Assembly (NCBI GenBank): GCA_902558795.1
Contig: CACEFI010000005.1
Span: forward strand, 1-43,629
Direction: 5' to 3'
DNA from: an uncultured Pelagibacteraceae bacterium
GTDB taxonomy: Bacteria > Pseudomonadota > Alphaproteobacteria > Pelagibacterales > Pelagibacteraceae
Length of the DNA: 43,629 nucleotides
The position numbers and the translations under genes were made by a program. Positions 1 through 43,629 of the stretch are shown piece after piece. The notes under the pieces were generated by a model that was not told the DNA's origin, did not search any database, and saw only the letters and a program-made list of their open reading frames with translations. Each line of letters begins with the position of its first letter. Position 1 is the first letter of the stretch.

Positions 1-894
1 ATGCATGGATGGCCAGGTTCAGTTATCGAATTTTTAGAAATCATTGATAAGCTTGCTACTCCTGAAAAATCTGGAGCAAATACAAAAAATTCTTTTGATG
101 TAATTGTTCCCTCATTACCTGGTTTTGGTTTTTCTGGAAAACCATCCAAGCCAATTGGACCAAGAAAAATGGCAGAAATGCTTAATAAGTTAATGATAGA
201 AAATCTTGGTTATAAAAATTATATGGCACAAGGTGGTGATTGGGGAGCAACTATAGCTAATTGGATAGGATATGATCACTCTAAATTTTGTAACGCAATA
301 CATATTAATTGTCTTACCATGCGCCATCCTGATGGACCTCAATCTGATGATGAGAAAGATTGGCAAAAAAGATTTGATAAAGATCAAATAATGCAAGATG
401 GATATAGAACTCAACAAGCAACAAAACCACAGTCCTTAAGTTATGGAATGATGGACAGTCCCGTAGGTATTGCTGCTTGGATTATTGAAAAAATGTATTT
501 TTGGTCAGATCTTAAAGATAATAATCTTGAAAGTGTTTATTCAAAAGACACACTGATCGCTAATATAATGGTTTATATTTTAACAAAGTCATTTAATACA
601 GCCAGTTGGATTTATTTTGGAAGAAGAGAAGAGGGTGGTAGGTTTTTCCCTAAAAATTTTAAAAAGATAACTGTACCAACAGCTGCTGCAATTTTTCCTG
701 CAGAAATGTCTGAATGGCCTCCAAGATCTTATGTAGAGAGAATTTTTAATATTAAGCAATGGAGTGAAATGCCAGGAGGAGGGCATTTTGCAGCTTTAGA
801 AAAACCAGATCTATTAGTTGATGATATAAGAAAATTTTTAAGAAGTTTAAGGTTTAATCCTTATGATGAAAGTGGAGGCCAATCTAATTCATGA
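1..894 (+). CDS. Epoxide hydrolase-like alpha/beta hydrolase, 5' truncated by window edge
   Basis: HGWPGS oxyanion motif, GGDWG nucleophile elbow, C-terminal GGHFAALEKP; epoxide hydrolases normally have an N-terminal segment before HGWPGS, so the gene likely starts upstream of the window. Confidence 0.85.
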   Translation: MHGWPGSVIEFLEIIDKLATPEKSGANTKNSFDVIVPSLPGFGFSGKPSKPIGPRKMAEMLNKLMIENLGYKNYMAQGGDWGATIANWIGYDHSKFCNAIHINCLTMRHPDGPQSDDEKDWQKRFDKDQIMQDGYRTQQATKPQSLSYGMMDSPVGIAAWIIEKMYFWSDLKDNNLESVYSKDTLIANIMVYILTKSFNTASWIYFGRREEGGRFFPKNFKKITVPTAAAIFPAEMSEWPPRSYVERIFNIKQWSEMPGGGHFAALEKPDLLVDDIRKFLRSLRFNPYDESGGQSNS

Positions 895-1085
895 GATTTA
901 AGACATTAAAAGTCCATCTCTTTTTAAATTTTTAATTTAAACCTTAGGTTGTTATTTAAAAAAAATATCCTGTTTAATCGTCATCTTGAAATTGACCAAT
1001 ATAGGTTTCATTTCTTTACTTTGTTAACTTAGAATGGTTATAATTTCTTTATAGAAAAACTAAATCAATAGAAAAGGAAACCAAT

Positions 1086-2126
1086 ATGTTAATTAAAAAA
1101 TTTTGTAAGACACTTCTTAAAGTGTTTGCAATTGCTTTTTTTGCTCAAGCTGCCTATGCAGAGGTAACTCTTAAACTTGGTACTACTGGTAGATTAGGTA
1201 TGCCGATTGGTGATGCAATAGATCAAGCTTTAATCCCAGCTTTAGCAAAAGCATCAGGTGGTAAGATGAAAATCGAACCTCATTATCAAAAAAGCTTATG
1301 CGCAGAACAAAAATGTGGTGAACAAGCTAATCAAGGGCTTATAGCTCTATGGACTAGTTCTACTGCAAACTATGGAAATTTTGGACCAGAGTTAGCAATT
1401 TTTGATTTACCCTTTATTTTCAAATCACTAGAAGATGCGAAAAGAATATCAGATGAATGGTTAGCTGAAAGACAGTGTAAACTTGCCCTTGAAAATGCAG
1501 GTCATATTTGTCTTTCTGTATATTCAAGTGGTGGATTTAGACAACTTGGAAATGCAACTAAACCAGTTCATGTTCCTGATGATATGAAAGGACTAAAATG
1601 GCGTACTACTAAGAGTCCAGTTGAGTTCATGCTAGTTAAAAATTGGGGTGCAACTCCAACTCCATATGACTGGAGCCAGTTATACTCAGGTCTACAATCT
1701 GGTGTAGTTGAAGGTCAGTATGTAGCTAGTCCTTGGCAGCACGTAGCAAAACTTCATGAAGTTGCAAAATACTTTACTGAGATTGGTGGTATGTGGTCAG
1801 GAAACATTTTAGCGATGGATGCAAAGCAGTATAACGCTTTATCTGATCAACAAAGAAAATGGTTACACGAAGCAGCTGATGCTTATGGAGAAAAAGTAAA
1901 CCAACTAGATAACGCTTGGATTAAAAATGGTGAAGATGCAATTAAAGCATCTGCTAAAGAGTGGTATGTACCATCTGAAGCAGAAATGTCTAAGTGGAGA
2001 GCAGGTGCAATCGGTGCCTGGTTAGATGCTAAAGGTACTTTTGAACCAGAGGTAGCCAAAAGAGTGCTTCTAGAACAAGGAATGGATGGATTTGTAGCTC
2101 AGTTAGAAAAAGCTGGGGCTTTATAA
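1086..2126 (+). CDS. dctP: TRAP transporter substrate-binding protein, DctP family
   Basis: Signal peptide, DctP-type fold motifs (DLPFIFKSLEDAKR, GLKWRTTKSPV, SGVVEGQ), followed by dctM and dctQ; SD aaaggaa. Confidence 0.9.
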   Translation: MLIKKFCKTLLKVFAIAFFAQAAYAEVTLKLGTTGRLGMPIGDAIDQALIPALAKASGGKMKIEPHYQKSLCAEQKCGEQANQGLIALWTSSTANYGNFGPELAIFDLPFIFKSLEDAKRISDEWLAERQCKLALENAGHICLSVYSSGGFRQLGNATKPVHVPDDMKGLKWRTTKSPVEFMLVKNWGATPTPYDWSQLYSGLQSGVVEGQYVASPWQHVAKLHEVAKYFTEIGGMWSGNILAMDAKQYNALSDQQRKWLHEAADAYGEKVNQLDNAWIKNGEDAIKASAKEWYVPSEAEMSKWRAGAIGAWLDAKGTFEPEVAKRVLLEQGMDGFVAQLEKAGAL

Positions 2127-2146
2127 GTCGTTCAATAAAAACTGTA

Positions 2147-2187
2147 TAAAGATCATTTAGCTCAATTTAAGAGCTAGATGATCTTTA
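2147..2187 (+). promoter_or_regulatory. 17-bp-stem hairpin between dctP and dctM
   Basis: TAAAGATCATTTAGCTC / GAGCTAGATGATCTTTA, 16 Watson-Crick pairs plus one U-G, 7-nt loop; no T tract. Confidence 0.85.
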
Positions 2188-2217
2188 CCTAAAACAAACC
2201 ATAACATATAAGTATCT

Positions 2218-3501
2218 ATGGAAAGTATCATTCTACTTGTAGTACTTCTTTTTCTAATTTTATTAGGCGCTCCTATTGGCTTCATATTAATACTGATACC
2301 ATTTGTTTATATTTTATTTACCGACGCTGTACCCCTCGTTTTAATCCCTAGTCAAATGTTTAATGCAATTGACTCGGTTCCATTAACTGCAATTGCATTT
2401 TTTATGCTTACTGGTGAATTAATGACAAGTGCAACGATTACAGACAGGTTAGTAGCTTTGAGTAGGGCATTAATTGGACGTATACGAGGAGGATTGGCTC
2501 AAGTTAATGTTCTTGTGAGTATGTTTTTTGCTGGGATGAATGGTTCCGTAGTAGCAGATACAGCAACAGTTGGAGCATTAGTTTTACCAGCTATGAAAAA
2601 AGCTGGTTATCCTGCTGCGTTTTCAGCAGCAGTCACAGGTGTGAGCTCCACTATAGGAGGAATAATTCCACCTAGTATCATGATGATTGTGCTTGCTAAC
2701 TCGACTGAGATTTCGATAGCAGCATTATTTGCGGCTGGGATTATTCCAGGCGTGTTGATAGGTGTTGTGATCATGGCAATTAATCATTTTTTTGCAATCA
2801 AATATAATTTTGAGAGGAGTGATGAACCATTTTCGATACGTCGAGCTGGTAAAGAATTGTATCGATCCTCGTTTGCCCTTTTGATACCTTTAGTTTTAGT
2901 AGGTTCAGTAATGGGTGGTGTAGCATCTGTTGTTGAGGCTGGTGCTATCACAGCAATGGTTGCGTTGTTAACAGGTGTATTTGTTTATCGAACTATTAAA
3001 TGGAAAGAATGTACAGGTGCTTTTCGTCGGGCATTCCGTAATTCAGCGATGGTTTTTATAATTATAGCTGCGTCGGGACCCTTCAGTTGGTTGCTTACTT
3101 CCTTAGGTGCAATCGGTGATCTTGAAAGCTGGCTTTTAAGCCTCACAGATTCTCCTATTATTTTTATTTTAGCAGTGATTTTATTTATTTTTCTTCTTGG
3201 AACAGTAATGGACTCCGCAGTAAATATTATCATAGTTGGTCCTGTACTAGTTAATGTTATGGCCCAAGCTGGTTTTCCAGAGGTGCAAGCTGCTATCGTT
3301 GTAATAGTTGGTTTCTTAATAGGATCAGTTACGCCACCTGTTGGTGTTGCGTACTTTACTGCTGCAACAATAGCTCAAGTACGTCTAGAAAAAGTGGCTA
3401 TTGCGCTAATCCCTTATTTAGTCGGATTATTTTTACTTTTATTTTTCATTCTCGTTATTCCAGAGTTAACCATGTTTCTTCCTAACCTAATGAGTAATTA
3501 A
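2218..3501 (+). CDS. dctM: TRAP transporter large permease, DctM family
   Basis: 427 aa polytopic protein; GSVVADTATVG, GGIIPPSIMMI, GSVTPPVGVAYF motifs. Confidence 0.93.
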   Translation: MESIILLVVLLFLILLGAPIGFILILIPFVYILFTDAVPLVLIPSQMFNAIDSVPLTAIAFFMLTGELMTSATITDRLVALSRALIGRIRGGLAQVNVLVSMFFAGMNGSVVADTATVGALVLPAMKKAGYPAAFSAAVTGVSSTIGGIIPPSIMMIVLANSTEISIAALFAAGIIPGVLIGVVIMAINHFFAIKYNFERSDEPFSIRRAGKELYRSSFALLIPLVLVGSVMGGVASVVEAGAITAMVALLTGVFVYRTIKWKECTGAFRRAFRNSAMVFIIIAASGPFSWLLTSLGAIGDLESWLLSLTDSPIIFILAVILFIFLLGTVMDSAVNIIIVGPVLVNVMAQAGFPEVQAAIVVIVGFLIGSVTPPVGVAYFTAATIAQVRLEKVAIALIPYLVGLFLLLFFILVIPELTMFLPNLMSN

Positions 3502-3503
3502 CG

Positions 3504-4013
3504 ATGTTAAAATTTTTTAATAACATTGATCGTTTTATCCATCGTATGTTGGAAGCTATGTGTTCGCTCTTTTTGGCTGCGATGGTTGGTTTCACTATTT
3601 ACAACGTTACTATGCGATATGTTTTTAATAACCCTCCTGTTTGGGGTGATCTGCTTACGGTATTAAGTAATATTTGGTTGATGTTTATAGCGCTTTCTTT
3701 GACAGCAAGAGATAATGAGCACATAGCTTTGAATTTAATTTATGAAAAATTACCAAACAAACTGTCACTATATATAAGACAGTTCTGGAAACTTATGATC
3801 ATGGTAATTGGAATAGTTTTGATTATTTATGGGATTGAGCTTGTAGAGGGTATGCGTGGTAAGTATTGGGAAATGTGGTATTTTGAAATTAGTTTCCAAG
3901 GTATTGAGTTCAAAGAGAATTATATGCCAAAGAAATATGCAGTTGCGATCTTACCGTTAGCTGGATTTTTGACAACCATTGGTGCTGTTATTTCTTTTGT
4001 GAAAAAAACCTAA
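3504..4013 (+). CDS. dctQ: TRAP transporter small permease, DctQ family
   Basis: 169 aa, four TM segments, YNVTMRYVFNNPPVWGDLL typical of DctQ. Confidence 0.88.
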   Translation: MLKFFNNIDRFIHRMLEAMCSLFLAAMVGFTIYNVTMRYVFNNPPVWGDLLTVLSNIWLMFIALSLTARDNEHIALNLIYEKLPNKLSLYIRQFWKLMIMVIGIVLIIYGIELVEGMRGKYWEMWYFEISFQGIEFKENYMPKKYAVAILPLAGFLTTIGAVISFVKKT

Positions 4014-4040
4014 CTCTATATTTAAATAGTGGCGATCAAT

Positions 4041-5096
4041 CTAATCGTTAAGAATTTTGACATCTTTTTCATTTATTGTCAAAAATACTTCTTCGCCAAC
4101 GTTAAAAATATTATGAGTTTCACCTGAAACTACATATATTTTTCCTGCATTGGTGTTTAAGATATATTGATAACTACTTCCTACAAATGAAGCATTATTT
4201 ACTTTGGCATGTATGCAATTATCAGATTTAGTTTTATCAATTGAAATTTTTTCTGGTCTTAAAGCAACAGAAACAGTGTCGTTTAGATCTTTATCAGTTT
4301 GAACTTCAATTTTCATATCTGCTATTTTTAAATTGTATGATTTTGATTGTTTGTTAATTATTTCAGCTTTAACAACATTCGCATCACCGATAAAATTTGC
4401 AACAAACTTATTTTTTGGATAATTGTAAAGTTCTTTTGGGCTACCTTCTTGAGCAATCACAGCATTATTCATTACAATTACTTTATCAGATATAGCTAAA
4501 GCCTCCTCTTGGTCGTGAGTAACATAAATAGTAGTTACACCAAGTTTTTGTTGTATTTCTCTAATATCTTCTCTTACTTGTCTTCTAAGTTTTGCATCTA
4601 GGTTTGACAGAGGTTCATCAAATAATAATACTTTTGGTTTTAGAACAATAGCTCTTGCAACAGCAACCCTTTGCTGCTGTCCTCCAGATAACTCAGAAGG
4701 CATTCTATTTTCATATCCTTCTAAATTTACTAATTTTAATGTCTCTAAAGCTTTCTCAGTATATTCCTCTTTGTTTACATTAATCATTTTCAATCCATAG
4801 GAAACATTTTCAATTACACTCATATGTGGGAACAGTGCATAAGACTGAAATACCATTGAAACGTCTCTGTCGGTTGCTGGCAACAATGTAACGTCCTCAT
4901 TATCGACTAAAATCTTTCCACTTGTAGCTCTTTCGAGTCCTGCAATTATTCTTAATGACGTAGTTTTCCCACAACCAGATGGACCAAGTAATGTTGTTAA
5001 AGTTCCAGCTTCAAAATTACAACTTACATTATCAACTGCAGTTGTTTCATTAAACTTTTTTGTAATATTTTCGAATTTAACTTCAGCTTTTTTCAT
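4041..5096 (-). CDS. ABC transporter ATP-binding protein (iron(III)/spermidine-putrescine-type)
   Basis: Walker A GPSGCGKTT, LSGGQQQRVAVARA, Walker B VLLFDEPLSNLD, C-terminal TOBE-like region. Confidence 0.92.
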   Translation of the reverse strand: MKKAEVKFENITKKFNETTAVDNVSCNFEAGTLTTLLGPSGCGKTTSLRIIAGLERATSGKILVDNEDVTLLPATDRDVSMVFQSYALFPHMSVIENVSYGLKMINVNKEEYTEKALETLKLVNLEGYENRMPSELSGGQQQRVAVARAIVLKPKVLLFDEPLSNLDAKLRRQVREDIREIQQKLGVTTIYVTHDQEEALAISDKVIVMNNAVIAQEGSPKELYNYPKNKFVANFIGDANVVKAEIINKQSKSYNLKIADMKIEVQTDKDLNDTVSVALRPEKISIDKTKSDNCIHAKVNNASFVGSSYQYILNTNAGKIYVVSGETHNIFNVGEEVFLTINEKDVKILND

Positions 5097-7294
5097 TATC
5101 CTAAGTTTCCTTGCAAGATTCCGGCAGATTGATCTCTTCTACCTAATTTACGTTTCCCTATTATTAATTGCATTAGCATAATTGTAAACAGCATAACTAC
5201 AATTAATGCTGATGAATATACTATTGCCAAACCATAGTCATTATTTTCTAATCTTCCTAAAATGTATGAAACAGCTAAGTCATAATTTGCGCTAACTAGG
5301 AAAATAACAGCGCTAATCGCTGTCATAGCTCTTACAAAACTAAAAACTAATGATGCTGTAATTGCAGGCTTAAGTAATGGTAGAATTATATTTCTAAATG
5401 TTTGCGAGCTTGAAGCATTTAAAGTAGATGAAGCCTCATCTAAATGAGGATCAAGTTGATTCATAGCAGCTATTCCAGCTCTTACTCCAACAGGCATATT
5501 TCTGAATACAAAAGCAATTACTAGAATTATTCCTGTTCCTGTAAGTTCAAGAGGAGGGACATTAAATGCAAATACGTAGCTAACTCCTATAACACTTCCT
5601 GGGATTGCAAAGCTTAACATTGTGCCAAATTCAAAAGCATTTTTTCCTCTGAATTTATGTCTTGTTAGTAAATAAGCAGTTAAAATTCCTATTGCTGCAG
5701 TCGGAAAAGCTGAAATTATTGCTATCGTAAATGTTGTGTTAAATGAATTCCATGCTGTACCCGTCCACAACAATCCTCTTTCTTTGACCCATTCAACACT
5801 AAAGGCTTCAATATAATGTTTTAATGTAAAGCTATGATCAACACCCCACATTTCAACAAATCCCCCAAACATAATCATTACATAAATTATAAAAGTAATT
5901 GATGCCCAAGGAAGTACAGTTGAATAAATCATCCATTTTGCTTTTTTGGGAAGTTCAGGATGAACGCCGCTATCACCTTTACCTGAAATTGAAATATATG
6001 ATTTTTTTCCTAACCATTGATTTTGAAGATAAAATACTACTAGAACGACAGATAATAAAATCATAGCAAGTATTGCAGCTTTGGTTTCATCATATTGTGC
6101 ACCAACAATTGCAAAAAATATTTCTGTAGATAAAACATCATATTCAGCCCCAAGTACTAACGGGTTACCAAAGTCTGCTAAGCTTTCAATAAAACCAAGT
6201 AGAAATGCATTCGCTATTCCAGGCCTCATTAATGGCAAAGTAACAGTTTTAAAAACTTGCCATCTAGATGCTCTTAAAGTTTGTGAAGCCTCCTCCATTG
6301 AAGGACTTACACTTTCAACAACTCCAATTAAAACTAAAAATGCAATGGGGGTAAAAGCAAGTGTTTGAGCAAACCATATTCCTGGTAATCCATAAATCCA
6401 TCTAGAAGGCTCAATATCAAAACCCCATTCAAGAAAACTACTTACTACACCAGTTCTTCCAAACAAAATTATTATTGCTAAACCGATTACAAATGGTGGA
6501 GTGATTATTGGTAAAACAGACAGTACTTTTATTATCTTTTTAAATTTAAAACTAGTTCTTGCAACTAATAATGCAAAAGCTAAACCTAAAACTGTTGATG
6601 AAAATGCTGTTAGTGTCCCCATGGTAACTGTGTTCCAAAAAACTCCACAAGCATAATCGCTATAAAGACAATCTAATCCCCAAATTCCTTTATTAAATAT
6701 TTTGTCTGAAAAATTACTTATTTCATATCCGCCTTCAGTTCCTTTAAAGGCAACCGTAAACATTCTAAAAATTGGAAAAAATACAAAAGTAGATACTAAA
6801 ATAATAATACTTCCAATACTTCCGACTATAAAATTATCACCGTTAAGCCATCCACGTGAAGAAAGTCCATGTGTAATATAAAAAATGAATGTACAGCACG
6901 TTAAAACTGCACCAGAACCTACACCAAATTGATTTTCTACATCACCAAAAATTGATTGAAAAATTTCATAATTCCATCCTCTTATTCCAATTGAAAATCC
7001 TTGAAGAAAAAAATAAAAAAAACCAAATAACCCTGAGTATAAAAAAATCTTTGAATAAAGAGGATTGTTTTGATTTAATTTAAGGGTAGTTAAAGGAAAA
7101 AGTAGTGGAACCACTAGAGGTAACAGCCAATATTTATTATTTATAAATACCTGGGGTAGGGCTGAACCGTAATCTTCTAAAGAGTATTCTTTTATCCAGT
7201 TAATAGAGAAAAACCCGTCACCCGTTACATACCAAGGAAAGATTAGGAAACCCAATCCTCCTATGAGCATCCAACAGATAACGAGTCCTCTCAT
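5096..7294 (-). CDS. ABC transporter permease, fused two-domain (FbpB-like)
   Basis: Two binding-protein-dependent permease domains (EASQTLRASRWQVFKTVTLPLMRPGI and EASSTLNASSSQTFRNIILPLLKPAI). Confidence 0.9.
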   Translation of the reverse strand: MRGLVICWMLIGGLGFLIFPWYVTGDGFFSINWIKEYSLEDYGSALPQVFINNKYWLLPLVVPLLFPLTTLKLNQNNPLYSKIFLYSGLFGFFYFFLQGFSIGIRGWNYEIFQSIFGDVENQFGVGSGAVLTCCTFIFYITHGLSSRGWLNGDNFIVGSIGSIIILVSTFVFFPIFRMFTVAFKGTEGGYEISNFSDKIFNKGIWGLDCLYSDYACGVFWNTVTMGTLTAFSSTVLGLAFALLVARTSFKFKKIIKVLSVLPIITPPFVIGLAIIILFGRTGVVSSFLEWGFDIEPSRWIYGLPGIWFAQTLAFTPIAFLVLIGVVESVSPSMEEASQTLRASRWQVFKTVTLPLMRPGIANAFLLGFIESLADFGNPLVLGAEYDVLSTEIFFAIVGAQYDETKAAILAMILLSVVLVVFYLQNQWLGKKSYISISGKGDSGVHPELPKKAKWMIYSTVLPWASITFIIYVMIMFGGFVEMWGVDHSFTLKHYIEAFSVEWVKERGLLWTGTAWNSFNTTFTIAIISAFPTAAIGILTAYLLTRHKFRGKNAFEFGTMLSFAIPGSVIGVSYVFAFNVPPLELTGTGIILVIAFVFRNMPVGVRAGIAAMNQLDPHLDEASSTLNASSSQTFRNIILPLLKPAITASLVFSFVRAMTAISAVIFLVSANYDLAVSYILGRLENNDYGLAIVYSSALIVVMLFTIMLMQLIIGKRKLGRRDQSAGILQGNLG

Positions 7295-7320
7295 TAATTC
7301 CTAATATTATCTAGGAATTA
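7295..7320 (-). promoter_or_regulatory. 9-bp-stem hairpin at the junction of the ABC binding-protein and permease genes
   Basis: TAATTCCTA / TAGGAATTA, 8-nt loop, overlapping the 3' end of the 7307..8344 gene. Confidence 0.55.
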
Positions 7321-8344
7321 CAGATACGTCGTTATCCCATTTGGATAACAGGCTTGCTCTAGTACTTTTATCTCCATAAACTTTAAAGTTATAATCAATT
7401 AAGTTTATTGTTGATAAATCTGGAGCATCAGGATCAGCTTTTGCTTTAGTATTTGATGGTACTTGCAAAGATTTTCCTGAAGTGAAAACCATAGTTTGTA
7501 TTGCAGGACTTAATGCCCAGTCATAAAACTTTTTAGCTTCCTTCATATTTCTTGCACCTGCAATAATACTCATAGATCCTACTTCGTAACCAGTTCCTTC
7601 TTCAGGAGACACAGTTACAACAGGTAACCCTTTTTTAGTTTGTTTAACACCATCATGTTGAAAACAAATACCAATTAAGTTTTCACCTCTTCCAGTTGCT
7701 TTAATTGGAGCAGAACCAGATTTAGTGTAAGTATTGATATTCATGTGAAGTGCTTTCATGTAATCCCAACCTTTATCTTCCCCAAAAATTTGAAGAATTG
7801 TAGCTAAAGTTGTGTAAGCAGTTCCTGATGAATTTGGATTTGCTACTTGGATTTCACCTTTATAAATTGGTTTAGTTAAATCCATCCATGATTTTGGAGC
7901 TGGAAGACCTTTTTTTGCTAATAGATCTTTATTGTATCCAAAACCTAGCGCACCAACATAAATTCCAACTGATTTGTAATCAGCATTTTTAGCTTGGTTT
8001 TGAGCCGCAGGTAATAAATCATCAAAATGTTTTGATTTATATTTTTCCGTTAGATTTTCCTGAGCAGCTGTTAAATGTGGATCACCTGTTCCACCAAACC
8101 AAACATCTCCTTTTGGATTTGATGACTCTGCTTTAATTTTTGCAAAAGTTTCACCACTACTTGCTCTTGTCATTGCAACTTTTGTTCCAGTTTCTTTTTC
8201 ATAAGCTTGTTCAAGCATTTCACAAACATCAATTTCCACACTGCAATATAAAGTAAGTTTTGCAGCTGAAGCTTTGTTTGTTAACCCAAACAATGTAAAT
8301 AAAAGAACTAAAGCAATTGAAGCTAGTTTCAGTATATTTTTCAT
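7307..8344 (-). CDS. ABC transporter extracellular substrate-binding protein (Fe(III)/phosphosugar-type family)
   Basis: Signal peptide; GDVWFGGTGDPH, FQHDGV, EEGTGYEVGSMSII; strong SD AGAGGAAATAATG. Confidence 0.85.
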   Translation of the reverse strand: MKNILKLASIALVLLFTLFGLTNKASAAKLTLYCSVEIDVCEMLEQAYEKETGTKVAMTRASSGETFAKIKAESSNPKGDVWFGGTGDPHLTAAQENLTEKYKSKHFDDLLPAAQNQAKNADYKSVGIYVGALGFGYNKDLLAKKGLPAPKSWMDLTKPIYKGEIQVANPNSSGTAYTTLATILQIFGEDKGWDYMKALHMNINTYTKSGSAPIKATGRGENLIGICFQHDGVKQTKKGLPVVTVSPEEGTGYEVGSMSIIAGARNMKEAKKFYDWALSPAIQTMVFTSGKSLQVPSNTKAKADPDAPDLSTINLIDYNFKVYGDKSTRASLLSKWDNDVSVIPR

Positions 8345-8500
8345 TATTTCCTCTCTAAGGTTAATATTTATTTTAAAAATGTATTATGAATCTTGCTTAG
8401 TTGTCACTATTTTTTTAAAAGTTATAAAGAACATGCAATTCTAGGTTTAAAAATTTGGTTTTATCTCTTAATTGATATAGTGTTTATCTAGTTTAAAGGT

Positions 8501-9346
8501 ATGGAAATAGTAACAAAAATTGCGCCAATATGTTTGGCATTAATTATGTTGGGTCTTGGTTTAGGACTATCCATTAAAGATTTTACAAGAATATTAAGTG
8601 CTCCCAAAGATTTTTTTGTTGGTTTTTTTTCTCAATTAGTAATTTTACCCATTGTTGCTTTAGGTGTTGCTTTGATATTAAATTTACCAACAGCGATTGC
8701 CATAGGTTTAATGATAATTGCAGCAGCACCAGGTGGTGTTACTTCAAATGTATTAACTAAGTTTGCTAATGGAGATGTTGCTTTATCAATTTCATTAACT
8801 GCAGTTACAAGTTTATTAAGTATTGTCTCTGTTCCATTTATTGTCATAAATTCAGCTAATTTTTTTGGAGTATCTATTACAGCAGATATTTCAATGACAG
8901 GTATTGCTTTAAAGATGGCACTAGTTGTTATGGTTCCAGTAATTATTGGAATGGTTATCAGAGCATTTGCGGAAAACTTTATTTCATCGAAAATTAATAT
9001 TGTTAATAAATTAACTGGTTGGCTATTTGTAATTGTCTTTGCTGCTATTTGGATTGAAGAAAAAGATAATATTTTTAATTATCTTGCACAAGCAGGTTTA
9101 GCTGTTTTAATTTTAAATATAGTAATGATGATCTTAGCATTTTTTATTGCTAAAAGGTTTGTATCAGGAGTTGCTCAACAAAAATGTATTGCATTAGAAT
9201 GTGGTTTACAAAATGGAACACTAGCTGTATTTGTTTCAACATTAATTTTTGATGACATTGCTTACTTTGTGCCTACAGCTGCATATGCACTTATTATGTA
9301 TATAACAGGATTTATTTTTATATATATTTTAAGAAAATCTGATTAG
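8501..9346 (+). CDS. Bile acid:sodium symporter (BASS) family transporter
   Basis: GLGLSIKDF, AAAPGGVTSNVLTKFANGDVALSISLTAVTS, ECGLQNGTLA motifs. Confidence 0.88.
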   Translation: MEIVTKIAPICLALIMLGLGLGLSIKDFTRILSAPKDFFVGFFSQLVILPIVALGVALILNLPTAIAIGLMIIAAAPGGVTSNVLTKFANGDVALSISLTAVTSLLSIVSVPFIVINSANFFGVSITADISMTGIALKMALVVMVPVIIGMVIRAFAENFISSKINIVNKLTGWLFVIVFAAIWIEEKDNIFNYLAQAGLAVLILNIVMMILAFFIAKRFVSGVAQQKCIALECGLQNGTLAVFVSTLIFDDIAYFVPTAAYALIMYITGFIFIYILRKSD

Positions 9347-10305
9347 GAGTTAGTAACTTTGATTTGATTAAATAATCTAATTATAAAATTGCTCAAACTT
9401 AACAGATTTTTATTTTGTAGATTTTTAAATTTATTAAAAGCACTATCTTTTACATTTAAAGAAATTAATTTTTTTTCATTTATATACAAAAACTTTTTTT
9501 CTATAAGAAATTTTAATTTTCTTACCACTGTAGGTCTTGGAATATTTGTTATTTCTGAAATTGACATTGCATTAACACCTCTTAAATCTGATCCCATAAT
9601 GTCTTTTCTATAAGCATTCAAACTTGATTTAGAAGGTATAAAATCTTTGTTATGAGTTGCACTCAAAACTAAAATCATGCCAATAGAAAGGGTTTCTAAA
9701 TCTTTTAATTCTGTTCTCCATCTATTTAGATAAATAAAGATAAATTTATTTAATTGATATAAACAAAAAGAAAAATTTTCTTTGATTGAATTAGTAATTT
9801 TATCTAACTCAAAAATTTCTTTTATAAGATTTTCCTTCTTTAGTATTTTGTTAAATTGACTTAATAAATTGCTCAATTCTGAAACTGTATCTGTTGCTCT
9901 AGCCTTATGAAGTGTAGACCTATCTATAAATATTTTTTTTCCAATTTTTTTAATTGCTCCATTTTTTTCTAAATCTAAAATTTTACGTCTTACACTCTCT
10001 TTTGGTATTTCAAGATCTTTTGAGATATCTGAGATGTTAATTTTATTAATTTCAATCGTTCTATCTTTATAAAAAGTGTTGTAATCAATTATCAGCCCAT
10101 TCTTACGATAAAACACAAGATTTTGATGGATTAGATAGATAATAATAAGAAATTTATCAATATCATTGTATCGTTCGTATGCTCTAACAAGCCAATTACT
10201 AATGAAAGAATAAAAAAAAGGTGCTAGTAAACTAAAGTTTTTATCAATCACCTTATAGATAATTTTTTCATCAATTTGATCAGTTATGCTAGGTAATGCT
10301 TTCAT
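9343..10305 (-). CDS. Predicted transcriptional regulator with two winged-helix-like HTH segments
   Basis: Two similar segments: INISDISKDLEIPKESVRRKILDLEKNGAIKKIGKKIFID and MSISEITNIPRPTVVRKLKFLIEKKFLYINEKKLISL. Confidence 0.7.
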   Translation of the reverse strand: MKALPSITDQIDEKIIYKVIDKNFSLLAPFFYSFISNWLVRAYERYNDIDKFLIIIYLIHQNLVFYRKNGLIIDYNTFYKDRTIEINKINISDISKDLEIPKESVRRKILDLEKNGAIKKIGKKIFIDRSTLHKARATDTVSELSNLLSQFNKILKKENLIKEIFELDKITNSIKENFSFCLYQLNKFIFIYLNRWRTELKDLETLSIGMILVLSATHNKDFIPSKSSLNAYRKDIMGSDLRGVNAMSISEITNIPRPTVVRKLKFLIEKKFLYINEKKLISLNVKDSAFNKFKNLQNKNLLSLSNFIIRLFNQIKVTNS

Positions 10306-10346
10306 ACTTAAAAAAACCCAATATGAACAAATAGAAAACTAGAGTC

Positions 10347-10362
10347 AACCCATTTTGGACAA
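10347..10362 (+). promoter_or_regulatory. Candidate regulatory motif AACCCATTTTGGACAA
   Basis: Shares ACCCATTTTGNNCAA with 10658..10672; both lie ~60-70 bp upstream of related small ORFs. Confidence 0.45.
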
Positions 10363-10418
10363 CCCTAGTATGTAATAAAAGAACTAATAATGATTAAATT
10401 TGTTCTTATAAATAAAAT

Positions 10419-10616
10419 ATGAGTACAGAAAGCTTAAATAGAACATCTGATGCCATTGAGACCCCCTCTCAAGTTGTAAATACTCCAATTAGAGTTAACG
10501 TCGATGTTCTAAAGCAAAGAATCATAGATCAGAAAAAAAAAGATAAATTTAAAAGAAATATTATTGTTTCAGGTGTTTGTGTTTCTCTAGGTGTTTTAAC
10601 GATACTTTCTTCTTAA
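10419..10616 (+). CDS. Small predicted tail-anchored membrane protein, 65 aa (family member A)
   Basis: Core VDVLKQRIIDQKKK then single C-terminal TM; matches 10717..10914 and 21884..22093. Confidence 0.65.
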   Translation: MSTESLNRTSDAIETPSQVVNTPIRVNVDVLKQRIIDQKKKDKFKRNIIVSGVCVSLGVLTILSS

Positions 10617-10657
10617 AAATTTTAACTTTTAAATCAAATATACAGAAAATTAGCCCC

Positions 10658-10672
10658 ACCCATTTTGATCAA
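10658..10672 (+). promoter_or_regulatory. Candidate regulatory motif ACCCATTTTGATCAA
   Basis: Second copy of ACCCATTTTGNNCAA; contains palindrome TTGATCAA. Confidence 0.45.
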
Positions 10673-10716
10673 TTGGTGTATTTATTTTTTGTTTTTGCGG
10701 TGATTAACTAACTCTA

Positions 10717-10914
10717 ATGAGTAAAGAAGAGTTGGAAAAAATTCCTAACTATATCGAAGACAATTCTAATGAAAAAGAGGCCACAAAAAATTTATGTGTG
10801 CATGAATTAAGAAGAAGACTCAAAAATAAACAACGAAAAGAAAATATTATTAAAGTAATGATTTTTTTTACTTTGATGGTTTTAATTGGAGTTATATCTT
10901 TATTTTTTTATTAG
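10717..10914 (+). CDS. Small predicted tail-anchored membrane protein, 65 aa (family member B)
   Basis: Core VHELRRRLKNKQRK followed by C-terminal TM VMIFFTLMVLIGVISLFFY. Confidence 0.65.
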   Translation: MSKEELEKIPNYIEDNSNEKEATKNLCVHELRRRLKNKQRKENIIKVMIFFTLMVLIGVISLFFY

Positions 10915-11910
10915 AGTTTCAATATCTTTTTTAATTATTTCAGCTATAGAAATTTCTTTTTTAAGATTTTGTTTGTACCGATTAAATTTATTTTGACCTG
11001 GATACATTATTTCTTTGACTCCTTTTATCTTAGGAAGTTTTTTTATTGTTTTAATATTATCTTTAATTCTCTGATTGTAATTTTTTTGAAATAAATTTGC
11101 TTTAAAAGTAATAAATAAGTGTCCTATGTTTTGTGGACCAGAAAAATCATCAAAAGGATCTTTAACTTTTCCTGCATGATTCCCACCAGTTAAAACTCCA
11201 CTTAAAATATCAACCATCCAAGCAAGACCAGATCCTCTAAAGCCTGCAATTGGTAATTGAACTCCAGCTAATGCTTTTTTTGCATCAGTTGTTGGATTGC
11301 CAAATTTATCTAAAGCTACACCTTCAGGAATTTTTTGGTTGTTTCTTGCTGCTACTCTAATTTTACCTCTGTTAATCATTGATATAGATGTGTCCAAGAT
11401 AAAGGGAATTTTTGAACCAGTAGGAGTTCCAAAACAAACTGGGTTTGTGCCAAATAAACTTTTTAGTGCACCATGTGGTGCAACTGCTGGTGGAGCATTT
11501 GTATAAATCATTGTTATTAAATTTTTCTTAACAGCTTGTTCAGCGTAATAACCTGACAATCCATAATGACCACTGTTCTTAACTGCAACCATTCCGATAC
11601 CAGTTTTTTGAGCATGTTTGATTGCAGTTTTTATTCCAAGATCAGCAGCTACAAAACCAATACTATTATTTGCATCTATATGTGAAATAGATTGAGAAAT
11701 TTTTTTTATTTTAATTTTAGGTTTCGGATTAATTACTTTTTTTGAAATCCGGTCACAGTACATCTTTAATCTTGATAAACCATGGCCATAAGCACCAACT
11801 AATTCGGCATTTATTAATGCATTTGTTGAAATTAATGCATGATCTTTACTTAGACCATATTTCTGAAAAATTTTAATGATTTGTTTTTTTAAAATAGGCG
11901 TTTTCATCAC
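10900..11910 (-). CDS. Ldh2/malate-lactate-sulfolactate dehydrogenase family oxidoreductase
   Basis: AYGHGLSRL, NSGHYGLSGYYAEQA, LFGTNPVCFGTP, GFRGSGLAWMVDILSG. Confidence 0.87.
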   Translation of the reverse strand: MMKTPILKKQIIKIFQKYGLSKDHALISTNALINAELVGAYGHGLSRLKMYCDRISKKVINPKPKIKIKKISQSISHIDANNSIGFVAADLGIKTAIKHAQKTGIGMVAVKNSGHYGLSGYYAEQAVKKNLITMIYTNAPPAVAPHGALKSLFGTNPVCFGTPTGSKIPFILDTSISMINRGKIRVAARNNQKIPEGVALDKFGNPTTDAKKALAGVQLPIAGFRGSGLAWMVDILSGVLTGGNHAGKVKDPFDDFSGPQNIGHLFITFKANLFQKNYNQRIKDNIKTIKKLPKIKGVKEIMYPGQNKFNRYKQNLKKEISIAEIIKKDIETLIKK

Positions 11911-11923
11911 GTGCCTTTAACAT

Positions 11924-13849
11924 CTATCCCTTACCACGCCAAGGAATAGTTTTATCAATTATTTTTCTCAAAGTTATATCAAATAAAAGACCCAGCATTC
12001 CCATAATAAAAATTGTTATCCAAATAACTTCGTATTGAAAATATTTTTTTGCAACATTTTCAACAAATCCAATACCTGTCGTACCCGCTAAAAACTCAGC
12101 AGCAACCAATGTTCCCCAACACATACCTACTGCAACTCTAATTCCTGTTAAAATTTCAGGAAGAGAATTAGGGAATATCACGTGTCTTAAAATTTGTTTT
12201 TTTGAAGCTCCCAAAGAGTGAGCTGCGTGAATTTTTGAAAGTTGTGTTCCTGATGCACCTGCTCTAGCAGAGATAATCATAATGGATAAAGAGACCATGA
12301 AAAGTAAGAATACTTTACCTGTATTATCAATTCCAAGAACTGAGATTATTAAAGGTGCCCATGCTAAAGGTGGAACAGGTCTATATAATTCAATCAAAGG
12401 GTCAAAAAAGCCTTTTGCAAATCTGTTTAGACCCATAAATAATCCTAAAGGTACCCCAACAATTATTCCAACAACTAAACCTAAAAATACTCTTAAGAAC
12501 GAGTCCCAAATATGTCCATATGGAACGGGAACCTTAAATAATTTAAAGTCACCAGTGACAAACTTAAGAACATTTCCTTTGAAGTTTTGTTTAACCACAC
12601 CATCACTTGAATGAATTGGATATTCACCTGGCAAGATATCTGCAATCCAGTCAGGTAAAATAAAACCTATCATTGAACTTACATCCACCATCTCAATCCA
12701 TAAAAGCGGAATGTTTTTATAACCTACACTTGGTTTTGACATTAAAATAAATTTATTAAATGTATCTGATGGTTTAGGTAACCATCTTCCTGAACCTTGC
12801 TCTGAACAACTCGTACCGCTTGAAACAATTGTACCAGCAGGAAATAGAAGTATATCAACTAATCTTAAACCACCTTGTTGATCTTCTTGAACATTGTCAA
12901 ATTCAATAATTGCTGCTTGCATTTCATTTAATGCAGAAGGAGGATAAATACTTGCATATTCTATTCTTCTTGCAATTTTAACAATATCTTTTCCAAAAGT
13001 TGAAGCCACTTCCTCAGTATCATCTAGACTTTTTCTGTATGCTTTAATTTCATCTTTAATTTTTTTAATTGAGTCTTTAAATTGAGGATTATGATTTCTT
13101 AATTTAAAAAATTTATCGTTAATAATTTTAAGCTCTTCTGCTGCTGCATGAAATTTAAGGCCTTTATCTGTTTCTGGTACCATAGGAACTTCAATTGTAT
13201 TTTCTATAGATCCTGTTCCAGTTCTAACTGTTATAATTCCCCAACTTCCTTGCTCAGATAAAGCTTTTTGTCTTTCAATTTTCTGTTCAGCCGTTTCAAA
13301 CGGATAATCTTTGTTTTGAAAATTAGAACTTAAAAGCTTAATTTGATCTGTCATTTCTTTAATCTTAAGCTTGGTATCCATCTCCATTAGATCTTCGTTA
13401 GTTAACAATGGAATTAAATTTCTAGTTTGATCTATAAAGCCAACTAAAGTAGTTTTTTGTTGTTCACTTAGATCGGGTGAACTCTGAATTTCATTAGTAA
13501 CTCTTTGAAGATTTTTGTTTTCTATTTTTATTATTGAAGTACTTTTGAATTCTCTTTCTTCAATTGGGAATTGATATTTTAACCCTAACAATGACTCATT
13601 AATTTTAGCAACTTGGCATAATTCATTTGCCGATTTAGGATAGAAGCCTTTAGCTATATCCCAAGAATAATAAAGCCAAACTAATAAAATAGCACTAGTT
13701 CCAACAATTACCCAATGCGTTCCACCTTTTGCTCTTTCTGGATTACCAAAAACAGCATCAACTTTTTCAGTTTTAATTAATCGTCTGCCGTAAAGAATAC
13801 ATCCAATTATCGCTACAAAGATTATGGCAGTTACAAATTGGGTTAACAT
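11924..13849 (-). CDS. tauC: NitT/TauT-family ABC permease with large N-terminal extension
   Basis: C-terminal ~230 aa is a TauC/SsuC permease domain (AHSLGASKKQILRHVIFPNSLPEILTGIRVAVGMCWGTLVAAE); N-terminal ~400 aa is TM plus coiled-coil-like. Confidence 0.85.
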   Translation of the reverse strand: MLTQFVTAIIFVAIIGCILYGRRLIKTEKVDAVFGNPERAKGGTHWVIVGTSAILLVWLYYSWDIAKGFYPKSANELCQVAKINESLLGLKYQFPIEEREFKSTSIIKIENKNLQRVTNEIQSSPDLSEQQKTTLVGFIDQTRNLIPLLTNEDLMEMDTKLKIKEMTDQIKLLSSNFQNKDYPFETAEQKIERQKALSEQGSWGIITVRTGTGSIENTIEVPMVPETDKGLKFHAAAEELKIINDKFFKLRNHNPQFKDSIKKIKDEIKAYRKSLDDTEEVASTFGKDIVKIARRIEYASIYPPSALNEMQAAIIEFDNVQEDQQGGLRLVDILLFPAGTIVSSGTSCSEQGSGRWLPKPSDTFNKFILMSKPSVGYKNIPLLWIEMVDVSSMIGFILPDWIADILPGEYPIHSSDGVVKQNFKGNVLKFVTGDFKLFKVPVPYGHIWDSFLRVFLGLVVGIIVGVPLGLFMGLNRFAKGFFDPLIELYRPVPPLAWAPLIISVLGIDNTGKVFLLFMVSLSIMIISARAGASGTQLSKIHAAHSLGASKKQILRHVIFPNSLPEILTGIRVAVGMCWGTLVAAEFLAGTTGIGFVENVAKKYFQYEVIWITIFIMGMLGLLFDITLRKIIDKTIPWRGKG

Positions 13850-14647
13850 TTAATTTTCTTTCCCCATAATTTCTTCTTCCATATTCCAAATCATCGTTAA
13901 GATCTCTTCTCTCTTAGATGAAAATTCTGGATTTTTTTTAATTTCTCTTAAATCTTCTTTTAATCCCATTTCTGCAAAAGGAAGTTTGTACTCTTTATGT
14001 ATTCTACCAGGTCTTGGAGCCATAACGTACAATCTCTCACCAAGCAACAAAGCTTCTTCAACAGAGTGTGTAATTAAAATAATTGTTTTTCCAGTTTCTT
14101 TCCAAATTTTTAAAACTAAAGACTGCATCTTCTCTCTAGTAAGCGCATCAAGTGCACCTAAAGGTTCATCCATTAAAATAAGATCAGGGTCATTGATTAA
14201 ACATCTTGCAAGAGCTACTCTTTGCTGCATACCACCTGATAATTGATAAGTAGGAGTGTTACCAAAGCCTTTTAATCCTACTATATCTAACCATTCATCA
14301 ACTTTTTTTGCTGTAACACTTGAATCTTCTTTTTTCATTCGAAGACCAAAGTTGACGTTTTCGGCAACTGTTAACCATTCAAATAAAGCACCCTGTTGAA
14401 AAACCATTCCTCTTTCAACTCCAGGACCATCAATTTCTTTTTCATTTAAAGTAATTTTTCCAGATGTTGGTCTTAAAAATCCAGCTGTAATATTAAGTAG
14501 TGTTGTTTTTCCACAACCAGATGGGCCAAGTACTGTAAGTAACTCACCTTTTTTTAAGGTAAAATTTACATCTTTTAAAGCATGAACTGTTTCTCCTTTT
14601 GGAGTTTTAAAAATCATATTTAGATTTTGAGAAATCAAATCACTCAT
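13850..14647 (-). CDS. tauB: NitT/TauT-family ABC ATP-binding protein
   Basis: GPSGCGKTTLLN, LSGGMQQRVALARCL, LILMDEPLGALD, ITHSVEEALLLG. Confidence 0.92.
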   Translation of the reverse strand: MSDLISQNLNMIFKTPKGETVHALKDVNFTLKKGELLTVLGPSGCGKTTLLNITAGFLRPTSGKITLNEKEIDGPGVERGMVFQQGALFEWLTVAENVNFGLRMKKEDSSVTAKKVDEWLDIVGLKGFGNTPTYQLSGGMQQRVALARCLINDPDLILMDEPLGALDALTREKMQSLVLKIWKETGKTIILITHSVEEALLLGERLYVMAPRPGRIHKEYKLPFAEMGLKEDLREIKKNPEFSSKREEILTMIWNMEEEIMGKEN

Positions 14648-14675
14648 AAGAAGAACTTTATATTAGAATTTTATT

Positions 14676-14715
14676 AAAAAAAATAGGCACCAATTTTTTT
14701 AAATTGGTGCCTATT
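14676..14715 (-). terminator. Intrinsic terminator/attenuator between tauA and tauB
   Basis: Perfect 15-bp stem AATAGGCACCAATTT / AAATTGGTGCCTATT with 4-nt loop, followed on the minus strand by a T tract. Confidence 0.85.
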
Positions 14716-14737
14716 AAATATTTCTATCTCTATAAAA

Positions 14738-15679
14738 TTATAGAGGTAAGAAACTAGTGTCTACTGCTCCTCCTGGAGTTCCCATACCTTTTAGGAAACC
14801 ATCAAGATTACCACTCTCCATAGACTGTTTAGTTTCTGCTGGAGTTAGGAATTTAAATCCACCAATAGTTTCTTTCATATCAGCAAGTTTCATTTCAGCG
14901 TCTTTTGCTATTACGTTCATGTCTGATTTACCAGCTGCGTATCTAGCATTTGCTTCATGAGTTACTTCGATGAAAGTTCTTAGCATTCCTGGATTTTCTT
15001 TCATGAATTTGTCAGTTACAGATGTAATATCAATACCTAAGATACCAGCATCTCTAGCTTCTTGAACAGTTAAAAGTCTTGATCCAACTGCTGTAGCTGC
15101 TTTGATAGAGTTACCACCAAATAGACAAGCCATTACAACATCACCACTAACTAATGCAGCAGCTCCTTCTTCCGGGTCCATTTGAATAACGTCCATTTTT
15201 CCTCTGTCAGCTCCAACAACTTTCATACTTTCATCAAAAACGTATTCAGCCATTGTTCCTAGTGGAACAGCAACTTTTTTACCTTCTAATTCAGATGCAT
15301 TTGCTTTTGTAATTCCAGAAGCATTAGATGTAACACATGTTGTTCCACCCATTCCGTATTCCATAGCAATATCAACAAGCTTTAAAGGCGCATTAGATTT
15401 TACTGCATTGATAAAAGGCACTAAACCTTGTGAGTAAGAAATATCGATGTCACCAGCTAACATTGCGTCAGTCATAGCACCACCATTTGAAAAGTTAGTC
15501 CATTTTACCGGAACACCTAAAGCTTTTTCATATATTCCTTTTACTTTATCTTCTTGGTTTGGCGTTGGCCATTCTAGAAAGAATGCAACTCTTACTTCAT
15601 TAGCTGCAGAATTTGCAACTGACATAGAAAGGTTAAGAGCAACGATTGATCCAAGAATAAAACTTAATATTTTTTTCAT
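14738..15679 (-). CDS. tauA: Taurine-type ABC substrate-binding protein
   Basis: Signal peptide; TauA/SsuA-like (LEWPTPNQ, AMLAGDIDISYSQGLVPF, GKKVAVPLGT); strong SD AAGGGGA. Confidence 0.87.
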   Translation of the reverse strand: MKKILSFILGSIVALNLSMSVANSAANEVRVAFFLEWPTPNQEDKVKGIYEKALGVPVKWTNFSNGGAMTDAMLAGDIDISYSQGLVPFINAVKSNAPLKLVDIAMEYGMGGTTCVTSNASGITKANASELEGKKVAVPLGTMAEYVFDESMKVVGADRGKMDVIQMDPEEGAAALVSGDVVMACLFGGNSIKAATAVGSRLLTVQEARDAGILGIDITSVTDKFMKENPGMLRTFIEVTHEANARYAAGKSDMNVIAKDAEMKLADMKETIGGFKFLTPAETKQSMESGNLDGFLKGMGTPGGAVDTSFLPL

Positions 15680-15871
15680 TTATTCCCCTTAGTTAATTTA
15701 ATTAAATTCTGCATATTAAAATTCAATTTTAGAGTGATGTAAAACAAAAAAGATACTAATCTTTACAATCTAAGGTTGTGTCAATAATATTCTTTTAAAG
15801 TATTTATTTTAGTCTAAAGAGGCCGTAGATTTAGAAATACAAATTTAAATATATATAGAGAGAAACTTTTT

Positions 15872-17218
15872 ATGAGCTCAGAAAATAGAACTTCAGTTCC
15901 AAATTCATTAAATGAACATTGGATGCCGTTTACATCTAACAAAGATTTTAAAGCAAACCCAAGATTAATAACTGAAGCTAAGGGAGTTTATTTAAAAACG
16001 CATCATGGAAAAACACAAATTGATGCAAGCTCAGGATTATTTTGTAATCCTTTAGGTCATGGAAGAAAAGAAATTACAGAAGCGGTAACAAAACAACTAG
16101 AGACCTTAGATTACGCTCAACCATTTCAACAAGGTTTTGGTGGATCATTTGAGTTAGCATCAAAAATTTCAAAACACACTCCAGGTGATTTAAATAAAAT
16201 GTTTTTTACAATTTGTGGATCAACTGCAGTTGAAACAGCAATAAAAATTGCAGTTGCTTACCATAGAGCAAAAGGGAATGCGCAAAGATTTAGATTTGTA
16301 GGACGTGAAAGAGGTTATCACGGAATGAATATTGGATGTGTTTCAGTTGGAGGAATGGTTAACAATGTTAAAACATTTGCAAGTATTTTAATGCCAGGTG
16401 TTCAACACATTAGACATACACATTTACCAGAGCATAAGTTTGTTAGTGGTCAACCAGAGACTGGTGATTATTTAGCTAATGATTTAGAAACTATTTGTCA
16501 AAACTTTGGTGGTGAAAATATTGCTGCTTGCATAGTTGAGCCAATCGCAGGATCAACTGGTACGTTAGTTCCACCAAAAGGATATTTACAAAAACTTAGA
16601 GAAATTTGTGATAAGCATGGAATACTTTTAATTTTTGATGAAGTAATTACTGGTTGGGGCAGAACAGGTTCTAAGTTTGGTTCACATGAATTTGGTGTAA
16701 CACCAGATATTATGACAATGGCAAAAGCTACAACTAATGGAGTTGTGCCAATGGGTGTTGTTGCATGTCACGATGATATTTATGATGCAGTAATGGATGC
16801 TTCACCAACAGGAGCAGTTGAACTATTTCATGGATATACATACTCAGGAATTCCAGTTGCTGTTGCAGCCGCTTTAGCTGTTCAAGATATTTTTGAAAAA
16901 GATGATATTTTTAATAGAGCTAAAAATTTAGCCCCTTATTTCCAAAAAGGATTATTTTCTCTTCAAGATTTAGAGTCTATAGATAACATTAGAGGATATG
17001 GAATGATGGGTGGTATTGATATGAAATTAAATACTAAACCAGGTAAAGCAGGTTACGAATGTTTTAAAGCTTGTTATGAAGCAGGAGTAAACTTTAAAGC
17101 AACAGGAGATTGTTTAATTATTGCTCCACAATTTATCTGTGAAGAAAAACATATTGATGAAATTATTGATAAACTAAGAACAGGTATCACTAACTATCAA
17201 AAAAACCAAAAAAACTAA
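15872..17218 (+). CDS. Class III aminotransferase (taurine- or omega-amino acid--pyruvate aminotransferase)
   Basis: HWMPFT N-terminus; LIFDEVITGWGRTG, MTMAKATTNGVVPMG PLP-Lys region; next to tauABC and ald. Confidence 0.87.
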   Translation: MSSENRTSVPNSLNEHWMPFTSNKDFKANPRLITEAKGVYLKTHHGKTQIDASSGLFCNPLGHGRKEITEAVTKQLETLDYAQPFQQGFGGSFELASKISKHTPGDLNKMFFTICGSTAVETAIKIAVAYHRAKGNAQRFRFVGRERGYHGMNIGCVSVGGMVNNVKTFASILMPGVQHIRHTHLPEHKFVSGQPETGDYLANDLETICQNFGGENIAACIVEPIAGSTGTLVPPKGYLQKLREICDKHGILLIFDEVITGWGRTGSKFGSHEFGVTPDIMTMAKATTNGVVPMGVVACHDDIYDAVMDASPTGAVELFHGYTYSGIPVAVAAALAVQDIFEKDDIFNRAKNLAPYFQKGLFSLQDLESIDNIRGYGMMGGIDMKLNTKPGKAGYECFKACYEAGVNFKATGDCLIIAPQFICEEKHIDEIIDKLRTGITNYQKNQKN

Positions 17219-17254
17219 GTAGTTTTTTAAATACTTAATAAAGAAAGAAGCGTT

Positions 17255-18370
17255 ATGAAGATAGGCGTACCTAAGGAAATTAAACCCCAAGAAAACAGAA
17301 TAGGACTTACACCTGAAAGTGTTAAAACTTTAGTGTCCGAGGGTCATGAAGTAATTGTTGAAAATAATGGTGGTTTTGAAGCAGGTTTTGAAAATGAGCA
17401 ATACACTAACGCTGGTGCAAAAATTGCAAACAGTGCTGCTGATATTTTTAACGATGCAGAGATTATAGTTAAAGTTAAAGAGCCTCAAAAAGTTGAAGTA
17501 GATATGATTAGAGAAAATCAAATTGTATATACTTATCTTCACCTTGCTGCTGCGAAGGAATTAACAGAAGGACTTATCAAATCTAAAAGTGTCAACATAG
17601 CTTATGAAACTGTAACTGATGATAATGGAAGATTGCCCTTGCTTGCACCAATGAGCGCAGTTGCGGGACGTATGTCCGTTCAAGCTGGAGCACATTGTTT
17701 AGAAAAAAATCAAAAAGGAAGAGGACTTTTATTAGGTGGAGCACCAGGAGTGTCTGGTGGAAAAGTTGTTATTTTAGGTGGTGGAGTTGTTGGAGAAAAT
17801 GCAGCTGTGATAGCAACTGGTATGCAAGCAGAAGTTCATATTGTTGATAAGTCTGAAGCAAGATTAAAACAACTTGTTGAAATGTTTGGAGATAAAATAA
17901 TTCCAGAACAAAGTGACAAAATAGATTTAAATAAATTAGTTTCAGAAGCAGATCTTCTTGTTGGCGGAGTTTTAATTCCTGGAGCAGAAGCTCCAAAATT
18001 AGTGACACGTGACATGATTAAATCAATGAAACGTGGATCAGTAATTGTTGATGTTGCAATTGATCAAGGTGGATGTGTTGAAACAAGTAAACCAACAACA
18101 CATGGAGATCCAACTTATATTGTTGATGAGGTAGTTCATTATTGTGTTGCAAATATGCCAGGCGGTGTTCCAAGAACTTCAACACTTGCATTAAATAATG
18201 CAACCTTACCTTTTTTAGTAAAACTTGCTAACAAAGGTTATCAAAAAGCTTTAGGAGAAGATAAAAACTTTTTAGCTGGCTTAAATGTTCATAAAGGTCA
18301 AGTTACATATAAAGCAGTAGCTGATGTATTTGGTCATGAATATGTCGATCCCCTTAAAGCAATTTACTAA
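17255..18370 (+). CDS. ald: Alanine dehydrogenase
   Basis: MKIGVPKEIKPQENRIGLTP, YTYLHLAA, VVILGGGVVGENAA, VDVAIDQGG. Confidence 0.96.
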   Translation: MKIGVPKEIKPQENRIGLTPESVKTLVSEGHEVIVENNGGFEAGFENEQYTNAGAKIANSAADIFNDAEIIVKVKEPQKVEVDMIRENQIVYTYLHLAAAKELTEGLIKSKSVNIAYETVTDDNGRLPLLAPMSAVAGRMSVQAGAHCLEKNQKGRGLLLGGAPGVSGGKVVILGGGVVGENAAVIATGMQAEVHIVDKSEARLKQLVEMFGDKIIPEQSDKIDLNKLVSEADLLVGGVLIPGAEAPKLVTRDMIKSMKRGSVIVDVAIDQGGCVETSKPTTHGDPTYIVDEVVHYCVANMPGGVPRTSTLALNNATLPFLVKLANKGYQKALGEDKNFLAGLNVHKGQVTYKAVADVFGHEYVDPLKAIY

Positions 18371-18375
18371 AAATT

Positions 18376-19353
18376 TTAAAGGTAATTTTTGAATTTACGA
18401 AATTTTTTATTTTTTAAGAGATAATAGACCCATTCAATTTCATCTTTAATAATTTTATTTATATTTGAATAAATCGGACTCCAATTTAATTTAAGTTTAG
18501 CTTTTGTATTGGAACAGGTAAGATAATCAACATCTCCTGACCTTCTTTTAACTACTTGATAAATATTGTCTATTTTAGTGATTTGTTTTATTGTATTTAA
18601 AATTTCAAAGTTTGTTTTTTTTGATGAAGAGCTAATATTTATAATTTCAAATTTATTATAGTTATTTAGCAAATAATTTATTGATTTTTTTATTGCATTA
18701 CAAATATCTTTGATATGAACGTAATCTCTAACGCATGTCCCATCTTTAGTATTATAGTTATCACCATAAATATAAATTTTCTTTTTACATATATTTTTAT
18801 AAACTATTGTAGGTATAAGGTGTGTTTCAGGGTTATGAAGCTCTCCAATAATTCTTTTTTTAATTTTTAAACTTGAACAAACATTAAAAAATCTTAGGAT
18901 TACACAGTTTAAATTAGATTTTTTAATAATTTTTTCACATTCAAACTTTGTTTTTGCATAAGTACTTTTAGGGCTGATAGCACTTTTTTCATTAAGAATT
19001 TTATTGTTAAATTTATACAAGGCCGCAGTGCTTGAAAAAATTATATTTTTAATGTTATTTTTTTTCATGGAAAGTACCAAGTTTTTTGTAGCTAAAATAT
19101 TGTTTAAATAGTATCTATTTTTATTAATAGTTTCATCTACTAAAGATTGAGCGGCTAAGTGAACAACTAAATCTGGTTTCTCTTTTTTGAGTAAAAGATT
19201 TAGTTTTTTTATATCTAAAAGATTACATTGTTTATGGGATAAAATTTTTGTTTTTTTTTTATCTAATCCTAAAATTTTAAACTTATCTTTAAGAAAAAAA
19301 AATAAACATGAGCCAATATATCCTGAAACACCAGTGATTAATATTTTTTTCAT
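18376..19353 (-). CDS. NAD-dependent sugar epimerase (UDP-glucose 4-epimerase-like)
   Basis: GVSGYIGS, HLAAQS, SSTAALY, YAKTK (YxxxK), DGTCVRDYVHIKDI. Confidence 0.88.
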   Translation of the reverse strand: MKKILITGVSGYIGSCLFFFLKDKFKILGLDKKKTKILSHKQCNLLDIKKLNLLLKKEKPDLVVHLAAQSLVDETINKNRYYLNNILATKNLVLSMKKNNIKNIIFSSTAALYKFNNKILNEKSAISPKSTYAKTKFECEKIIKKSNLNCVILRFFNVCSSLKIKKRIIGELHNPETHLIPTIVYKNICKKKIYIYGDNYNTKDGTCVRDYVHIKDICNAIKKSINYLLNNYNKFEIINISSSSKKTNFEILNTIKQITKIDNIYQVVKRRSGDVDYLTCSNTKAKLKLNWSPIYSNINKIIKDEIEWVYYLLKNKKFRKFKNYL

Positions 19354-19386
19354 TTTTTTAAATTTTATGTAATAGTTATCGAAAAA

Positions 19387-21831
19387 ATGAAAAAAAAAAT
19401 ACCATTAAGTTCAAAAGCAGTTGTTATAGGTGGAGGTGTTGCTGGTTGTTCCGTTGCTTATCATTTAGCAAAACTTGGATGGAAAGATACAATAATTCTT
19501 GAAAGAGATCAGTTAACATCTGGAACCACTTGGCATGCTGCAGGTTTAGTTGGTCAATTAGGAGCAAACACGACAATAACAAAACTAAGAAAGTATTCAC
19601 TTAATCTTTATAAAGAGCTAGAAAAAAAAACTGAACTTTCAACAGGTCTTAAGCAAAATGGGGCAATAACAGTAGCAAGTTCGAAAGAGAGACTTCAGGA
19701 ATTGTTAAGACAAGCAACTTCTGCTCAACTGTTTGATGTCAATGTGGAAGTTTTAGATAAACAGCAAATTAAAAATTTATATCCAGTAATTAATAATAAA
19801 GATATTTTGGGTGGTGTTTATATGCCAGAGGATGGTCAAGCCGATCCTGTAGGAGTTACAAACGTTTTAGCTAAGGCTGCTAGAATGGAAGGAGTTAAAA
19901 TATTTGAAAAAACACCAGTTACTAAAATATTAATAAAAAATAAAAGAATAATTGGAGTAGAAACATCAGAGGGTAAAATTGAGTGTGAATACGTAGTTCT
20001 TGCTACTGGAATGTGGTCGAGACAAATTGGTGAGGATATTGGTGTAAGTGTGCCTTTATATCCTAATGAGCATTTTTACATAATAACTGAACCCATGAAT
20101 AATCTTCCAAAAAATCTTCCAGTACTAAGAGATTATAATGATTGCCTTTATCTTAAAGAAGATGCTGGAAAAATGCTTGTTGGTATTTTTGAGCCAGGTG
20201 CAAAGAATGCTTTTAAAGAAAAAGGCATTGTTCCAAATGATTTTTCTTTTGGAGAATTTCCAGATGACTTTGATCATTTTGAACCTTATTTGGAAAAATC
20301 ATTTAAAAGATTGCCGATATTAGAAAATGCTGGAATTAGAAAATTTTTTTCAGGACCTGAATCGTTTACACCTGATACTCAATATTTATTAGGGGAGACC
20401 GCTGAAGTTTCAAACTTGTTTACCTGTTGTGGTTTTAATAGCATTGGTATTGCAAGTTCTGGAGGTGCAGGAAGAGTTACAGCAGAATGGATGGTTAGTG
20501 GATATATGAATGAAGATTTATATTCATTAGATATAAAAAGATTTCAAAAATTTCACTCATCAAAAAAATTTATAATGAGTAGAGTAACTGAAACTCTAGG
20601 GGATTTATATGGAATGCACTGGCCTTATAAACAACATAAAACTTCGAGAGATCAAAAATTACTTCCATATCATGAGGAGTTAAAAAAAGCTGGAGCATGT
20701 TTTGGACAATCAGGAGAATACGAAAGACCTATGTGGTATGCTTTGAATGGTACTAAACCAAAATATGATTATAGTTTTAATTATCAAAATTGGTATCCAT
20801 CTGTCGAATATGAGTGTAAAAATACAGTCAATAATGTTGGTTTGTTTGAGCTTTCACCTTTTTCAAAATATGAAATTAAAGGAGAAAAAGCATATGAAGA
20901 ATTACAAAGATTATGTACTGCCAATATTAAAAATGAAATTGGTAAATGCACCTATACTCATATGCTCAATGAAGGAGCTGGTATCGAAACAGATTTAACC
21001 GTAGTTTGTATAAATAAAAATCATTTTAGAATAATAAGTTCAGCAGCAGTTAGGACTCATGATAAGGCTCATATACTCAAATATTTATTAAAAGATATTG
21101 AATTTAAAGATGTTACAGATGAATTAATATGTTTAGGAATTTTTGGGCCAAAGAGTAGGGACTTATTATCGAAAATCACAAAAGAAGATCTCTCTAATGA
21201 GAATTTTAAATTTGGAACAAGTAAAAATATAAAAATAGCTTCAATAGATGCTTGGGTTCAAAGATTATCTTATGTTGGTGAACTTGGTTATGAGATTTAT
21301 GTGAAAATTAAAGATGGAAAAGAAATCTATGATTTAATTGTTGAAACTGGAAAAGATTTTCAACTTACACACTGTGGCGCTCATACTATGGATACGATGA
21401 GGATGGAAAGTGGTTTTTTACATTGGGGACATGATATTTCTCCAGAAGAAAATCAATATCAAGCAGGTTTAAATTTTGCAATTAACTATAAAAAACCATT
21501 TGAATTTATAGGAAAAGAAAAGTTACTAAAAATTAAATATCAAAAATTAGATAGAAGATTTGTTATGTTAACTTTAAAAGACGGTAAACCTGGAGAACCA
21601 CTTTTACTTCACGAGGAGCCAATATATTTAGATAATAAAATTATTGGAAAAACAACATCAGGAAATTATTCATTTAATTATAATAAAAATTTATCGTTTG
21701 GTTATATTAATTCTGAATTTTCTAATGATCAATTAATTGATAAAAATCTTTATATTGAAATTGAAAAAAAGAAATATCCTGCAGAATTGCTTATAAATCC
21801 ACTAAAGTATCATAGATTTAAAAACATATAA
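19387..21831 (+). CDS. Dimethylglycine/sarcosine dehydrogenase family FAD oxidoreductase with GcvT-like C-terminus
   Basis: GGGVAGCSVAYHLAKLG, LTSGTTWHAAGLVGQLG, C-terminal folate-binding GcvT-type domain. Confidence 0.9.
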   Translation: MKKKIPLSSKAVVIGGGVAGCSVAYHLAKLGWKDTIILERDQLTSGTTWHAAGLVGQLGANTTITKLRKYSLNLYKELEKKTELSTGLKQNGAITVASSKERLQELLRQATSAQLFDVNVEVLDKQQIKNLYPVINNKDILGGVYMPEDGQADPVGVTNVLAKAARMEGVKIFEKTPVTKILIKNKRIIGVETSEGKIECEYVVLATGMWSRQIGEDIGVSVPLYPNEHFYIITEPMNNLPKNLPVLRDYNDCLYLKEDAGKMLVGIFEPGAKNAFKEKGIVPNDFSFGEFPDDFDHFEPYLEKSFKRLPILENAGIRKFFSGPESFTPDTQYLLGETAEVSNLFTCCGFNSIGIASSGGAGRVTAEWMVSGYMNEDLYSLDIKRFQKFHSSKKFIMSRVTETLGDLYGMHWPYKQHKTSRDQKLLPYHEELKKAGACFGQSGEYERPMWYALNGTKPKYDYSFNYQNWYPSVEYECKNTVNNVGLFELSPFSKYEIKGEKAYEELQRLCTANIKNEIGKCTYTHMLNEGAGIETDLTVVCINKNHFRIISSAAVRTHDKAHILKYLLKDIEFKDVTDELICLGIFGPKSRDLLSKITKEDLSNENFKFGTSKNIKIASIDAWVQRLSYVGELGYEIYVKIKDGKEIYDLIVETGKDFQLTHCGAHTMDTMRMESGFLHWGHDISPEENQYQAGLNFAINYKKPFEFIGKEKLLKIKYQKLDRRFVMLTLKDGKPGEPLLLHEEPIYLDNKIIGKTTSGNYSFNYNKNLSFGYINSEFSNDQLIDKNLYIEIEKKKYPAELLINPLKYHRFKNI

Positions 21832-21883
21832 TTACTACTTTAATTTATTTGAATTTGTAATTAATTGCTGGTTAAATATAATC

Positions 21884-22093
21884 GTGAAAAAAGAGGACCA
21901 GGAAATAACTTTATTAAATTCAGATATTGTTTCGATTAAGAGTCAAAAAAAAGACAACTTTAAAACTACTAACGTAAATATTTTATTAAACAGGGTTAGA
22001 TTAGATAAAAAAAGAATTATCAAAAAAAGAATTATATTTTCATTTTCTTTAGTTGTCGCAATAACTTCTGTGATTCTTTATTTTACTATTTAG
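21884..22093 (+). CDS. Small predicted tail-anchored membrane protein, 69 aa (family member C)
   Basis: Core VNILLNRVRLDKKR then C-terminal TM; resembles 10419..10616 and 10717..10914; GTG start. Confidence 0.6.
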   Translation: MKKEDQEITLLNSDIVSIKSQKKDNFKTTNVNILLNRVRLDKKRIIKKRIIFSFSLVVAITSVILYFTI

Positions 22094-22160
22094 CAGAACT
22101 TGATTTAAAAAAGTTTATTGAAACAATAAAGAATTATATTATAAGTCATCTATAAATATT

Positions 22161-22237
22161 GGCGGGGTAGCTCAGTTGGTTAGAGCGCAGGACTCATAAG
22201 CCTGAGGTCAGTGGTTCGATCCCACTTCCCGCTACCA
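22161..22237 (+). tRNA. tRNA-Met (CAT), elongator-like
   Basis: 77-nt cloverleaf including encoded CCA: acceptor GGCGGGG/TCCCGCT, D arm GCTC/GAGC, anticodon loop CTCATAA, T loop TTCGATC. Confidence 0.93.
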
Positions 22238-22238
22238 A

Positions 22239-22766
22239 TTAATGTCCTGGAAAATCAATTAAGTTTTCAACATTATAATTATTTTTCACTAATTTATCCG
22301 ATCCACCTAAATCAAATAAGTTAATTACAAATACAAATGCTGATACTTTACTTTTTGACATTTCAACAAGTTTAGCAGCAGCTTCCGCAGTTCCACCAGT
22401 CGCAATTAAATCATCTATGATTAAAACAGTATCATTCTCATTTAATGAATCTTTATGAACTTCAATTGTAGCTGTTCCATACTCAAGTTCAAAATCAATT
22501 GAATGAACATCAGACGGTAATTTATTTTTTTTTCTAAACATTATAAATGGTTTTTTTAAAATATAAGAAACTGCAGATGCAAAAACAAAACCACGAGATT
22601 CTATTGCTGCAATTTTTGTAAAGTTATATTTTTTTGATCTTTCAACTATTTGATTAATAGTTTCTGCAAATGCTATTTCGTCCTTTATTAGTGTGGTTAT
22701 ATCTCTAAATAAAATACCTTTTTTAGGATAATCAGGAATTGATCTAATATAATCTTTTAAATTCAT
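22239..22766 (-). CDS. apt: Adenine phosphoribosyltransferase
   Basis: IPDYPKKGILFRDITTL, AAIESRGFVFA, VLIIDDLIATGGTAEAA. Confidence 0.96.
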   Translation of the reverse strand: MNLKDYIRSIPDYPKKGILFRDITTLIKDEIAFAETINQIVERSKKYNFTKIAAIESRGFVFASAVSYILKKPFIMFRKKNKLPSDVHSIDFELEYGTATIEVHKDSLNENDTVLIIDDLIATGGTAEAAAKLVEMSKSKVSAFVFVINLFDLGGSDKLVKNNYNVENLIDFPGH

Positions 22767-22807
22767 AATAGTTAAATATATAAGTATAGATAATTAAATT
22801 TTTTACT

Positions 22808-23680
22808 ATGACAACTAATAAATTAGCAATAATTGGTGGAAGTGGTCTTTATGATGTTGAGGAGTTTAAAGATAGAGAATTACTTGATCTAAATACACCA
22901 TGGGGAAAACCATCAGATCAAATTCTAAAAACAATCTACAATAATAAAGAAGTTTATTTTTTACCAAGACATGGAAGAGGTCATTTTATTTCACCATCAA
23001 ATATTAATTTTAGAGCAAATATTGATGCACTTAAACAATTAGGAGTGACAGATATTGTTTCTGTTTCTGCCGTAGGATCTCTTAAAGAAGATCTGCCCCC
23101 TGGAAAATTTGTTATAGTGGATCAGTTTATAGATAGAACATTTGCAAGAACAAAAACTTTTTTTGACGACGAAATTGTTGCACATGTTTCAATGGCTCAC
23201 CCAACATCAAATGGATTGATGAATGCTTGTGAGGAAGCAATTAAAAAATCAAATATAGATTATCAAAGAAACGGTACTTATGTTGTTATGGAAGGTCCGC
23301 AATTTTCTACATTAGCAGAGTCTAATTTATATAGATCATGGAAAGCAGATGTAATTGGAATGACAAATATGCCTGAAGCAAAACTCGCAAGAGAAGCTGA
23401 AATTAGATATGCATCTGTTTCAATGGTGACTGATTTTGATTGTTGGCACCCAGATCATGAAAATGTTGATGTTCAACAAGTAATAAAAGTTTTATTAGGA
23501 AATGCTGAAAAAGCAAAAGTGATGATTAAAAATTTAATTGATAATTTTGAAGATCATATTGATCCAAATGATCCAACCAATAATTGTTTAGATGTAGCAA
23601 TAATTACAGCTCCAGAAAAACGGACCCAAAAAACAATAGATAAGTTAAAAACTGTTGCTGGTAGAGTTTTGAGTAAATGA
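22808..23680 (+). CDS. mtnP: S-methyl-5'-thioadenosine phosphorylase
   Basis: IGGSGLYD, LPRHGRGH, SAVGSLKED, VVMEGPQFSTLAES, GMTNMPEAKLAREAEI, VTDFDCW. Confidence 0.95.
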   Translation: MTTNKLAIIGGSGLYDVEEFKDRELLDLNTPWGKPSDQILKTIYNNKEVYFLPRHGRGHFISPSNINFRANIDALKQLGVTDIVSVSAVGSLKEDLPPGKFVIVDQFIDRTFARTKTFFDDEIVAHVSMAHPTSNGLMNACEEAIKKSNIDYQRNGTYVVMEGPQFSTLAESNLYRSWKADVIGMTNMPEAKLAREAEIRYASVSMVTDFDCWHPDHENVDVQQVIKVLLGNAEKAKVMIKNLIDNFEDHIDPNDPTNNCLDVAIITAPEKRTQKTIDKLKTVAGRVLSK

Positions 23681-24747
23681 AAATTCAAGGAAAAGAATAT
23701 CGAACAATATGGTATGAAGATAAGCTAGTAAAAATAATTGATCAAACAAAACTTCCTCATCAATTTATAATAAAAGATCTCAAATCAGTTAAAGACGCTA
23801 TCAATGCAATCAAAGTTATGGAAGTTAGAGGCGCTCCCTTAATAGGAGGAACGGCTGCTTATGGTATAGTATTAGCTATTAAAGAGAGCACAGATAAAGA
23901 ATTTATTTATAAAAGTGCAGAAGAATTAATTCAATCAAGACCTACAGCAATTAATTTAAAATGGGCCGTTGATCGTATGATGAATAAATTATCTGGAATT
24001 AATAGTGATCAAATCTTAGATATCGCTTTAAAGGAAGCACAAGAAATATGTGATGAAGATGAAAAGTTTTGTGAAAATATTGGTATTTATGGATTAAAAA
24101 TAATTGAAGAAATTTATAAAGAAAAAAAAGATACAGTTAATATTTTAACTCACTGCAATGCAGGATGGTTAGCAACTATTAATTGGGGCACAGCAACATC
24201 ACCAATTTATCATGCTCACAAAAAAGGAATTCCAGTTCATGTCTGGGTTGATGAAACTAGACCTAGAAATCAAGGTGCAAATTTAACTTCATATGAATTA
24301 AATGAGGAAGAAATACCCAATACTATAATTGCTGATAATACTGGTGGTATTTTAATGCAAAGAGGTGAGGTTGATATGTGTATTGTAGGAACAGACAGAA
24401 CCTTATCAAATGGAGATGTATGTAATAAAATTGGAACTTATCTTAAAGCTTTAGCAGCACATGATAATAAAGTTCCTTTTTATGTTGCACTTCCAAGCTC
24501 AACAATTGATTGGAATATAAAAGATGCAAAAGATATTCCAATAGAAGAGAGAAATTCAGAGGAATTATCTCATGTCGAGGGTGTTGATGAGAACAATCAA
24601 ATTAAAAAAGTTTTAATATATCCAAAAAAAAGCAAAGCAATGAATCTTGCTTTTGATGTTACTCCAGCAAAGTATGTAACAGGTTTGATAACTGAGAAAG
24701 GTATTTCCAAAGCTTCTTCTGAAGGATTAAAAAAGTTATTTAAATAA
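23677..24747 (+). CDS. mtnA: S-methyl-5-thioribose-1-phosphate isomerase
   Basis: EVRGAPLIGGTAAYG, LTHCNAGWLAT, VDETRPRNQGA, VGTDR; overlaps mtnP by 4 nt. Confidence 0.96.
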   Translation: MKIQGKEYRTIWYEDKLVKIIDQTKLPHQFIIKDLKSVKDAINAIKVMEVRGAPLIGGTAAYGIVLAIKESTDKEFIYKSAEELIQSRPTAINLKWAVDRMMNKLSGINSDQILDIALKEAQEICDEDEKFCENIGIYGLKIIEEIYKEKKDTVNILTHCNAGWLATINWGTATSPIYHAHKKGIPVHVWVDETRPRNQGANLTSYELNEEEIPNTIIADNTGGILMQRGEVDMCIVGTDRTLSNGDVCNKIGTYLKALAAHDNKVPFYVALPSSTIDWNIKDAKDIPIEERNSEELSHVEGVDENNQIKKVLIYPKKSKAMNLAFDVTPAKYVTGLITEKGISKASSEGLKKLFK

Positions 24748-24748
24748 T

Positions 24749-26782
24749 TTATCTAAGAGAGGCGGCAATATTTCCACCATCAACTGTTAAAACAGCTCCA
24801 GTAGTTTTTTTTGAAACTGCTAAATGAAAAAAAGCTTTTGCTACATCTTCTGCTTTTACTTCGTTTAAAAGTAAGTTTCCTCTCATATATTCATCGGTTG
24901 AAACTTCTCTTGCTTTAGCTCTAGATTTAATCATTCCATCATTAAGTAAACCACTTCTTATTCTATCAGCATTAACACCATTAGACCTTATTCCGAGTGA
25001 ACCATAATCTACTGCATATTGTTTGCATAAGTTTAGTAGTGCCGACTTTGGTAATCCGTAAGGTCCAAAGTTTTTTCCAGGATTTACAGATTGTTTTGAT
25101 ATATTAAATAATAAACAGCCCTCGATATTCTGTTTTTTCATTATCTTAATTGTTTCTGAGGCACAATTTTGATGAGAAAAAAAATTATCCTCAAAACTTT
25201 GCCTTAAAATTTTATCATCTACTTCAGCTATAGAGCCACCAATTGCTGATCCAGCATTAGAGATTAGAATATCAATTCCACCATAAGTTTGTGCAATAAT
25301 TTTGAAAGCTCTTTTAACACTATCTATATTTGTTACATCACAATGTAAGCAAAGGTCTTTTACTTTTGATTTCATTTCATTTACTTTTTGTAAATTGTAA
25401 TCAAGCAAAACTACTTCAGCTCCATAACTCTTGAAAAGTTTATAAGTAGCAGCACCTATCGCTCCAAAACTTCCAGTTATAACAGCAACATTGCCTTGCA
25501 GTTCTTTTTTAACATTTTTAATTTTAGCTTGTTCTAAAGACCAATATTCAACATCAAATAAATCTTTTTCAGGTATAAACTTATAGTTAGAAGTTTCTTC
25601 AACAGAAGAAATCACTCTTGCATTTGTTTCAGTTAAATCTCCGGCAATTTTAGCAGCACCCAAACTATCTCCAACACTAAATAGCCCAACATTTTGAACC
25701 AATATAACTCTTGGAGAGGTGTCTAACATTGTTTTTTTGCCTTTTACTTTCTTCTTATTGGTGTCAAAATATTTAATATATTTTCTTCTATAATCCTTAA
25801 AACACTTTTCAGCTAATTTTTTAAAATCTCCTAAAGTAGAGTTTGGTTTGGGTGTAATAACTAATGGAAATGGTTTAACTCTTATAACATGATCAGGTGT
25901 GGCTGTACCAAGACCAGTGTATCTTCTGACTTCTTTACCATTGATAAAATAGTCTAAAATTTTATTAGATCTGTAATTTACTATAAATTTATTTGTTTTA
26001 GATTCAGACAACAATCCTCTTAGTATTGGAGAAATTTCATGTGGTTTAAATGAGTTATTGTATCTTTTTATTTGTTTTATCTTTTTTCTTTTAAACTTTT
26101 TGACTGCCCGCTCAGCAATTGATACGTATTTAATCATTAAGTCATAAGATTTTTTAGCATCATCATCAAAAGTAAAAATCCCATGATTTAAAAGAATTAA
26201 ACAATTGATATTTGGATTTTTTGAATAAACCTCATTAATTTTTTGGGCTAATCCAAATCCCGGCATTACATAAGGAACAATACTAACTTTAGAGCCAAAT
26301 ATTTTTTTACAAAGATCTTTACCATTTGGTCTATTTGTAACATTCATTATCGCATCTGAATGAGTGTGGTCTACAAACTTAAATGGTAAAAAAGCGTGTA
26401 AAAAAGTCTCTACCGAGGGGTTAGGAGATTTGATGTCTATTAAATTTCTTTTTTGAAATGCAACCATATCTTCATCGCTTAAATATTTTTTATTTTTAAG
26501 AGACAACAAAGGATTTAATTTTACTGCTGGCAGACCTGCTGGCTCAATTTCAGCCATATCCCATCCACTTCCTTTAACACATAAGACATCATAATTTTTG
26601 CCATCAATATCTTTTATGGATGTTTTTACAGAAGTGTTTCCACCACCATGAAGAACTAGTTCACTATTTCTTCCCAATAACCTGGTTGTATAAACACGTA
26701 AAGCCATATCCCTTGAATGACCAAGTTTTTGGTACTTGTTTATGTATTTTTTAGCTTCTAAATTTGACCAATCGTTTTTCAC
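24749..26782 (-). CDS. Bifunctional class II aldolase / short-chain dehydrogenase
   Basis: Aldolase: HGGGNTSVK, VDHTHSDAI, NHGIFTF; SDR: ITGSFGAIGAA, SNAGSA, YGLPK. Confidence 0.93.
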   Translation of the reverse strand: MKNDWSNLEAKKYINKYQKLGHSRDMALRVYTTRLLGRNSELVLHGGGNTSVKTSIKDIDGKNYDVLCVKGSGWDMAEIEPAGLPAVKLNPLLSLKNKKYLSDEDMVAFQKRNLIDIKSPNPSVETFLHAFLPFKFVDHTHSDAIMNVTNRPNGKDLCKKIFGSKVSIVPYVMPGFGLAQKINEVYSKNPNINCLILLNHGIFTFDDDAKKSYDLMIKYVSIAERAVKKFKRKKIKQIKRYNNSFKPHEISPILRGLLSESKTNKFIVNYRSNKILDYFINGKEVRRYTGLGTATPDHVIRVKPFPLVITPKPNSTLGDFKKLAEKCFKDYRRKYIKYFDTNKKKVKGKKTMLDTSPRVILVQNVGLFSVGDSLGAAKIAGDLTETNARVISSVEETSNYKFIPEKDLFDVEYWSLEQAKIKNVKKELQGNVAVITGSFGAIGAATYKLFKSYGAEVVLLDYNLQKVNEMKSKVKDLCLHCDVTNIDSVKRAFKIIAQTYGGIDILISNAGSAIGGSIAEVDDKILRQSFEDNFFSHQNCASETIKIMKKQNIEGCLLFNISKQSVNPGKNFGPYGLPKSALLNLCKQYAVDYGSLGIRSNGVNADRIRSGLLNDGMIKSRAKAREVSTDEYMRGNLLLNEVKAEDVAKAFFHLAVSKKTTGAVLTVDGGNIAASLR

Positions 26783-26868
26783 CGTTTCAACCTCTGCGAA
26801 GTATTATAATAGTTTTTTGTTTGAAAGAAGTAAAAAATTTGATTAGTAAGGCTTCATCATACAATAAA

Positions 26869-27909
26869 ATGACAAAAGTAGGCGAACATATAACCCTAGA
26901 TATTATAGGTACAACCAAGGAGTATGATCCATCTTTGTATGAGAAAGTCATTAAAGAAATTGCAAAAGCCGCAGATGTTACAATTCTAAATATTTCAAAA
27001 TATAAGTTTGAACCACAAGGTTTTACTATTTTAGCTTTATTAGCAGAAAGCCATATTAGTTTTCATACATTTCCAGAAAAAGGAATCATTAGTTTTGATT
27101 TTTTTACTTGTGGAAAAATTAGCCCATCAGTAGCAATCGATATAATTAAAAAAGAATTTGCACATAAGAGAATTGTTAAGAAAGAATTTAATAGAGATAC
27201 AAAATCTTTGTATCACGATATTTATAGCTCTCCAGGTTTACAAAAATCATATGTCGTTAATGACGTACTTGAAGATTTTAAATCAAAAGTTGGTCAACAC
27301 ATTGAAATTTTAGAATTAGAACAGTTTGGTAAGTCATTATTTATTGATGGAGAGATACAAGTAGCTTCAACAGATGAACATTTATATAGCTCAACTTTTG
27401 TGGGTGCAGGCCTACATTTAAATAAAAATAATGAAAGAGCAGCTATTATTGGTGGAGGAGATGGAGGAGTTGCTAGAGAATGTATATCTAAAAATTTTAA
27501 TTTTATTGATTGGTTTGAGCTGGACCCAGAGGTTGTAGATGTATGTAATAAACATCTAGGAGATATTGGAAAAAAAGCTACTGAAAAAAATTCTGTAAAA
27601 TGTGTTTGGGGTGATGCTTTTGAAAGCATCAAATCAATAGAAGATGATACGTATGATCATATATTTGTTGATCTTAATGATGATCAGTTTTGTATAGACC
27701 TTGCAGCAAAAAATATGGACTCTATGATTAGAATATTAAAACCCAAAGGGGTAATCACTGCTCAGGTTGGAAGCCAAGATAAAAAACCTAAGCAAGTTGA
27801 TAGTTGGTTGAATGTATTTAATCATCACTTTGGAAACACTAAATTATCAAGAGTTTATATCCCTAGTTTTGATTGCTCTTGGAATTTTTCATCGTCAATA
27901 AATCATTAA
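26869..27909 (+). CDS. Fused S-adenosylmethionine decarboxylase (SpeD) - spermidine synthase (SpeE)
   Basis: SpeD processing motif ESHISFHTFPE; SpeE GGGDGGVARE and DHIFVDLNDD; internal ATG at 26869 preferred over ORF start 26764, whose 35 extra residues are not family-like. Confidence 0.9.
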   Translation: MTKVGEHITLDIIGTTKEYDPSLYEKVIKEIAKAADVTILNISKYKFEPQGFTILALLAESHISFHTFPEKGIISFDFFTCGKISPSVAIDIIKKEFAHKRIVKKEFNRDTKSLYHDIYSSPGLQKSYVVNDVLEDFKSKVGQHIEILELEQFGKSLFIDGEIQVASTDEHLYSSTFVGAGLHLNKNNERAAIIGGGDGGVARECISKNFNFIDWFELDPEVVDVCNKHLGDIGKKATEKNSVKCVWGDAFESIKSIEDDTYDHIFVDLNDDQFCIDLAAKNMDSMIRILKPKGVITAQVGSQDKKPKQVDSWLNVFNHHFGNTKLSRVYIPSFDCSWNFSSSINH

Positions 27910-27968
27910 TTTTTCTTTTTTAATTATTAAATCTGTGAAATAATTGCTCTAATTTAAAGGAGAAAATA

Positions 27969-28820
27969 ATGAATATATTCAAAAAAACTATTTTAACAGT
28001 TCTAGCTTCTTTATTAGTCATCGGAAATGTTTACGCTGACAAAATAAAAATTGGAACTGAAGGTGCTTATCCTCCATGGAACTCTAAAGATGCTTCTGGT
28101 AATCTTATTGGTTTTGAGGTTGAGTTAGCACAAGAACTTTGTGCAATCATGAAAGCTGAGTGTACTATCGTTGAACAAGATTGGGATGGAATGATCCCAG
28201 CTTTATTGATGAGAAAGTTTGATGCGATTATGGCTGGAATGTCAATTACAGCTGAAAGACAAAAAACAATTACTTTTTCACAAGGTTATGCAGACGAAGT
28301 AGCATCACTTGCGGTAATGAAAGGTTCAAGTCTAGAGGGTATGGAAACTCCTGAAGGTATTAATTTAACTTTAGGTGGATCAGATGTTAAAAAAGCTCTT
28401 AAAACTCTAACTGGTGCACTTACTGGAAAAACTGTTTGTACTCAAACAGGAACTATTCACCAAAACTTTTTAGAGTCTGGTGATGTTGGAAGTGTAAATG
28501 TAAGAACTTACAAAACTCAAGATGAAGTAAACCTAGACCTTACATCTGGAAGATGTGATGTTGCTTTAGCTGCAGCAGTAGCATTTACAGATTATGCTGA
28601 TAAATCAGGTAAGCCAGTCGTATTAGTTGGACCAACTTTTTCAGGTGGTGCATTTGGTAACGGTGTAGGTGTTGGGATTAGACAAGGCGGAGATGATGCG
28701 ATCGGTAAAAGAGACGCTAAACTTCTAAAAGATTTCAACAAAGCAATTGATAAAGCTAGAAAAAAAGGAATTATTAGCAAACTTGCTATTAAGCACTTTG
28801 GTTTCGACGCTTCTATGTAA
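27969..28820 (+). CDS. Family 3 (polar amino acid/opine-type) ABC substrate-binding protein
   Basis: Signal peptide; IGTEGAYPPWNSKDASGNLIGFEVELAQEL, MAGMSITAERQKTITFSQGY; SD AAAGGAG. Confidence 0.9.
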   Translation: MNIFKKTILTVLASLLVIGNVYADKIKIGTEGAYPPWNSKDASGNLIGFEVELAQELCAIMKAECTIVEQDWDGMIPALLMRKFDAIMAGMSITAERQKTITFSQGYADEVASLAVMKGSSLEGMETPEGINLTLGGSDVKKALKTLTGALTGKTVCTQTGTIHQNFLESGDVGSVNVRTYKTQDEVNLDLTSGRCDVALAAAVAFTDYADKSGKPVVLVGPTFSGGAFGNGVGVGIRQGGDDAIGKRDAKLLKDFNKAIDKARKKGIISKLAIKHFGFDASM

Positions 28821-28832
28821 TTAATTTCAGAT

Positions 28833-28859
28833 TTGGCGACTATAATATATAGTCGCCAA
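28833..28859 (+). promoter_or_regulatory. 11-bp-stem hairpin between binding-protein and permease genes
   Basis: TTGGCGACTAT / ATAGTCGCCAA, 5-nt loop, no T tract. Confidence 0.8.
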
Positions 28860-28864
28860 TCTAT

Positions 28865-29557
28865 ATGGAACTTCTCGCATTCGGTAAAACAGGTTGGGGG
28901 GATGAGTTATTTTACGCAACCCTAATGACTATTGCTGTCTCAGTAACAGCAATGTTGATAGGATTTATTTTTGCCTTAATCTTTACTCCACTTAAACTAT
29001 CAAAATATAAATCTTTAAATTTAATTGGAAATTTTTACACAACAGTAATTCGTGGTGTCCCTGAACTTTTAGTTATCTATCTTTTCTTTTTTGGAGGAAG
29101 TGGTGCAATTATGTATGTTGCATCAATCTTTGGATATTTTGAATATATAGAGATTAATGCTTTTATTACTGGATCAATGGCAATTGGAATAATTTCAGGT
29201 GCTTACTCGACTGAAGTATTTCGTGGAGCAATTCAATCAATTGATAAAGGTCAGTTCGAAGCTGCTAAAGTTTTGGGTGTAGGTAAATTTGTACAGTTTT
29301 ATAAAATAATTTTACCTCAAATGTTAAGACTAGCTATTCCTAATCTTAGTAATGTTTGGCAAATTACTTTAAAGGACACATCTTTAATTTCAGTTACAGG
29401 CTTGGTTGAAATCATGAGACAATCTTATATTGCAGCAGGCTCAACTAGAGATCCATTATTCTTTTACTCATTTGCTGCTGTTTTATATTTATTGTTAACA
29501 TATTTAAGTATGAAACTAATTAATAGGTTAGAAGCTAGATATAGCAGGGGGTATTAA
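28865..29557 (+). CDS. Amino acid ABC transporter permease (HisQ-like)
   Basis: EAAKVLGVGKFVQFYKIILPQMLRLAIPNLSNVWQITLKDTSL. Confidence 0.9.
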   Translation: MELLAFGKTGWGDELFYATLMTIAVSVTAMLIGFIFALIFTPLKLSKYKSLNLIGNFYTTVIRGVPELLVIYLFFFGGSGAIMYVASIFGYFEYIEINAFITGSMAIGIISGAYSTEVFRGAIQSIDKGQFEAAKVLGVGKFVQFYKIILPQMLRLAIPNLSNVWQITLKDTSLISVTGLVEIMRQSYIAAGSTRDPLFFYSFAAVLYLLLTYLSMKLINRLEARYSRGY

Positions 29558-30234
29558 TGGATTTTGATTTGATGTTTACTAGTTTCCCCAAATTATTAGG
29601 TGCAACTGTTGTTACCTTAAAACTTTTATCTGTTTCATTATTTTTTGGTTTGTTTCTTGGATTGTTGTTTGCAATTTTAAGATTAAATAAAAATATATTT
29701 ATCAACAAATTTGCTTATGGATATTCTTATGTCTTTAGAGGAACACCTTTGTTGGTTCAGATTTTCATTATTTACTTTGGTTTGGGACAAATTGAATATT
29801 TAAGATCAACATTTTTATGGGTTATTTTAAAAGAACCTTACTGGTGCGCAATTATAGCTTTTACTTTAAATACTGGAGCATACACATCAGAGATATTAAG
29901 ATCAGCATTTCAAACAATAAAACCAGGTGTTATAGAAGCTGGTAAAAGCTTAGGAATATCAAACAAAATAATATTCTATAAAATTCAAATTCCAATAGCG
30001 ATTAGACAATCACTACCTGCTTATGGGAATGAAATAATATTAATGATGAAGGGTACTTCTTTAGCAAGCACCGTTACGTTAATGGACTTAACAGGTGTTG
30101 CTAAATATATTATTTCAACAACCTTTAAGCCAATAGAAGTATTTATTGTTGCAGGTGGAATTTATTTATTCATGACTTTTATTATTCATAATGTCATTAA
30201 ATATTTAGAGAAAAAATATAGTTTTCAACAATAA
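29557..30234 (+). CDS. Amino acid ABC transporter permease (HisM-like)
   Basis: YVFRGTPLLVQIFIIYFG, EAGKSLGISNKIIFYKIQIPIAIRQSLPAYGNEIILMMKGTSL. Confidence 0.9.
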   Translation: MDFDLMFTSFPKLLGATVVTLKLLSVSLFFGLFLGLLFAILRLNKNIFINKFAYGYSYVFRGTPLLVQIFIIYFGLGQIEYLRSTFLWVILKEPYWCAIIAFTLNTGAYTSEILRSAFQTIKPGVIEAGKSLGISNKIIFYKIQIPIAIRQSLPAYGNEIILMMKGTSLASTVTLMDLTGVAKYIISTTFKPIEVFIVAGGIYLFMTFIIHNVIKYLEKKYSFQQ

Positions 30235-30236
30235 AA

Positions 30237-31025
30237 ATGTTTTTATCAGAAAAACAAATTAAAGATTATCAAACTAATGGAGTGATAATTGTTAAAGATA
30301 TTTTTAAAGATTGGATAGAGCCATTAAGAAAAGGTTTCCAAAAGGTTTTGGATAAACCCAGTAAACATGGGCGAGAAAATGTAGATGGTAGTGATGGTAG
30401 ATTTTTTGAAGATTATTGTAATTGGGAAAGAATAGAAGAGTTTAAAGATTGTATTTTTAATTCACCTGGAGCCCAAATTGTTGCTGAAGCAACTAATTCT
30501 AAATCATCTCAAATTTTTCATGAACATATATTTATAAAAGAACCAGGCACATATAAAGAAACACCTTGGCATCAAGACATGCCTTATTACTGTGTTGATG
30601 GTAACGATACTGGAAGTTTTTGGATACCATTAGATGAAGTTGATCAAAAAAATAATCTTAAATTAATTTTAGGTTCTCATAAATGGTCAAAGTTAATTAG
30701 ACCAACAAAATGGTCCAATAACCAATCCTGGTATAATGATGATAGTTCTTTTATGGATTTACCATCATTAAAAGAATTTGAAAAAAATATTCTAATTCCA
30801 GAATTAAGTTTGGGTGATGCTGTTTTATTTAATTTTAAAACTGTACATGGCTCAACTGGAAATAATACTTCTAAATCGAGGAGGGCATTTTCAATGAGGT
30901 TCATAGGAGATGATGTGAAATATATTGATAGAGGAGGAGCAACATCTCCACCATTTGATGGAATTAATTTAAAAATTGGAGATGTAATGAGAGAGGATTG
31001 GTTTCCAAAAGTTTTTAATAGCTAA
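30237..31025 (+). CDS. Phytanoyl-CoA dioxygenase (PhyH) family Fe(II)/2OG oxygenase
   Basis: HQDMPYY (HxD) and TVHGS distal His; FWIPLDEVDQKNNLKLILGSHK. Confidence 0.88.
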   Translation: MFLSEKQIKDYQTNGVIIVKDIFKDWIEPLRKGFQKVLDKPSKHGRENVDGSDGRFFEDYCNWERIEEFKDCIFNSPGAQIVAEATNSKSSQIFHEHIFIKEPGTYKETPWHQDMPYYCVDGNDTGSFWIPLDEVDQKNNLKLILGSHKWSKLIRPTKWSNNQSWYNDDSSFMDLPSLKEFEKNILIPELSLGDAVLFNFKTVHGSTGNNTSKSRRAFSMRFIGDDVKYIDRGGATSPPFDGINLKIGDVMREDWFPKVFNS

Positions 31026-31903
31026 TTGGCTTTTATTTTTTGATTAATAACTAGAACTGCACCAATAATTAAAACAGGAAGCCCAATAATAAGATCTATT
31101 TGCCACTCTAATTTTTCAAAAATCGTAGATATTATTAAAGCAAGAACAGGCATAACAACACCTACATAACCTGCTCGTCCAGGACCAACTTTTTCGAGTA
31201 ATTTTAAATATGAAACGAAAGCAAAGATTGATCCAAAAATAGATAAATAAAATAGAGACGTTATATAACTAAAACTATATTCAAATAATAATTCAGAACC
31301 ACGCACTTGTGTTATTAAAAAAGTAATAATAGAACCATATAACATAGCATAAGCTATTGTTTGTAGTGCAGGAAAATTATTATTCAAATTTCTTTGATGA
31401 ACCATGTTTCCTGTTGAGGCACAAAATGTTCCAATTAATGCTAAAAATAATCCTATGTGAGTACCTTTTTCAAAGCTAAAATTAATGATTTCATCATTAA
31501 AAATAATTACAATCCCAATCATTCCAATTAATGCACCAATTAATGTTTTTAAAGATGGTTTTTTCTTGAAGTAAAAAGTTTCACCCAAAATATTCATTAT
31601 AACAACAGTGGAAAAAACAATTGCTGGAAATGCACTTATTAAATATGTGTTGGAAAGGTAAAAGAAAACATAATTAATTGAATAAAGACAAATTCCAAAA
31701 AATAAAAACCAAAAGTGATAATTGATAGAAAACTTTAAATTCTGTTTTTTAATCAATAGGTAAATAAAAAAAATGATTGCTGCAATTAAGAATCTATAAA
31801 AAACAGATACTAATGGATCCACGTAACCTAATTGAAATTTAATTAAATACCAAGTAGGTGACCAACAAAAAAGTGTGATTAAAAATAAAACATAGTTATT
31901 CAT
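31022..31903 (-). CDS. EamA/DMT family transporter
   Basis: Ten-TM pattern, LIGALIGMIGIVIIF and C-terminal EamA repeat. Confidence 0.85.
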   Translation of the reverse strand: MNNYVLFLITLFCWSPTWYLIKFQLGYVDPLVSVFYRFLIAAIIFFIYLLIKKQNLKFSINYHFWFLFFGICLYSINYVFFYLSNTYLISAFPAIVFSTVVIMNILGETFYFKKKPSLKTLIGALIGMIGIVIIFNDEIINFSFEKGTHIGLFLALIGTFCASTGNMVHQRNLNNNFPALQTIAYAMLYGSIITFLITQVRGSELLFEYSFSYITSLFYLSIFGSIFAFVSYLKLLEKVGPGRAGYVGVVMPVLALIISTIFEKLEWQIDLIIGLPVLIIGAVLVINQKIKAN

Positions 31904-31911
31904 TAACAGTT

Positions 31912-32301
31912 CTAATAACTAGTATATTCTTTAATTTCTTTTATCTTCGAACCTGTGTGATTATTGATTTCTAGTTTAATTTTAGCCCTGTCGTCATTTA
32001 AGAAATGAACATCTCTTGAAAGTTTAATAAAAGTCTCTGTAAAATCTTTTTCTTTTTCACATTGTCTTTTATCATCTTCAATTACCCATAATTTTGCATT
32101 AATTTCTTTTAAAGACTCAAATAGCTCATTTAATTTTTGATCAGATTTAACATTGTTATTTAACTGATCTTTAAGAATTGAGTGTTCTTCATTAATAAAT
32201 TTTAGTTTTTCCAAATCTTTGATTTTTTCTTGTTTAATTTCTAGAATAGAAATTTTGTCCAATAATTCACCAACTGACACTTCGACTAGAATTTTATTCA
32301 T
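31912..32301 (-). CDS. Small conserved protein, DUF6165-like
   Basis: VEVSVGELLDKISILEIKQEKI N-terminal motif. Confidence 0.6.
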   Translation of the reverse strand: MNKILVEVSVGELLDKISILEIKQEKIKDLEKLKFINEEHSILKDQLNNNVKSDQKLNELFESLKEINAKLWVIEDDKRQCEKEKDFTETFIKLSRDVHFLNDDRAKIKLEINNHTGSKIKEIKEYTSY

Positions 32302-32333
32302 TAAAAAATATACTATGTTAAGTTGTTATAAAT

Positions 32334-33275
32334 ATGTCTAATATTTTAGTCATTAAACATGGATCTTTAGGAGATATAGCTCAAGCGTGTGGGGCAATTC
32401 AAGATATTTCTGAAAATCACAAAAATGATGAAGTTCATTTGTTAACAACCAAACCATATTTTGATCTATTTAAAAAAAATCCACATATTTCCAATGTTAT
32501 TCTGGATAAGAGATTACCAAGATTTAATCTGATCTATTTATATTCATTGATGAAGAATATTAAGAAATACAAATTTTCCAAAGTTTATGACTTACAAAAC
32601 TCAAGCAGAACAGCTTTTTATAAAAGAATATTATTTCCTAATGCTACGAAAGATACATGGTCATCTACTGAAACCACATTACCAGAAGGAACTACAAAAG
32701 AAGATTTTGATAAAGACTCAGTTTTATCTAGGTTTGATTATCAGTTAAAAAGCTCAGGAATTACAACTCACCACACATTAAGCCCTGATTTTTCGTGGAG
32801 CCCATCAGATATATCTCAAATAAAAAATTACCATCAATTAGAAAAATATATTGTACTTTTTCCTTTTTGTTCCCCTCATTTAACTTCTAAGAAATGGCCT
32901 TATTATAATGATTTGATTTCTATGATTAATGAAAGATTAGAAAATAAATTTAAAGTAGTTATAGCACCTGGACCAGGAGAAATTAAAGATGCATCAAATA
33001 TTAATGCTCTTTGTATTTTAGACAATGGTAAAGCTTTAGATATCTCTCAATTAGCAGCATTAATTAAAGATAGTTCATTTGTCGTCGCTAATGATACGGG
33101 CCCAGCACACATGACGGCTCATTTAGGATCAAAAGGAATTGCTTTATTTGGTTCTCACACTACTCCTTTTAAAGTAAGCATTGAGAGAGAAAATTTTAAA
33201 GCAATACAAGTCTCAGAGTTATCTAAGTTGTCAGCTGAAAAAGTTTTTGAAAGATTGTCTGAGGTTATTTCTTAA
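32334..33275 (+). CDS. Glycosyltransferase family 9 (heptosyltransferase-like)
   Basis: ILVIKHGSLGDIAQACGAI, VVANDTGPAHMTAHLGSKGIALFG. Confidence 0.88.
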   Translation: MSNILVIKHGSLGDIAQACGAIQDISENHKNDEVHLLTTKPYFDLFKKNPHISNVILDKRLPRFNLIYLYSLMKNIKKYKFSKVYDLQNSSRTAFYKRILFPNATKDTWSSTETTLPEGTTKEDFDKDSVLSRFDYQLKSSGITTHHTLSPDFSWSPSDISQIKNYHQLEKYIVLFPFCSPHLTSKKWPYYNDLISMINERLENKFKVVIAPGPGEIKDASNINALCILDNGKALDISQLAALIKDSSFVVANDTGPAHMTAHLGSKGIALFGSHTTPFKVSIERENFKAIQVSELSKLSAEKVFERLSEVIS

Positions 33276-34362
33276 TTTTTTCTAATACTCTTAAAAATAT
33301 AGGAACAGTGAAAAGGATAAAAAGTAATCTTATTATATGATGAAAAGCAACAAAGTCTGGATCTAAATCAAAAGCTATTGCTATTACTGCTACCTCATAA
33401 ATTCCACCAGGACTAAAAGATAATATTAAAGTTAAAATGTTTGTATCAACAAAGAATGTTGCAAGATAGGCTGCAACCAAACCTAATACTACCAAAATAG
33501 TGGTAGCTACAATACTATGAAGAGAATTATTGGCTATCTCTTTAACAGTTTTTTCAGCAAACCTGCATCCGACAGAAGCACCAAGTATTAAAAGGCAAAA
33601 ATTAATAGATGCACCAGGCAGTTTGTATGAAGCAATATCTGTGATTTGTAATAATCCACTAGCAAATAATGTACCTGAGAGTAAAGCTGCTGGAACTCTA
33701 ATTTTATCAAAAACAAAAATAAAAAACAAAGATGCAATGATAAGTAAAATTAGATTTAGATGATTTTGACCCATGTAATCAAAGTCATCTAATAGTAATG
33801 CTTCTGAACCAGTATTATTAACGATAATAAATGGAATAACAGTTATGATTATAATTAGCCTAATTAAATGTGAAGTTGCTACTTGAGATAAATCGGTTTT
33901 TTCATTTTCTGCTAAAATCATTAATGGACCTAAAGCACCTGGTGCTGCAGAGAATATTGAAGCTTTTTCACCATAACCTGAAAATTTTTGAAGGTATTTT
34001 GATACAATCAAAATACAGACTATTATATAGATAAGCATTATTACTGATGTCCAAATCCAATTAATCATCTGATTAAATAGGCTCTGATCAATATAGTTAC
34101 CTATATGAAGTCCAAGGATAATTAAAATTGAACTTAGAGCTATTTTGGGCATTACAACTTTCAAGCCTGCTAATGCAGCAATAGATGTGACGATCATTGG
34201 ACCTAACATCCAAGCTAAAGGAATATTAAAATAGTCAGCAACTATCGCACTAGGAATTGAAATTAAGATTACTGAAATAAACTTTTTAGCGAAAAGTTGT
34301 TTAAAACTTGAATAATAAAAAGTAACTTTAGACTCGTTCATAATCAGCTTTTCTATCACCAC
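33265..34362 (-). CDS. AbrB family membrane protein
   Basis: PLAWMLGPMI, SAAPGALGPLMILA, SFSPGGIYEVAVIAIAFDLDPDFVAFHHIIRLL. Confidence 0.85.
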   Translation of the reverse strand: MVIEKLIMNESKVTFYYSSFKQLFAKKFISVILISIPSAIVADYFNIPLAWMLGPMIVTSIAALAGLKVVMPKIALSSILIILGLHIGNYIDQSLFNQMINWIWTSVIMLIYIIVCILIVSKYLQKFSGYGEKASIFSAAPGALGPLMILAENEKTDLSQVATSHLIRLIIIITVIPFIIVNNTGSEALLLDDFDYMGQNHLNLILLIIASLFFIFVFDKIRVPAALLSGTLFASGLLQITDIASYKLPGASINFCLLILGASVGCRFAEKTVKEIANNSLHSIVATTILVVLGLVAAYLATFFVDTNILTLILSFSPGGIYEVAVIAIAFDLDPDFVAFHHIIRLLFILFTVPIFLRVLEKIKK

Positions 34363-34557
34363 TTTAAAAAAAAATAACAGAAAAGAGGTTATTGAAAAAA
34401 GTGAACTTTAATTTTTTTAATAAAATTTATTAATAGTAAATGCTGAGTTTTTATCTCAGTAATTAGAATCAATCATTAGTTGAATGACAATATTATAAGT
34501 TGCATTGTTATTTATACTGTAATTTACTGTGATTTTTAAATTAGAGAGGGAAAAATA

Positions 34558-35538
34558 ATGAAAAACTTAAAAAAAATAGTTTCAGTATTATTTTCAGCAA
34601 TCCTATTATTCTCAGCAACAACTACAAGCTCAGTAGCAATTGATAAATTGCACTTTGTAATTGGTGGTGGTGCTGGTGGTGGTTGGGATGGAACTGCTAG
34701 AGGTACTGGAGAAGCTTTAACAAAAGCTGGAATGTTAAAAAGTGCATCATTTGAAAATATGTCAGGTGGTGGTGGTGGTAAAGCGTTAGCTTTCATGATT
34801 AATACTAAACCTGCAAACACAGTTTTAGTTCAATCAACACCATTAGTTTTAAGATCAATCACAAGACATAAAGGTTATGTAAGTGGAAGTGGTACTTTAT
34901 CTTATAAAGATGTTGTGCCGATCGCTGGTGTAATTGGTGATTATGGTGCAATTGCTGTTGCAAAAAACTCACCTTACAAAAACTTTAAAGATGTTGTTGA
35001 TGCATACAAAAAGGATCCTAGCTCTATCAAAATGGCAGGCGGATCAGTAAGAGGAAGTATGGACCATTTAATTGGTGCTTTAGCTTTCCAAGCTGCTGGT
35101 GCTAATCCAAATGATGTAGCTTATATTCCTTATGATGCTGGTGGAAAAGCGTTAGCTGGACTTTTATCTGGTGAGACACAAATTATCTCAACAGGTTTAG
35201 GTGAATTGATGGGTGCAAGAGACCAAGTAACAATTATTGGTATCACTGCTCCTTCAAGAGTTTCTGATGCTCCAGATGCACCAACTCTAAAAGAACAAGG
35301 ATATGATGTGCAATTCGTTAACTGGAGAGGATTTTTTGGCCCTCCAGGCATGAGTAATGCTGATAAATCAGCTATTGCAAAAATGCTTGGCGATGTACAA
35401 AAAACTCCTGAATGGGAAACTGTCAGAGCGAGAAATGCTTGGGTAAATATTTATAACCCAGAAGGCAAGTTTGTTTCTTTCTTAGAAAAACAAACAGAAG
35501 AAATGACAGCTCTTATGAAAAAACTAGGAGTTATATAA
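34558..35538 (+). CDS. tctC: Tripartite tricarboxylate transporter substrate-binding protein, TctC family
   Basis: Signal peptide; GGGAGGGWDGTARG, GGSVRGSMDHLIGALAFQ; strong SD; followed by TctB and TctA. Confidence 0.88.
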   Translation: MKNLKKIVSVLFSAILLFSATTTSSVAIDKLHFVIGGGAGGGWDGTARGTGEALTKAGMLKSASFENMSGGGGGKALAFMINTKPANTVLVQSTPLVLRSITRHKGYVSGSGTLSYKDVVPIAGVIGDYGAIAVAKNSPYKNFKDVVDAYKKDPSSIKMAGGSVRGSMDHLIGALAFQAAGANPNDVAYIPYDAGGKALAGLLSGETQIISTGLGELMGARDQVTIIGITAPSRVSDAPDAPTLKEQGYDVQFVNWRGFFGPPGMSNADKSAIAKMLGDVQKTPEWETVRARNAWVNIYNPEGKFVSFLEKQTEEMTALMKKLGVI

Positions 35539-35560
35539 TCCTTAGGATTATTTAGAATTA

Positions 35561-35614
35561 GAGCAGTGAATATAAATACTACAAAAATTATATCACTGCT
35601 CTTTTTTATTTTTT
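35561..35614 (+). terminator. Intrinsic terminator overlapping the 5' end of tctB
   Basis: GAGCAGTGAATATAA / TTATATCACTGCTC (9-bp perfect base plus bulged extension), followed by TTTTTTATTTTTT; includes the GTG at 35566. Confidence 0.8.
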
Positions 35615-36036
35615 CAGCATTTTATTTATATACTGCTTACCAAATTCAGGTTTTTGCATTTGATGAAAATGCACCATTTAATGCTAGGACATTTCCAATT
35701 TACCTAGGCTATGCCGGATTGTTTTTTTCTGGATTAAAACTTATTTTACCAGATCCAAATACTATTAAAGTTGAACACAAAAATTTAGAGTACAAAAAAA
35801 CAGGTATACTTGTACTTATTGCTATTATTTATGGAGCTACAATTTTAAAAGTTGGTTATTTTTTAACCACATCTTTATTTTTATTTGCCTCTTATTATTT
35901 CTTAGGAGAAAGAAGGTGGATACTAATGTTCATATTATCTTTCCCTTTTGTAGCTGCGTTCATGTATCTACTTCACGGAGTTCTTAATATCTATTTAAGA
36001 GATCCATTCTTACAATCAATTGGAGTAATGGGATGA
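35566..36036 (+). CDS. tctB: Tripartite tricarboxylate transporter small subunit, TctB family
   Basis: 156 aa, four TM segments, between tctC and tctA; GTG start. Confidence 0.82.
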   Translation: MNINTTKIISLLFFIFSAFYLYTAYQIQVFAFDENAPFNARTFPIYLGYAGLFFSGLKLILPDPNTIKVEHKNLEYKKTGILVLIAIIYGATILKVGYFLTTSLFLFASYYFLGERRWILMFILSFPFVAAFMYLLHGVLNIYLRDPFLQSIGVMG

Positions 36037-37532
36037 TTGAAGGAATATTAATTGGATTAACTACAGCTTTAACAATCCAAAACATATTAATGGTTATGAT
36101 TGGTTGTTTCTTTGGAACAATTATTGGAATGCTACCAGGCCTTGGTCCAATGACTGCAATTGCATTAATGATACCAATTACTTATGGTTTTGATCCTGCA
36201 ACAGGATTAATTTTAATGGCTGGTGTTTATTATGGAGCGGTATTTGGTGGATCTACTTCTTCTATATTATTAAATGCTCCAGGTGTCCCAGGAACTGTAG
36301 CAACTTCATTTGATGGGTATCCAATGGCCCAACAAGGTAAAGCAGGAAAAGCTTTAGCTATAGCAGCATGGAGTTCATTTGCAGGAGGAACGCTATCTGC
36401 AATTTATTTATTATTTATGGCACCAAGTTTATCAAAAGTTAGTTTATCTTTTAGATCACCAGATTATTTTGCATTAATGATTTTAGGTTTAACTGCTATC
36501 GCTGCTTTTTCATCCAAAGGTCAGTTTCTAAAAGCAATGATGATGGTAGTACTAGGTTTAATGTTAGCCTCTGTTGGTCAAGATAGTTTGTCTGATATTA
36601 CAAGATTTACATTTAACAATATGAATTTAACAGATGGGATTAGCTTTGTACTAGTTGTGATGGCAACGTTTGCAATGAGTGAAGCCTTAACAATTATACT
36701 AAAAAGAAATGATCCAACGAGTGCTGCTAAACAAGTCTCTTTAACTGAACTAGGTTCTATCAAAATTAATAAAGAAGAACGAGCTAAAATGTACAAAACC
36801 ATTCCAAGATCATCAGTGATTGGTTTTTTAATTGGTGTTTTACCAGGAGCTGGTGCAACTATTGCATCTTTTTTAGCTTATGGAATGGAACGAAACGTAG
36901 TCAGTGATGAAGAGAAAGAGAAATTTGGTAAAGGAAGCGTAAATGGTTTGTCAGCACCAGAAACTGCAAACAATGCTGCTTGCTCTGGTTCTTTTGTGCC
37001 AATGCTTACTTTAGGAATTCCAGGAAGTGGAACGACAGCTGTCATGTTAGGTGCACTTTTAGGATTTGGGGTTCAACCAGGTCCTAGACTTTATATGACA
37101 AACCCAGAAATTTTCTGGTCAATAATTATGTCTATGTACATTGGAATGGTAATATTGCTTATATTAAATTTACCGCTCATTCCCTATATAGCTAGAATTC
37201 TTGCGGTTCCTAAAAATTATTTAATCCCTTTAATTCTATTTTTCTCTGTAACTGGAATTTATGTAATGTCATTTAATAACTTTGATATTTATTTAATGAT
37301 TGGGATAGCTGTAGTTGCAACTTATTTAAGACTATATGACTTTCCAATGCCACCTCTAATATTAGCTTTTGTATTAGGTGGATTAATGGAAGAAAATCTT
37401 AGAAGGTCTTTGTTATTAAGTAATGGTTCGTGGGAATTTTTGTGGGACAGAACATTAACCGCTTGTATCCTGGCTACTACAATTTTAATTGTAGTTTGGC
37501 ATATTTACAAAACCTTTAAAAAGAATAATTAA
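36033..37532 (+). CDS. tctA: Tripartite tricarboxylate transporter large permease, TctA family
   Basis: GTIIGMLPGLGPMTAIALMIP, YGAVFGGSTSSILLNAPG, GVLPGAGATIASF, LGIPGSGTTAVMLGAL. Confidence 0.96.
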   Translation: MIEGILIGLTTALTIQNILMVMIGCFFGTIIGMLPGLGPMTAIALMIPITYGFDPATGLILMAGVYYGAVFGGSTSSILLNAPGVPGTVATSFDGYPMAQQGKAGKALAIAAWSSFAGGTLSAIYLLFMAPSLSKVSLSFRSPDYFALMILGLTAIAAFSSKGQFLKAMMMVVLGLMLASVGQDSLSDITRFTFNNMNLTDGISFVLVVMATFAMSEALTIILKRNDPTSAAKQVSLTELGSIKINKEERAKMYKTIPRSSVIGFLIGVLPGAGATIASFLAYGMERNVVSDEEKEKFGKGSVNGLSAPETANNAACSGSFVPMLTLGIPGSGTTAVMLGALLGFGVQPGPRLYMTNPEIFWSIIMSMYIGMVILLILNLPLIPYIARILAVPKNYLIPLILFFSVTGIYVMSFNNFDIYLMIGIAVVATYLRLYDFPMPPLILAFVLGGLMEENLRRSLLLSNGSWEFLWDRTLTACILATTILIVVWHIYKTFKKNN

Positions 37533-38419
37533 GATTTAATATCAATTCGTTTTCTAATAATTTCTTTATTAAGCTTCATTTCACGGTATGACATAATAAA
37601 AACTCCTAAAAATATAATACTAGCACCAATCCAAGTGAAGAGATCAGGGGTTTCGCTAAATACGAAATAGCCAATTAGAGATGCAAATACTAAGCTTAGA
37701 AAAGAATAGGGTTGTGTCATGCTCACATCTACTAGTTTATAAGCATGATTAATACAAAGATGTAACAAAGTACCAGACAAACCTGCAAAAAATAAATAAA
37801 TCAGAGTTTGTAAACTAGGTGTTTGCCAATAAAACAATGCAATAATGAAACTAAAAATAGTCATATAGCTGTATCCATAAGATAAAATTGTAATCGAACT
37901 ATCATCTTTTGTGATAGTTTTTGTAATTATGATCACAATGGACCACATAAAAGAAGAGGCTAGTGCCATATAAACTCCAAGAGAGATTTCAATAATTCCA
38001 GGCCTTAAAATTATTAACATTCCAATAAATCCCAAAACTAATGCAAAACTCCTGTATATGTAAATTTTTTCTCCAAGAAACAAAACAGCCAATATAGTTA
38101 CCAAGAAAGGAACAACAAAGGATATGGCTGTAGCTTTTTCAATTGGCATCATTACTAAAGCTGAGAAATATAACAGCATCGAAGGTAAGTTTAAAACTGC
38201 TCTTAGAAAATGTTTTTTATGATGATTTGTTTTAAAAACTGTAAATTTAGATTTTAACATATAGGGAAAAATAATTAGGAAACCAAATAAAAATCTAAAA
38301 AATCCAGCAACATAAACATTAACATCCTCTTGTGCTAATTTTAGAAAAGTTAACATTAATGTTCCAAAAAAAACTGAAATGATAATTAAAAAAATTGCTA
38401 ATTTATTATTGGACATCAA
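37529..38419 (-). CDS. EamA/DMT family transporter
   Basis: Ten-TM EamA pattern, LGFIGMLIILRPG. Confidence 0.87.
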   Translation of the reverse strand: MMSNNKLAIFLIIISVFFGTLMLTFLKLAQEDVNVYVAGFFRFLFGFLIIFPYMLKSKFTVFKTNHHKKHFLRAVLNLPSMLLYFSALVMMPIEKATAISFVVPFLVTILAVLFLGEKIYIYRSFALVLGFIGMLIILRPGIIEISLGVYMALASSFMWSIVIIITKTITKDDSSITILSYGYSYMTIFSFIIALFYWQTPSLQTLIYLFFAGLSGTLLHLCINHAYKLVDVSMTQPYSFLSLVFASLIGYFVFSETPDLFTWIGASIIFLGVFIMSYREMKLNKEIIRKRIDIKS

Positions 38420-38465
38420 TAAACGACTATAAGTATAACTGAACTATTAACAATCTTAGTTTAGT

Positions 38466-39329
38466 TTAATTTTTAGAAGATTGGTTTAAAACAAAGATAC
38501 CAGAGCAAGTAATTACAATAGCTCCAATAATTGTAAATATATCAGGAGTATCATTATAAAATATATATCCAAAAATTATTGCCCAAAAAATTAATGTGTA
38601 ATGAAATGGTTGGATTATGCTTGCTCTTGCTTTACTCAATGCAATGATTTGAAGATAAAGTCCTAATGAAAAAAATATACCTATGCCTAAAAACATTGAG
38701 TATGAAGAACTATCTATTGGTCTCCAAAAATTAGTAGCTAATAAAGACATAACTAACAAACCAATTATTGAGGTAAAAAATAAAGATGTTTCATTTGAGT
38801 CGTATTTTGAAACTTTTTTAGTAATGACCTGATAAAGTCCTAATACAAATGCTGCCATTAAAGGCAATAAAGCTTTAGGATCAAAAATTGATGAAGTTGG
38901 TCGTAGAATAATTAAAACCCCAACAAAACCGATAAATATAGCTATCCAGGTTTTAGGAGATACTTTTTCTTTTAAAATTATTGAAGATAAAGCAACAACT
39001 ATTACTGGAGCTAAGGAACCGACGCTATGCGCATTTGCTAAAGATAAATATTTAAATGACAATACAAAACAACCAGACTCTATCACTGATAATAAGCTTC
39101 GAAATATCTGTAATTTAACATCTTTAGATTTGTAAAATAAATTGTTTTTTTTTCTCTTAGCCTCAAACAAAGCTAAAAATAAAACAAAAACATATTTAAA
39201 TAAAAGTAATTGAAAAACAGAATGATGTAGTATTAAAGTTTTTTGAATTGCATCTAAGATAGAAAAAGATAAGTAAGCAAAAATTCCAAAAAGTATCCCA
39301 ATAGACTCCTTAGACTTAAAAAGATGCAT
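38466..39329 (-). CDS. EamA/DMT family transporter (tandem paralogue)
   Basis: Ten-TM EamA pattern, IGFVGVLIILRP. Confidence 0.87.
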   Translation of the reverse strand: MHLFKSKESIGILFGIFAYLSFSILDAIQKTLILHHSVFQLLLFKYVFVLFLALFEAKRKKNNLFYKSKDVKLQIFRSLLSVIESGCFVLSFKYLSLANAHSVGSLAPVIVVALSSIILKEKVSPKTWIAIFIGFVGVLIILRPTSSIFDPKALLPLMAAFVLGLYQVITKKVSKYDSNETSLFFTSIIGLLVMSLLATNFWRPIDSSSYSMFLGIGIFFSLGLYLQIIALSKARASIIQPFHYTLIFWAIIFGYIFYNDTPDIFTIIGAIVITCSGIFVLNQSSKN

Positions 39330-39332
39330 AAA

Positions 39333-40415
39333 TTAGTTTAAAATCTTTTTATATTCTTCAATGATATTTGACCAATAAAACTTTGTAACAAAGTCTTTTG
39401 CATTTTTTCCATATTCTAAATATTTTTTATTTTCTAAAATAGAATTGATCGATGAATAAATTTCATCCAATTCGTTGCCATCACAAATTAATCCTGTTTT
39501 TTCATGATCAATAGCATCAGATGCACCACCATCTTTACCACCAATAGATGGAATGCCATATTGAGCTGCTTCTGTATAAGCAATACCAAAACCCTCAACT
39601 GATGATTTGTAAATACCAGAGGGCATGATAAATATATTCGATTTAGCAACTAAAGCATTTTTTAAATCATCAGTTATATCTTTAAAAAACATTACCTGAC
39701 CTTCTAAATCTAATTCTTTTACAAGATTTTTAATATTTTCTTCCTCATCGCCATAACCAATACAGATATAGACAATATCAGGGTATATCTGTTTTAAATT
39801 TCTTAGAGCCATTATTACTTTTTCATGATTTTTTCTTTTATCAAATCTTGAAACTGTAATTAATCTTGGAGATTTTATTTTAAGTAAGCTCTCAACTTTA
39901 TCTAGTGATTTTTGATCAAGATCTTTTATTGGATCTATTCCTGGATTGATAACAATAATTTTTTCTTCTTTAACACCAATATCAATTGCTAAATTTTTAG
40001 TGTATTTTGAATTGGCAATTACTTTTTCAACACTATTTAAAACTTTTAACAATCGTTTATTTATTCCTGATCCTTTAGCATGGTTAATTTCTTTACCGTG
40101 AATTAAGCAATATTTTTTTTTATTATTTTTTAAATGCTCCAAACTTTTCCAATGATCAGAAATAATTCCATTTACTTTACTATCTTTGACAAATTCATCA
40201 ATTAGATATGCTTTTCTATATTTTCTAAGTAATTTAGGTCCACCAACTCTTTCAATAGAAAATGATGCTTGATCATCAAAAGATTTATGATTTTCTATAT
40301 AGTCAGTAAAAACTTTGATCATAAAGCTCTTTGAAAGTTCTTTTGCAAGTCCCCACATTAAGCTTTGCATTCCACCTAATTCAGGTGGAAAAGATCTAGT
40401 AACGATTAAATACAT
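39333..40415 (-). CDS. Glycosyltransferase family 4
   Basis: SFPPELGGMQSLMWGLAKEL, VSRFDKRKNHEKVI, EGFGIAYTEAAQYGIPSIGG. Confidence 0.9.
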   Translation of the reverse strand: MYLIVTRSFPPELGGMQSLMWGLAKELSKSFMIKVFTDYIENHKSFDDQASFSIERVGGPKLLRKYRKAYLIDEFVKDSKVNGIISDHWKSLEHLKNNKKKYCLIHGKEINHAKGSGINKRLLKVLNSVEKVIANSKYTKNLAIDIGVKEEKIIVINPGIDPIKDLDQKSLDKVESLLKIKSPRLITVSRFDKRKNHEKVIMALRNLKQIYPDIVYICIGYGDEEENIKNLVKELDLEGQVMFFKDITDDLKNALVAKSNIFIMPSGIYKSSVEGFGIAYTEAAQYGIPSIGGKDGGASDAIDHEKTGLICDGNELDEIYSSINSILENKKYLEYGKNAKDFVTKFYWSNIIEEYKKILN

Positions 40416-40969
40416 TAATCATATTTCCATTTAATACTACAGCCAGCACTAGGGATTTGATCTTGTGGTCCATTGCCGGTTTCAGCAATTTGCTTCATAG
40501 ATTTTAATAAATCACTTTCACCATTTTTTACTGGCACAAAATTCTTAAGTTCTCTTAATCTTCCTCTATATTGAAGTTCTAAATTTTTATTGTAGCCAAA
40601 AAAATCTGGCGTACATACAGCATCATAAGATTTTGCAACTTCTTGAGTATCATCGTGCAAATAAGGAAAACTAAATTGATTATCAGTTGAAAATTTAATC
40701 ATTTTATCAAAAGAGTCCTCTGGATAATTAATAAAATCATTTGAACATATTGCAACTGAGTTTATTCCAATTTTTTTTAATTCATTACAGTCTTCAACTA
40801 GTTCTTTTGTTATAGCTTTGACATATGGACAATGATTACAAATAAACATAATCAAAGTTCCATTTTCTCCTTTGATATCGTTCAATGAAATAATTTTATT
40901 TTCTGTTGATTTTAATTCAAATGATAAAGCTTTTTTACCAAAATCACATATTGGAGTTTGAACTGGCAT
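40415..40969 (-). CDS. Thioredoxin-family (AhpC/TSA/ResA-like) protein
   Basis: GTLIMFICNHCPYVKAI (CxxC-type site), DTQEVAKSYDAVCTPDFFGY. Confidence 0.85.
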   Translation of the reverse strand: MPVQTPICDFGKKALSFELKSTENKIISLNDIKGENGTLIMFICNHCPYVKAITKELVEDCNELKKIGINSVAICSNDFINYPEDSFDKMIKFSTDNQFSFPYLHDDTQEVAKSYDAVCTPDFFGYNKNLELQYRGRLRELKNFVPVKNGESDLLKSMKQIAETGNGPQDQIPSAGCSIKWKYD

Positions 40970-40989
40970 ACTATAAGAATATATAAATT

Positions 40990-41502
40990 ATGTTTTACGA
41001 TTTAAAAGATAAAAAACCACAAAACTCTGGCGAAAATTGGGTAGCACCTAATGCAACGATTATAGGAGACGTTACTTTAGAAAAAAACTCAAGTATCTGG
41101 TTTAATGCAGTACTACGTGGTGATATTGAAAATATTTACATAGGTGAGGGATCAAATATTCAAGATGGCAGTGTTTTACATACTGACCCAGGCTGCCCTT
41201 TAAAAGTTGGAAAAAATGTAACTGTTGGCCACCTTGTTATGCTTCATGGATGTACAATTGGAGATAATAGTTTGATTGGTATTGGGGCAGTAATTCTAAA
41301 TAATGCTAAGATTGGAAAAAATTGTATTATTGGCGCCAAAGCTTTAATTACAGAAAATAAAGAAATACCAGATAATTCATTAGTAATTGGCTCACCAGGT
41401 AAAGTAATCAGAGAAATAACTGAAGAAGAAAAAAAATCAGTTTTAGAAAATACAAAACACTACCAAGATAATTGGAAAAGATATTCTAAATCAGTATTTT
41501 AA
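40990..41502 (+). CDS. Gamma-carbonic anhydrase-like hexapeptide-repeat protein
   Basis: LRGDIENIYIGEGSNIQDGSVLHTDPGCPLKVGKNVTVGHLVMLHGCTIGD. Confidence 0.9.
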   Translation: MFYDLKDKKPQNSGENWVAPNATIIGDVTLEKNSSIWFNAVLRGDIENIYIGEGSNIQDGSVLHTDPGCPLKVGKNVTVGHLVMLHGCTIGDNSLIGIGAVILNNAKIGKNCIIGAKALITENKEIPDNSLVIGSPGKVIREITEEEKKSVLENTKHYQDNWKRYSKSVF

Positions 41503-41505
41503 TTA

Positions 41506-42414
41506 ATGAGCAAGAAATTTAAGATTGGTATTGATTATGGAGGTACCAAAATTGAAGGAATTCTTTTAGATGATATGGGACTTCAAATAGAGAGAAAAAG
41601 GTACTCATATGAAAAAAATTATTTGTCTGGGATTGAAACAGTAAAAAAACTTGTAGATGAATTTGATAAATTAAGTAATCAAATTTGCACAGTTGGTGTA
41701 GGAATACCAGGATTTTCATCTAAGGAAACTGGATTGGTAACAAACGCTAATTCTATGTGGTTAAATGATAAACCATTTAAAAAAGATTTAGAAATAGCAC
41801 TTAATAGAAAAGTAAAGTTAATGAATGATGCTAATTGCTTTACCTTATCAGAAGCTGTTGATGGAGCTGGAAAAGATTATCAATCTATTTTTGGAATAAT
41901 AATTGGAACGGGTTTTGGTGGAGCACTATCATATAAGAAAGAAATTATTGAAGGAGCTAATCAAATTGCAGGTGACTGGGGTCACCAACCTCTTCCATAC
42001 CCAACAAAAGAAGAAATTGAAACAAAGATAAACTGTCCATCAATGAATTGTGGAAGACCTCTATGTGCAGAACAATTTATGTCAGGTATAGGTTTTAAAG
42101 ATGTGTTTAATCAAAAATATAATACAAATTTTTCCTCAGAAGAAATTGTACAACTTGATTTAGATGGAGATCTTAGGGCTAATTTAGAATTAAGTTTATA
42201 TGAAGATAGGATGGCAAGATTAATGGCAGTGATGATAGGAATTTTTGATCCTGATGCTATTATTCTTGGAGGTGGAATGTCCAATATTGATAGACTTTAT
42301 AAAAATATTCCAACGTTGATACCAAAATATACTTTTTCCAACAAAGTGATAACGAAAGTATTAAAAAATTTTCATGGGGATTCAAGCGGAGTTAGAGGTG
42401 CCGCTTGGCTTTAG
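41506..42414 (+). CDS. ROK family sugar kinase
   Basis: GIDYGGTKIEGILL, NDANCFTLSEA, GTGFGGAL, CPSMNCGRPLCAE zinc-motif region. Confidence 0.9.
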   Translation: MSKKFKIGIDYGGTKIEGILLDDMGLQIERKRYSYEKNYLSGIETVKKLVDEFDKLSNQICTVGVGIPGFSSKETGLVTNANSMWLNDKPFKKDLEIALNRKVKLMNDANCFTLSEAVDGAGKDYQSIFGIIIGTGFGGALSYKKEIIEGANQIAGDWGHQPLPYPTKEEIETKINCPSMNCGRPLCAEQFMSGIGFKDVFNQKYNTNFSSEEIVQLDLDGDLRANLELSLYEDRMARLMAVMIGIFDPDAIILGGGMSNIDRLYKNIPTLIPKYTFSNKVITKVLKNFHGDSSGVRGAAWL

Positions 42415-42450
42415 AATAATGTATAATATATTTACAAAAAGGAGAAAATA

Positions 42451-42741
42451 ATGCCAGCAGGTTATGTGATTGCACAATTAAAAATAACAAATTCTGAAAA
42501 CTATAAAGAATATGTAGAAAAAGTTCCTGATGTAATTAAAAAATATGGAGGCGAATATCTTGCTAGAGGAGGTGAACATCAAGTTGTTGAAGGCGAAGAT
42601 AATTTTCCAAGAATAGTTATCATTAAATTTCCAACTTATGAAAAAGCATTAGAGTGGTACAATTCTGAGGAATATAAACCTGTCAAAGACATACGTTTGC
42701 AAAACTCTGAAGGAAGCAATATTATTGTTAAAGGAGTATGA
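42451..42741 (+). CDS. DUF1330 family protein
   Basis: GYVIAQLKITNSENYKEYVEKVPDVIKKYGGEYLARGG; SD AAAGGAG. Confidence 0.9.
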   Translation: MPAGYVIAQLKITNSENYKEYVEKVPDVIKKYGGEYLARGGEHQVVEGEDNFPRIVIIKFPTYEKALEWYNSEEYKPVKDIRLQNSEGSNIIVKGV

Positions 42742-42761
42742 GAAGATTTCTATTAATTTTT

Positions 42762-42965
42762 TTAGTTAAATAAGAGACCATTAACTGAATAAACTATTAA
42801 TCCAATTATTATAATAAATAAAATTAAAAAGGAAATTTGCCCACTTAATTGAGATTTAATTTTTGTTTTTCCTTCTTTAAATTTTTTAACATGAATGCTA
42901 CCAAATCTCATTACAACTAATCCTATAATGATTAAAAATGCTGTAAATATGTATCCAGTGACCAT
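42762..42965 (-). CDS. Small membrane protein, two predicted TM segments
   Basis: 67 aa with two hydrophobic segments, directly downstream of the 42966..43595 gene. Confidence 0.55.
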   Translation of the reverse strand: MVTGYIFTAFLIIIGLVVMRFGSIHVKKFKEGKTKIKSQLSGQISFLILFIIIIGLIVYSVNGLLFN

Positions 42966-43595
42966 CTATGGAACTAACCAATATTCTCTTGAAATAGTTT
43001 TTTCAGAACCTAAATTATTTTCAAAATCGAATTTAGCTCTTCGATGTCCTTTAGCTGCTAAATAAAGCCATTCAATAGATTTTATTTTACACTGAATAAC
43101 GGTAAAGTTTTTATAACCTTCTTCACTTTGTTCCTTAGTGTAATCAAAATTATCTAGTTCAGGTTTTAACCCTGAGGTAGGAATGTCACTTTCTGTTCCT
43201 GGCCCGTCATCAACTAAATAACATTTTCTAGATATATGTTGTGTTTTCAACCATGACTCTTTTGTTACTTGGTTATTATGATTTACAGTACATTCTACTT
43301 TAAGTCTTACCTGTATTTTTTCTTCTTTATCATAAAATAACATTGCAGCATTTTTATTAGCTTTTAATTTAGCAATTTTATCCGATCTGATATCGCTATG
43401 ATATTGAACAAGATTTTTTATTTCATCTGCCTTTCTAAGAACGACTATTCGTCCATCAAAATCAGATTGATGTCCGCATATGAAAACAGGAATTCGAAAG
43501 GGTGATCCTCTATCTTTGACCGCATTAGTTAGCATTGACCAAATTTTCTTTTTGATCTCAGTAAAATCCTCGTAATAAGGAACTGTATCAGTCAC
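42966..43595 (-). CDS. Pyridoxamine 5'-phosphate oxidase-like FMN-binding protein
   Basis: IVVLRKADEIKNLVQYHSDIRSDKIAKLKANKNAAMLFYDKEEKIQVRLKVECTV. Confidence 0.85.
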   Translation of the reverse strand: MTDTVPYYEDFTEIKKKIWSMLTNAVKDRGSPFRIPVFICGHQSDFDGRIVVLRKADEIKNLVQYHSDIRSDKIAKLKANKNAAMLFYDKEEKIQVRLKVECTVNHNNQVTKESWLKTQHISRKCYLVDDGPGTESDIPTSGLKPELDNFDYTKEQSEEGYKNFTVIQCKIKSIEWLYLAAKGHRRAKFDFENNLGSEKTISREYWLVP

Positions 43596-43629
43596 AAATA
43601 TTATTTTTTCTTCTTTAATCTAGCAATTA

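Follow-up and report, generated by a model that had tools for sequence, protein, structure and literature searches.

Methylthioadenosine (MTA) is a toxic by-product of polyamine synthesis. The DHAP shunt, which relies on a class II aldolase along with MtnP and MtnA, is established (PMC5893883, PMC10986504, PMC6079011); it consists of MtnP or of MtnN plus MtnK, followed by MtnA and an aldolase of the Ald2/DrdA type, and has been described in R. rubrum, R. palustris, some E. coli and B. thuringiensis. In R. palustris, the aldehyde released by the aldolase appears as 2-methylthioethanol, and the alcohol dehydrogenase held responsible is called no more than putative (PMC5893883). Universal methionine salvage, comprising MtnB, MtnC/W/X, MtnD and MtnE, has MtnP and MtnA in common with the locus analyzed here. 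On the side of MTA production, the fused SpeD-SpeE proteins of Ca. Pelagibacter HTCC1062 and HTCC7211 are functional AdoMet decarboxylases and spermidine/spermine/thermospermine synthases (PMC11107197); we noted no treatment of the fate of MTA in that work.

Proteins combining a class II aldolase with a short-chain dehydrogenase (SDR) are known from a different context. In RhaEW, studied in B. subtilis (YuxG) and C. aurantiacus, the aldolase yields DHAP and lactaldehyde, and the SDR oxidises lactaldehyde with NAD+ (PMC3870299). Lactate is made, and no reductase activity with NADH was found (PMC3870299). A further NCBIfam family, NF006192, is named 'bifunctional aldolase/short-chain dehydrogenase' with no substrate stated; the present work ties this family to MTA salvage. 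Already known are the DHAP shunt with its sets of mtnP, mtnA and aldolase genes, the two-domain layout of RhaEW and the fused SpeD-SpeE; new here are the interchangeable aldolase slot, the division of the fusion family along lines of both context and sequence, and a gene proposed for the aldehyde step. Our literature search, with subscription papers mostly outside its reach, returned nothing that links an aldolase-SDR fusion to MTA or that deals with MTA disposal in SAR11, and no assay of any member of the subfamily described here.

The apt-mtnP-mtnA-fusion-speDE locus

The window, that is, the whole stretch of 43,629 nucleotides that was analyzed, comes from a 770-kb, 63%-complete metagenome-assembled genome (MAG) of Pelagibacteraceae (SAR11). 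A preliminary description, made from the sequence alone, had placed five genes at 22239-27909, namely, apt, mtnP, mtnA, an aldolase-SDR fusion and speD-speE, and profile and domain searches bear out this set:

22239..22766, minus strand: apt, adenine phosphoribosyltransferase (NCBIfam TIGR01090, 194 bits, cut-off 185.85)
22808..23680, plus strand: mtnP, 5'-methylthioadenosine phosphorylase (NF006492, 445 bits, cut-off 437; TIGR01694, 307 bits, cut-off 274.85)
23677..24747, plus strand: mtnA, methylthioribose-1-phosphate isomerase (TIGR00512, 420 bits, cut-off 279)
24749..26782, minus strand: aldolase-SDR fusion, 677 aa, GTG start (NF006192, 888 bits, cut-off 639)
26108..26695, minus strand: class II aldolase domain of the fusion, residues 30-225 (PF00596, 78 bits; Aldolase_II match at 30-224)
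24755..25498, minus strand: NAD-type SDR domain of the fusion, residues about 429-676 (PF13561/PF00106; SDR match at 431-670)
26783..26868, no strand: 86-bp spacer from which the fusion and speDE diverge
26869..27909, plus strand: speD-speE fusion, AdoMet decarboxylase joined to an aminopropyltransferase, 346 aa (TIGR03330, 97 bits, above cut-off; SpeE domain PF01564)

Four of the five genes (apt, mtnP, mtnA and the fusion) score above curated models. In speDE, the SpeD part exceeds the cut-off of the AdoMetDC model (TIGR03330), and the SpeE domain is divergent, scoring 126 bits, below the 260-bit cut-off of NF002010. The divergent orientation of speDE relative to the fusion stands as previously described, but the proposed TTG start at 26764 does not: the relatives begin with MTKVGEHITL, which places the start at the ATG at 26869, and the TTG start would overlap the fusion. 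In architecture and genus, this protein matches the Pelagibacter SpeD-SpeE of PMC11107197, to which it adds nothing new; MTA production at the locus rests on the experiments with these close relatives (PMC11107197).

The mtnP and mtnA genes overlap by 4 nt, the fusion and mtnA lie tail to tail with their ends 1 nt apart, as had been noted, and apt is divergent from mtnP in the mapped sister genomes. In agreement with the preliminary description, neither mtnB/C/D/E nor a rhamnose gene was identified within the window. A scan of the module for promoters and terminators, including the 86-bp spacer, gave no excess over shuffled sequences.

The closest named relatives of the fusion come from single-cell genomes and MAGs labelled Pelagibacteraceae, with up to 93% identity. 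The protein belongs to NF006192 by score over residues 1-677, and falls below the cut-off of TIGR02632 (RhaD_aldol-ADH; 439 bits, cut-off 567.75). Family alignments show that, in the aldolase half, the catalytic acid E125 and the metal-ligand histidines H139, H141 and H200 are invariant. The SDR half carries TGxxGxxG, D461, indicative of NAD preference, and a classical N533-S562-Y575-K579 tetrad, in which N533, Y575 and K579 are invariant and S562 is more than 90% conserved. In the AlphaFold model (mean pLDDT 88.9), the aldolase domain matches the solved class II aldolase domain 3m4r with a TM-score of 0.93 by target length, and in a fold search the SDR part matches many NAD-dependent SDRs. 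Between the two domains lie about 200 residues (about 230-425) that match no Pfam family, are modelled with pLDDT mostly above 85, and contain two motifs, TPD, which is invariant, and EYWSLEQAK, which is nearly so.

Exchange of aldolases beside speDE in SAR11

We searched 170 relatives and determined gene adjacency in 82 speD-bearing genomes of the genus by comparing coordinates by hand; many genomes are incomplete, and statements of absence apply to the group rather than to single genomes. The fusion is present in 24 of the 170 relatives. Its co-occurrence with mtnA, named in the preliminary description as a check, holds in all 24, compared with 62 of the 146 fusion-free relatives. In most fusion-free species of the genus, a gene transcribed with mtnA lies between mtnA and speDE, and its product is a stand-alone aldolase of class II, about 217 aa long. 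This protein is similar to FucA and to DrdA (6btd), the 5-deoxyribulose-1-P aldolase, as structure matches show, and it shares 47% identity with the aldolase encoded in the mtnP-apt-mtnA-aldolase operon of a larger alphaproteobacterium. Beside speDE in the 82 genomes, we found the FucA/Ald2-like aldolase 58 times, the fusion 18 times and both in no case, that is, exactly one of the two class II aldolases adjoins speDE in 76 of 82 genomes. Among the other six, one locus (G045) is truncated where its contig stops, and five genomes (G012, G019, G057, G062, G074) lack mtnP-mtnA-aldolase and have a nucleosidase-like gene instead.

In paired loci, homology breaks only between mtnA (or a block adjoining mtnA) and speD. 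A stand-alone locus (L149) and a fusion locus (L126) align at 91% and 80% in the flanks around gaps of 670 and 2117 bp, respectively, and between the window and a complete genome with the stand-alone aldolase (G082), the alignment (86%) stops at the end of mtnA and resumes (85%) at the start of speD. BLAST detected no significant similarity between the fusion aldolase and the stand-alone FucA-like aldolase, which implies that an analogue was swapped in. On the mtnA tree, a single-gene tree with some poorly supported branches, the state of the slot changes at least 9 times by parsimony, with 3 changes forced by well-supported branches.

The nucleosidase-type loci (L154, L069, L083, L077, L339) encode an MTA/SAH-nucleosidase-like protein (PF01048) of about 175 aa between apt and speDE. 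This protein scores under the curated nucleosidase cut-offs, and the putative nucleosidase gene is a third alternative module at the apt-speDE locus of SAR11. The mtnP-mtnA-speDE locus is also an insertion hot spot (L122-L126, L132, L149, L119, L120, L161). In some species, either a block of TRAP transporter, sulfatase-like and FAD/fumarylacetoacetase-like genes or asparaginase II/DUF1015 genes lie between mtnA and the aldolase gene, and in several species (L124, L126, L149, L128, L119), a gene for a PhyH-family dioxygenase or an alpha/beta hydrolase-like protein occupies the same place between mtnP and mtnA, the dioxygenases being relatives of the window gene at 30237-31025. In G066 (L125), the interval from mtnA to the fusion contains a 217-aa ORF, which was considered as a possible second aldolase but is unlike one in sequence.

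Other potential consumers of 5-methylthioribulose-1-P (MTRu-1-P) were sought in a search that covered MtnD, MtnB and the RuBisCO-like protein. Consistent with the gene content first noted in the window, MtnD (ARD) was above cut-off in 0 of 170 relatives, weak matches being dismissed as sub-cut-off, with the sole one in the genus a small cupin-like ORF. No RuBisCO-like protein was detected in any SAR11 relative. Apart from the fusion, which is the only PF00596 match in the (incomplete) genome of the window, four other PF00596 proteins of the genus were examined, and none comes near the cut-off of the MtnB model TIGR03328; the extra proteins, about 240 aa long, fall by score into different families of aldolases. 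The joint absence of MtnD and the RuBisCO-like protein argues against universal methionine salvage and the MTA-isoprenoid shunt, and SAR11 appears to have no alternative MTRu-1-P consumer among MtnD, the RuBisCO-like protein and MtnB.

The fusion family and RhaEW across alphaproteobacteria

In a class-wide sample of 318 alphaproteobacteria, 9 encode RhaEW, 55 encode a fusion of the type found in the window (hereafter, mtn-type), and 254 have neither. The TIGR02632 scores are bimodal, with 9 proteins at 850-1090 bits, above the cut-off of 567.75, and 55 at no more than 520 bits, leaving a gap from 520 to 850. The nine true RhaEW form one clade, separated by a long branch from the remaining fusions. 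RhaI adjoins RhaEW in three loci, those whose matching neighbour was scanned; mtnP or mtnA is near none of the nine RhaEW loci, and a single genome of the nine carries mtnA. The wider co-occurrence expected at the outset is seen as well: mtnA is present in 51 of 55 genomes with the mtn-type fusion, compared with 91 of 254 with neither type. Within the 6-kb span examined, mtnP and/or mtnA accompany the fusion in 31 of 49 loci, typically in the order mtnP-(apt)-mtnA-fusion, and in a second sample of wider taxonomic range, mtn linkage was seen in 21 of the 36 loci from outside SAR11, with one gammaproteobacterial MAG and one from Marinimicrobia among them. Fisher P values, uncorrected for shared ancestry, are 10^-15 for the class-wide co-occurrence and 4x10^-4 for locus linkage relative to RhaEW.

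Fixed active site differences parallel this split. In the aldolase, NPSVET of the fusion corresponds to AASIDT of RhaEW (E125 versus D), and PYVMPG to PWxRPG; in the SDR, N533 is replaced by L, and SKQxxNPGxxFGxY corresponds to SKNxxxASxxASAY.

About a third of the alphaproteobacterial mtn-type loci have no mtn genes nearby, with mtnA located elsewhere in most of these genomes, so that another role is possible in those cases. Detectable mtnA is missing in 4 of the 55 fusion genomes, among them the 99%-complete G185, whose family member sits on a long branch (L322). This genome and G414, both of 1.4 Mb and from one genus, differ in that G414 has a true RhaEW (L279), whereas G185 has the long-branch mtn-type fusion and no mtnA, and a second change of substrate is possible in this pair. 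Two genomes (G349, G442) encode, in addition to the mtn-linked fusion, a second, very divergent aldolase-SDR fusion of about 660 aa on its own long branch (L327, L328). In another family of the SAR11 order (L135:8244-9383), an mtnP-mtnA-fusion operon is followed by a gene judged by eye to be agmatine deiminase-like, a polyamine link.

A putative DHAP shunt coupled to polyamine synthesis

We consider it likely that the locus is a compact MTA-disposal module of the DHAP-shunt type coupled to polyamine synthesis, with the fusion serving as an MTRu-1-P aldolase joined to an aldehyde-handling SDR. SpeDE generates MTA, and three members of established enzyme families follow: MtnP splits MTA into adenine and MTR-1-P, Apt recovers the adenine as AMP, and MtnA isomerises MTR-1-P to MTRu-1-P. 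The aldolase half would then cleave MTRu-1-P to DHAP and 2-methylthioacetaldehyde or, if 5'-deoxyadenosine enters, 5-deoxyribulose-1-P to DHAP and acetaldehyde, whereupon the SDR half would use NAD(H) to convert this reactive aldehyde. In its slot, the fusion takes the place of the stand-alone Ald2/DrdA-like aldolase of most sister species. The exchange with an Ald2-like enzyme in the same slot, the gene linkage and the presence of E125, H139, H141 and H200 all point to MTRu-1-P cleavage by the aldolase half, and MTRu-1-P is very likely the substrate of the fusion.

Like the described DHAP shunt, the locus combines adjacent mtnP and mtnA with a class II aldolase, and no mtnB or mtnD was found; most sister SAR11 species have an Ald2/FucA-like aldolase in the slot. 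In contrast to the FucA-like Ald2/DrdA, the fusion aldolase represents another branch of PF00596 and is joined to an SDR, so that our claim is that the locus works like the DHAP shunt with an analogous aldolase. Compared with universal methionine salvage, MtnD was not found in the 170 relatives, and no MtnB-type protein is among the aldolases examined.

The family resemblance raises the question of whether the fusion is a genuine RhaEW, the mtnA neighbourhood being incidental. The two proteins share an N-terminal class II aldolase, a C-terminal SDR and a similar chain length, and the 439-bit match to TIGR02632 reflects distant homology. Yet the fusion lies below that cut-off, across the gap in scores, and in a separate clade; RhaEW has its rhamnose context, with RhaI alongside in the three loci scanned and mtn genes in none of nine neighbourhoods, whereas no rhamnose isomerase RhaI was found in the 170 relatives. 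The one FGGY kinase hit of the genus that was inspected, considered as RhaB, reads by sequence as GlpK and lies beside glycerol/transport genes. Together with the fixed differences of the active sites, such as NPSVET versus AASIDT, with E125 replaced by D, and N533 by L, this makes the identity with RhaEW highly improbable. The main substrate might instead be 5-deoxyribulose-1-P derived from 5'-deoxyadenosine, a waste product of radical-SAM enzymes, with MTA secondary. MtnP/MtnA/aldolase trios do process 5-deoxyribose compounds (PMC6079011), and DHAP-shunt enzymes accept both substrates, but in all 76 SAR11 genomes with both genes the aldolase gene directly adjoins speDE, the source of MTA, and the species without mtnP-mtnA-aldolase have an MTA-nucleosidase-like gene in the same place, so that we regard this reading as quite unlikely.

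There is a small chance that the aldolase half acts as proposed, while the SDR half acts on another compound or is structural only. RhaW has been reported as necessary for the activity of RhaE, and RhaEW without NAD+ gave no DHAP (PMC3870299); moreover, in the sister species the stand-alone aldolase functions with no SDR attached. Against such a role, the SDR tetrad and the NAD-binding aspartate are conserved family-wide. Returning to the aldehyde-handling function, the aldehyde step of the DHAP shunt is one for which the fused SDR naturally suggests itself, and the chances appear roughly even that the aldehyde is reduced to methylthioethanol, as in R. palustris, or, by analogy with RhaEW, oxidised to methylthioacetate. 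Given that RhaEW is oxidative and needs NAD+ even for aldol cleavage, oxidation is a live alternative, and we tentatively entertain a branch of the DHAP shunt that is oxidative and yields NADH, in which the SDR would turn 2-methylthioacetaldehyde into methylthioacetate. The SDR tetrad was set aside as a guide to redox direction because Asn here takes the place of Leu in RhaEW, so that the direction of RhaW is not transferable.

SAR11, the ocean's most abundant bacteria, occur in very large numbers in its surface waters and rely on reduced sulfur. The comparison offers a testable answer as to how they would dispose of MTA: through a nucleosidase, through mtnP-mtnA with an Ald2-like aldolase, or through mtnP-mtnA with an aldolase-SDR fusion. 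A large subfamily labelled rhamnulose-1-phosphate aldolase by homology acquires a likely pathway, which implies that the name is wrong, and the DHAP-shunt aldehyde step, assigned to a 'putative alcohol dehydrogenase' in the R. palustris work, acquires a named candidate gene. If the oxidative branch exists, its end product would be an organosulfur acid, unreported in the MTA literature searched, made in some of the most abundant cells of the ocean.
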